The notes under the pieces: generated by a model
Seen by the model: only the letters and a program-made list of their open reading frames with translations
The model's database searches: none
Told to the model about the DNA's origin: nothing
Assembly: GCA_020152595.1 (NCBI GenBank)
Contig: JAIGNY010004599.1
Location: 114,229 to 178,228, forward strand
Length of the DNA stretch: 64,000 nt
Source: Chiridota heheva
Lineage: Eukaryota; Echinodermata; Holothuroidea; Apodida; Chiridotidae
Reading direction: 5' to 3'
Made by a program: the position numbers and the translations under genes
Shown: in pieces, positions 1 through 64,000 of the stretch
How positions within the stretch are numbered: position 1 is the first letter of the stretch
Layout of the letters: every line of letters begins with the position of its first letter

Positions 1-745
1 CCATGATCATGTATTCCACACTGTGCCATGATCACCTATTTTACCACTGGGCCATGATCACCTATTCTACCATTGACATGGTCACCTATTCTACCACTGC
101 CATGATCACCTATTCTACCTTTGTGCCATGATTACTACTGTATTCTACCATTGTGCCATGATCACCTATTCTACCATTGTGTCATGATCACCTATTCTAC
201 CATTGTGCCATGATCACCTATTCTACCATTGTGCCATGATCACCTATTCTACCATTGTGTCATGATTACCTATTCTACCATTGTGCCATGATCACAACTG
301 TATTCTACCATTGTGCCATGATCATGTATTCCACACTGTGCCATGATCACCTATTCTACCACTGGGCCATGATCACCTATTCTACCATTGTGACATGGTC
401 ACCTATTCTACCACTGCCATGATCACCTATTCTACCATTGTGCCATGATTACTACTGTATTCTACCATTGTGGCATGATCACCTATTCTACCATTGTGCC
501 ATGATCACCTATTCTACCTTTGTGCCATGATCACCTATTCTACCATTGTGCCATGATCACCTATTCTACCTTTGTGCCATGATCACTACTGTATTCTACC
601 ATTGTGCCATAATCACCTATTCTACCATTGTGTCATGATTACCTATTCTACCATTGTGGCATGATCATCTATTTTACCATTGTGTCATGATTACCTATTC
701 TACCATTGTGGCATGATCACGTATTATACCATTATGCCATGATTG
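1..745. repeat. 26-bp minisatellite
   Basis: Tandem units of about 26 bp share CACCTATTCTACCATTG and CCATGATCA. There are roughly 28 copies with small indels, some carrying ACTACTGTATT. The array is cut by the window start and ends about 260 bp before TMEM245 exon A. A segment near 1-130 recurs near 310-450, so part of the array was duplicated as a block. Confidence 0.95.
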
Positions 746-1004
746 ACTTATGTGTGCTTTCCCTGGCAGATGTGCCTAAAAGTGTAAAATCAGGTATATG
801 ATATTTACAGATCCCTGGTAAAGCAAATCAAATTTTCAAAATAACAGTCGAACACACAACATACAGTATATAACCACAAAAATTGGAATTGTCTCCAAAT
901 GTACCATATTAATTAAACAATGTTAAACATAAAGAGATACTGTACATATACATTATTTTCATGTTAAATAGTTGAAAGCTTGTTCATATTTCTTTCTTTT
1001 GCAG
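746..1004. other. Intron end, nothing else recognised
   Basis: A/T-rich intron sequence ends in the acceptor of exon A. No repeat or gene was seen. Confidence 0.6.
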
Positions 1005-1231
1005 GAACACCATTGTTTGTCGGTGTTGCATTCAGTCCGATATCGGTGCTTAATTTTGTATCAGAGAAGCTTGGCAATCTTTTTTCAAACTATTACAGGG
1101 TCTTGCTCATCATTGCTGGAGGCTTGCCTGTTTCTTATGCCATCTTCTGGCTGCTCTACAACCTTTTTCCTGCAGTGCAGTCATTCTTCACATTTTGCTA
1201 CTCGTGCATTGCGGCTTTGGAATCAATATGG
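1005..1231 (+). CDS. TMEM245: TMEM245 exon A (first exon in window)
   Basis: The 227-nt exon is preceded by a pyrimidine-rich tract ending TTTTGCAG and followed by the donor GTAAGT. It enters in phase 1 (two bases complete a codon) and ends on a codon boundary. It encodes about 75 residues beginning GTPLFVGVAF and ending ALESIW. A hydrophobic stretch, YRVLLIIAGGLPVSYAIFWL, is a likely transmembrane helix. This corresponds to the vertebrate region ending in YFSSLW just before the IWTLVVGY helix. The reading frame stays open a few codons into the intron, but the strong donor and the match of the next exon fix the end. Upstream coding exon(s) are outside the window. Confidence 0.88.
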
Positions 1232-1289
1232 GTAAGTGTTATCCTCAGCAATTTCTAATTGCAAGTTTTGTTTCATATTTAGTACAATC

Positions 1290-1815
1290 ATGATGTTAGC
1301 TAGTGTGTACATGTCCATGGTATAAAAACGTTGAATTTCATCAATAAACACAGTGAATGTGGCTTAGTATGATTTTGCTGAAAAGAACTTGTAAACATGA
1401 TATCTCAAGAACAATAAACTAGATTCATGTCTTATGTGGTACACAGACACTGTGCTCCAATAATTTCGGTGGTGATATCATGCATACTTAATGAGTAAGC
1501 TGGGCATAATGTAAAAAAATTTAAATGCTCATATTTGAACAACTGCACATCTGTATTTTGATATTTGGTGTGTACTGTAAATGTTCATGGTATAAAAACT
1601 TTTAATTTCATAACCATACAGTAATATCTATAGTGTGTGGGCCTTAACATGATTTGCTGAAAAGAGCTTACATGTAATGAAAATATCTCGAGAAAATACA
1701 TTGGATTCGGGTCATATGTAGCACACAGACGGCCCATGACCTGTTCATATTCTATAGTGTTTTTAGTGGTCATCCATGTTGGGCTGGATAGATAGACCAT
1801 ATGCTCAGACAAGAC
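1290..1815 (+). repeat. Dispersed GGGGCTTAAT-family fragment
   Basis: The segment shows motifs of the dispersed family described at 36597-42235: GTTAGCTAGTGTGTACATG, GATATCTCAAGAACA, ATGTGGTACACAGACA and GATATCATGCATA, each twice. This copy is diverged, with the GGCGGGGCTTAAT core changed to forms such as AGCTGGGCATAAT. Confidence 0.7.
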
Positions 1816-2111
1816 TTGTACATGTCCTACAGTGGAACCTCAAGGGAAGGGAAACTCGGGGTGTGACACAGAGCAAGACATGAAATCAGCAGGTTACATC
1901 GGGTAGAGAGACTTTCCCAAGACGGGTCAAATTTGAAATTTTTTATCACTGTTCCACGGAACAGTGTTTTCTTTTAAAATACTGTTCTGGATCAAATTTC
2001 ACTGTTCCAACATTTTTGTGAATAAAAAGCAAATTCTTTGCTTTAAAATGAACTTAAAATATATGATACACCTCTAAAATAGAACTCTTACACCATTATT
2101 TATTAACCCCC

Positions 2112-2166
2112 TCTTGGCACTTTTGACTGACTGTCGTGGTGCCATTAAACATCAACATACCAAACC
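2112..2166 (+). mobile_element. Possible 3' end fragment of I-type retrotransposon
   Basis: TTTTGACTGACTGTCGTGGT followed by GCCATTAAAC and a CAAACCAAACC tail resembles the 3' terminus of the element at 20560-20630 (TTGACC...GTCGTGGTGCCGTTAA plus CAAA repeats). It is short, so the call is tentative. The surrounding 1816-2560 holds nothing else I recognise. Confidence 0.4.
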
Positions 2167-2562
2167 AAACCTTAAAATATACACCTTTTTTGTCATAATA
2201 TACCTGTAAGAGGAAAAGTATAAAAATAATAGTCATAAAGCTGCTGCGCACATGTTAAAATTCTAAAGCAAGTAAGGCTATAACACGTATCGTGTGTACA
2301 AGTAGCGGAATTCATGATACTTGCATTAGTTAACTCATGCAAACACAGTATCAGGGGTGCAAGTGAGACAACAAATTATTTTGAAGATTATGAGTATACA
2401 AATTATTTCGTCTTCGGCAAACGATGTGGAGGGGTGAGGGGAGGGTTCAATTTGACCATACCCCGTACTGGAAAACATATTTTCCCCAAAAAAATAAAAA
2501 GCATTAGGGAGAAAAATGAATTCATGGGGATGTTTGAATAAAAACATATGCTTCTGACAGTA

Positions 2563-2725
2563 TTAAGAGGAGCCTATCCAGTCATTGACCAATCAGGAGC
2601 CAGTATTCCTAATTTTGATGAATTTTGATGAAAAAAAAAACACTATCATAAATATTCATAGCCTATGCAAATTAGGTGGAATACTGGCTCCTGATTGGTC
2701 AATGACTGGCTAGACTCCTCCTAAT
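2563..2725. mobile_element. MITE-like palindromic element
   Basis: Arms of about 50 bp at 2563-2614 and 2673-2725 are inverted repeats sharing CAGTCATTGACCAATCAGGA and GCCAGTATTCC. A 58-bp A-rich centre separates them. The outer arms read AGGAGCCTATC on one side and the reverse complement of TAGACTCCTCCT on the other. This is typical of a foldback or MITE element. No superfamily could be assigned. Confidence 0.8.
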
Positions 2726-2729
2726 TTAC

Positions 2730-3759
2730 CACATGACTGAAGGTTGTCGAATCTTTTGGAGGGAAGTGGATAAACACAATTTACACACACACACAAGATC
2801 TTAATTTAATGTTTTCTTTTTTATATTTGTGGTGGCTCTTATAAGAGCCTTTGGGTTTTCATCGATTGACTGATTGATCTGCTACTGTCCTCCTCTGGTG
2901 GCTCCCTGCTGTCCTCCAATGACTCCCTGGTGTTCACCTTTGTCGGTATCTTTTTTTGATTCTGCAGGGGTCTCGTGTTCTTTTGCTATGTCAAAAGCAG
3001 CAACGTGAAAGTCCCATATGCTACCCCAACAAGTTGACATGTCTTGGTAAGCATCGACAATGGCTGCTGTAATAACATCGCCTTCTACAGGATGAAACTT
3101 GTCTTTGAAAGGTTCTAAACAGTTGCATCTGTTTTCGAGGTGCTCCTATAACTTTATAGTAGTCGATAGGTCCAGAGCTCCATTTTCTCAGGAGTTCCAA
3201 CATTACCTTGGCTAAGACTTCCCACTCCATGATGTGAAGTTCTAAATAAGAATGAAAAGAATTTACATGAAATAATTAACAAGCCATTAACATTACCTAT
3301 CGATAACCAGCCTGAAGGCTGGCTCGATTTACATGTCAGGTTAATAAATCAAGTTTGCTCAATTTATGTGTTTTGTTTCGATCTCTTTGACCAATCAGAG
3401 GCCAGAAAGGTATGATGTCGTTTGAGTTGGTGGCGCTCTTTTGTAGAAAGAAAAAGCCAGAAAGGTTTGGTGGCACTCTTTTGAAGAAAAAAAAAACCAA
3501 AAAGATTTGGTGGCCTCTTTTAAAGGGAAAAAAAAAAAGAGGTTTTTTTAAATGACGCCACAGAACAAACAAGGACGATAAGCATAAACATGCACGATAC
3601 AATAAAATGATAAGAAAATTGACACAACAAACGATAAGAATAAATATGGACGTTACAAACAATTATGGACGATACAAACGATAAATATTACAAACAGTTA
3701 TAAAATATGTATGTAACAAAGAGTGTCTTGAATCATTTTTCTCTTTCTTATACCTGTGA
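2730..3759. other. Intron sequence with a small three-copy repeat
   Basis: Positions 3410-3535 contain three diverging copies of a roughly 50-bp unit with GCCAGAAAGGTTTGGTGGC, each ending in an A-rich run. A palindrome GGCTCTTATAAGAGCC lies near 2834. Otherwise no gene or known repeat was seen. Confidence 0.5.
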
Positions 3760-4885
3760 TGGCTCTCAAAAGAGCCTTTGGGTTTTTTGTTTCAGATGCT
3801 AATAGCATGAGGAACCTATGCAGTCATGCTGGCGTGTGTATGTATGTATGTATGTATGTGCGTCTGTGACAGCAAGTTCGTAAGCGCGATATCTCAAGAA
3901 AGATACACCGGATTCATGTCATATGTGGTACATATATAGCCCATGGTCCGTAGATGTGCCCAATTGTTTTTGGTGGCGATGTCATGCATTTAATGAGTAG
4001 GTGGGGCTTAATTTAAATATCTTGAAATGCTTATATATTGACAACCGTATGTCTGCTTTCTTTTATATTGAGAGTAATTAGGCTGTTGGCTAGTGTGTAT
4101 AGTGTGTATGTGTTCATTGTATAAAATCGTTTAATATCATTAATATGCATAGTGGGTGGGGCTTAATATGATTTATTTGAAAAGAGCTTGTAAGCACGTT
4201 ATCTCAAGAACGGTAAACTGGATTCATGTCATATTTGGTACACAGATAACCCATGGTCTGTAGATGTGCCTTATTGTTTTTGGTAGTGATATCATGCATT
4301 ATTAATGAGAAGGCGGGGCTTAATATACACAATCTTGAAATGCTCTTATTTTGACAATCACATGTCTGATTTGTTTCATATTCAGTAAAATTATGTTGTA
4401 AGCCAGTATGTATGTGTTCATTGTATAAAATTGTTTTATATCAATAATAGGCATAGTGGGCGGGGCTTAATATGAATTATCTGAAAAGAGCTTGTAATAG
4501 CACAATATCTGAAGATCGATATTCTGTTTTTATGTCATATGTGGTACACGAATAGTCCATGGTCAATTACCTCCACTTTGTTTGATATGTGATATAAATA
4601 TGTTGTTAGCTGGTATAAACAATGTTAAATTTCATTAACATGCATAGTGGGCGGGGCTTAAAATGATTTTATCTAAAAGAGCTCGTAAACACCGTAGCTC
4701 AAGGACAATACATTGGATACAGTTCACATATGGTACACAAATAACCCATGGTCCATTAGTGTGCTCTGTTGGTGGTGATGTCGTGCATATCATTAGGGTG
4801 GGGGTTGGTAAATGTAAAAGAAAATTTGAAAAAGTGATTAATTCACATCAATCTTGCATGTTAAAATTGTCAGCTATTGTGCATG
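3760..4885 (+). repeat. Dispersed GGGGCTTAAT-family, several subunits
   Basis: The segment starts with GGCTCTCAAAAGAGCC and a (GTAT)n run. Three to four tandem subunits of about 300 bp follow, with GATATCTCAAGAAAG, GGATTCATGTCATATGTGG, TAGCCCATGGTC, GATGTCATGCAT and GGGCGGGGCTTAATATGA. It is the same family and orientation as 36597-42235. Confidence 0.85.
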
Positions 4886-5340
4886 TATGAGCCTCCTTTT
4901 TCTGCAAAATGGTTTCTATAATTTAAATATAAGGTCAAAATTGGGTCTATAATCATTCAATCAGTAGTAGGCATGAAAAGAAATCATAATGAGATGAGTG
5001 ACATTCCATAGCCATTCAGAAAGGCCAAATAATAGTAACCCATATGTCTTGTTAAAAATGGGGCTATGATGAAGGTTGTTGTAGAGCTGTGACATAGCAC
5101 TAACCTGAGCAAAGTATTTCATTTTATTTTAAAAAAATCAGGACAGATAAAAGTGAATGTTTTATGGCATAAAGCCCTGGGGATATCCTTCGATGGAAAT
5201 GGTGGTTTCACATGGGTGGGTTATTCGGGAAGGTCATATGATTCTGTAATTATAAAGGAATATTCCTATAGTTTTTCATGTAATGCATGAAAATGACAAT
5301 TCAAACTGAATCTTTTCTTTTGTAGTGTTGATGTTCCCTT
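4886..5340. other. Intron sequence, nothing recognised
   Basis: A/T-rich single-copy-looking sequence. No coding pattern, array or element end was seen. Confidence 0.5.
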
Positions 5341-5344
5341 TATA

Positions 5345-6000
5345 TTCATTTCATATATTAACCAGAACAAAAAGGTTTTGTGGTTTCTATGCTTTTTTTC
5401 ACATTAAATACAAATTTTTAAATCAAGCTGATTGATTTGAAAAATTTGTATTTACTGTCACATTATTGTGTTATGAAATATTTGTTCCATGATATTTATT
5501 CATAAGTCACACCCACCATGCAGATCAATAAAAAGGTTGACTACATTAGCATTTGCAAAATATTTAACAACATTGCCACAGCACCTACTGTATGATGCAA
5601 AAAAAGTTGCTCATTTATTCTATTTCAAGAAATTGTCAGTAAGCCCCGCCTTAAGCCATCCACTCATTAATATTCATATCACTACCACAACATTGGAACA
5701 TACTGTATCTACAGACCATGACCCAACTGTGTACGGCACCTGCAAAACGGATATACAGGCGCTCATTTATCACTTTTTCAAAATTTTACTTTAGCCCCGC
5801 CCCCTTATTAATACGCATGATATTACCAAAAAAAAAAAAAAAAAAATAGGGCACATTTGCAGACCATGGGCTATCTGTGTACCAAATATGGGTTTACCAT
5901 TCTTGGGATACTGTGTTTACAAGCTCTTTTCAATAAAACCATATTAAGCCCCACCCACTACGCATATTAATGAAATTAAATGTTTTTACATCATGAACAT
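5345..6000 (-). repeat. Dispersed GGGGCTTAAT-family, reverse copy
   Basis: Read on the minus strand this contains ATTAATATGCGTAGTGGG, GGGGCTTAATATGGTT and TAGCCCATGGTCTGC. It also contains the family's 3' end (GAACAAATATTTCATAACAC through AACCACAAAACCTTTTTG), matching 42100-42235. A poly-A run interrupts it near 5828. Confidence 0.8.
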
Positions 6001-6312
6001 GTACATGGAACTAAAACACTCATTATTAAGCAATGAATATCATTAAACAGGTAGAGTAACTGAAGTGAAGGTGATTGATATCATGAAGTTATCAGGCATT
6101 AACAAACAAAACCATTATGTTAACCAAGAAATGGCCCCTTGACCCATATAGAAATATCATTAAATTTACGAACGTACACTGAAATTTATAGGTACAATTC
6201 AGATATGATTTTAACATCCGTAAAAAAACTGAAAACTCAGAAAAGCAGTTTTTGGTGACAAGTGGGTTGCTGTAAAATCAGGGTGAAAATAGATTTGGTT
6301 TTGACTTCAAAT
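6001..6312. other. Intron sequence, nothing recognised
   Basis: No repeat or coding pattern was seen. The last eight bases are the left target duplication of the hAT-like element. Confidence 0.5.
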
Positions 6313-7789
6313 AAGTGGAGTAGCCAGGATTTTCTTGTTGGGAAGGGGGGGAGGAGGGGGAATTTAGTTGAACTGACAAGATACGTAGTGGAGCAGTCGA
6401 GGTAACACCGAAGGTGTCACTTTGAGCGCTGACTTATCAGCGTGGGATTATTATTAAAGATTTATAAAGCGCACAGATATATGTAAAACATAAGCTATGG
6501 CACTGAACAATAGCCAAATAAGGTATAAAACAAAAAAAAAAATCGAGTAGTAATTAAAAACTAAGTCCTTCAAAAACTGAAACCTTAAGCGACCTTAAAT
6601 GGGATCCAGGGGCCTGTTTAAGGGTCCCTGTTGGGGTCCAGGGACAAAGCCTCAGTAGGGGTCCAGTGGGTGAAGCCCCTGGAAGCTCTTGCAAAATTGA
6701 CATTTCAATGGCAAAAAAGTATGTCACAACGCATAGTAAGAAGTTGTATTATACAAGTCAAAATTCATGTGAAAGAGAGCTATAATACACATACAAAACA
6801 CAAAATCATGAAAATACATCATGTAGAAATTAGTCATCTTTATTGTTTACGTTTGTACATGGTTTAAGAGCATCATCGTCACTCTTTGAAAAATATGGGT
6901 AGTCTAAAAGAAAGATTTTCAATAATTTACTACAAAATTGTGTAAATGCTGTCAAACTTTTAAAATGAGCCTGTTCTGTATTGCGTACCAACCGACACCC
7001 ACCTCTCCCTCTGTCTCTATCTCTCACTCCCCCGCTCTCTCTTTGTCTTCATGTATTTAAATACAAAATTGTACAAATGTTTAATATACTATAACGAAGG
7101 ACCCCACTTTTTCTGAGAAAGTTATGATCAATTACTTGTCAAAATAACATTTTATTACATGATTACTGGACACTTGGCACTAGTCTCAACCGACACTATA
7201 CTGCACCGCTTGCATATTAATGACGTTGATGGTCAAGTGTACCGATAGCACCAATCTGAACTGACGGCACCAATCTGAGCTGACACCACCAATCGGAAGG
7301 CACCAATCTGAACTGGCAACACCAATTTGAACCAACAGATTCAAATCTGAACTGATGGATTTAAATCTGAACCGACGGATTCAAATCTGAAGTGACGGAT
7401 TCAAATCTGAACCGACGGATTCAAATCTGAACCGACGGATTCAAATGTAAAGTTTCGGATTCAAATCTGAACTGCGGAATTAAATCTGTACCGACTGATT
7501 CAAATCTGAAACGACGGATTCAAATCTGAAACGACGGATTCAAATCTGAACTGATGGATTCAAATCTGTACCTTCGAATTTAAATCTGAAGTGACGGATT
7601 CAAATCTGTACCGACTGATTCTAATCTGAAACGACAGATTTAAATCTGAAACGACGGATTCAAATCTGAAATGACGGATTCAAATCTGAAAGGACGGATT
7701 CAAATCTGAAATGATGGATTCAGATATATATCACTCCCCTTGTTCCCCCCTCCCTTTTTTTCTCCCTCCATCCTCTGGCTATGCCACTG
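6313..7789. mobile_element. hAT-like non-autonomous transposon
   Basis: The left end AAGTGGAGTAGCCAGGAT and right end ATCCTCTGGCTATGCCACTG are imperfect inverted repeats of the CAGTGGCGTAGCCAG type common in hAT elements. They are flanked by 8-bp direct repeats CTTCAAAT (6305-6312) and CTTCAGAT (7790-7797), the target-duplication length of hAT transposons. The interior contains a GGGGTCCAGGGACAAAGCC module, a segment shared with 21550-22590, and a 20-bp minisatellite. No transposase was seen. Confidence 0.75.
7236..7725. repeat. 20-bp minisatellite inside hAT-like element
   Basis: The unit is GGATTCAAATCTGAACCGAC, about 20 regular copies from 7322. A degenerate leader (GACGGCACCAATCTGAACTG) precedes it at 7240-7320. 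The related element at 22515-22590 has only the leader, so this array expanded within this copy. Confidence 0.92.
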
Positions 7790-7797
7790 CTTCAGAT

Positions 7798-8201
7798 GCC
7801 TCTAGCTGAATTGACATGCTTTAATGGAAAATAATATATTTTTTCTTTGGGATTGAGGGTATGGCCTCATAAAACAGACACGTGTGAGGGCCCTAAATGT
7901 AGTTTCACATCATATGATTGGTGAATTTTTGAGACAAATCAGTTGAAAGAAAGGATGTAAAATTAATGGGGATATTGCAAAGAATAAATTGGTTTATATG
8001 AAATAGTATTACATGGCCATAGACCATAAATATATTTTTTCTTGCAAATGCTACTTAAACTAAATTACTGAAAATGGCAACTCCCATTTTTCTTCCTTTG
8101 ATATCATCTGTACTCTTTTGAAAAAAATTGTGATAAAAGTTGAGCTTCAACATCATTGATGTTCTAATTACATTGTGTTCTTTCTTTGTTTTTCTTAACA
8201 G
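7798..8201. other. Intron end before exon B
   Basis: A/T-rich intron sequence with a pyrimidine tract at the acceptor. Nothing else was recognised. Confidence 0.5.
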
Positions 8202-8424
8202 ATGTGGACAGTCTTTATTGGTTACATAGTGGTAGTATTCCTATTTTGGAAGCCAGAAAACAAAACCATTTTTGCATACTTGTCTGTCCCTGTACTGATA
8301 GGACTGACCATCAATCTTCTTGCCTTCACTGGTCCTTTAAGGTTTCCAATAGGCTTGATGATTATAGGATTCACGATAGCAGGATATAGTGCAGTTGGTG
8401 AGGGTGTAGAGAAAGCAAAAGAAG
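8202..8424 (+). CDS. TMEM245: TMEM245 exon B (transmembrane segments)
   Basis: The 223-nt exon follows TTTTTCTTAACAG and ends GAAG before GTAAGC. It enters in phase 0 and leaves in phase 1. It encodes MWTVFIGYIVVVFLFW, then FAYLSVPVLIGLTINLLAF and FPIGLMIIGFTIAGY, which are three probable membrane helices. A charged end, EGVEKAKE, follows. It aligns with vertebrate IWTLVVGY through LYEKQN. The ATG at its start is an internal methionine, not a translation start, because the preceding exon joins in frame. A 37-bp tandem array begins about 100 bp after its donor. Confidence 0.9.
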
Positions 8425-8527
8425 GTAAGCTTCAAACCAAGGCAGGACTTCTGTCCGAGTCATAATCTTAACACCTTGCAGAGTTTTTAAATTTGTGTTC
8501 TTATCAAACTTCTAACAGTATTTTCTT

Positions 8528-9285
8528 GATTGATTATAGCACCATATACATTGTGGTGAAGTCAGATTGATTATAGTACCATATACATTGTGGTGAAGTT
8601 AGATTGATTATAGCACCATATACATCGTGGTGAAGTCAGATTGATTATAGCACCATATACATTGTGGTGAAGTCAGATTGATTATAGCACCATATACACA
8701 TTGATTATAGCACCATATACATTGTTGTCAGATTGATTATAGCACCATATACATTGTGGTGAAGTCAGATTGATTATAGCACCATATACATTGTGGTGAA
8801 GTCAGATTGATTATAGCACCATATACATTGTAGTGAAGTCAGATTGATTATAGCACCATATACATTGTGGTGAAGTCAGGTTAATTATAGCACCATATAC
8901 ATTGTGGTGAAGTCAGATTGATTATAGCACCATATACATTGTGGTGAAGTCAGATTGATTATAGCACCACATACATTGTGGTGAAGTCAGATTGATTATA
9001 TCACCATATACATTGTGGTGAAGTCAGATTGATTATATCACCATATACTTTGTGGTGAAGTCAAATTGATTGTAGCACCATATACATTGTGGTCAAGTCA
9101 GATTGATTATAGCACCATATACATTGTGGTAAAGTCAGATTGGCTAATATAGCACCATATACATTCTGGTGAAGTCAGATTGATTCTAGCACCATATACA
9201 TTGTGGTGCAGTCAGATTGGCTAATATAGCACCATTTACATTGTGGTGAAGTCAGATGATTATATCACTATATCCATTGTGGTTA
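8528..9285. repeat. 37-bp minisatellite
   Basis: The unit is about 37 bp with ATTATAGCACCATATACATT and GTGGTGAAGTCAG. There are about 20 copies, including a few truncated ones (around 8700). The array begins about 100 bp after the donor of exon B. Confidence 0.96.
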
Positions 9286-9679
9286 AGCCAGTAGGAGTGG
9301 GTTTGTTATTTTGCATTGTACAAATGTCATTGTACTAGCAAATGTTTGAGATTATTTAGGCTCCTTTGCAGTTGGCGAAAAAACAACAAAATCTTTCAAT
9401 AAAATGCACACTGATCGTTGTGTCGGTGTACAGCACTAAGAATCTAACACCAACCTAACACTTTATATGTACAGTTAATGTCTGTCTTCTACTGTTGCAT
9501 AAATATTTCAAGTATTTGGACAGACATGCAATAGAAATTATCAAAACTTTGTTGGAAAAGGTGAACATCCACTTCGTCAGAACACATTACTGTATAAATC
9601 AACTGTAAATTGTTAAATCAACAATGAAATTACATGAAACATCTACATTGCATAACACAACATAACATTTGGACAAATA
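9286..9679. other. Intron sequence between arrays
   Basis: No recognisable element lies between the 37-bp and 32-bp arrays. Confidence 0.5.
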
Positions 9680-10790
9680 AATATAAGACGCGCAGTAACC
9701 TTGGATGGACAAATGTAACATGCAATAAACCTTGGAGGGACAAATTTAGCATGCGCAATAACCTTTGATGGACAAATGTAACACGCAATATAACCTTGGA
9801 GGGACAAATGTAGCACACAACCTTGCGACAGATGTAACATGCACAATAATCTTGGACGAACAACTCCGCAATAAACTTGGACGGACAAATTTAAGATGCG
9901 CAATAACTTTGGGAGGACAACACATGCAATAACCTCGGGAGGGACAAATGTTATACATGCAATAACTTTGGAGGGACATATATACTACACGCAATAACCT
10001 TGGAGGGACAAATGTAACATACGCAATAACCTTGGAGGGACATATGTAACGCACGCAATAACCAAGGAGGGGCATATGTAACACACAAAATAATCATAGA
10101 GGGACTAATGTAACATACGCAATAACCTCAGAGGGACAATCGTAACACGTGCAATAACCTTGGGGGGACATATGTAACACACACAATAACCTTGGATGGA
10201 CCTATGTAACATGTGTTACATTTGTCAATAACCTTGGAGGGACAAATGTAACATACGCAATAACCTTGGAGGGACATATGTAACGCACGCAATAACCTTG
10301 GATGGACCTATGTAACATGTGTTACATTTGTCAATAACCTTGGAGGGACAAATGTAACACGTGCAAAAACCTTGGGAGGGACATATGTAACACACACAAC
10401 CTTGGAGGGACAAATGTAGCACGTGCAATAAACTTGGACGGACAAATATAACGTGTGCAATAAGCTTTGAGCGACACATGTAACGCAAATTTTGGAGAGA
10501 CAAATGTAAATGCTCAATAACCTTGGATGGACAAATTTTAAGTGAGCAATAACCTCGAACGGACAAATGTAACACGCGCAATAACTTTGGAGGGTGTAAC
10601 ACGCGCACAAATCTTGAATGGACAAATGTAACATGCGCAATAACCTTGGAGGGACAAATGTAATACATGCAATATCCTTGGATGTAACATGCACCTTGGA
10701 GGGACAAATGTAACACGCTAAATAGGCTTGGATGGACAAATTTAAAGTGCGCAATAATCTTGGAGGGACAAAAGTAACACACCATTTTTT
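9680..10790. repeat. 32-bp minisatellite, irregular
   Basis: The unit is about 32 bp: CAATAACCTTGGAGGGACAA then ATGTAACACGCG, with frequent indels, about 35 copies. A block around 10200-10260 (GGACCTATGTAACATGTGTT) recurs at 10300-10340, showing a block duplication of about 110 bp. Minus-strand ORFs of 77-186 codons here only reflect the repeat. Confidence 0.94.
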
Positions 10791-11014
10791 ATATGAAAAT
10801 GGCATATCACACAATCTGATATGGTAGAAGAAAAAATCATGAAATCTTGATAATGGTCAAATTGTGCCGCACTAATATTTATTATCCTCTAAAGTTGAAA
10901 TAAAAAGTGAAAAATTGGCTTTATAACCCCTTTCTTATCCTACTATGTAAGTGGGAGCATTGTTTTGTTATTTGCACTTCAGTTCTAATAAGTAATTGTT
11001 GCAGTCCTTATGAA
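10791..11014. other. Intron sequence between arrays
   Basis: A/T-rich; nothing recognised. Confidence 0.5.
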
Positions 11015-12165
11015 GATTTGAGGTATTATAAATACCTTCCACATAACCTCCCTTATTGAGGTATTTTAAATACCTTACACATAACCTCCCTTATTAAGGT
11101 ATCATTAATACCTTTCACATAACCTCCCTTATTGAGGTATTATAAATATCTTCTACATAACCTCCCTTATTGAGGTATTATAAATACCTCCCACATAATC
11201 TCCCTTATTGAGGTATCATAAAAACCTTCCACATAACCTCCCTTATTGAGGTATTATAAATACTACCACATAACCTCTCTTATTGAGGTATTATAAATAC
11301 CTTCCCCATAACCTCTCTTATTAAGGTATTATAAATATCTTCCACATAACCTTCCTTATTGAGGTATTATAAAAACCTTCCACACAACCTTCCTTATTGA
11401 GGTATTATAAAAACCTTCCACATAACCTCCCTTATTGAGGTATTATAGATATTCCCACATAAGCTCTCTTATTGAGGTATTATAAACACCTTCCACATAG
11501 CCTCTCTTATTGAGGTATTATAATTATCTTCCACATAACCTTCCTTATTGAGGTATTATAAAAACCTTCCACCTAACCATCCTTATTGAGGTATTATAAA
11601 TACCTTCCACATAACCTCCCTTATTGGGGTATTATTAATATCTTCCACATAACCTTCCTTATTGAGGTATTATAAATAACTTCCATATAACCTCCCTTAT
11701 TGAGGTATTATAAATATCTTCCACATAATCTCCCTTATTGAGGTATTATTAATACCTTCTACATAACCTACTTTATTGAGGTATAATAAATATCTTCCAC
11801 ACAACCTTCCTTATTAAGGTATTATAAATACCTTCCACATAACCGTTCTTATTGAGGTATTATAAATACCTCTCACATAACCTCCCTTATTGCGGTATTA
11901 TCTATTATCAATATCTTCCACATAACCTTCCTTATTGAGGTATTATAAATACCTCCCATATAACCTCTCTTATTGAGGTATTATAAATATCTTCCTCATA
12001 ACCTTCCTTATTGAGGTATTATAAATACCTTCCACATAACCTCCCTTATTGAGGTATTATTAATATCTTTCCCATAACCTCCCTTATTGAGGTATTATAT
12101 ATATCTTCCACATAACCTCCCTTATTGAGGTATTATAAATATCTTCCAGATAACCTCCCTGCTGT
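11015..12165. repeat. 38-bp minisatellite with a hairpin in each unit
   Basis: The unit is about 38 bp: TTGAGGTATTATAAATACCT then TCCACATAACCTCCCTTA, about 30 copies. AGGTAT...ATACCT around TATAA forms a short hairpin in most units. Some units have lost the right arm (TATCTT, AAACCTT). Confidence 0.96.
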
Positions 12166-13429
12166 AAACTAAATATCAAAGCTCAAAATTTAAATTCCAA
12201 GATTAAAAAAGAGGAAGAACTCAAAACAGCTACTGCCTATGAAAGAAACTGAGTTTCAAATGAAATAATAATGTACTGTAAATCTTAGAACGAAATCAAT
12301 TTTTGACCATACTACACCACTCTTTTATAGGCCACACTTGAAATGGCATCCATTAGTGTTAGGTTGCATAGGAAAAACCTTAAATCTTGTGGAATTTTGA
12401 CTCTTATTTAAAAACTCTTGCATCCCTGGTCATGAGACTCTTAAAAATTATAAATTTGTTAGTAATCCATTTCCTGCACAAAAAATTCAAAAACTTTCTT
12501 CTTTAGGTGCAAAATCTGGGAAAATGTGAAGCAATTTTGTGAGCCATGTTAGACTTAAAACAGTTGTTTGATTGCAGCCTCTATCAAATTCATTGACATA
12601 ACTAATTAATAAATGACTAAATTCCTTTTTGGATGGGTATTTTTATCCCAAATTTCAGGTTTGTTGATTATCAAATGTTAATAAGTATCTCAAATTTTCC
12701 CTGATTTTGCATCCAAGGAGGTAATTTGTTGAATAGTTTTTGCAGGGTGTGAATTTTTAACAAATTTATATTGTCAGTTTTAAGTGTTTCATGTGCAAGT
12801 TTGAAAAAAAAAGAGGTTTTTTTCTATGCAGCCTTACACTAATGACCCCCATGATTGCTATTTCAAGTGTGGCCTATACAGTTCAATGTAACTCAGTGTC
12901 TAGTTTGTATACACTTATACAATATATAATTGTTGAAATGACTATTTTCAAGTGCCTGTTACAAAGATTGAAAGCAAAAAAAAAAAAAAAAACTTAACTT
13001 TCCTTACAAATTATAGGTAAGATATCAAAGAATTTAAACTTTAAAATTTTGAACAAAACAAAATGGTTCCACAAGGTCATTTCCAAGGTCAAAAGTAAAG
13101 GTCAAGTGATCAATCATTTATTTAATTTGCCTTCTTGAAAATGACAATGGATTCTATGATCCCTATTTCATTACCTTTATAATGACACCTTTCTCATCAA
13201 CATTGGACCTTCACTTTTCGAGTTATGGGTCTCTAAAATTGTGGGCCCAGCCCATTTTTATGATTTTCTGCAATATTCGACGGTCCATAACTTTTAATCC
13301 ATAGGCCCGATTTCATTCAAAATTGAAATTTGACTTTTATCTAGTGATGAACAAAATATTTTGAACAAATTCTGAGATGGTAATGTATTTATCTTCATTT
13401 TTTGGGGGTGATTTGACATGTAATCACCC
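12166..13429. other. Intron sequence, nothing recognised
   Basis: The segment is A/T-rich with poly-A/T runs (around 12975). No coding or repeat pattern was found beyond short homopolymers. Confidence 0.5.
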
Positions 13430-13522
13430 CCATCTTCTCGGCTGAGCCCAAGACCATCCTGCTTGTCCTCAACTATATTGAGTACTTCCTGCTCAGCCAC
13501 CTTGCCATCTTCTCAGACTCTC
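13430..13522 (+). mobile_element. Fragment of I-type retrotransposon RNase H
   Basis: The DNA CATCTTCTCGGCTGAGCCCA through CCACCTTGCCATCTTCTCAG matches the RNase H region of the elements at 19725-19810 and 50280-50370 (IFSAEAK, LNYIEY and HLAIFSDS when translated). Only about 90 bp remain. Confidence 0.75.
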
Positions 13523-13659
13523 AAGTTTGCCCTTCTTTACATTTTGGACCTATATTAAGTGAAAATTGCTCCAAATTATAATAGGTATGAATATAAATTG
13601 GTAATATTTGGAATGTATGATTTGTTTGACTTTTGAAGACAAAAATGAAAATGTTTGAG

Positions 13660-13775
13660 TATGACCCCCTCCCCCTCCCCCTCCCCCATCTCCTACCCCC
13701 ATCTCCTACCCCTCCCCCATATCCTACCCCCATCTCCTACCCCCATACCCCCTCCATACCCCCCCATCTCCTGCC
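13660..13775. repeat. C-rich simple repeat
   Basis: CCCCCTCCCCC and CTCCTACCCCCATCTCCTAC units. The sequence is strongly strand-asymmetric, with pyrimidine on +. Confidence 0.9.
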
Positions 13776-14010
13776 TTATGAAAGGAATTCTTTCAAACTT
13801 CACAAAAATCTCCCTGATGTGAATTAGGAAAGTCTGTGAGATAATCACTGTATCTCTGGTGCTGTACTGGGCATGCCTGTGTTGGCCATCATTCAGCAAA
13901 CTAATGACCATTGCAAGTGTCACTGGTGAATCATAAATGAGGACAATGACTAAAGGTTGTCAAATGAAGAAATTGCTAAATTTGGAATTTTGTTTTTGTT
14001 CTTTTCATAG

Positions 14011-14069
14011 CTTCACCTGGTGGTTCAGAGAGCAGCACAGAAGGTACCTGTACCAGCAGCTCATCCGAG
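14011..14069 (+). CDS. TMEM245: TMEM245 exon C (short Ser-rich linker exon)
   Basis: The 59-nt exon lies between TTGTTCTTTTCATAG and GTGAGTAAAA. With one base from the preceding exon it encodes A-SPGGSESSTEGTCTSSSSE, a Ser/Thr-rich hydrophilic linker. It leaves in phase 0, which fits the next exon. The vertebrate protein also has a long Ser/Pro-rich low-complexity linker here, so direct residue homology is weak and the call rests on phase, splice sites and position. Its donor is the first, diverged unit of a 39-bp tandem array carrying about a dozen further perfect GGTAAGTAA donors. Use of the second or third donor would add 13 or 26 codons in frame before a stop appears. Confidence 0.78.
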
Positions 14070-15318
14070 GTGAGTAAAATATGTGTATTATACCAACAAA
14101 CAACATTGGTAAGTAAGTTATGTTTATTATACCAACAAACAACATTGGTAAGTAAATAATGTTTATTATACCAACAAACAACATTGGTAAATAAATAATA
14201 TTTATTATACCAACAAACAACATTGGTAAGTAATTTATGTTTATTATAACAACAAACAACATTGGTAAGTAACTTATGTTTATTATACCAACAAATAACA
14301 TTGGTAAGTAAATTATCTTTAGTATACCAACAGACAACATTGGTAAGTAAATTATGTCTGCTATACCAACAAACAACATTTCTAAGTAAATTATGTTTAC
14401 TATACCAACAAACAACAATTCTAAGTAAATTAAGTTTATTATACCAACGAACAACATTTCTAAGTAATTTATCTTTATTATACCAACAAACAACATTGCG
14501 ATGTAAATTATGTTTACCATACCAACAAACAACATTAACATTGCTATGTAAATTATGTTTATTATACCAACAAATAACATTGGTAAGTAAATTATGTTTA
14601 TTATACCAACAAACAACATTGGTAAGTAAATTATGTTTACTATACCAAGAAACAACATTTCTAAGTAAATTATGTTTATTATACCAACAAACAACATTGT
14701 TAAGTAAATTATGTTTATTATACCAACAAACAACATTTCTAAGTAATTTATCTTTATTATACCAACAAACAACATTGCGATGTAAATTATGTTTACCATA
14801 CCAAAAAACAACATTAACATTGTTAAGTAAATTATGTTTATTATACCAACAAATAACATTGGTAAGTAAATTATGTTAATTATACCAACAAACAAGATTG
14901 GTAAGTAAATTATGTTTACTATACCAACAAACAACATTTCTAAGTAAATTATGTTTATTATACCAACAAAAAACATTGCTATGTAAATTATATTTATCAC
15001 ACCAACAAACAACATTGTAAAGTAAATTATGTTTATTATAACAACAAACAACTGGTAAGTAAATTATGTTTACCATACCAACAAACAACATTGTTAAGTA
15101 AATTACGTTTATTATAACAACAAACAACATTGGTAATTATTCCAACAAACAACATTGCTAAGTAAATTATGTTTATTATTCCTACAAACAACATTGGTAG
15201 GTAAATTATGTTTATTATACCAACAAACAACATTGCTTAGTAAATTATGTTTATTATTCCTACAAACAACTTTGGTAAGTAAGTTATGTTTATTATACCA
15301 ACAAACAACATTGAAAAC
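14070..15318. repeat. 39-bp minisatellite starting at exon C splice donor
   Basis: The unit is exactly 39 bp: ATACCAACAAACAACATTGG then TAAGTAAATTATGTTTATT, about 32 copies. The first unit is the exon C donor itself: GTGAGTAAAATATGTGTATT aligns with GTAAGTAAATTATGTTTATT at a spacing of exactly 39 bp (14070, 14109, 14148). About a dozen units keep GGTAAGTAA; others carry TCTAAGTAA, GCGATGTAA or GTTAAGTAA. Because 39 is divisible by three, long ORFs appear on both strands (205 codons + and 348 codons -). These are not genes. Confidence 0.97.
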
Positions 15319-15404
15319 ATTGGTTCTTAAGAAAGGATATTAAAATTTCAATCAATGTCTTTGTTATGTGTAGTTTTAATGTATGTATTTTTGGTGACAA
15401 TGCT

Positions 15405-15618
15405 GAGGGTAAGAAGAACCTATATAGCTTGACTACATATGCTGCACATGTGTGCCAGTTCAATTCCCTGCCCAGCAATGTTGGTACTCATTTTACAGCT
15501 GAGTGGTCTGGAGTAGTGGCTTGTTCAAGGACACAGTGCAGCACTCGCTACAGGAATCGAACCCGGTACCTTTTGCATATGAGCACGACTCCTTAACCAC
15601 TGGGCCACTACATCTCTT
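15405..15618 (-). mobile_element. tRNA-derived SINE
   Basis: On the minus strand, GTAGTGGCCCAGTGGTTAAG (A-box-like) is followed about 30 bases later by GGTACCGGGTTCGATTCCTG (B box). Together they make a tRNA-like 5' head. The body downstream contains TGTGTCCTTGAACAAGCCAC and CAGCTGTAAAATGAG, a composition common in deuterostome SINEs. It is too diverged and embedded to be a tRNA gene. Confidence 0.6.
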
Positions 15619-17083
15619 GGATGTAGAATTATGTAAGTGATGTTGATATCTTCACAACCATACATGTGAATTCTTTGAAAGTTTGACTCATACATGTAGA
15701 TTAGTAATGGTGTTAATATCTTATCTTTCTTATGTTGATGCAAAGCTTGCACAGTTATGCCCCGACATGAAGCAGGCCGGTTTCCGAAACAAAAACTGTT
15801 TTTTAACCGGAAAACCGGTTTTTCACCCATAATGTAAACAAGGCCTCAACATTAAGTGCATTGCATGCACTGTTATATGATAGTATACAGATGTTTGTAT
15901 CACAGTATTTTCTGTAAATCATGATGAAAATGATAACAAAGGCATTGATAAATGAAATGTATTAATAAACTTTAATGTTGTTTGCATGTAAAGTGGTTTT
16001 ATTACCCCATTTGCCCCTCAAATAATGCTGATTTTGCTCATTTGTCAGTCTAGGTCTGAAAGGTATTAAACAGTTTCCGATGTCCCAAGGCAGTCACGTT
16101 AAATAGTTCTGAAAAAGGCTGTGTTGACAGGCCACCTATATGCCCTTATTTGCTCATGATTTCTATTCATAGTGATGATTTCAATTTTCTTTCATTAAAA
16201 AAGAAAAGAAATTTGTTGGATAGTTATAAAACACATGCAAATTAAGCCTTTAAATGCGTCATTTTACGATGCAATGCTAGCCATCGTGTACTTGATTACG
16301 CAGTACAATTGTTGCTCAGTTGCATATAGCCTACAGCAGGAAAATCTTACAGTTGAGATCCCATCCACTTGATACTCAACATTTCTTTGAAACATTAACC
16401 ATGGCTCTTTAAATTCAACCAAAAATAAGAAAATCATTTAACATCCATAATAATTCTGGCTATGCTTTTACTTTAAATTGGCCCTGTTTGTGCATCGCGG
16501 TGGCATTTCAATTATATTTAAGTTACCAAAGAGTCCCACCCTATTGCCTTATAAGGTATTCACAAAAGAAAATGCCCATTAATGAAAAGTAGTGTCCCAC
16601 TCCCCACCAAATTCGTATTTTCTTCTTCAAAATGAAAAAAAGTGATTTGAATACATCATGATTGAAAATTAAACTGAATTACATTGTATTCCGTACTTAA
16701 ACCGGACCTTGTTTCAGCAAGGAGCTATGAAAATATTTCATTTTTACAACACAGGCTGCACACATACACCCAAGTAAAATAAATTCTTTGGCACTCTGCA
16801 GATAAGATTTTTAGTTCTACATTGATTTGAAACATTTAACTATGATAAGCAATATGTTTGGTCACTCAGAATCGTATAAAACGGCAAAACACATCTGTAT
16901 TTGGACATTCTGTTTGTTCTTTCTGCTTGTAAAATGCAGAGATAATGTTATCAATTTATGCATACCAACAAAGCTATCACCTAACGAGTCCACAAAAAAA
17001 TATATAAACTCGCTCTACTTCGAACCAATGAAATCATTCGAGCTTGTACCCCCAAGTGAATCACATGTGCCATGGGTCAATTA
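15619..17083. other. Intron sequence, nothing recognised
   Basis: About 1.4 kb of A/T-rich sequence. A 153-codon open frame starting at 16827 runs into the retroelement fragment at 17123. It has no recognisable domain and is judged spurious. Confidence 0.5.
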
Positions 17084-17122
17084 CAAACTCCTTTCTGCCC
17101 ATGTCACTGATGCATACGTACT
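17084..17122. repeat. Leading partial unit of the 56-bp array
   Basis: AAACTCCTTTCTGCCCATGT then CACTGATGCATACGTACT matches the right two thirds of the 56-bp unit. It is cut off from the main array by the retroelement fragment at 17123-17360. Confidence 0.85.
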
Positions 17123-17360
17123 ATGCTTCCCTCTACAACCATATTTAGTCCTCCTTCCCCACCTCCCTCTCTCACTACATTATTTTTCCACCCATACACC
17201 TCCTCTCTCGATCCCAGAATTCTGGCTTTTAGTTCTCGTGTTTCTCTCAATCTCCCCCTCTTTACTCTCCTTCCTACCTCTGGAATGATCTAACCTCTCA
17301 GGCACAATTTGACTCTTGCTGTTGTGGTGCCGTTAAACTCTCATCAAACAAATAAACAAT
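17123..17360 (+). mobile_element. 5'-truncated I-type retrotransposon, 3' end only
   Basis: ATGCTTCCCTCTACAACCAT onward matches the last 240 bp of the element at 20391-20630, including CTCTCAGGCACAATTTGACT, GTGGTGCCGTTAAAC and a CAAACAAATAAACAA tail. It splits a 56-bp repeat unit between TACGTACT and AAAAGACAAC. Confidence 0.9.
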
Positions 17361-19702
17361 AAAAGACAACGCTGTGTTAAACTCCTTCCTGCCCCTCTAA
17401 CTGATGCATGCGTACTAAAAGACAACGTTGTGTTAAACTCCTTCCTGCCCGTGTTACTGATGCATACGTACTAAAAGACAACGTTGTGTTGAACTCCTTC
17501 CTGCCAGTGTGACTGATGCATACGTACTAAAAGACAACGTTGTGTTAAACTCCTTCCTGCCCGTGTTACTGATGCATACGTACTAAAAGACAACGTTGTG
17601 TTAAACTCCTTCCTGCCCGTGTTACTGATGCACACGTACTAAAAGACAACGTTGTGTTAAACTCCTTCCTGCCCGTGTGACTGATGCATACGTACTAAAA
17701 GACAACGTTGTGTTAAACTCCTTCCTGCCCGTTTCACTGATACATACTTACTAAAAGACAACGTTGTGTTAAACTCCTTCCTGCCCGTGTTATTGATACA
17801 TACGTACTAAAAGACAACGTTGTGTTAAACTCCTTCCTGCCAGTGTTACTGATACATACGTACTAAAAGACAATGTTGTGTAAATTCCTTCCTGCCCGTG
17901 TTACTGATACATGCGTACTAAAAGACAACATTGTGTTAAACTCCTTCCTGCCCGTTTCACTGATGCATACGTACTAAAAGACAACGTTGTATTAAACTCC
18001 TTCCTGCCGGTGTTACTGATGCATACGTACTAAAAGACAACGTTGTGTTAAACTTTTTCCTGCCCGTGTTACGGATGCATACGTACTAAAGGACAATGTT
18101 AGGTTAAACTCCTTCCTGCCCGTGTTACTGATGCATACGCACTAAAAGACAACGTTGTGTTTCAACTCCTTCCTGCCCGTTTCACTGATGCATGCGTACT
18201 AAAAGACAATGTGTTAAACTCCTTCCTGCCCGTGTTACTGATACATACGTACTAAAAGACAACATTGTGTTAAACTCCTTCCTGCCCGCGTCACTGATGC
18301 ATACGTACTAAAAGACAACGTTGTGTAAAACTCCTTCCTGCTTGTGTCACTGATGCATACGTATGAAAAGACAACGTTGTGTTAAACTCCTTCCTGCCCG
18401 TTTCACTGATGCATACGTATTAAAAGACAATGTTAGGTTAAACTCCTTTCTGCCCGTGTTACTGATACATACGTACTGAAAGACAACGGTGTGTTAAACT
18501 CCTTCCTGCCCGTGTTACTGATGTGTACGTACTAAAAGACAATGTTGTGTTGCAACTCCTTCCTGCCCGTTTCACTGATGCATGCATACTAAAAGACAAT
18601 GTGTTAAACTCCTTCCTGCCCGTGTTACTGATACATACGTACTAAAAGACAACATTGTAATAAACTCCTTCCTGCCCGCGTCACTGATGCATACGTACTA
18701 AAAGACAACGTTGTGTAAAACTCCTTCCTGCCCATGTCACTGATGCATACGCACTAAAAGACAACGTTGTGTTAAACTCCTTCCTGCCAGTGTTACTGAT
18801 ACATACGTACTAAAAGACAACGTTGTGTTAAACTCCTTCCTGCCAGTGTTACTGATACATACGCACTAAAAGACAATGTTTTGTTAAACTCCTTCCTGCC
18901 CGTGTTACTGATACATACGTACTAAAAGACAACGTTGTGTTAAACTCCTTCCTGCCCGTTTCACTGATGCATACGTACTAAAAGACAACGTTGTGTTAAA
19001 CTCCTTCCTGCCAGTGTTACTGATGCATACGCACTAAAAGACAATGTTTTGTTAAACTCCTTCCTGCCAGTGTTACTGATACATACGCACTAAAAGACAA
19101 TGTTTTGTTAAACTCCTTCCTGCCCGTGTTACTGATACATACGTACTAAAAGACAACGTTGTGTTAAACTCCTTCCTGCCCGTTTCACTGATGCATACGT
19201 ACTAAAAGACAACGTTGTGTTAAACTCCTTCCTGCCAGTGTTACTGATGCATACGCACTAAAAGACAATGTTTTGTTAAACTCCTTCCTGCCCGTGTTAC
19301 TGATACATACTTACTAAAAGACAACGTTGTGTTAAACTCCTTCCTGCCCGTGTTACTGATGCATGCGTACTAAAAGACAACGATGTGTTAAACTCCTCTT
19401 GCCAGTGTTACTGATGCATACGCACTAAAAGACAACGTAGTGTTAAACTCCTTCCTGCCCGTGTTACTGATGTATACGTACTAGAATACAATGTTGTGTT
19501 AAACTCCTTCCTGCCAGTGTTACTGATGTATACGTACTAAAAGACAACGTTGTGTTAAGCTTTTTCTGCCCGTGTTACGGATGCATACGTACTAAAGGAC
19601 AACGTTGTGTTAAACTTCTTCCTACCCGTCTCACTGAAGCATACGCACTAAAAGACAACGTTGTATTAAACTCCTTCCTGCTTGTGTTACTGATGCATAC
19701 GT
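17361..19702. repeat. 56-bp minisatellite
   Basis: The unit is 56 bp: AAAAGACAACGTTGTGTTAA, ACTCCTTCCTGCCCGTGTTA, CTGATGCATACGTACT. There are about 42 copies with little divergence. Each unit contains the palindromes ACAACGTTGT, ATGCAT and TACGTA. Multi-unit blocks repeat (for example around 18170-18300 against 18540-18700), showing higher-order duplication. One more partial unit follows the second retroelement at 20631-20690. Confidence 0.97.
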
Positions 19703-20630
19703 CTTCCTGACCACTCATCCATCTTTTCAGCCGAGGCTAAGGCCATTCTCCTCGCCCTCAACTTTATTGAGTACTCTCCTCTTAGTCACTTTGCCATTTT
19801 CTCTGACTCTAAGGCTGTTCTTACTTCATTACTCAATCTTAAATGGGATAACCTCACCTGCCACCTCCTCCTCCGGAAACTCTTTTCTCCCACCCTCTGC
19901 AGGAAAAGTGTTCTTTTCTTCTGGATACCCAGCCATGTTGGCATCTCTGGCAATGACAGGGCTGATACAGCCGCTAAGCTTGCCCTTAACCTCCTCCCTT
20001 CCCCTTTTCCCAAAACCCTCTCTGACATCAAACCGCTTATCGCTTCTCTTGTTCGTGACCGCTGGCAAACCTTATGGAACTTCCAAATTGATAACAAACT
20101 CCATGTTATCCAGCCCACAATCCCGATCAAATCCACCATCAAACAACTTTCTCGTATCGACAACGTTCATTTTACCCGTCTTAGAATTGGTCACACCCAC
20201 CTCACTCACTCCCACCTCCTTATTGGTTCCCCCAACCCTCTGTAACAATTGCCACTGCATCCTTACAATCCAACACGTTCTCCTTGCTTGCCCCCTGTAC
20301 AACCTTCCCAGAGCTTCTCTCGCTCCCCACAACTCAATTGCTGAGTTCTTCCAAAAAAATCCTCCAGATAAAATTGTCTCCTTCCTTCAGCATGCATCCC
20401 TCTACAACCATATTTAATCCTCCTCTTCCACCCCCTCTCTACTCTGTTTTTAGTTTTTCCCATGCACCTCCTCTCTCGATCACAGCTTTCTGGCTTTTGT
20501 TCTTGAATTTCTCTCATTCTTCCCTGGTCTCTTTCCTTACTACCTCTAAAATGATCTGACCTCTCAGGCACAATTTGACCTTCGTTGTCGTGGTGCCGTT
20601 AAGACCTCATCAAACAAACAAACAAACAAA
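19703..20630 (+). mobile_element. 5'-truncated I-type retrotransposon (RNase H and 3' end)
   Basis: The copy is about 930 bp. It begins inside the RNase H domain: translation across frames gives SSIFSAEAKAILLALNFIEY, HFAIFSDSKAV and a later FWIPSHVGISGNDRAD. The 3' region and a (CAAA)n tail follow. RNase H motifs are better preserved than in the longer copy at 46130-51305, but the frame is broken near 19850 and 20240. It sits inside a unit of the 56-bp array, between GCATACGT and CTAAAAGACA. Confidence 0.9.
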
Positions 20631-20690
20631 CTAAAAGACAACGTTGTGTTAAAATCCTTCCTGCCCGTTTCACTGAAGCTTGTGTGATGC
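20631..20690. repeat. Trailing unit of the 56-bp array
   Basis: CTAAAAGACAACGTTGTGTT then AAAATCCTTCCTGCCCGTTT resumes the 56-bp repeat after the retroelement. It ends about 80 bp before exon D. Confidence 0.9.
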
Positions 20691-20773
20691 TCATTTGATC
20701 TCACATGCTTCTTACTGTTAATGTTTGATACACATTAAGTTTGTATTGCTTGTATCTCATTATATATGTACAG

Positions 20774-21022
20774 AGGGCAACCGGTCCAAGCTCGGAAGAA
20801 ATGGACTCTCCCAAGAAACCATCAAACCTGAAAATAAACACTGCAAGCCCAACCACAACCGAAGAGGTTAGCACAAGCACAAGGTATCTGTATGGACTGG
20901 TGTGGATTTGTATTTTGGTTCGGCTCTGGCTCCACATTGGCCTCATACTGAAACTCTTGCCTTTACCAGTTGTGGTTTATTTTGGGAAGAGGGCAGCAAA
21001 GCACCTTGGCCTGGTAGATATG
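20774..21022 (+). CDS. TMEM245: TMEM245 exon D (linker plus membrane helix)
   Basis: The 249-nt, 83-codon exon follows TATATATGTACAG and precedes GTGAGTAC. It starts and ends in phase 0. The first half is polar (RATGPSSEEMDSPKKPS). The second half, YLYGLVWICILVRLWLHIG and LILKLLPLPVVVYFGKRAAK, is hydrophobic and ends HLGLVDM. This matches vertebrate YFVSLVWAIVGVQIWLN and the LLPVPIAVW...HFGVVDF segment. The LLP(L/V)P and (H)(L/F)G(L/V)VD matches are the clearest anchors. Confidence 0.93.
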
Positions 21023-21549
21023 GTGAGTACATGAGGGTTATAACAAAAGTTATAATAAACTTATAAATCTTATATGAAAGAACAACTTTGGCAAGTTTTG
21101 ATTATAAAAAAAGAAATTGAAAATTACTCCTGTTTGGTTGAAATTTACTCCGAAAAACTCATTATGACTCATATGGAAATTGGTTAGAATATGCAAGAAT
21201 CATTCTTTCAAATGATATGAAAATTACCCAGATGTGAAATGGGAAAGTCCCTCTCGGTAATTTTTTAAATATAACACACTCCTAAATTCAAGTAATTTGA
21301 CGCTTGGGCATTTAAGAGTTAAGTGCTTGACTGTTTTTCAAGTTATTTACGTGACCATAAACGGCTTGTAATAATAAATAGTAAAAGTTCTCAATTGTGA
21401 TTCATCACATGTGGTGTCCCACAAGGGTTCCCCTTTTATTCCTTGTGTATATCAATGAAATTAATTAATAGTACCAACATTTTTTTCTCACCCATTTTTA
21501 CAAAGCCATAGAAATTGTAAATAAAGATTTTAATTGGTTTAAAGCTAAC
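21023..21549. other. Intron sequence, nothing recognised
   Basis: A/T-rich intron following exon D. No array or element end was seen. Confidence 0.5.
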
Positions 21550-22590
21550 AAATTATCCAGGGGTCCAGGGACGAAGCCCCGCTAGGGGTCAAGGGGGCGA
21601 ATTCCCCGGAAACATTTCAAGGGCAAAAAAAGTATGTCACAACGCATAGTAAGAAGGTGTATTATACAAGTCAAAATTCATGTCAAAGAGAGCTATAATT
21701 CACCATATACAAAGCGCAAAGTGCTGGACTTGTTGGTGTATAGTCCAGGGGCCCGCTTAAGGGCCCTGGTGTGGTCCAGGGATGAAGCACCAAGAAGCTC
21801 TCACAAAATTGACATTTCAAGGGTAAAAAAGTATGTCACAACGCATAGTAAGATGTATTATACAAGTCAAAATTTATGTCAAAGAGACCTATAATACACC
21901 ATATACAAAACACATAATCAAAGCACAAAGTGCTCGACTTGTCAGCATGGGGTCCAGCGGCCCTTAAGCGGGCCCCGGGTGGGACCCAGCGGCGAAGCCC
22001 TTGTAGGTGTCCAGGAGGCGAAGCCCCCGGAAGCGCTCTCAAAATTGACATTTCAAGGGCAAAAACGTATGCCACATTGCATAGTAAGAAGGTGTATTAT
22101 ACAATTCAAAATCCATGTCAAAGAGAGGTATATATAATACACCATATATAAAACACAAAATCATGAAAACGCATAATGTGGAAATATAATGTTTTATTGT
22201 TTACGTTTTGTACATGGTTAGGGTTACCGTCACTCTTCAAAAAATATGGGTTGTCTAAAAAAAAGCTTTTGAATAATTTAATGTTGTCAAACTTTTCAAA
22301 TGAGCCTGTTCTGTATCACGTGTACTCTGACACCCACCTCCCCCTCTTCCCCCCTCCCCTCTCTCTCTCTCTTCCCTCTCTCTCTGTCTTAGTTCATGTA
22401 TTTAAATACAAAATTGCACAAATGTTTAATATATTATTACTGAAAAATCTTTTTCTGAGAAGGTGCCTTTTGAAATCTAAAAACATAATAAGCACATGGA
22501 ATGTCAAAGCTTGTTGAACCGACGGCACCAATCTAAACTGATATTAAAGGGGGTAGTGAGGTGATTACCCCCCTTCTGGCTACGCCACTG
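21550..22590 (+). mobile_element. hAT-like element remnant related to 6313-7789
   Basis: Three consecutive copies of a roughly 200-bp module (GGGGTCCAGGGACGAAGCCC, GACATTTCAAGGGCAAAAAA, GTATGTCACAACGCATAGTA) are followed by the sequence shared with 6840-7080. The end is TCTGGCTACGCCACTG. The right end matches the hAT-like terminus. No left terminus was found. The 6313 element has one module copy, so this one expanded the module instead of the 20-bp unit. Confidence 0.7.
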
Positions 22591-23920
22591 GGTAGAAGAC
22601 ATGGGTACTGATCAAATGAGCATGATTGGAGGGTTGTGTGTGCGTACTAATTAGCTTATTTGCCTAACAATGGAAATATTTGTCTGGTTAAAGTTTTGGT
22701 TAAAGTTTTTCGTTAACGATTTTGGTTGAAGTTTTCATAACTTATGAATGGTGTACATTCATGTGACGTAGCATAAGGGTAGAGGAAATGGGTACTGTTC
22801 AAATGAGCGTGATTGGGGGATAGTGTGTGCATACTAATTAGCTTATTTGCATAGCAATGAAAATATTTGTCAGGTTAAAGTTTTGGTTAAAGTTTTTGGT
22901 TAAAGTTTTCATAACTTAAGTTATGAATAGTGTACATCCATGTAACTTGGCATAGGGGTACTGTTCAAGTGAGCATGATTAGGGGTTGTGTGTGCATACT
23001 AATTAGCTTATTTGCAAAACAATGACAATATTTGTATCTATGATATCTCTTAAATTAAAGTAAATGTGGGGATTTTGTTTGCACAAATGATCATATATGT
23101 GAAGAGCATTGTTTACATTTAATGTTGATGTGCAGTGTGCATATTAGTTAAGTTATTTGCATAACAATAGACTTATACAAACTGTTTAAAGTTCATAAGT
23201 GCATAACTTCAGTTATGAATGATGTACATTCATGTAACTTGGCACAGGGGTAGAGGACATGGGTACTGTTCAAGTAAGCATGATTGGTGGTTGTGTGTGC
23301 ATACTAATTAGCCTATTTACATAACAATGAAATTATTTGTATCTATAATATCTCTTGAATTAAAGTGGGAGTGGGGATTTTGTTTACACAACTGATCATA
23401 TATGTGAAGACCATTGTCTACACTTAATGGTGAGGTGTAATGTGCAAATTAATGAGGTTATTTGCATAACAATAGACTTTTGCATTAACCTTAGATAATA
23501 ACTTGGTACTTGTTACAGGGGTAGAGGACATGGGTACTCTTCAAATGAGCATGATTTGGGGTTGTGTGTGCATACTAATTGCCTTACTTGTATAACAATG
23601 AAAATATTTGTATCTATGATATATCTTGAATTAAAGTGGGGATTTTGTTTTACACAAATGATCATATATGTGAAGAGCATTGTCTACACTCAATGGTGAG
23701 GTGTAGTGTGCATATTAAGTAGGTTATTTGCATAACAATAGGCTTGCATACAAAATATTTAACCTGAGATAATAACTTGCTATTTGGTTCAGTGGTAGAG
23801 GGTATGATGATTTTGCTTAAACAAATGATCATACAGTATATGTGAAGAGCATTGTTCACATTTAATGGAGAGGTATAGTGTGCATTTGCTGCAATATGTT
23901 TGACCTGAGATCAAAAATAT
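22591..23920. repeat. Long-period tandem repeat (about 250-300 bp)
   Basis: Five or so diverged copies share GGGTAGAGGACATGGGTACT, TGTGTGTGCATACTAATTAG, TTATTTGCATAACAATG and ACAAATGATCATATATGTGA. Copies differ in length and in which half-units are kept. Confidence 0.85.
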
Positions 23921-24144
23921 ATGGCTTATGACTTACTAACTTCCCTTTTTTAGTTTTGTTATGATATTGATATGCCAGACATGAATAGCAATCCAAATGT
24001 TTGTCTTGTTATGAATACAGAAGCTAATAAAAGTGTCCTCACTTCTAAAGAATGTTAAATTAGGGGTTTGAGAAATATAAACAATAAGCAGAATGTGGGG
24101 TAGAAGATGACATGATGATTAAGTAGCTGAAGGAATTAGGATGA

Positions 24145-24520
24145 GGTTGTGTGGGACAGGGTGGAATTGTATGTAGTGGAGGGTGCAGTGGGATGTTGGT
24201 CAGGATGTGTTGGCATGTTAGACAGGCTGAATTGGCATGTAGAACAGGGTTGGTTGGCATATGGAACAGGGTGGGTTGGCATGTGGAACAGGGTGTGTTG
24301 GCATGTGGAACAGGGTGGGTTAGCATGTTGAAGAGGATGGGTTGACATGTGGAACAGGGCGGAATGACATTTGGTGGGATGTCATATGGATTTCAGTTGT
24401 GATGGTATGTGGGTCATGCAAGTGGTGGAATGACATACAGTATCTGGTTTTCAGGTGTGATGTATGGAGTATAGACATGGGATGACATTTGGGACAGGTT
24501 GGGATGGAATGTGGGACAGT
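24145..24520. repeat. 22-bp minisatellite
   Basis: The unit is about 22 bp, TTGGCATGTGGAACAGGGTG, regular at 24215-24345 and decaying to variants with GATGACATTTGGGACAG by 24520. The downstream flank (GCAGTGAGGGGATTTGTA at 24540) recurs at 31040 after a similar GGCATGTGGGACAGAGGGTG stretch. Confidence 0.9.
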
Positions 24521-24590
24521 CTGGAGTATGCATTATTAGCAGTGAGGGGATTTGTATTGTTTCCAATGTCTAGTTTGTCATATGGTAAGC

Positions 24591-25339
24591 AATATTGTTT
24601 CGCCTAATTTACTTTAATGTTATTGTACATTTTTCAGGCTGCTTGACTTTGCTTGACACACATATTTTCTTAAATGAGAAGTTGTATTACAATCCAGGAT
24701 GTACTTCTGGGAATGTGTAGGGGCTGGGGGAGGGTACAGGTTGGATAGGGGGTTAAATGGCATTTTTCATTCATTGACATTGGCAAGTCATGTCCTCTCC
24801 TTTCTTTGTTATTCAATTGATAGAACTAAAAGAGGTGTTGTAATTATAAAGACTGCTAGGTTTTACATGTTTTCTCAGTTACTGGGTGAGGTATTCTTAA
24901 GCTTTTTTTTGTCTTAAAATATTTTTTGGAAAATCCTAAAGATATTTTGAAGCTTGTAGTGCAAATGAAAATGTTAGTGTATCTTTCAAAGCTCAAGTAA
25001 TTTGAAATCATCTGCCCTTGCTACCCTATTTATGTATGTACTCTACTCTATAAGCCCATTCTCTATACTAGCTTTGAATAGTTAGGTATATATATTGACC
25101 CTTTTTGAAACATTATGTTCACATGAAGAAAATATGTTTTTAAAGATCAAAATCTATTGGCATTATGTATAAGACTTTGTACCTTCTTTTGCGCTTAGAA
25201 TATGGACTCAGTCAATGTAGTTTTGTATGGCTTATAGAGTAACCAGTATCAGTATAATTCAAGCAGTACCTTGGGAAAGGTATACTTTTTCATATTTCAC
25301 TGAAGTCATTAGAAGTGTCATGTTTCACATTGTGTAAAT
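24591..25339. other. Intron sequence, nothing recognised
   Basis: No gene or repeat family was seen. Confidence 0.5.
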
Positions 25340-25600
25340 ATAACAACAATATTTTTGGTGGTGATGTCATTATTTTGGTGGTGTTGCATATCATGCATGT
25401 ATGTCCTGCATATTAATGAGTGGGCATAGCTGAATATAATATTCTTTTTATGTCAAAATCTACACAACCATTTCTCCAATTTGTACATACATGATGTACA
25501 TACTGTAGTATGTAATGTCAACATTTTACATTTCCTTCTTGTGGACATGGCCTAATATGATTTTTCCCAAAACCGCATGTAAGCAAGATATCTCATGCGC
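25340..25600 (+). repeat. Dispersed GGGGCTTAAT-family fragment
   Basis: TTTTTGGTGGTGATGTCATT, GCATATTAATGAGTGGGC and AAGCAAGATATCTCATG mark a diverged fragment of the family at 36597-42235. Confidence 0.65.
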
Positions 25601-25997
25601 GTTAGTGTATTTTATTTTAACATTTTGATATTTGATAATCATATTGCGTATCGTAACCTCAAATTCTGTGGTTTTCTGGTCAAATATATTGTCTATATAA
25701 GAATAAGCATTGATCACGCAGCAGAACCTCAATTTACAGTTTTGTTCTGGTTAGTAACATGTGACAGAGCAAGGTTGTCAAAAACCTGCAACTTAAGTTT
25801 TAAGTTTTTTCTATTTTCTTTTGCAACAATTTTTCCCTTTCATTGAATTTCTGAGCTTTTGCATAGGAGAGGCAATAGATTCGTAGTAGAATTTGTTTTC
25901 AATATTAGTGCAGTGACATTATGCTATTGCAAATATCTCTGCTCATGATTCTCCAATTAAGTTTGAAATGATGAATTTTGCTGCTCTTTCTTTGCAG

Positions 25998-26108
25998 GCT
26001 AAAGGAAAGTTTGAAAATCTACATGCTGCTATTGCAGGAAGGGAGAATGCTGTGCTATCACCACCAGTAAAGAAAGCTCTAAAGTGTTACGTGGAAGGTG
26101 ATCAAAAG
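25998..26108 (+). CDS. TMEM245: TMEM245 exon E
   Basis: The 111-nt, 37-codon exon follows TTTCTTTGCAG and has the weaker donor GTCAGT. Phase is 0 at both ends. It encodes AKGKFENLHAAIAGRENAVL, then PPVKKALKCYVEGDQK. The match is to the vertebrate stretch around FLKERQEALAPWPI...LLKVDSK that follows VVDFL. The open frame continues about 20 codons past the donor, so a longer exon is possible on sequence alone. The next exon continues the family alignment with roughly 6-8 residues fewer than in vertebrates, so a small unseen exon cannot be excluded. Confidence 0.85.
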
Positions 26109-26894
26109 GTCAGTTTATCTCTTAGCTGCCATTTTGCTCAAGAAATCTTTCTGAAGGAAAAGAAAGACTAACCAACATGTCATACTTGCACTCTTGGCTG
26201 CTGGTAAATGAGATATAGAATTAGTGTTGTCATGATATGTTGATTATTGCGATATCTCTTTTCCCACGACATGAAATATGCCTCTTAACACATCGTGATA
26301 TTTGCTATTTCCAATGTATCAGTTTTAACCCTTACTCTACCACATGGCGATATTATCGCCGTTTTCAAACCAACTTTTTCTGAAAATAAAATTGGGACTT
26401 TACCAAAGTGTACAGGAGTAATCTTGGTATTATTTTGAAGTACTCAGATATTTCTTTCACATATTGTAACTTTTTCTATAGGGATCATACTACAGAATTT
26501 TGAGAAAAAGTTGCTTGAAAAAGGGTAAAACTCGAAAATTGTTAAAAAATTGTTAAAAAATGTTTTTTTTCCCTTTTTTTTTTTTTTTGGATCGCACTTT
26601 ATTTCAAACCATAATACAAAATATAACAAAAGTGACATATTTACAAAGTTCATTGGTTTGGGGGAGCACTCAGAAGACACGAATGTATCTGTAGGTGAGG
26701 TACCCCCTTACACAGTTACAAGAATTTTAACTCTCACAATAACTTCAAGATCACATTTTTGCTTCAAAATCAAATACGCAATTCCTAAGGGTCTAATTTT
26801 TATAATCTCTTCCTGCAATCTTATGTTCTGGAGAAGTTTCTTTAAAATTTAATGAATTTCTGCCATTTTTGACCCATTATTTTTAAAATTTTGT

Positions 26895-28280
26895 GCACCA
26901 AAACCATACATCGCACATGCTTCGTTGAAGCACCGTGCACCAAAACCATACATTGCACATGCTTCCTTGAAGCACTGTGCACCAAAACCATACATCGCAC
27001 ATGCTTCGTTGAAGCACCGTGCACCAAAACCATACATTGCACATGCTTCCTTGAAGCACTGTGCACCAAAACCATACATCGCACATGCTTCCTTGAAGCA
27101 CTGTGCACCAAAACCATACATCGCACATGCTTCGTTGAAGCACCGTGCACCAAAACCATACATCGCACATGCTTCCTTGAAGCACTGTGCACCAAAACCA
27201 TACATTGCACATGCTTCGTTGAAGCACCGTGCACCAAAACCATACATCGCACATGCTTTGTTGAGCCACCGTGCACCAAAACCATACATCGCACATGCTT
27301 CGTTGAACCACCGTGCACCAAAACCATACATTGCACATGCTTCCTTGAAGCACTGTGCACCAAAACCATACATCGCACATGCCTCGTTGAACCACCGTGC
27401 ACCAAAACCATACATTGCATATGCTTCGTTGAACCACCGTGCACCAAAACCATGCATCGCACATGCCTCGTTAAACCACCGTGCACCAAAACCATACATC
27501 GCACATGCCTCGTTGAACCACCGTGCACCAAAACCATACATCGCACATGCTTCGTTGAACCACCGTGCACCAAAGCCATACATCGCACATGCTACATAGA
27601 ACCACTGTGCACCAAAACCATACATCGCACATGCTTCGTAGAACCATTGTGCACCAAAACCATACATTGCACATGCTTCCTTGAAGCACTGTGCACCAAA
27701 ACCATACATCGCACATGCTACGTTGAACCACTGTGCACCAAAACCATACATCGCACATGCTTCGTAGAACCACTGTGCACCAAAACCATACATTGCACAT
27801 GCTTCCTTGAAGCACTGTGCACCAAAACCATACATCGCACATGCTACGTTGAACCACTGTGCACCAAAACCATACATCGCACATGCTTCGTTGAACCACC
27901 GTGCACCAAAACCATACATCGCACATGCTACATAGAACCACCGTGCACCAAAACCATACATCGCACATGCTTCGTAGAACCACTGTGCACCAAAACCATA
28001 CATCGCACATGCCTCGTTGAACCACCGTGCACCAAAACCATACATCGCACATGCCTCGTTGAAGCACCGTGCACCAAAACCATACATCGCACATGCTTTG
28101 TTGAGCCACCGTGCACCAAAACCATACATTGCACATGCTTCGTTGAACCACCGTGCACCAAAACCATACATTGCATATGCTTCGTTGAACCACCGTGCAC
28201 CAAAACCATACATCGCACATGCTACGTAGAACCACTGTGCACCAAAACCATACATCGCACATGCTACGTTGAACCACTGT
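26895..28280. repeat. 42-bp minisatellite, open in most frames
   Basis: The unit is exactly 42 bp: CACCAAAACCATACATCGCA, CATGCTTCGTTGAAGCACCG, TG. There are 33 copies with variants (CTTCCTTGAAGCACT, CTACGTAGAACCACT). Being 14 codons long and stop-poor, it yields ORFs of 488 codons (+) and 492 codons (-) and several others. None has a known domain or a gene context. The unit is single-copy in sister elements at 35455-35494 and 38494-38530. Confidence 0.97.
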
Positions 28281-28396
28281 CGAAAGTGTTTGCAATTTTC
28301 TTTCATTTGATATATAAATACAGGCATACCCTCCTCTATTTGGAACCTTTCTTATAATAATTCAATTTCACCACACCATTTTCATTGATTATCTGG

Positions 28397-28455
28397 TGTA
28401 GTGTTGCCGCGGCCAGCACGTGAGAGCACCAGGTTTGAGTCTCACCATGCACAAC
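28397..28455 (+). other. tRNA-like module within piggyBac-like element
   Basis: GCACCAGGTTTGAGTCTCAC resembles a T-arm/B box, preceded by a degenerate D-arm. The corresponding modules in sister copies are at 35270-35341 and 38310-38383 on the minus strand, where GGGTTCGAGTCCCGCC and GTAGCGCAGAGG (A-box-like) are clearer. Confidence 0.5.
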
Positions 28456-28863
28456 TACTTTGTTATAATTTTTCTGCTGCACTGGGCAGGGGTTATTTGA
28501 CTAAAATTATTTTTGGTGTTTTTTTTTCATCTTTCCTTTCATTATCAAAATTCTAGATTAGCATCATTGGAAAGGAAATTTTATGAAGAATCTAAATATG
28601 TAACACAAATCTCTGTTTTCAATATTGATAAGAAGTTATACTTGTGCAAAGATTGGCCATTTGTTAACCAAATTAAGCCAAAAATTGCTAAATTTGCATA
28701 TTTTTGTCCAGTATTTCCTAATTTGGCTTTCATTACTCAAAAGTTAGATATCATAGTCTCAATTCCAAGCAAACTTGTAATGAAGAAAGGTTGTCAAAAA
28801 TGCATATTAAAAAAAAGATCCGGAGATTGGGCTTGCATTTTTGAAAGCCCTGGTAAGGGTTAA

Positions 28864-30044
28864 AAGTATATGGCTTCCTTTAAAAATTGGTTGATTTTGA
28901 TTTAAATTAACGGGAAAGGGAAATAAATTACAACAACAGGAAAGTGAAGTAACTTACAATATGTCTAGGAGTGTTTTCTTTCTTATATTTAATATCAAAT
29001 CCCCCCCCCCCCCCCTAAAAAAACAAAACATTTATAGTACTAATTAGGTATTACTGCGCCAGCCCAAATGAGAATCCTCAGAGAAAAGGCTAATAAAATT
29101 ATTCTCACAAGGTTTCATTTCATGGGACAGGAAGCTGAGAAGTTGCCAATTTTAGTAATGGTAGAGAATAGAGAGGGCTTTGACTATTCATATCCAAACT
29201 TGACGAGATCTGCTTCAGAAAAAGTTTCATGGGGAAATATTTTACCATGGACCCATACCAAAATTTGAGTGATTTGGTGAGGGTGTACAACACCTTTTCA
29301 CTTTGGCCTAAAAAAAATGCCCCAAGCCTCTGGTGACTTCCTATGGAGACTATATATCCGAATTGAAGAGATATAAGATAGTCCTTTTGGAAAACATCAC
29401 GAAGCATCCCAACTCGTTCACATTCTGGTACAAAAGGACCCTGAACTTTATTCTTTCATCATAGGTTTCAATAGGGCAAATAATAAGTTCCATGCTACCT
29501 ATAGCGAGACTGGGTATATGCATAGTACATGCACTTTTAAGAAGGAAAGTGTGTCAATTTCAAAATATTTGGTAGAAATTTTATCAAATAAGCACAAAAA
29601 ATGATGTTTCTGGCCCAGATGACCCACATTAAGGTGGAAATTGGCCATTTTAATGGTCCACTTGATCAATTCTGCAAATGTTGGCAGGTATAGCGATATA
29701 CCAATATATTGCAATATTTTTCTCCACGATAATCGTAATACAGCCATTCATACATCCATTGTTCAGTTGAAAGCATTGTATTTTTGCCTACTATTTTTGT
29801 GTCTTGCTTGAAAGGAAATTTATGCATGTGAGACTCATCTCAAAAGAACTTAAAACAAGAACTAATAGCGGCAAGTTACTTTATTGAGTTTTCTGTTAAT
29901 ATATATCCTACTCTTGCAAAGAAGATACAGTGTCATATGTCATTAAACAATTATTCAGAACAAAATAAGTGTAATACAAATTCAACATCTTTCACATTAG
30001 CTGAGACTCTCCTTCAAATTCTGTTCCAACAAGTCCAAACTACA
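28864..30044. other. Intron sequence, nothing firm
   Basis: The segment contains a C homopolymer (about 29001-29014). There are otherwise no recognisable ends or domains. Confidence 0.5.
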
Positions 30045-30195
30045 AAACTAAATACTGTTAATAATATAACCAACTAATAATATAACCAATCAATAATATA
30101 ACTAATTAATGAATTGTATTACCAATTAATGATATAACCAATTAATAATATAACCAATTAATAATATACCCAATTAATAATATAACCAATTATCC
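30045..30195. repeat. A/T-rich 19-bp tandem repeat
   Basis: TAATATAACCAATTAATAA units, about seven to eight copies with small changes. Confidence 0.85.
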
Positions 30196-30949
30196 TCCCT
30201 GAAATAAACCTTCCACTTAGTGATGAGCAGTTCATCCAGGGTTTACTTGTAATGAAAAACCTAATTTGATCGAAAGGGCCATTGTTTTCTGTATCCTGCA
30301 AACAAGCACAGTGTAGGCTTGCGGTGGCTATTTGAGTAGCATGTGTCTGGAAACAGCAAACAGAACCTGAGCGTAATTGCTCTTGGTTTCAAAATAAAGA
30401 AAAATATAGGGAAATGTCTGGCGGATCTCTTTTTTTTTTTTGGACATCGGGTCTGAGTGTATATTTTGTGAAGGAAAAGACCAGCTAATGCTCCAATTGA
30501 TGAGCCCCAATTAAGAACTGTCCCAATTAAACCAAACAAATCTGGCAGTTCAGATAATCTGTTCAACCATTATCTCATACTACCACTCACTACTTATGTC
30601 TTTCCAAGTAGAGTTGAAATCCCCGAAGTTATTCCCGTTTTTAACAGGAAACCTGATGTATATGAGAATGTTTGTCAAAAATTATTAAAAGGTTGGTATT
30701 TAATCAATAAATTGTATCAATGTTTGTTTCATCAAACATTGATGCAATCTTACGTCAGTAAATCAGTTACTCAAGTTACAGTAAATAGTACACGTACACA
30801 TTTTCAATAACAAAACACTTATATTTTCTAATTAAAATGATCTTAGGGAAGGAAAATATTAACATTTGGTGATTTTCACGTTTAAATATATAAACTTAGT
30901 ATATTTATAAACATTAGTAGCTGGTTAAAACCGGGAAACTTTAGTTGGG
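30196..30949. other. Intron sequence, nothing recognised
   Basis: No array or coding pattern was seen. Confidence 0.5.
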
Positions 30950-31090
30950 CAAAGGATGGGATGGCATGTGGGACAGAGGGTGGGGTGACATGTGGGAAGA
31001 GGGTGGGATTGCATGTGGGACAGAGGGTGGATGGTGTGTTATTAACAGTGAGGGGATTTGTAACATTTGCGATATCTGGTTTTTAAATCA
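30950..31090. repeat. Short copy of the 24145-24590 segment
   Basis: GATGGCATGTGGGACAGAGG repeats three times, then AACAGTGAGGGGATTTGTAA follows. The same order is seen at 24480-24570. This points to a duplicated segment. Confidence 0.7.
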
Positions 31091-31468
31091 ATCTACTTGG
31101 CTGTAAAAACAATCGGATTTAACCTGCAATGTAATTGTGCCCTGTCGCGGGAGAATCATTAGTTCTCATCAGGAACTGGGGTAACCTCTTATCGGATTTC
31201 CATTAATTCATTCTCTGCAATTTGTTATTGATAGCAGTCAGCAGCTGCCATTGTTAATTATTTAACCTTTCTTTCATTGTGAATTAAGTGATATGAACTT
31301 TTTCGAGTACATGTGTTGTCAAAAGTAGCATAATCAATTCAGGTATATCTATTCTAACTTGCAGTGGATGCATAACTAGGCATTTATTATGCTGTTCTCG
31401 TCTCCCAGAAGATTTCCCGTTGTATCTTAGAAAGCATTACATTAAATGAAGAAATCAGCATTTAACTA

Positions 31469-32690
31469 TTGTCTTGACAGATCACAAAGTACAAACACGT
31501 AACCCAGTACATATCAGTGTCGTAGGTCATCTTGAGGTCTCGGTCTGGTAACTATATTGTCTTGACAGATCATAAAGTACAAACATGTAACCCAGTACAT
31601 ATCAGTGTCGTAGGTCATCTTGAGGTCTCGGTCTGGTAACTATTGTCTTGACAGATCATAAAGTACAAACACGTAACCCAGTACATATCAGTGTTGTAGG
31701 TCATCTTGAGGTCTCAGTCTGGTAACTATTGTCTTGACAGATCACAAAGTACAAACACGTAACCCAGTACATATCAGTGTCGTAGGTCATCTTGAGGTCT
31801 CGGTCTGGTAACTATATTGTCTTGACAGATCATAAAGTACAAACATGTAACCCAGTACATATCAGTGTCGTAGGTCATCTTGAGGTCTCGGTCTGGTAAC
31901 TATTGTCTTGACAGATCATAAAGTACAAACACGTAACCCAGTACATATCAGTGTTGTAGGTCATCTTGAGGTCTCAGTCTGGTAACTATTGTCTTGACAG
32001 ATCACAAAGTACAAACACGTAACCCAGTACATATCAGTGTTGTAGGTCATCTTGAGGTCTCAGTCTGGTAACTATTGTCTTGACAGATCATAAAGTACAA
32101 ACACGTAACCCAGTACATATCAGTGTTGTAGGTCATCTTGTGGTCTCAGTCTGGTTACTATTGTCTTGACAGATCATAAAGTACAAACACGTAACCCAGT
32201 ACATATCAGTGTTGTAGGTCATCTTGAGGTCTCAGTCTGGTAACTATTGTCTTGACAGATCACAAAGTACAAACACGTAACCCAGTACATATCAGTGTCG
32301 TAGGTCATCTTGAGGTCTCGGTCTGGTAACTATTGTCTTGACAGATCACAAAGTACAAACACGTAACCCAGTACATATCAGTGTCAGTGAGGTCATCTTG
32401 AGGTCTCGGTCTGGTAACTATTGTCTTGACAGATCATAAAGTACAAACACGTAACCCAGTACATATCAGTGTTGTAGGTCATCTTGAGGTCTCGGTCTGG
32501 TAACTATTGTCTTGACAGATCATAAAGTACAAACACGTAACCCAGTACATATCAGTGTTGTAGGTCATCTTGAGGTCTCGGTCTGGTAACTATTGTCTTG
32601 ACAGATTCTTGCCAGATCATAAAGTACAAACATGTAACCCAGTACATATCAGTGTTGTAGGTTATCTGGAGGTCTCGGTCTGGAGGATGA
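31469..32690. repeat. 86-bp minisatellite with a three-unit higher-order repeat
   Basis: The unit is about 86 bp: ATTGTCTTGACAGATCATAA, AGTACAAACACGTAACCCAG, TACATATCAGTGTTGTAGGT, CATCTTGAGGTCTCGGTCTG. There are about 14 copies. Units 1-3 (31469-31730) recur almost unchanged as units 4-6, including the CTATATTG variant, so a trimer was duplicated recently. Confidence 0.96.
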
Positions 32691-33469
32691 GAAGGTCTGT
32701 AGATCTCACAAATTAAATGCAAAGTTGGTTAATTCTAAAATAACCATGTACCAACTCTCTTTTCTTAAGCATGGGCATAGATTTAAAAATAACAAATTAA
32801 GAAATGATTTTAAATTATGTTTTTATCTGATGATTTAAAATTAACATTGCCATATTGTCCAAATATATACTTTTTGTTGACCCTAGGTGACTATTATGTT
32901 TGTGTTATAAAACTTATTCATGTTAACTTAAAACAATATTCTCAAACTCCATTATGCTTTTGTTTAAAAGAAAAGTGTTCACAGGATTGGAAATAAATGT
33001 TTTCTTTATATTAAATCATTTGGACTTCTTGGTCTCGGATAATGTGGGTCTTGGTCTCGGATAATGTGGGTCTCGGATAATGTGGGTCTCGTTCTTAGGA
33101 GGGGTGGTCTTTGTCTGTAGAGGGCAAAAGTCTCTGTCTTGGAAGGTGTGGTCTGATGCTCGTGTCTCGTCTACAACACTGGTGCATATCCCTTACACAG
33201 GGATGAGCTTTTTCAGTGAATTCACTTAATTTTAGTGATTTGTTTTCACTTCCATGATTTCTTATTTGCCATTTCCATTGTTTGCTTTTTTAAAACTCAT
33301 GTTTTTGCAAGATGGAAAACCAGTACTACAAAGAGTGTGTGATTACATATGGAAGGTTTGGCCTTAATTGTAGCCTATACATAACCGTGATCGAAGTCAG
33401 TATATCCAAGGATGTGTCATGTTCAGTGAGTTTCATTGTTAGCAAGGCTCATCCTTGTTATAACCAGTA
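32691..33469. other. Intron sequence with a minor GGATAATGTGGGTCTCG repeat
   Basis: Positions 33030-33095 carry three copies of TCGGATAATGTGGGTC. Nothing else was recognised. Confidence 0.55.
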
Positions 33470-34040
33470 CATAAATCCTTTACATACTCTAACCCAGTAC
33501 ATATATCCTTTACACACTTGTAACCCAGTACATAAATCCTTTACACACTTGTAACCCAGTACATATCATTTACACACTTGTAACCCAGTACATATGTCCT
33601 TTACACACTTGTAACCAGTACATATAACCTTTACACACTTGTAACCCAGTACATATATCCTTTACACACTTGTAACCTAGTACATATATCATTTACACAC
33701 TTGTAACCCAGTACATATATCCTTTACATACCTGCAACCCAGTACATATATCCATTACACACTTGTAGCCTAGTACATATATCCTTTACACACTTGTAAC
33801 ATAGTACATATATCCTTTACACACTTGTCCCCCAGTACATACATCGTTTACACACTTGTAACCCAGTACATATATCCTTCACACACTTGTTACTTAGTAC
33901 ATATATCCTTTACACACTTGTAACCCAATACATATATCCTTCACACACTTGTGACCCAGTACATATATGCTTTACACACTTTAACCCAGTATATATATCC
34001 TTTACATACCTGTAACCTAGTACATCTATCCTGTACATAT
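33470..34040. repeat. 31-bp minisatellite
   Basis: The unit is about 31 bp, ACACTTGTAACCCAGTACAT then ATATCCTTTAC, about 18 copies. It shares GTAACCCAGTACATAT with the 86-bp array 0.8 kb upstream. It ends about 265 bp before exon F. Confidence 0.95.
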
Positions 34041-34305
34041 TTTGGGTGAATATCTTTCACCAAACAATCAGTCAACTTGCCTAAGCTTCATACACTGCTT
34101 GCTGTTGATCTTTCCTTATTTTTATGGGATCATGAAGCAACTTCATTTCCAAATTTTATGTGTGACTCAATTTGTGATATTTGGAATAACAAGGGACTGT
34201 AAATATTCCCTGCTTTTGGGTATCAAATGTGTTATAAGTCAAGTTGCATTAGAAGTACTGTAGTACCAGATGTTTCTTGTAATCATGCTTTCTTTTTCAT
34301 TTTAG

Positions 34306-34410
34306 GTTGTTGAGATTTTGAAGTCCTCTGTGGATACAGTTTCCAGCATTATCATTATTTTGTCCATGTTTGCAGTAGTTGTTACTGGATCCATATTTCT
34401 TGTCATTCAG
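34306..34410 (+). CDS. TMEM245: TMEM245 exon F (membrane helix)
   Basis: The 105-nt, 35-codon exon follows TTTCTTTTTCATTTTAG and precedes GTAAAC, with phase 0 at both ends. It encodes VVEILKSSVDTVSS, then the helix IIIILSMFAVVVTGSIFLVIQ. This corresponds to the vertebrate [20 protein letters not shown] segment, the last membrane helix before the extramembrane HQESVHM region. The exon is below the usual ORF length cut-off and was found by splice sites and family order. Confidence 0.9.
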
Positions 34411-34627
34411 GTAAACATTTCAATTTAGAACACAATAAATACTTTACATGCTGATGTTGGGAAGCTAACATGAATATTTTTCTACCATTGGCCAGTTTGC
34501 TCAAATATTTTCCATCGAATAAGCACTCATCCATATTAATCAAGCAAAGGTCCTAATCCTGGCAAAGGTACCCATCCATAGTAACAACCCAACAATGATA
34601 TGCAGGACCAGTCGAGTAAAAGGTACA

Positions 34628-34686
34628 TACCAATTGGTAGAGAGTCCAATTGGTAGAGAGTCCAATTGGTAGAGAGTCCAATTGGT
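34628..34686. repeat. 16-bp short tandem repeat
   Basis: CCAATTGGTAGAGAGT repeats three to four times. CCAATTGG is itself palindromic. Confidence 0.9.
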
Positions 34687-34751
34687 GGAAGGGAAACTTC
34701 TTAATGTCATCCAGGGACTAAGAGGTGTCCTGAACCACACCAACCTAATAA

Positions 34752-34853
34752 TTGATAACGCTATGATTGCATGCATCAACAGCTATTTGATAACACTATG
34801 ATTGCATGCATCAACAGCTATTTGATAACACTATGATTGCATGCATCAACAGC
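34752..34853. repeat. 35-bp repeat, three copies
   Basis: AACACTATGATTGCATGCAT then CAACAGCTATTTGAT, three copies, ending at the left end of the piggyBac-like element. Confidence 0.9.
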
Positions 34854-34859
34854 TCTTTA

Positions 34860-35928
34860 CCCTTACTCTACCAGGGCTTTGAAAAAAGTGAAACCCAATT
34901 TTCATAACTTTTTTTTCATATGCATTTTTGACAACTTTCCTTTTATTTTCTTTCGTTACAAGTTTCTTTGGAATAGATGCTAAGATATTTATCTTTTGAG
35001 TAATTAAAACCACTTTAGGAAATATTGGACAAAATTATGCAAATTAAGCAATTTTTGGCTAAATTTGGTCAACAAATGGTCAATCTTTGCAGAAGTATAA
35101 CTTCTTGTCAGTATTGAAAACAGATTTGTCTTGCATATTTAGATTCTTTTTGAAATTTCCTTTCCAATAATACTTATCTATAATTTTTAGAAAGAAAGGA
35201 AAGATTAAAACACATCAAAAATAATAAAAGTCAAACGTCCCCTGAAAGCTGCAGCAGAAAAATAATTACGCAGTGGTCACGGTGAGACTCGAACCTGGAG
35301 CACTCGCATGCTAACCGCGTACACTCCCTCTGCACCAAGTAGTCATTCAAATTGGAGAGGTGTAATATATTTCTTATAGGACAGGTTCTAAATAGAGGGG
35401 GGTATGCCTTTATTTATATATCAAATGAAAGGAAATTTCAAGCGCTTTCGAACTGCGATTCAACGAAGCATGTGTGATGTACGGTGTGGGTACACGATTT
35501 TTTGAGAAAAAAACGGGTCAAAAATGGCAGAAATTCATGAAATTTTGAAGAAATTTCTCCAGAACAAAAGAATGCATGTAGGGATTATAAAAATTATACC
35601 AGAAACCAATATTATCTTGTCTTAGGACTTGGGTGTTTGATTTTAAAGCAAAAATGTGATCTTGAAGTTATTGTGGGATTTAAAAGAGAATTTTTTTTTT
35701 TGTGTAAATTGTTTAGCAGTTTTTGAGTTTTACCCTTTTTTGCTGTACTTTTTCTAAAAATTATGTAATATGACCTCCTATGAAAAAATTTCAATTTGTG
35801 AAAGGAATATACGAGTACTTTAAAATGATACCAAGATTACTCCTATAGGACTGTGGTAAAGTCCAATTTTATTTTTAGAAAAAGGTGGTTTGAAAACAGC
35901 AATAGTATCGCCTTGGGTAGAGTAAGGG
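34860..35928 (+). mobile_element. piggyBac-like non-autonomous element, intact ends
   Basis: The 1,069-bp copy has the inverted ends CCCTTACTCTACCAGGGC and TTGGGTAGAGTAAGGG. TTAA follows on the right (35929-35932) and TTTA, probably a mutated TTAA, precedes on the left. It contains one copy of the segment expanded at 26895-28280 (35455-35494) and a tRNA-like module on the minus strand (35270-35341). No transposase was seen. Confidence 0.8.
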
Positions 35929-35932
35929 TTAA

Positions 35933-36596
35933 GATGTTGTTATTTATTCAAACAAAATAGCCTGATGGATCCTAGGGTGGGAGGTTGGTACTGTATCAAC
36001 CAACTTCTGGTTTGGCTGTAGACCTGCTCTGTTACTCCTGTGGCAGATTGTAAAGGAACCCCATAAAAGGTGATAGGTTTTGCCATTGATCCATTGCAGG
36101 GTTACCGTTCGGGTAGATTTCAGAGGGGCGGAGCTTCCTGCCAATATTGCACTATACTAGGTCAACATTACTAAACAAGGTGGCAATCCATGGAATTGCT
36201 GATCTTATTTATTACCTTCTCACTTTGAAGTTCGCATAGCTTTAATGAATGAATTTATAAGCATTGGCTAAATAAACAAAAAGGAAACTTTACATGACCT
36301 TCCATCACCCCACCATGCACTTAAAGGTTTCCCAGGGTATGATCAAGACACACAATTACCTCATCAGTAATAACCATTGAAGTAATAAGAGAGAGTGCTG
36401 ACTTCCCATTGACAGCTGTGGTTAGTGTGTGAAGCCAACATTAATGATAAAAGTCATCAAAATCACTTTACTTAAAAAAAGTCACTTTTATTATTCGTTA
36501 TTATTGGAGTCAATGGGGAAAACCGATTTTGGTGACTTTTAGAAACACATGCTGGCTTTACACACCAATAACAAGAAATTTGATTATCTTCCTTTT
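35933..36596. other. Intron sequence, nothing recognised
   Basis: No array or element was recognised. Confidence 0.5.
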
Positions 36597-37896
36597 AACC
36601 TTTTTGGTTCTGACACGATAGCATCAGGAAGCTATGCGGTCATGATGGCGTGTATGTATGTGTGTGTCACGGCCAGATCGTATATGTGATATCTCAAGAA
36701 CGGTAAACTGGATTCATGTCATATGTGGAACACACATAGCCCATGGATTGTAGATGTGCTGTATTGTTTTTGATGGTGATGTCATGCATATTAATGAGTA
36801 GGCAGGACTTAATGTAAAAAAAATCATATTTTAACAACCGCATGTCTGTTTTGTTTTATATTTGGTGTAATTATAATGTTAGCTGGTATGTACATTTTCA
36901 TGATGTAAACATGTTGAATTTTATTAATATGCATGGTGGGTGGGGCTTAATATGATTTTGCTGAAAAAACTTGTAAACACGGTATCTCAGGAAGAGTAAA
37001 CTGGATTCATGTGATATTCAATACACAGATAGCCCATGGTCCATAGATGTGCCCTATTGTTTTTGATGGTGATGTCATGCATATTAATGAGTAGGCCGGG
37101 CTTAATGTAAAAATCTTGTAATGTTCATATTTTAACAACCGCGTGCCTGTTTTGTTTCATATGTGGTGTAATTATGATGTTGGTGTGTACATGATTATGA
37201 TGTAAAAACATTGAATTTCATTAATATGCGTAGTAGGCGAGGCTTAATATGATTTTGCTGAAAAAAGCGTGTAAACACGGTATCTCAAGAACAGTAAACT
37301 GGATTCATGTCATATTCGATACACAGATAGCCCATGGTTTGTAGATGCACCCTATTTTTTAGTGATGGTGATGCCATGCATATTAATGAGTAGGCGGGGC
37401 TTAATGTAACAATCTTGAAATGTCAATTAACAACCGCATGTCTGTTTTGTTTCATATTTAGGATAATTAAGATGTTAGCTGGTGTGTACAAGTTCATGAT
37501 GTAAAAACATTGAATTTCATTAATATGCATAATGAACAGGGCTTCACATGATTTTGTTGAAAAAAGCTTGTAAACAATATCTCAAGAACTGTACTTGAGA
37601 TTCAGTTCATATTTAGTACATATACAGATATTTATCACATGGTCTGTAGATGTGCCCTATTGTTTTTGATGGTGATGTCATGCATATTAATGAGTAGCAG
37701 GGCCTAATGTAAAAATCTTGAAATATTCATATTTTAACAACCGTGTGCCTGTTTTGTTTCATATGTGGTGTAATTATGATGTTAGTTGGTGTGTACATGT
37801 TCATGATGTAAAACGTTGAATTTCATTAATATGCGTAGTAGGCGAAGCTTAATATGATTTTGCTGAAAAAAGTCTGTAAACACGGCGGTATCTTAA

Positions 37897-38933
37897 CCCT
37901 TACTCTACCAGGGCTTTAGAAATAGCGACCCCAATTTTCGTAACTTTTTTTTTTATATGCATTTTTGACAACTTTCCTTTCATTTTCTTTCGTTACAAGT
38001 TTGGTTGGAATAGATGCTAAGTTATTTATCTTTTGAGTAATTAAAACCAATTTAGGAAATATTAGACAGAATTATGCAAATTAAGCAATTTTTGGCTAAA
38101 TTTGGTCAACAAATGGTCAATCTTTGCAGAAGTATAACTTCTTGTCAGTATTGAAAACAGAGATTTGTGTTACATATTTAGATTTATTTTGAAATTTCCT
38201 TTCTAATGATACTAATCTACATTTTTTAGAAAGAAAGGGTAAGCTTTTATCATCAAAAATGATAAAAGTCAAACGTTCCCTGAAAGCTGCAGCAGAAAAA
38301 TAATTATGCAGTGGTCACGGCGGGACTCGAACCCGGAGCGCTCGCACGCTAGTCGCGTACATTTCCTCTGCGCTACGTGGTTGTTGAAATTGGATAGCTG
38401 TAATTTTGTTCTTATAGGATAGGTTCTAAATAGAGGGGGGTATGCCTTTATTTATATGTCAAATGAAAGGAAATTTTAAGCGCTTTCGAACGGCAGTTCA
38501 ACCAAGCATGCGTGTTGTAAGGTTTGGGTTTCACGATTTTTTGAACAAAACCGGTCAAAAAAGGCAGAAATTCATGAAATTTTGCAGAAATTTCACTAGA
38601 ACAAAAGATTGGAGGTAGGGATTATAAAAATTATACCAGAAACCAATACTATCATTTCTTAGGACTTTCGTGTTTGACTTTGAAGCAAAAATGTAATCTT
38701 GAAATTATCGTAAAATTTAAAAGAAAAAAGGAAAAAAAATGGATTTTTTTTTTTAGCAATTATTGATTTTTACCCTTTTTCGATGTAATTTTTCTAAAAA
38801 TTATGTAATATGACCTCTAAAAAAAAGTTTCATTTTGTAAAAGAACTATCCGAGTACTTTAAAATGATACCAAGATTACTCGTATAGGACTGTGGTAAAG
38901 TCCCGATTTTATTTTTAGAAAAAGGTGGTTTGA
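37897..38933 (+). mobile_element. piggyBac-like non-autonomous element, right end deleted
   Basis: TTAA (37893-37896) precedes CCCTTACTCTACCAGGGC. The body is colinear with 34860-35928 to AAAAAGGTGGTTTGAA, then joins the host repeat (TACACAGATAGCCCATGG) with about 40 bp of element and about 35 bp of host missing. It carries the single-copy 42-bp-like segment (38494-38530) and the tRNA-like module (38310-38383, minus). Confidence 0.8.
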
Positions 38934-39129
38934 ATACACAGATAGCCCATGGTCCTTAAATGAGCCCTATTGATGTCATGCATATTAATGAGTAGGCGGA
39001 GCTTAATGTACAAATCTTAAAATGTTCAGATTTTAACAACCGCATGTCTGTTTTGTTTCATATTAAGGATGATTATGATGTTAGCTAATATGTACATGTT
39101 CATGATGTAAAAACATTGAATTTCATTAA

Positions 39130-40098
39130 CCCTTACTCTCCCAAGGTTCCAAAAATAAAATAAGCTATTTCTGAAATTTTTGAAAACAGGATTCTTTCAG
39201 CACTTTCTCTTCCATTTGTACTAAAACAAGTTCGACTTTTATGAAAGCTAACATGTTGAACTTTCCAAAAATTTGCATATTTCCGAACTCAAATATGCAA
39301 ATTAGGTCATTGAATTAGCATATTAGGTCTCCAAACATTCTATCTTTATGACACGCTTGTGCCTTGTGGCTAAATAGCAAAAAAATATGGATAGAATTTC
39401 TGAATCGTCCTTGGAAAGACCTTTCATTTGATACTATTCATGGATTTTTAAGAATCAGAAGGAAAAAAATGACGCAAATATGAAAAATTTGGTACATTTT
39501 GACCTAAAAATTATCCCCCGATTCTGTGAATAATCTATCTAATAGTGTATAGCACTAAATTTTCCAAAAAAATGCATTTTCCCCTTCTATGATGTCCAAA
39601 ACTAATAGAATGCAGAAAAACAAGATGTTTACATCATCATTTGCAAAATATAAAATAAGATTTCTCCTCTACCCGTAGAGATCTTAAAAACTCCAATACA
39701 ATATTTGGGCCGTTTTTTATGATTTTTTGATCAGAAAAGGTCAAAAATGGCCCAAAATCACAAATTTTGGCATATTTTCTCCAAAAAAACACAAACATGG
39801 ACCAAGTAGAAGTAAAAATCGTGTAGCAACCAACAGTTCAAATTATCTTTATACTTTACCTAAAAAAAAGAAATAGAAAAAATATTCACATATGACATTC
39901 GTCTTTGAAAAAAAAAAAAAAACCCGTTTTTCTTTTAAAATGCACTTTTTTGTAACGATTTTACTCAAAAAATTTCAATCTAACTCCCTAACAAAAGAAC
40001 CATATTATGATAGATCTATTCAATCTGGTTTGAATGAACTTATTTGCAGCTCTATAGGATTTTGGGAAGGTACTCAAAAAAAAAAAATGGAAAAGGGA
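39130..40098 (+). mobile_element. Diverged piggyBac-like element, left end only
   Basis: TTAA (39126-39129) and CCCTTACTCTCCCAAGG mark the left end, inserted into the CATTAATATGCAT site of the dispersed family. The interior is not obviously similar to the other three copies, apart from a stretch like GGTCAAAAATGGC. The right terminus is missing; the host repeat resumes at GGTGGTGATATCTTGC. Confidence 0.6.
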
Positions 40099-42235
40099 TC
40101 GAGGTGGTGATATCTTGCATATTAATGAGTATGCATAATTATGATGTTAGCTGGTATGTACATGTTTATAATGTAAAAATGTTGAAGTTTATTAATATGC
40201 ATAATTGGCAGGACTTAATATGATTTTGCTGAAAAAAAGCTTGTAAACAAGGTATTTCAAGAACAGTAAACTGGGTTTATGTCGTATTCGATACACAGAT
40301 AGCCCATGGTCAGTAGATGTGCCCTATTTTTATTGATGGTGATGTCATGCATATTAATGAGTAGGCGGGGCCTAATGTAACAATCTTGAAATGTCAATTA
40401 ACAACCGCATGTCTGTTTTGTTTTATATTTAGGATAATTAAGATGTTAGCTGGTGTGTACAAGTTCATGATGTAAAAAAATTGAATTTTATTAATATGCA
40501 TAATGGACAGGGCTTTACATGATTTTGTTGAAAAGAGCTTGTTAACAATATCTCAAGAACTGTACATGAGATTCAATTCATATTTAATACACAGATATCA
40601 CATGGTCTGTAGATGTGCCCTATTGTTTTTGGTGGTGATGTCATGCATATTAATGAGTAGGCGGGTTCTTAATTTTAAAATCTTGAAATGTTTATATTTT
40701 AACAATGGCATGTCTGTTTTGTTTCATATTTGGGATCATTATGATGTTAGCTAATGTGTACATGTTCATGATGTAAAACGTTGAATTTTATTAATATGCG
40801 TAGTAAGGTTGTGACACTTTTTTCCATAAACGTACAGCCGTCACCATTATGGTCGGTTAACAGTTTAACCATAAGTGATGATGTAATTATCCAGTGACGT
40901 AATATTCTATACTGTTTATGTGCGTAATCACTCATGCACATATCGGTCATTCACTCATGCAAACTTGCAAAGCCTACTGCTGTTTAGGGGATGGATTGCA
41001 TTTCCATGTTGGGGTAAATACTATAAACGAGTGCAAATGAGTGGTAAATTTATATCCTAACTAATAAATGCAAGACGAAAGTTCATGGAAAATAAATGGT
41101 ACTAAAATGAAAAGGGAACACACACCACCGGAGCTCAATCATTTTCATTACACGTGATGGAATGTCTTGAAGAGAATGAAAACAACCACGAAAATCACAA
41201 TACTGCACACTAACAAACTAGGTATTCATTCATGAAGAAAATATGTAAGAAACATACAATAAGCAATCCTGCAAAATAATTTTAAACAAAACTTTACTTT
41301 CAATAATCCCAATAATAATCCAAGCACTGTCAACAAAATTAAATAGGCCAAAACCGCCATAAAATATACTGCACATGTTCACACACACACAGCAAGTCTG
41401 CAATACCTCGCGCTTGAGATATCCAGGGGTGTCTAAGACATGCACAGTTTGGTTTTAATGTGGGATTGCCCTCAAATATTGCATGGCCCAATCAATGAGT
41501 CTTACACGAAAAAAGCTTGTAAACACGGTGTCTCAAGAACTGCAAACTGAATTCATGTCATATTTATTACACATATAGCCCATGGTCCATAGATGTGCCC
41601 TATTGTTTTTGATGGTGATGTCATGCATATTAATGAGTAGGCTGGGCTTGATGTAAAATGATATCATGCATACTAATAAGTGGGGGGGGAGGCTTAAAGT
41701 GAAAATTTGGAAAAAAGTGATAAATGAGCAACTATACATCCATTTTGCATCATATTGGGCATGATGTGTACATGCTTATGTTATCAGTAGATGTTATTAA
41801 TATGCATGGTGAGTGTGGCCCAATGTGAAAGTGCTAGATGATGTAAACACCATACTGTATCTCATGTACAATGTATTAGATTTGTGCTATATCAGGTACA
41901 CAGATGAGTAATGATCTGTACATATATGTTCTAATGGTGTAGTAGTGATATCATGAATATTAATGAGTAGGCGGGACTTACTGACAAATTTTTGAAATAT
42001 AATAAATGAGCAACCATTTTTGCATCATACTTACTTGCTATGATAATGTTGTTAATTATTGTGCAAATGGTAATCTTGTCAACTTAATTATTGATAAGCA
42101 TGGTGGGTGTGGCTTATGAATGAATATCATGGAACAAATATTTTATGATATACAATAACATGACAATTAATACAAATTTTGCAAATCAATCATCTTGTGA
42201 AAAAGAGCATCGGAACCACAAAATCTTTTGGTTTT

Positions 42236-42795
42236 GGTTGGAATTAGTTTTAGACAAATTGACATCAAGTTGGTGATTAGAACCCAAGTCAATGCCAGAA
42301 GAACAATTTTTTGAAGTGCCTAATATGAGTTTGTACAGTTGATGGAATTGAAAGTTGAGGCTGAGAAAAAGAATTACAGCTCATAACATAAATGTCACAC
42401 ACCAAGGTACAGCTAGAATGTATGATGTCAGTGTATTTTGAGTCATCAATATTAAGCACTTAGTGTGGATCCACTGATGACAATTGTCACACTAATGCTT
42501 TTGGGGATTTTCTACAATGGATACCACAGGTGCTGAACATTTTGAACAAAACCAATCATCATTTGATGAGGTGAGGGTGTTGTTAGCTACATTATTTTAC
42601 CTGCACACTTACCATTGACATGAATCTCAATCTTAATCTGAATAGGTTAAGTCGGCAAAAATCCTTCTAGAGGACATGAGTCACAGTCATCACAAAAAAA
42701 TACCTTTAAGTTAGTTTCAAGATTGTTAAGGAAATGCATGTGTGCTCATTTCCTGGGTTGAAATTGTGACTTGTATAATACTTGAATAATATCAA
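42236..42795. other. Intron sequence, nothing recognised
   Basis: No array or coding pattern was seen. Confidence 0.5.
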
Positions 42796-42985
42796 TATGG
42801 ATGCCACTCCTATGCACAGCTAGCACACATGGATGTCACTCTTTGCACAGCCAGCACACATGGATGCCACTCTTGTGCACAGCCAGCACACATGGATGCC
42901 ACTCTTGTGCACAGCCAGCACACATGGATGACACTCTTGTGCACAGCCAGCACACATGGATGCCGCTCTTGTGCACAGCCACATT
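42796..42985. repeat. 32-bp minisatellite
   Basis: The unit is ACATGGATGCCACTCTTGTG then CACAGCCAGCAC, about six copies with one or two shorter ones at the left. Confidence 0.95.
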
Positions 42986-43369
42986 TTCTTGAAGAAAACT
43001 TCCTGAATTTTCCCAACAATTAATAAAAACTTATCAAAAATTGTAAACAAATTTCCTGAAAGTGAAGGAAATTGCATCAAAATTGAAGCAAATTTCACAA
43101 AAATGACAGAAATTTTACGAAACTTGAAGATGTCCAGAGGAAAAGAAGCCATGGAATCTGAAACTTTAAAATCAATTCATTAGACCTTCATTATTGGGGG
43201 GGCCAAGATGGTATTTGGCCTTCCTGGAAAAATTATGAGGGGGCCACGACCCAAGCCCCCACTTCCTATGCCCTGTGCTTCATGGTGGAACTTGGGTGTT
43301 CAATCTTTGTGTTTCACTGCAATTATTCATTTTCGCCCATCTGCTCTCTTCCGCTCTCATGAAGCGGAG

Positions 43370-43945
43370 AAATGATCCATCAATCATCACAGTTAATGCA
43401 CATTATTACCTCGGGCATTATCTTACCATAGGAGAAATGACCCGTCAATCATCACAGTTAATGCACATTACTACCTCGGGCATTATCTTACCTTAGGAGA
43501 AATGATCTGTCAATCATCACAGTTAGTGCACATTATTACCACAGGCATTATCTTTGCTTAGGAGAAATGATCCGTCAATCATCACAGTCAGTGCACATTA
43601 TTACCTCAGGCATTATCTTTCCTCAGGAGAAATGATCCGTCAATCATCACAGTTAATGCACATTACTACCTTAGGCATTATCTTATCTTAGGAGAAATGA
43701 TCCGTCAATTATCACAGTTAATGCACATTATTACCTCAGGCATTATCTTATCTTAGGAGAAATGATCTGTCAATCATCACAGTTAGTGCACATTATTACC
43801 ACAGGCATTATCTTTGCTTAGGAGAAATGATCCGTCAATCATCACAGTCAGTGCACATTATTACCTCAGGCATTATCTTTCCTTAGGAGAAATGATCCGT
43901 CAATCATCACAGTTAATGCACATTATTACCTCAGGCATTATGAAA
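43370..43945. repeat. 65-bp minisatellite
   Basis: The unit is 65 bp: AGGAGAAATGATCCGTCAAT, CATCACAGTTAATGCACATT, ATTACCTCAGGCATTATCTT, ACCTT. There are about nine copies. A block of several units (43490-43630) recurs at 43750-43890. Confidence 0.96.
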
Positions 43946-44632
43946 CACGGCTATCTTTATCACCAGTTTGAAAACAAACTTCTCCCACTAAGACACCTAA
44001 CACGGATGATCACAAAAGTGCCTTGATTATTCAGCTTTGGCTTTGTGTAATCTTATACGCACAAATAACCTTAGGCTACTTGACTGGTGTGCATGGGAAT
44101 GGAAGATAAACATTCATTGTTTTGAGTGAAAACACAATACACTGAACAGGAAGTCGGGTTGGTATTGATCATACCTGACTTTTCAGAAAAAACTCAGGTG
44201 TCGTTAAAGAGAAACTTTTCGGCATGTATGTAAAATGATTCTCCTTTTTTCTGTCCTTGATGATTTTTACAACCAAACACTAAGCAGGAAATAACCATTT
44301 CAATTCGTAAAATACTTTTTTATGAATGAAAAACATTTTATGCACGTTTAGTTTCTCGCTGGGAGTAACTTCTCCATATGAGTTATTATGTACCTACATA
44401 ACGTAAACACCATCCAATTTGCCTGGTAGACAGTGGTCACGTGATATGTGATATACCCATGCATGTTCTCTATAGTATATAATGGTAATATTAATATGGT
44501 TATAGTTATATAGTAGTATATAATATGATAAAATAATAATATAATAGTAATATAATAATTATAGCCCCACCAACATTTCATACCAGTCAGTCAAAACTAA
44601 CCAGACATAGTGCTATCTTTTATCTTGTGCAG
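43946..44632. other. Intron sequence; A/T microsatellite-like stretch
   Basis: Positions 44475-44565 are AATATAATAG-type low complexity. Nothing else was recognised before exon G. Confidence 0.55.
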
Positions 44633-44715
44633 ATTCAACAAGAGAGCTCCCATATGATAGATGTGACTGGTGACCTTATCAACAAAACAGTTGTGCAAAA
44701 TCCAGGACTTAAAGA
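44633..44715 (+). CDS. TMEM245: TMEM245 exon G
   Basis: The 83-nt exon lies between TTTTATCTTGTGCAG and GTAAGT. It enters in phase 0 and leaves in phase 2 (27 codons plus GA). It encodes IQQESSHMIDVTGDLINKTV, then VQNPGLK. This is one of the best conserved stretches: vertebrate HQESVHMIEVTSNLINETL aligns without gaps. NKT is a possible N-glycosylation sequon at the position of vertebrate NET, which would fit a lumenal or extracellular loop. Confidence 0.94.
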
Positions 44716-45079
44716 GTAAGTCTCATGTTTGTTTCTTGTTGTTGGACAATCCTTGACAATTTCTGTCGCCATGGCAATGAAATCTTATTTTTTCACAACA
44801 ACAAAATTGAAAAATGTGTATTTTATTTGCCAGAGAAATAACACTTTTATGTCTCACCTGATGACCAAAATAAAAGATTCTTTGAGTAAGAAATGCACTG
44901 AAAATATTTTTGTAACATGAAGTATCTTTATTTACTGCCCCAAAATTACCGGCAATCCTGGTTCCAAATTTTTACACCGTAGCTTTGTCTCCACAAACCC
45001 TATGGTGCCATTACAATATGTACGATTTCATATCACATGGTTGGTTGTTTACCTAGGTTTATAACATTCCAACAGACCT
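44716..45079. other. Intron sequence, nothing recognised
   Basis: No element was seen between exon G and the SINE-like fragment. Confidence 0.5.
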
Positions 45080-45240
45080 CCATTGGAGTATTTATGTCAA
45101 GATGCCAAAGGCCATTTTATTAACCAGTTGTGGAACACTGGTTGGAGACCCACCAGAAATTGAACCCGGGATGCTAAATTGGAAAGCTGAAGCTTTATCT
45201 TACTACCACGGAGGTCTGTACATACAGACATACGTAGTCC
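45080..45240 (-). mobile_element. Possible tRNA-derived SINE fragment
   Basis: On the minus strand, CTCCGTGGTAGTAAGATAAA and, about 30 bases on, ATCCCGGGTTCAATTTCTGG resemble A and B boxes of a tRNA-like head. The 3' body is short and unassigned. Confidence 0.4.
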
Positions 45241-45535
45241 CGCTAGCACACATGATTTATGTAAGGAGGTGCCTGAAACCAAGGGTATGGTATCCCTGCT
45301 GAAACCATACACAAAATATGCTAGTTCCGTTGGACCGTTACTAACAATTTTCAGTTAAAATTTTTGGGCAATTCCATTTTTTTGCTTTTTGTGATGGAAG
45401 TACCAATTTTATGACCTGACTGTTTTTTTGTTTTTTTTTATATGACTAACAATCTCAATTTTTCCAGCAAATTTCCCTGGCATGTATATACTGCCCCACT
45501 TACAGTTTTGACTGAAATAAAGACATTATTATTAT

Positions 45536-45830
45536 TGTTGTTGTTGTGTATATAGCGCCTCTCCCATGGATCGAGGCGCTTCACAATAAAATTGATAATA
45601 CATAGACAAACTCTTAATATACAATATCAAAAAGTAAAAGAATTGCAGGACAATATACAAGCATAAAAGAATTGGTAAAAATCCCCAAACAAGATAATAA
45701 AACAAGAAAATAAATATTATAGACAGCATAAAACTTATTCAGTAGGAAAAGAGGAGTCTTAAGGGCCTTCTTAAAAGTATCAACAGGATTAGTTACAGGA
45801 TTTTTTCTCGTAATGACCTCCATTTACCAT
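45536..45830 (-). mobile_element. Possible non-LTR 3'-end fragment
   Basis: A (TTG/TTA)n run followed by TATATAGCGCCTCTCCCATG and GAGGCGCTTCACAATAAA resembles the 3' untranslated ends of L2/CR1-type elements, read on the minus strand. No coding domain is visible, so the assignment is uncertain. Confidence 0.4.
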
Positions 45831-46129
45831 TGCATTTTTTCTCTACAACGGAACTGGAAAAACTAGGTCTCTTGTTTACTCCCGGAAAAATCTCTCCCTC
45901 CTTCCCTCCATACACGACCGATTTTCCCAAATTCTCTCTCTGTGGATGGGTATCTGCTTTCAGTGAGACCGTTCTTTTGTTTTTTCCCTCCCATTGTGAC
46001 CAGACCTTCATGCCCTTATCAATACCTGTACAACAGCAGTTCTCCTGTAGTAGTTCTGTGGTTTTTTTTTCTAGTTGTCTCTGGTCTCTCAGCCCTTTTT
46101 TTTTTTTTTTTGTCATGACGAAACATTTT

Positions 46130-49100
46130 TGCCTTGACCCTCCATCCCCTCCCCGTGATCCACCTGCTACCTCCATTGACCATTCTTTAGCCCCAGCCCT
46201 TAAAGTTATAATCATACAGGCCACCAGTAAACCAGAAAGTTTCAAAAGAGTTTCCCCCTTTCACTCCACAGCCTTCTTTGTACCCTGCCCAAGGTCTCTA
46301 CCCTCAGATCTGGCGATCTCATGGTGCACTGCACCAGGGACACCCAAGTCACCACCCAGCAACACTCAAGCCACCACCCTCCTCACCACCAAAACCCTAG
46401 CTAATACTGGTATTGACGTTACAGTCATCCCCACTGTTCCCTGAAGTCCAGCAAAGGCGTCAATAGAACTAGAAGCTTTGCCTACTTGACCAATAAGGGC
46501 CTCGCTGAGCAACTTGCTAGTCAACATGTTACTAAAGCCCGTCATCATGTTCTAAAGAGAGACGGTGCCGAAACACCCACCAATACCATCTTCCTGACCT
46601 TTGTCACACCAACTCTTCCCTCCCACATCACTGCCGGCTACCTGAAAATCCAAGTCGTTCCTTACATTCCCAAACCACTCCGTTGTCATAAATGCCAGAG
46701 GTATGACCATGGGAAAAAGTCCTGCCGCAGCCAAGCGCGCTGTGGCAATTGTGGATCCCCGGACCATGACAGCACCTCCGGAACCAACACCCCACTCTGG
46801 ACCAATTACGACGGTGCTCACCCAGCCAACCATCCCTCATTCCTAAAAAACTGCCCCACCTGGCTTCAGGAATTGCAGATAACCAAACTGAAAATCCTTA
46901 ATCCCAACACATGACTTACCCGGAGGCCAGAAAACAATTCCTCGCTTCCCTCCACACTAAACCTTCCTACACCCAAAACACAACTAAAACTGACTCACAT
47001 GCCTAAACCAACCTTACCTGGCTCTTCTTACTCAGTCCTAAACCCATCATCATTGGCAACAACCCAACCACACCCATTACCAACCTTCCTTCAACACCTT
47101 TAATGCCATCAAACTCAAGCCCATCTGGCTAACAAACATCAAACCAAGAAACTAATCGACAAACAGCCCACCATCCAAACTCACATGTATGACACTGAAG
47201 AGAACATGGATTGTTTGATTACCAAACCCACCAAACATACTTCTTGTCCAACTTTCAAAAAACAACTTCTCCCAAAGAAACAGGGACAGATAAAAAACAA
47301 AAACAAGCCAACTCAAACCCAACAGATCTTCCTCCAAATAACCCCCTGCCTCCTTATTGCGTGCAACCCAAACAATTACAATAACACTCACAACATTATA
47401 CAATGGAACATCAGGAGCCTTAAGGCCAATTCAGAAGAAATTGACCTACTCGCCACCACCTTCAACCTGGTCGTCTTTTGCCTACAAGAAACCTTCTTGA
47501 AAACCACTGACCATTATTCCCTCAAGAACCTCGCTTACCACCATAAACATCAAGTGGACACTGACAGGGCTTGTAGGGGCATCTTCTTTCTCATTAGACA
47601 CAATATCCCACACAGCCCTGTTCATGTGAACACCAACCTTCAGGTCATCTGTATGTCTGTCTCCGTCTACAAAACCTTCACTCCTTGCAATATCTATCTC
47701 CCCCAATGCCAACGTTTAGCCAACCAGCCTTAACAACCTCATCTCTCAGCTCCCCCTTCCCTTCATTGTTCTTGGTGACTTTAATATCCACAACCCCCTA
47801 TGGGGCTCCAATACCACCATCCCCAGAGGCAAGCTTGTCGAAAATCACTCTTTGACAGCACCGCTTCTCCTTGCTCAACACTAACTCCCCAACCTACTTT
47901 CACCCTGCCACAAGCTCCCTCACCTGTATTGACCTGTCTATCTGTTCCCCCAACCTCCTTGATTTTAGCTGGAAGGTCACTGCTGATCTCTGTGGTAGTG
48001 ACCATTACCCTCTTCTTATTCACTGCAACCTTCAAATCTCCACAGACGACACCCCCAATTGGAACCTCAAGAAAGCCCACTGGTCCCTTTTCAAAACTCT
48101 TTGTGACTCCCACCTCTCCCCCATCTCCTCAAGGGTGAGCATCCCATGTCAAACTTCAGTAAGATCCTTATCAACATCGCCACCTGCTCCATTCCCAAAC
48201 CCCCTCATCACCCCCCAACCTCTGGTTTACTGATAACTGCAAAACCGCCATCAAGAACAGGAAAAGGGCCCTCAGGAACTTCAAAACTAACCTGACCACC
48301 CACAACCTCAACTTCTTTCGCATCAGCCATGCCAAAGCCAGGCGCACTATCAAGGTCAGTAAACCAACACTTGGAACAACTGTATCTCTTCTCTCACCAC
48401 CAGCACCCCCACTAAGAAGATTTGGAGAATGGTTAACAGCTTCCACGGCAGGGTGGGCAAGTCTCCCATCTCTCTTGGAATGATAACCTTCTAACCGCGA
48501 AAAAAGACACCGTTAACACCTCGCAGCCTCTTTCAGCAACATCTCATCCCATCTAACTACCCCAATGCTTTCAAAGCCAAAAAAGCTCTCGGTGTAGCCC
48601 GGAGTATCACATTTCCCTCCGACAATACCAAGAGCTACAACACCTCTCTCACCCTTTCTAAATTAAACCAAACCATCTACAATGCTAGCTACACCTGCAA
48701 GGGCCCAGATAACATCCCCTACCAGTTCCTGAAACACCTCCCCAACAAGGCCACCAATACCCTACTCACGATCCTCAACCACATCAGGTCCTCACACTCC
48801 TTTCCCCTTATCTGGAGGACAGCTATCATCACCCCCGTCCCCAAACCGGGGAATGACAGCACTGACCCCTCCATCTACTGCCCCATCGCCCTCACCTGCT
48901 GTCTCTGTAAAATTATGGAAAGGATTATTAACCAGAGACCAAACTGGCTCCTTGAGACCAACAGAATCCTCTTTCCTCACCAAAGTGGCTTCCGAACATG
49001 TCGCAATACCCTAGACCAGTGAATTACGCTCGGCACCGCTATCCAGGAATCTTTTGCAAGAATTGCCATCGTTTTCAACCTCGAGAAAGCTTTTGACACT

Positions 49101-51305
49101 ACTTGGAAATACGGCATTATCCGCAAACTTTAGACTATCGGCCTCAGAGGCCACCTCCCTATCTTTACTCAAAACTTCCTCTCACCCAGGCAGCTCCAAG
49201 TTCGTATTGGCCACACCCACTCCAACCCCTACCTTCAAGGAGAGGGCATCCCCCAAGGCAGCATCCTCTTCCCCACTCTCTTCAACCTGAGCATTAACGA
49301 CATCGCGGACAATTTTGGCCCCAACATCAAACGTGCCCTCTACGTGGACGACTTCATTATCTTCTACTCCTTCCCTACCTTTTCTCTTGTCGGAAAAAGG
49401 CTCCAAATCAGCCTCAACTGGGTGCAAGACTAGTGCAACAATAGCGGTTTTAAATTCTCCAAAGACAAGACAGTCTGCATGCACTTCTGTCATTTCAACA
49501 ACCTCCACCCCAACCTGAACCTCGTGCTCAATCACAATCGCATCCCTAAAGTTGACCACACTAAGTTCCTGTGGTTAACTCTAGACCCCAAGCTCTCCTA
49601 CAAGCAGCAAAAATCACCAACCTGAAACAGAAGTGCAACAGCTCCCTCAACATTCTCCGCCTCCTCTCCAACACCACTTGGGGTGCGAATCGCCATGCTC
49701 TCAAAATCTTCAAGCTCACAATTCGTGCCAAGCTCGACTATGGCAATATTGTCTACTGTGTCACTCACAATTCTTACCTCAAGTACATCAACACCATCCA
49801 AAATGAAGCCCCCGGGCTTTGCCTGGGTGCCTACAGAACCTCCCCAATCACCAGCCTTAATGTGGAAGCCAACGAACTCCCTTTTCTGCTAAGGAGTAGA
49901 AAACCTCTTCTAAGCTTTTAGAGCCCTCACCAACGCCCAGAACCCTGTTTACAACCTCATTAGGTACCCCAATTACGCATCAAACCAGATCTCCACCATC
50001 TCAGCATCAACCCCGCCACTCTTGGCACCTTCTCCTGATCCAGTTTTCCTCCCTGGACCACCCCCCACCCCTTCCTCCCTTTGATCAAGCTGGGCCTCTC
50101 CACTCATTACAAAATCTAAACCCACCCTAACCTCTTTATCAAGCTCCACAACCAAATCAAAGACCAACTCTCAAACTACACCTCCATCTCTACTGATGGC
50201 TCCAAGGAAGGCGACAAACAGCTGCTGCTGCCGTCATCCAAGACATCATGCTCAGGAGCAGGCTTCCCGACTACTCGTCCATCTTCACGGCTGAGGCCAA
50301 GACCATCCGCCTCGCCCTTAATTAACTTTATTGAGTACTCCCCTCTCAGCCACTTTGCCATCTTCTCCGACTCCAAGGCTGTCCTTACTTTTTTACTCAA
50401 TCTTAAATGGGATAACCCCCATCCCACCTCCTCCGTAAACTCCCCCCCCCCCTCCTCCCTTTTCATGCAGGAAAAGTATTATTTTCTTCTGGATACCCAG
50501 CCATGTTGGCATCCCTAGCAATAACAGAGCTGATGCACCCGATAAGCTCGACCTTAACCTCCCCCCTACCCCATTTCCCAAAACCCTTTCAGACAAAAGC
50601 GCTTATCGCTTCCTTTGTTCGTGGCTGCTGGCAAACCTCATGGGACTCCCAAATTGATAACAAAATCCACATCATCCAGCCCATCATTCCGATCAAACCT
50701 ACCATCCACAACCTCTCCCATGTCAACAACGTTCTCATTACCTGTCTTGGAATAGGTCACACCCACCTCACTCACTCCCACCTCCTTATTGGCTCCCCCA
50801 ACCCCTCTGCAACAATTGCCATTGCACCCTCACAGTCCATCATGTTCTACCATCCACAACCTCTCCCATGTCAACAACGTTCTCATTACCTGTCTTGGAA
50901 TAGGTCACACCCACCTCACTCACTCCCACCTCCTTATTGGCTCCCCCAACCCCTCTGCAACAATTGCCATTGCACCCTAACAGTCCATCATGTTCTCCTT
51001 GCTTGCCCCTGTACAACTGTCCCAGAGCTTCCCTCATCCCCCCACAACTCAAAAGCCAAGCTCTTAGAGAAAAAAAACCCGGATAAAATGATTCCCTTCC
51101 TTCATCATGTTTCCCTTTACAACCGTATTTAGTCCTCCCTCTCCCAACCCCCTCTCTCTACTTCTGTTTTTTTTTCACCCATGCACCTCCTCTCTCGATC
51201 CCAGCTTTCTGGCATTTAGTTCTTGTGTTTCTCTCAATCTCCCCCTGTTTTCTTTCCTTCCTACCTCTGGAATAATCTAACTTTTCATGCACAATTTGAC
51301 CCTCG
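46130..51305 (+). pseudogene. Decayed I-superfamily non-LTR retrotransposon
   Basis: The domain order is gag-like, endonuclease, reverse transcriptase and RNase H, all on + with many stops and frameshifts. Gag (46486-46914) has a zinc knuckle CHKCQRYDHGKKSC (46684-46725) and a second CGNCGSPDH. The APE endonuclease (47391-48060) shows IIQWNIRSLKANSEEIDLL, VVFCLQETFLK, a frame-shifted GDFNIHNP and GSDHYP. Reverse transcriptase (about 48600-49600) shows AFDTTW, GIPQGS and YVDD at 49341-49352. RNase H (about 50190-50500) shows STDGS and IFTAEAK. RNase H after RT points to the I group rather than L2/CR1 or RTE. The copy cannot be active. The 5' limit is uncertain. Confidence 0.88.
50701..50996. 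repeat. 148-bp tandem duplication within the retrotransposon
   Basis: The block starting CATCCACAACCTCTCCCATG and running through GTCCATCATGTTCT occurs twice in direct succession with an offset of 148 bp and almost no differences. The duplication is therefore later than the decay of the element. Confidence 0.9.
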
Positions 51306-51917
51306 CTGGGTCAAAAACAAAACTTCCCGTATATTTTGTCGTACTCCCCTATGTGAAGCCATACAGCTTGTTTATTAACATAATGCCAAGGGTAACTTTC
51401 TTCCAGAAAGGACAGGTTTTGAGATCAAGTGTGAGTGTTCAATTGCACATGGGTTGTAGTATACGATAGACTTGACATGATTGAGAAAGAAAATCGTTAG
51501 AATCAAGTGGAAATAATGTCCATAGCTTTATAAATATTAATTAAGATAAAAGACGTCAACTTTATTCAAAACATTCCTGGTCAGTTTTATTTTTTAAGTA
51601 CACTTACGTTCGTATCTTGTAAGAAAAATGATGATTATTTTCATGATGAAAATGGTCATATTGTTTGCTTTGTCGATCACATTTTGATGATTGTTTTGTG
51701 TCTTTTTGAAATTATAAAGAGCTGTCATTAAAGTATGAAATTAAATTATTAATGGAAAACAGACGGGGGGAAGAAGGGGTTTTCATTCGAAATTATAATT
51801 TAAACAGGTTTTTGTACTGGCAAGTAACTTAACAATTTTGGCAAAAAATATTTAGAAATGAGGGAACATGGCTGCCATTTTTTTGCAGTTGGCGACCACA
51901 AAGTAACCCATTAGTCC
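51306..51917. other. Intron sequence, nothing recognised
   Basis: A/T-rich; no element was recognised. Confidence 0.5.
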
Positions 51918-53205
51918 AGTGTTGTTGGTGGGTTTTCTTTGTCTTTAGTAATATTGGTGGGTTTTCTTGTCTTTGATGATATTGGTGGGTTTTTTGTCCT
52001 TGATAATATTGATGTGTACTCTTGTTTTTGGTGATATTGGTGGGTATTCTTGTTTTTGGTGATATTGATGGGTTTTTGTCTTTCATGATATTGATGGGTT
52101 TTTGCCTTTGATGATATTGGTGTGTACTCATATTTTTGGTGATATTGGTGTGTACTCATATTTTTGGTGATATTGGTGGGGTTTCTTGTTTTGGTGATAT
52201 TGGCATTTTTTTGGTGATATTGGTGGGTATTCTTGTCTTTGTAGATATTGATGTTTTTTTGTTTTTCATGATATTGGTGTATACTTTTGTTTTTGGTGAT
52301 ATTGGTGGGTATTCTTGTCTTTGTAGATATTGATGTTTTTTTGTTTTTCATGATATTGGTGTATACTTTTGTTTTTGGTGATATTGTATTCTTGTCTTTG
52401 TAGATATTGATGTTTTTTGTTTTTCATGATATTGGTGTATACTTTTGTTTTTGGTGATATTGGTGGGTATTCTTGTCTTTGTAGATATTGATGTTTTTTT
52501 TGTTTTTCATGATATTGGTGTATACTTTTGTTTTTGGTGATATTGGTGGGGTTTCTTGTTTTGGTGATATTGGTGTGTACTCATGTTTTTGGTGATATTG
52601 GTGGGGTTTCTTGTCTTTGTAGATATTGATGTTTTTTTGTTTTTCATGATATTGGTGTATACTTTTGTTTTTGGTGATATTGGTGGGGTTTCTTGTTTTG
52701 GTGATATTTGTGTGTACTCATGTTTTTGGTGATATTGGTGGGGTTTCTTGTTTTGGTGATATTGGTGTGTACTCATGTTTTTGGTGATATTGGTGGGTAT
52801 TCTTGTCTTTGTGGATATTAATGTTTTTTTGTCTTTCATGATATTGGTGTATACTTTTGTTTTTGGTGATATTGGTGGGGTTTCTTGTTTTGGTGATATT
52901 GGTGTGTACTCATGTTTGTTTTTGGTGATATTGGTGGGGTTTCTTGTTTTGGTGATATTGGTGTGTACTCATGTTTTTGGTGATATTGGTGGGTCTTCTT
53001 GTTTTTGGTGATATTGGTGTGTACTCATGTTTTTGGTGATATTGGTGGGTATTCTTGTTTTTGGTGATATTGGTGTGTACTCATGTTTTTGGTGATATTG
53101 GTGTGTACTCATGTTTTTGGTGATATTGGTGTATACTTTTGTTTTTAGTGATATTGGTGGGGTTTCTTGTTTTTGGTGATATTGGTGGGTATTCTTGTCT
53201 ATTCA
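51918..53205. repeat. About 28-bp minisatellite
   Basis: Units are GATATTGGTGGGTATTCTTG then TTTTTGGT, alternating with GATATTGGTGTGTACTCATG. There are about 45 copies with a variable higher-order arrangement. The right end runs straight into a copy of the dispersed GGGGCTTAAT family (53205), whose own text (TGTTTTTGGTGGTGATGTCA, TGCATATTAATGAG) resembles the unit. Confidence 0.94.
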
Positions 53206-54615
53206 TGCATATTACTGAGTACAGTAGGTGGGGTTTAATATAACAATCTTGAAATGCTGCTATTTTGACAATGACATGTCAGTTTTGTTTCATGTTTGTT
53301 AGAATGATGTTCACTAGTGTGAATGTCTTTATTGTATAAAAATGTTAACTTTCAATAATATATGTAGTGAATGGAACTTAATATGATTTTGTAAACAAAA
53401 AGCTTGTAAACCTGATATCTCAAAATTGTTAACTGGATTCACATCATGTGTGGTACACAGCTAGCTCATGGTCTGCAGAAGTGCCCTATTATTTTTGGTG
53501 GTTATGTCATGCATAATACTAAGTGGGCAGGGCTTTAAGTGAAATTTTGATAAAGTTATAAATGAGCAACTGTATGTCCGTTTTGCATCATATTGGGCAT
53601 AATAATGTCCGTTTTGCATCATATTGGGCATAATAATGTAATGAAGGGTATTTCAGATTTATTTCATATGTCGTACACAGATGGGTCATGGTCTGTTCAT
53701 ATCTTCTAATGTTGTGGTAGTGATGTCATGAATATTAGTGATTAGGCGGGCATACTTACTTACTTCATCGGTACTTATAAAGCACAGAATCCCAAGGTGC
53801 TTTGCACTTTACAGAACAAAACAAAACTCCATACACAAATAATCCAAGAATAAGGTAAAAACATGAAAATAAGGGAGATGAACACAAAACAGTTACTATA
53901 CATGCAGGAAGTGTTTCTCGAAGAGAAAAGTCTTCAGGTGTATTTAAAACACATCAGTGGAGGAACTTTTTCTGATCTTAAAGGGTAATGCATTCCACAG
54001 AGGTGGGCCGGCATGATGTAAAGCTTGGTTCTCTAATTCCTATTTTGAAGTGAAAGTAACAAGTGAGTTTGTCAGTTGAGGATCTCAAAGGTCGGTTGGG
54101 ATGATAAATTGTGCATAAGATGGTGTAAACTTGTGAAAACATTTGAAGATATACATCAGAAGGCGAAAATGTGCTCTAAGATGACAAGGTAGCCAATGTA
54201 AATCAGCAAGTACTGGTGAAATGGGATCAGCATGAGTGTGCCTTGTAACAACCCTAGCTGCTTTGTTTTGCATCAGCTGAAGACGTTTAATTTGTGTTTG
54301 AGAGATTCCTGTAAACAAGAACAGCAGTAATTGAGTCTTGATGTAACAAGGCATTGGGTGGCTGTTTTGCAAGCCTGAGTGGATAAAAACTGGTGAGCTT
54401 TGCTGATGTTTGGAAGATGAAATAGGATAGATGAGCGGCAGTTTTTGCATCATACATGCTATGATAATGTTAATTATTGTGCAATGCTAATGTTGACAAC
54501 ATTTTGCATAGTGGGTGTGACTCATGAATAAATATCCTGGAACAAATATTTTATGATATGCAATGACATGACAGTTAATAACAAAAATTACAAATCAATC
54601 AGTTAATGAAAAAAG
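53205..54615 (+). repeat. Dispersed GGGGCTTAAT-family copy, interrupted
   Basis: CATGCATATTACTGAGTACA and GTGGGGTTTAATATAACAAT at the start, and AGAACCACAAAACCTTTTGG at the end, match the family at 36597-42235. An L2/CR1-like fragment interrupts it at 53752-54435. Confidence 0.8.
53752..54435 (-). pseudogene. L2/CR1-like non-LTR retrotransposon, 3' end
   Basis: On the minus strand a 122-codon frame (54085-54453) contains SQTQIKRLQLMQNKAARVVT, RHTHADPISPVLADLHWLP and IFKCFHKFTPSYAQFI. This is the conserved end of the RT protein of L2/CR1-type elements (QxxQNxAARLV...HWLP...YKxLxGLAPxYL). A 3' region follows, ending in a short AAGT-type tail near 53757. It is strongly 5' truncated and inserted in the dispersed GGGGCTTAAT family. 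Confidence 0.85.
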
Positions 54616-55096
54616 CATCAGAACCACAAAACCTTTTGGTTCTGCACGGTTTTGTGTCCTAAGTTAATTTGGTAATTCTGATAAAAGGTTTTGACATGAG
54701 TTGTGGTAAGGGGTGGTGTTTAACTAATTCTTCTGCCACTACTGCTTTTTGCTTAGTCAATGAGGATAGGTATATGGGAATAAATATGCTGTCAGCTGTC
54801 AAACATTAAATTGACACCCAAAAGAACTTGTATCATTCAGCCTTTTGTTTTCATGAATAACATCTGACCTTATTCCTGGTATGTTCATTCTTTCTGCCCG
54901 TTTATGATCCTTCTAGATTCATGAAGTAATGGAGTACATGTTTTGAATGAATAGATGGGGCAATCACATCTACTGTATGTGACATGGTATTCAGTGTCAT
55001 CAGTTTCATCATGCACTTTTTGGCTTTTACAAGGAAGTATTTTTCCAGTTCCTGAATATTTCTTCTACTGACCATTTGTGCTTTCCTTTTTTGTAG
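54616..55096. other. Intron end before exon H
   Basis: Nothing recognised apart from the pyrimidine tract at the acceptor. Confidence 0.5.
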
Positions 55097-55187
55097 ATGG
55101 TTTCCTGCTACAGATCAGATGCTGGAAACAATGGAGTCTGTTGCAGATAATGCATATGTCTATGGAAGAGACTGGATCAGCGGCCAG
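55097..55187 (+). CDS. TMEM245: TMEM245 exon H
   Basis: The 91-nt exon follows CTTTTTTGTAG and precedes GTAAGG. One base completes the split codon (GA+A = E), then WFPATDQMLETMESVADNAY and VYGRDWISGQ follow. The match is to vertebrate [20 protein letters not shown] and YQYGREWITHK. The YGR(D/E)WI core is diagnostic. It leaves in phase 0. A 5.2-kb minisatellite starts about 90 bp beyond its donor. Confidence 0.94.
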
Positions 55188-55274
55188 GTAAGGGTGTTAA
55201 CAACAAAAACTTAATGACGGATGATCTGAATCATCGGAGGCTTGTTAAAGAGACATTTTGTGATGCCCAGACTT

Positions 55275-58200
55275 AGGTTTTTGATACCTTGTACTGTGTA
55301 AATATTTTGATCCACTGTATGGTGAGCATTTCTTGATTCATATATGGTGGGTGTTTCTTGATACCCTGTATGGATAATTCTGTGTATGGTGGGTGTTCCT
55401 TGATACCCTGTATGGTGGGTGTTTCTTGATAACCTGTATGGTTGATTCTGTGTATGGTAGGTGTTTCTTGATACCCTGTATGATGGGTGTTTCTTGATAC
55501 CCTGTATGATGGGTGTTTCTTGATACCCTGTATGGTGGGTGTTTCTTGATACCCTGTATGATGGGTGTTTCTTGATTCCCTGTATGGCTGATTCTGTGTA
55601 TGGTGGGTGTTTCTTGATAACCTGTATGGTTGATTCTGTGTATGGTGGGTGTTCCTTGATACCCTGTATGGTGGGTGTTTCTTGATAACCTGTATGGATG
55701 ATTCTGTGTATGGTGGGTGTTCCTTGATACCCTGTATGGTGGGTGTTTCTTGATTCCCTGTATGGTAGATTCTGTGTATGGTAGGTGTTTCTTGATACCC
55801 TGTATGATGGGTGTTTCTTGATTCCCTGTATGGTTGATTCTGTGTATGTTGATTCTGTGTATGGTGGGTGTTTCTTGATTCTGTGTATGGTGGGTGTTTC
55901 TTTATCCTTGTATGGTTTTTTCTGTTATGTGGTGGGTGTTTCTTGATTCTGTGTATGGTGGGTGTTTCTTTATTCCCTGTATGGTTGATTCTGTGTATGG
56001 TGGGTATTTCTTGATTCCGTGTATGGTGGTTGTTTCTTGATACCCTGTATAGTGGGTGTTTCTTGATTCCGTGTGTGGTGGTTGTTTTTTTATACCCTGT
56101 ATGGTGGTTGTTTCTTGATTCCCTGTATGGTGGGTGTTTCTTGATTCCCTGTATGGTTGATTCTGTGTTTGATAGGTGTTTCTTGATTCCCTGTATGGTT
56201 GATTCTGTGTTTGGTGGGTGTTTCTTGATTCCCTGTATGGTGGTTGTTTCTTGTTTCCCTGTATGGCTGATTCTGTGTATGGTGGTTGTTTCTTGATACC
56301 CTGTATGGCTGATTCCGTGTATGGTGGTTGTTTCTTGATTCCCTGTATGGTGGGTGTGTCTTGATTCCGTGTGTGGTGGTTGTTTCTTGATACCCTGTAT
56401 GGTGGTTGTTTCTTGATTCCCTGTATGGTTGATTCTGTGTATGGTGGTTGTTTCTTGATTTCCTGTATGGTGGGTGTGTCTTGATTCCCTGTATGGCTGA
56501 TTCTGTGTATGGTGGGTGTTTCTTGATTCCCTGTATGGTTGATTCTGTGTATGGTGGGTGTTTCTTGATACCCTGTATGGTGGGTGTTTCTTGATTCCGA
56601 GTGTGGTGGTTGTTTCTTGATACCCTGTATGGTGGTTGTTTCTTGATTCCCTGTATCGTTGATTCTGTGTATGGTGGTTGTTTCTTGATTCACTGTATGG
56701 TGGGTGTTTCTTGATTCCATGTATGGCTGATTCTGTGTATGGTGGGTGTTTCTTGATTCCGTGTGTGGTGGTTGTTTCTTGATATTCTGTATGGTGGTTG
56801 TTTCTTGATTCCCTGTATGGTTGATTCTGTGTATGGTGGTTGTTTCTTGATTCCCTGTATGGCTGATTCTGTGTATGGTGGTTGTTTCTTGATACCCTGT
56901 ATGGTGGGTGTTTCTTGATTCCGTGTGTGGTGGTTGTTTCTTGATACCCTGTATGGTGGGTGTTTTTTGATTCCATGTATGGTGGTTGTTTCTTGATTCC
57001 CTGTATGGTGGTTGTTTCTTGATTCCCTGTATGTTGATTCTGTATGGTGGTTGTTTCTTGATACCCTGTATGGTGGGTGTTTCTTGATTCCCTGTATGTT
57101 GGTTGTTTTGATAACCTGTATGGATGATTCTGTGTATGGTGGGTGTTCTTGATACCCTGTATGGTGGGTGTTTTGATTCTGTATGGTAGATTCTGTGTAT
57201 GGTAGGTGTTTCTTGATACCCTGTATGATGGGTGTTTCTTGATTCCCTGTATGGTTGATTCTGTGTATGCTTGATTCTGTGTATGGTGGGTGTTTCTTGA
57301 TTCTGTGTATGGTGGGTGTTTCTTTATCCTTGTATGGTTTTTTTTTCTTGATTCCCTGTGTGGTGGATGTTTCTTGATTCCCTGTATGGTGGGTGTTTCT
57401 TTATTCCCTGTATGGTTGATTCTGTGTATGGTGGGTATTTCTTGATTCCGTGTATGGTGGTTGTTTCTTGATACCCTGTATAGTGGGTGTTTCTTGATTC
57501 CGTGTGTGGTGGCTGTTTTTTTATACCCTGTATGGTGGTTGTTTCTTGATTCCCTGTATGGTGGGTGTTTCTTGATTCCCTGTATGGTTGATTCTGTGTT
57601 TGATAGGTGTTTCTTGATTCCCTGTATGGTTGATTCTGTGTTTGGTGGGTGTTTCTTGATTCCCTGTATGGTGGTTGTTTCTTGTTCCCTGTATGGCTGA
57701 TTCTGTGTATGGTGGTTGTTTCTTGATACCCTGTATGGCTGATTCTGTGTATGGTGGTTGTTTCTTGATACCCTGTATGGTGGGTGTGTCTTGATTGTAT
57801 GGTGGTTGTTTCTTGATACCCTGTATGGTGGGTGTTTCTTGATTCCCTGTATGGTTGATTCTGTGTATGGTGGTTGTTGATTTCTGATGGTGGGTGTGTC
57901 TTGATTCCCTGTATGGTTGATTCTGTGTATGGTGGGTGTTTCTTGATTCCCTGTATGGTTGATTCTGTGTATGGTGGGTGTTTCTTGATACCCTGTATGG
58001 TGGGTGTTTCTTGAGTGTGGTGGTTGTTTCTTGATACCCTGTATGGTGGTTGTTTCTTGATTCCCTGTATGGTTGATTCTGTGTATGGTGGGTGATTCAC
58101 TGATGGTGGGTGTTTCTTGTATGGCTGATTCTGTGTATGGTGGGTGTTTCTTGATTCCCTGTGGTGGTTGTTTCTTGATACCCTGTATGGTGGTTGTTTC

Positions 58201-60480
58201 TTGATTCCCTGTATGGTTGATTCTGTGTATGGTGGTTGTTTCTTGATTCCCTGTATGGCTGATTCCGTGTATGGTGGTTGTTTCTTGATACCCTGTATGG
58301 TGGTTGTTTCTTGATTCCGTGTGTGGTGGTTGTTTCTTGATACCCTGTATGGTGGGTGTTTCTTGATTCCATGTGTGGTGGTTGTTTCTTGATACCCTGT
58401 ATGGTGGTTGTTTCTTGATTCCCTGTATGGTTGATTCTGTGTATGGTGGTTGTTTCTTGATACCCTGTATGGTGGGTGTTTCTTGATTCCGTGTGTGGTG
58501 GTTGTTTCTTGATACCCTGTATGTTGGTTGTTTCTTGATTCCCTGTATGGTTGATTCTGTGTATGGTGGTTGTTTCTTGATTCCCTGTATGGTGGGTGTT
58601 TTTTGATTCCATGTATGGTGGGTGTTTCTTGATTCCCTGTATGGTGGGTGTTTCTTGATTCCCTGTATGGTGATTGTTTCTTGATTCCCTGTATGGTTGA
58701 TTCTGTGTATGGTGGTTGTTTCTTGATTCCCTCTGTATGGTTGATTCTGTGTATGGTGGGTGTTTCTTGATACCCTGTATGGTTGATTCTGTGTATGGTG
58801 TTGGTTGTTTCTTGATTCCCTGTATGGTTGATTCTGTGTATGGTGGTTGTTTCTTGATTCCCTGTATGGTTGATTCTGTGTATGGTGGGTGCTCTTGATA
58901 CCCTGTATGGTGGGTGTTTCTTGATTCCCTGTATGGTTGATTCTGTGTATGGTGGTTGTTTCTTGATTCCCTGTATGGTTGATTCTGTGTATGGTGGGTG
59001 TTTCTTGATACCCTGTATGGTTGATTCTGTGTATGGTGGGTGTTTCTTGATACCCTGTATGGTGGGTGTTTCTTGATTCCCTGTATGGTTGATTCTGTGT
59101 ATGGTGGGTGTTTCTTTATTCCCTGTATGGCTGATTCTGTGTATGGTGGGTGTTTCTTGATTCCCTGTATGGCTGATTCTGTGTATGGTGGTTGTTTCTT
59201 GATTCCCTGTATGGTTGATTCTGTGTATGGTGGGTGTTTCTTGATTCCCTGTATGGTTGATTCTGTGTATGGTGGTTGTTTCTTGATTCCCTGTATGGTT
59301 GATTCTGTGTATGGTGGGTGTTTCTTGATACCCTGTATGGTTGATTCTGTGTATGGTGGGTGTTTCTTGATACCCTGTATGGTGGGTGTTTCTTGATTCC
59401 CTGTATGGTTGATTCTGTGTATGGTGGGTGTTTCTTGATTCCCTGTATGGTTGATTCTGTGTATGGTGGGTGTTTCTTGATTCCCTGTATGGTTGATTCT
59501 GTGTATGGTGGGTGTTTCTTGATTCCCTGTATGGCTGATTCCGTGTATGGTGGTTGTTTCTTGATACCCTGTATGGTGGGTGTTTCTTGATCCCGTGTGT
59601 GGTGGTTGATTCTGTGTATGGTGGTTGTTTCTTGATTCCCTGTATGGTTGATTCTGTGTATGGTGGTTGTTTCTTGATACCCTGTATGGTGGGTGTTTCT
59701 TGATTCCGTGTGTGGTGGTTGTTTCTTGATACCCTGTATGGTGGTTGATTCTTGATTCCCTGGTGGTTGATTCTGTGTGGTGGTTGTTTCTTGATACCCT
59801 GTATGGTGGGTGTTTCTTGATACCCTGTATGGTTGATTCTGTGTATGGTGGGTGTTTCTTGATACCCTGTATGGTGGGTGTTTCTTGATTCCCTGTATGG
59901 TTGATTCTGTGTATGGTGGGTGTTTCTTGATTCCCTGTATGGCTGATTCTGTGTATGGTGGGTGTTTCTTGATTCCCTGTATGGCTGATTCTGTGTATGG
60001 TGGTTGTTTCTTGATTCCCTGTATGGTTGATTCTGTGTATGGTGGGTGTTTCTTGATTCCCTGTATGGTTGATTCTGTGTATGGTGGGTGTTTCTTGATT
60101 CCCTGTATGGTTGATTCTGTGTATGGTGGGTGTTTCTTGATTCCCTGTATGGCTGATTCTGTGTATGGTGGGTGTTCCTTGATTCCCTGTGTGGTGGGTG
60201 TTTCTTGATTCCCTGTATGGTTGATTCTGTGTATGGTGGGTGTTTCTTGATTCCCTGTATGGTTGATTCTGTGTATGGTTGGTGTTTCTTGATTCCCTGT
60301 ATGGTTGATTCTGTGTATGGTGGGTGTTTCTTGATTCCCTGTATGGTTGATTCTGTGTATGGTGGGTGTTCCTTGATTCCCTGTGTGGTGGGTGTTTCTT
60401 GATTCCCTGTGTGGTGGGTATTTCTTGATTCCTGTGTGGTGGGTGTTTCTTGATTCCTTGTGTGCATTGTATGGTGGTTG
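55275..60480. repeat. 5.2-kb composite 26/42-bp minisatellite
   Basis: Two modules alternate: CCCTGTATGGTGGGTGTTTC followed by TTGATT (26 bp), and the same preceded by CCCTGTATGGTTGATTCTGT (42 bp). A G/T substitution (GGTGGGTG or GGTGGTTG) marks sub-types. Blocks at 55830-56720 and 57240-58130 are near-duplicates of each other. Minus-strand ORFs up to 1,047 codons arise because the modules avoid stops; they have no initiation context or known domain. Confidence 0.97.
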
Positions 60481-60740
60481 TTTCTTGATACATTGTATGG
60501 TGGTGGTCTCTTGATGACCTATGTGGTGATTGGCTATTGATGACCTGTGTGGTGGTTGTCTATTGATGAACTGTGTGGTGGTTGTCTATTGATGACCCAT
60601 GTGGTGGTTGGCTATTGATGACCTGTGTGGTGATTGTCTTTTGATGGTGATGTATGACGTGTGGTGACCCGTTTGGTGATTGTATAGTAATGAACTGTGT
60701 AGTGATTGGCTATTGATGACCTTTGTGCTCATTGTATATT
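60480..60740. repeat. 26-bp transitional repeat
   Basis: TTGATGACCTGTGTGGTGGT then TGTCTA, about ten diverged units. They share GTGGTGGTTGT with the composite array on the left and GTCTAT...TGACCTGTGTGG with the 60-bp array on the right. Confidence 0.88.
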
Positions 60741-61692
60741 AGTGCTTTTAATGATTAGCAACTTTACTAAATGTGTAATCGCTCAAATTTGTGAACGTCT
60801 AGTGATTAATCGTGATTAGTACCGAAATTTCCATCAGCACAAAAAAAAATGCCCCAAAACGATGCTAAGTAAAAAAAAATCGCGCAACTAATATTGACTC
60901 CTATATACAAGTAAATGTTGGGATTCTTATTTAAAACTCATAAAAAGATTCTTTCTACAGTATTATAAATCTTTTTCATAGAAAAAAATTAAGGGAAATT
61001 TGGGTTAGAAATGACAGAACAGTTCCCTTCAATGTAATTTTAGTCCCGATTTTGTGCGACTTCTTTGCCGTTTTCACTGTGCTTACATTATGCATCATAC
61101 ATAATATGCCTTGCTATATAAAAACTGCACCACCACCCAGATATCAATTTCATTTCGATTCTTTCCCAATGTTGCTGTTTTCTCCACGGAACGTGCTGCA
61201 ACTCAGCTGTGTTTAAACCTTTTTTCTCGTATTTTTCATAAGATTTTTTTTTTTCCTTTTTGTAGAATTTATTTATTTACATGCATATTTAGTGAGCACA
61301 ACAATTGAAGCTGTTTTGCTAGTGTATTTTTGGGTCAGTTTTAGGGCTTTTAAAAAGGGATTTTGATTGAGAGAGATTGAAGCCTAATTTTCATGGTGCA
61401 CATTGCTAAAATTTCAGCGAAATCAAAGCAAGAAATATCCCCATTCATAAGTGATTTCTGCTAATTTCTGTTTTTTGTATTTAAAAGGATCATTCTAATC
61501 CCATTTACAATTCATTAAAGTCATTGATTGGAATTTTGTGGGTCAGGCTTGTGTGTTGTTTGAATGGTAGGCCCTATTGATTTTCAATGGCAAGACTGAA
61601 CAACAAAAACGATTAATCGCACAGAGCTTTTTTGTAAACGTTTATTTTACATGCAATCATTCAGTGATTAATCGCTAAACGTTCACAGTACT
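60741..61692. mobile_element. Unassigned insertion splitting a minisatellite
   Basis: The insert is about 950 bp and separates 26-bp units from 60-bp units. Ends AGTGCT and AGTACT are inverted. Subterminal GTGAACGTCTAGTGATTAAT (60793) is an inverted match to ATTAATCGCTAAACGTTCAC (61668), suggesting a foldback or DNA-transposon origin. No coding domain was found. Confidence 0.55.
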
Positions 61693-63160
61693 ATTGTACA
61701 TTGATGACCTTTGTGGTCGTTGTCTATGTATGACCTGTGTGGCGCATGGTATGATATCAGTTGATACTGAGTGTGGTCGTTGTCTATGTATGACATGTGT
61801 GGCGCATGGTATTACATCAGTTGATACTGAGTGTGGTCGTTGTCTATGTATGACATGTGTGGCACATGGTATTACATCAGTTGATACTGAGTGTGGTCGT
61901 TGTATATGTATGACCTGTCTGGCGCATGGTATGATATCAGTTGATACTAAGTGTGGTCGTTGTCTATGTATGACATGTGTGGCACATGGTATTACATCAG
62001 TTGATACTGAGTGTGGTCGTTGTCTATGTATGACCTGTCTGGTGCATGGTATGATATCAGTTGATATTGAGTGTTGTCTATGTATGACCTGTGTGGCGCA
62101 TGGTACTATATCAGTTGATACTGAGTGTGGTCGTTGTCTATGTATGACATGTGTGGCACATGGTGTTACATCAGTTGATACTGAGTGGTCGTTGTCTATG
62201 TATGACCTGTCTGGCGCATGGTATGATATCAGTTGATATTGAGTGTGGTCGTTGTCTATGTATGACCTGTGTGGCGCATGGTATTATATCAGTTGATACC
62301 GAGTGTGGTCGTTGTCTATGTATGACCTGTCTGGCGCATGGTATTCTATCAGTTGATACTAAGTGTGGTCATTGTCTATGTATGACCTGTGTGGCGCATG
62401 GTAATCAGTTGATAGTGAGTGTGGTCGTTTTCTATGTATGACCTGTGTGGCGCATGGTATTATATCAGTTGATACTGAGTGTGGTCGTTGTCTATGTATG
62501 ACCTGTGTGGCGCATGGTATTATATCAGTTGATACCGAGTGTGGTTGTTGTCTATGTATGACCTGTGTGGCGCATGGTAATCAGTTGATAGTGAGTGTGG
62601 TTGTTTTCTATGTATGACCTGTGTGGCGCATGGTATTATATCAGTTGATACTGAGTGTGGTCGTTGTCTATGTATGACCTGTGTGACACATGGTATTACA
62701 TCAGTTGATACATGGTATTACATCAGTTGATACTGAGTGAGGTTGTTGTCTATGTATGACCTGTGTGGCGCATGGTATTATATCAGTTGATACTGAGTGT
62801 GGTCGTTGTCCATGTGTGACCTGTGTGGCGCATGGTATTATATCAGTTGATACTGAGTGTGGTTGTTGTCTATGTATGACCTGTGTGGTGCATGCTATGA
62901 TTTTGGTTGATACTGAGTGTGGTCGTTGTCTATGTATGACCTGTGTGGCGCATGGTATTACATCAGTTCATACTGAGTGTAGTCGTTGTCTATGTATGAC
63001 GTGTGGCGCATGGTATTATATCAGTTGATACTGAGTGTGGTCGTTGTCTATGTTTATCATGTGTGGCGCATGGTATTACATTAGTTGATACTGAGTGTGG
63101 TCGTTGTCTATGTATGACCTGTCTGGCGCATGGTATTATATCAGTTGATACTTAGTGTGG
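61693..63160. repeat. 60-bp minisatellite
   Basis: The unit is 60 bp: GTGTGGTCGTTGTCTATGTA, TGACCTGTGTGGCGCATGGT, ATTATATCAGTTGATACTGA. There are about 24 copies with some deleted units. As 60 is divisible by three, a Cys-rich 180-codon ORF appears (61694-62236). It is a repeat artefact. The array ends about 155 bp before exon I. Confidence 0.97.
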
Positions 63161-63314
63161 GAAGTGTTTTGACTCAACTACTGGCATTGTTTGGGTAATA
63201 ATTTTGATCTTCATTTCAAAGTAAGGATGGAATTGTTTAATAAGCCAATCCTTTTTCAAATATTTTTTAAAGCTTAAAACTAAAATTAATAGAATGGTTT
63301 TTGTGTATCCAAAG

Positions 63315-63416
63315 GTTCAGTCTATGATAGGAGGCAGCAATCAAGACAAGGAAGAGATTGAGAAGCAAGTTTTGCAAATTTGGGATCAGCTCTATGTGAA
63401 GTTTAAAGGATCAAAG
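63315..63416 (+). CDS. TMEM245: TMEM245 exon I (last exon in window)
   Basis: The 102-nt, 34-codon exon lies between TGTGTATCCAAAG and the weak donor GTATAG, with phase 0 at both ends. It encodes VQSMIGGSNQDKEEIEKQVL, then QIWDQLYVKFKGSK. It matches vertebrate [20 protein letters not shown] and ELWDRLYHSW; IEKQVLxxWDxLY is the anchor. The gene continues beyond the window. A 25-bp array begins within about 25 bp of the donor. Confidence 0.93.
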
Positions 63417-63439
63417 GTATAGTGAATGATTGCATACAA

Positions 63440-64000
63440 TTAGTAATTCCCTTGAACAAAAGTATACAAGCACCCCCCTACACAAAGGTGTACAAGCTCC
63501 CCCTGAACAAAGATATACAAGCTCTCTCTGAACAAAGATATACCAGCACCCCCTAAACAAAAATGTACAAGCGCCCCCTAAGCAAAGGTAAACAAGCGCC
63601 CCCTAAGTAAAGGTGTATTAGCACCCCCTAAATAAAGGTGTACAAGCTCACCCTAAACAAAGGTGTACAAGCACCCCCTAAACAAAGGTGTACAAGCTCC
63701 CCCTAAGCAAAGGTGTACAAGCACCCCCTAAGCAAAGGTGTACAAGCACCCCCTAAGCAAAGGTGTGCAAGCTCCTCCTAAGCAAAGGTGTACAAGCACC
63801 CCCTAAGCAAAGGTGTACAAGCACCCCCTAAGCAAAGGTGTACAAGCACCCCCTAAGCAAAGGTGTACAAGCACCCCCTAAGCAAAGGTGTACAAGCACC
63901 CCCTAAACAAAGGTGTACAAGCTCCCCCTAAGCAAAGGTGTACAAGCACCCCCTAAACAAAGGTGTACAAGCTCCCCCTAAGCAAAGGTGTACAAGCACC
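63440..64000. repeat. 25-bp minisatellite running off the window
   Basis: The unit is GCACCCCCTAAGCAAAGGTG then TACAA, about 22 copies, more uniform to the right. It begins about 25 bp after the donor of exon I and continues past the window end. Confidence 0.96.

Follow-up and report, generated by a model that had tools for sequence, protein, structure and literature searches.

When the 5' splice site of a predicted exon coincides with the first unit of a long minisatellite, the question arises whether the many copies of the splice signal take part in splicing or are simply what the growth of the repeat has left behind. The window, as we call the whole 64-kb stretch of Chiridota heheva DNA analysed here, contains such a locus, in which a 39-bp array occupies an intron from its very first base, immediately after exon C of a predicted gene. 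We favour, at a probability of roughly 0.6, a reading in which the minisatellite grew out of the beginning of the intron and would have left mostly passive donor copies.

The predicted gene around exon C

The name of the gene rests on comparison with a part of the human TMEM245 protein. With tblastn, this query gave 14 listed matches in the window, six of them on the plus strand and in protein order (at 1007, 8202, 20885, 44612, 55092 and 63312; E 0.29 to 1e-4) and eight weak and out of order (E 0.16 to 9.8). A blastp comparison of the joined exons with the same human sequence reached 2e-15 and covered exons B-D. The collinearity of the predicted exons with TMEM245 supports a TMEM245-like gene, whose product would be a membrane protein. 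No family reached its cut-off in a Pfam search of the predicted gene, none of the 824 candidates taken from a large protein database reached E 0.001, and the exon B frame matched no solved structure at E values up to 1. Judged by eye, open frames at 46400-51100 resemble a LINE-type reverse transcriptase (e.g. YVDDFIIFYS), and a related LINE-like piece lies at 19700-20420.

Exon C is preceded by an acceptor AG that follows a pyrimidine-rich tract (TTTTGTTTTTGTTCTTTTCATAG), is followed by a strong donor and has phases that fit those of exons B and D (Table 1). The frame between exons B and D needs exon C, the skipping of which would lead to a frameshift. The 3' end of the exon reads ...TCATCCGAG, and the intron begins with GTGAGTAAAATATGTGTATT. 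An earlier, sequence-only reading of this DNA had placed exon C in a Ser-rich linker, as we also find.

Table 1. Predicted exons of the TMEM245-like gene and features of the 39-bp array; positions are those of the window.
Feature	Position	Strand	Remark
Predicted exon A of the TMEM245-like gene	~1005-1231		Phase-matched joining with B, C and D
Predicted exon B (MWTVFIGYIVV...VEKAKE)	8202..8424	+	TMEM245-like gene; ends in phase 1
Predicted exon C (59 nt), part of a Ser-rich linker, (A)SPGGSESSTEGTCTSSSSE	14011..14069	+	Phase 1 to 0
39-bp minisatellite, 32 units, consensus GTAAGTAAATTATGTTTATTATACCAACAAACAACATTG	14070..15313	+	Dynamic-programming unit segmentation
Unit 1, holding the predicted 5' splice site GTGAGTAA at 14070	14070..14108	+	36 of 39 bases equal the consensus
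Unit 2, donor TTG/GTAAGT at 14109	14109..14147	+	13 residues longer product if used
Unit 3, donor at 14148; in-frame TAA at 14157	14148..14186	+	26 residues longer product if used
Higher-order repeat inside the array	14421..14978	+	14421-14699 repeated 279 bp downstream, 96.4% identity
Predicted exon D (RATGPSSEE...KHLGLVDM)	20774..21022	+	TMEM245-like gene; starts in phase 0

Structure of the array and strength of its donors

Tandem Repeats Finder (TRF) calls the array at 14069-15313 with 32.0 copies, starting one base earlier than our segmentation, at the last G of exon C. The sequence GGTAAGTAAATTATG, allowing up to two mismatches, occurs 24 times in the window, in every case within 14069-15288, against 0.35 occurrences expected. 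In a search of the species' own assembly the one match listed was the locus itself, the counts being lower bounds. Two pairs of units are identical (2 and 32, 11 and 18), and together with the 279-bp higher-order repeat they show ordinary minisatellite turnover by duplication. Unit 1 carries three private bases; unit 32, at the opposite edge, is not set apart in this way. The stretch 12500-17400 contained no RNA family at gathering score, and a 36-base stretch of the consensus had no exact match among viral contigs.

Several descriptive claims of the sequence-only reading were borne out at this level. The second and third donors lie 39 and 78 bp downstream of the first, as it had stated, and its estimate of about a dozen perfect donors in some 32 units corresponds to the 12 units that carry GGTAAGTAA (2, 3, 5, 6, 7, 8, 14, 15, 21, 22, 26 and 32); the GT at the unit start is kept in 16 of the 32. 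Units 1 and 2 read VSKICVLYQQTTL and VSKLCLLYQQTTL, and the frame of exon C stays open through both, the first stop being the TAA of unit 3, so that the proposed extensions by 13 and 26 residues are possible on paper. The array, the period of which is a multiple of three, is also traversed on the minus strand by two open frames, one 299 aa long at 13976-14875 and one 352 aa long at 14005-15063; these frames were not taken as genes. As judged by pyrimidine content only, the array holds no good acceptor, the best of its 33 AGs having 11 pyrimidines in 18 positions, and cryptic exons within the array were rejected on this ground.

Donor strength was estimated with a position-weight matrix approximating the human 5' splice site and with the pairing energy to U1; the U1 5' end was taken without pseudouridine, and a species-specific matrix could shift these approximate scores. 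The sequence-only reading had regarded GGTAAGTAA as a better donor than that of the exon, a claim that the scores do not bear out, since the exon C donor (GAG/GTGAGT) reached 11.17 bits, compared with 9.14 bits for 11 of the 12 perfect units and 10.73 for unit 26, and its U1 duplex -12.4 kcal/mol, compared with -10.7 for the array donors. By both of these crude scores it thus stands above every array donor. Among the 4406 GT sites outside the array, only one, the predicted donor of exon F (11.39 bits), scored as high as the exon C donor, and eight as high as the usual array donor. Three other predicted donors of the gene, those of exons A (8.82), E (7.17) and G (5.16), fell below the array donors by the matrix, whereas in U1 pairing the donors of exons A (-12.2) and F (-11.5) were stronger than those of the array. 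Because of these matrix and U1 scores, we consider the copies credible donors that are probably not superior to exon C's own.

The donor base itself varies strongly along the array. None of the other 39-bp unit columns varies as much as position +1, where G is absent in 14 of the 32 units, the next column reaching 8; a hand registration of the units gave 16 of 31 against 8, and leaving out the higher-order copy (units 17-23) and the truncated unit 28 gave 10 of 24 against 6. Since the units share descent, these losses do not represent independent events. Such variability is the opposite of conservation and speaks against the copies being maintained as decoys. On the other hand, GT is kept in all eight units nearest the exon (units 1-8) and in only 8 of the 24 later ones, at a similar load of mismatches elsewhere (2.4 per unit versus 2.2 in the others, unit 28 left out). 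The retention next to the exon has a P of 0.001 if the units are exchangeable, and 2 of 32 circular shifts equal it, the observed one included; it gives a hint that counts against a purely passive reading.

Origin of the array and rival explanations

The claim that the exon C donor is itself unit 1 of the array found firm support on the intron side, where positions +1 to +20 aligned with the unit at a score of 14, reached by none of 2000 random and none of 2000 GT-anchored sites. On the exon side, local alignment of positions -20 to -1 with the unit scored 6 (P 0.42), and an anchored extension against the unit gave no signal (550 of 1500 as good). When the final 21 bases of the exon were set against the final 20 of the unit in a fixed comparison (TACCAGCA and TACCAACA), there were 12 identities and one gap, a match equalled by 160 of 4402 other GT sites (P 0.036). 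Since the intron side matches and the exon side does not clearly do so, the amplified part appears to be the start of the intron with no more than one exon base; detectable repetition on the exon side goes no further than the final G, although a strongly decayed exon part is possible.

These comparisons bear on an opposite order of events, in which the array came first. An intronic array would have come to adjoin exon C, or the end of exon C would be a decayed unit, and the unit's GTAAGT would have become the donor; in its decayed-unit form this would be a true boundary-spanning repeat, that is, a mirage in the sense used for lancelets (see below). The similarity between exon end and unit end in the fixed comparison favours it, but the two other tests of the exon side do not, and the visible homology begins exactly at G/GT, which array-first does not predict. 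We regard it as unlikely. That an unrelated minisatellite abuts the exon end by chance is hardly credible. Arrays are indeed dense in the window, but for one array start among 24 to lie no more than 1 nt from any of the seven predicted donors P is ~0.008, the 24 arrays having been selected and merged from 124 TRF rows in the window, short ones left out; this position is therefore unlikely to be fortuitous, and the register of the units coincides with the donor as well.

The 24 arrays cover ~36% of the 64-kb window, compared with 3-29% in five further 10-kb stretches of this genome (three lie on the same contig), and this abundance in window and genome was counted in favour of the copies being passive by-products. 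Donor motifs were not found to be enriched in the arrays of the window, of which 20 consensus units, that of the present array among them, were scored: for the best motif the mean was 2.2 bits along the gene strand and 1.6 along the opposite one, and 6 bits were reached by 5 and 3 of the 20 arrays, respectively. Arrays also lie downstream of the predicted donors of exons B, F and G, at 103, 119 and 40 bp, with no clear homology to these donors (GT-anchored P 0.94, 0.22 and 0.056). The predicted donor of exon G (CAAAG/GTATAG) and the unit of the 25-bp array 40 bp downstream (63417-64000), inside which the contig ends, share CAAAGGTATA and CAAAGGTGTA, at P ~0.05. The array 119 bp beyond the predicted exon F donor is a 5.4-kb compound one (55307-60741) with periods of 26, 42, 68 and 126 bp, and a 65-bp array at 43366-43941 carries a strong donor-like motif of 11.1 bits, AAGGTAAGA, that is antisense to the gene.

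According to the preferred reading of growth from the intron start, the initial ~39 bp of the intron, with the donor among them, would first have been duplicated in tandem, and unequal exchange or slippage would then have brought the array to 32 units. The splicing machinery would most likely stay on the first donor, which is presumably kept because it outscores every copy and pairs better than any of them with U1, and the remaining donor copies would be mostly passive by-products. Occasional use of donor 2 or 3, which is possible, would lengthen the Ser-rich linker by 13 or 26 residues, and later array donors, if used, would bring a premature stop. What counts against passivity, besides the retained GTs near the exon, is that the array donors seem good enough by their scores to be used.

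The sequence-only reading had gone further in its interpretation, proposing that the array tunes isoform choice or offers decoy sites to U1. While its premise that unit 1 carries the exon donor stands, neither proposal fits well with an exon donor that tops its copies and a +1 position that is the most variable of all. Tuning, in which unit number and donor integrity would set how often 13 or 26 residues are added, can invoke the strength of donors 2 and 3 (9.14 bits, reached by 8 of 4406 outside GT sites), which are in frame and stop-free, the GT kept in eight of the eight units nearest the exon, and a human precedent in which variable minisatellites at exon-intron boundaries are reported to give alternative splicing via novel introns (PMC2812944). 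The openness of the frame is weak evidence, however, because a 39-bp period keeps the frame by its length alone and the minus-strand frames are open too; moreover, the human introns are formed from repeats in exons, an event of another kind (PMC2812944). With the exon donor scoring above every copy and the donor base so variable, we hold tuning to be quite unlikely. A more elaborate form appears very improbable to us, namely that the intron-proximal array acts as a length-variable splicing rheostat, in which donors 2 and 3 would give in-frame insertions, later donors would give stop-containing transcripts, and turnover would keep GT only near the exon. It is still harder to believe that the dozen or so strong U1 sites with which this 6.7-kb intron opens work as a landing strip for U1, either as decoys or in suppressing premature polyadenylation. 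The 12 GGTAAGTAA sites would each pair at -10.7 kcal/mol, and the best donor motif of the unit beats nearly all shuffles of the unit (P 0.001), but the donor base is not conserved, donor-like motifs are not enriched in the arrays of the window and the 11.1-bit motif of the 65-bp array lies on the wrong strand.

Known systems and biological meaning

The genome of this sea cucumber measures 1.10 Gb in 3744 contigs, and lancelet genomes are about half that size. In lancelets, repeats called mirages have been described as minisatellite-like and as containing exon-intron boundaries, in Branchiostoma Adh3, the globin genes BflGb6 and BflGb9, and TnC (PMC3087553). The Adh3 units are given there as 10-72 bp long, and many mirage units, though not all, keep the splice signal (PMC3087553; PMC3902484). 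A further account describes the same for lancelet Adh and troponin C and adds PGBD5, with 60- and 108-bp repeats at splice sites (PMC3902484); splicing is reported as undisturbed in lancelet genes with such repeats (PMC3087553; PMC3902484).

The Chiridota array shares with the mirages a minisatellite-like tandem repeat within a gene (39 bp x 32 here), a unit that contains a splice site (unit 1 holds the predicted donor and 16 of 32 units keep GT) and a unit length within the range of Adh3 (PMC3087553). The private bases of unit 1 recall the lancelet edge units described as escaping homogenisation (PMC3087553), whereas unit 32 shows no such feature. Unlike mirages, which are described as spanning exon and intron, the present array detectably repeats one exon base or none, and its 32 units compare with the 3 and 6 described for BflGb6 (PMC3087553). 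On the donor side, therefore, the array resembles a lancelet mirage, although its unit does not clearly span the boundary.

Other systems appear more remote. Human genes in segmental duplications are described as carrying variable internal tandem repeats at exon-intron boundaries, with units of 30 bp on average, and as generating alternative splicing from them with RNA support (PMC2812944). The likeness lies in a minisatellite that touches an exon-intron boundary; the human repeats are characterised there as recent, RNA-supported and of ~4 units on average, (PMC2812944), in contrast to the 32 intronic units of the present array. They offer a distant precedent for isoform tuning, which would be possible at this locus. 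Tandem duplication of proto-splice sites is held to explain some new introns in Drosophila (PMC2891723) and to be an intron source in the RdRp gene of potato (PMC4974935). There too, tandem duplication multiplies splice signals (PMC2891723; PMC4974935), but in those cases the duplicated sequence is exonic and gives rise to a new intron, whereas the present array stays within a single intron and shows no sign of a new one. With ordinary intronic minisatellites the array shares its period, the higher-order repeat, the decay of its units and the presence of neighbours of similar period, and it differs from them in starting at the donor itself. In the part of the literature considered, judged by titles and the beginnings of abstracts, nothing else resembled a donor-abutting array.

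If mirage-like arrays occur outside lancelets, repeat-rich genomes may more widely amplify splice sites through minisatellites as a by-product, and the loci concerned would then be natural tests of how the spliceosome chooses one donor among near-equal copies. Were donors 2 and 3 to be used, repeat variation could alter the length of the protein between individuals.
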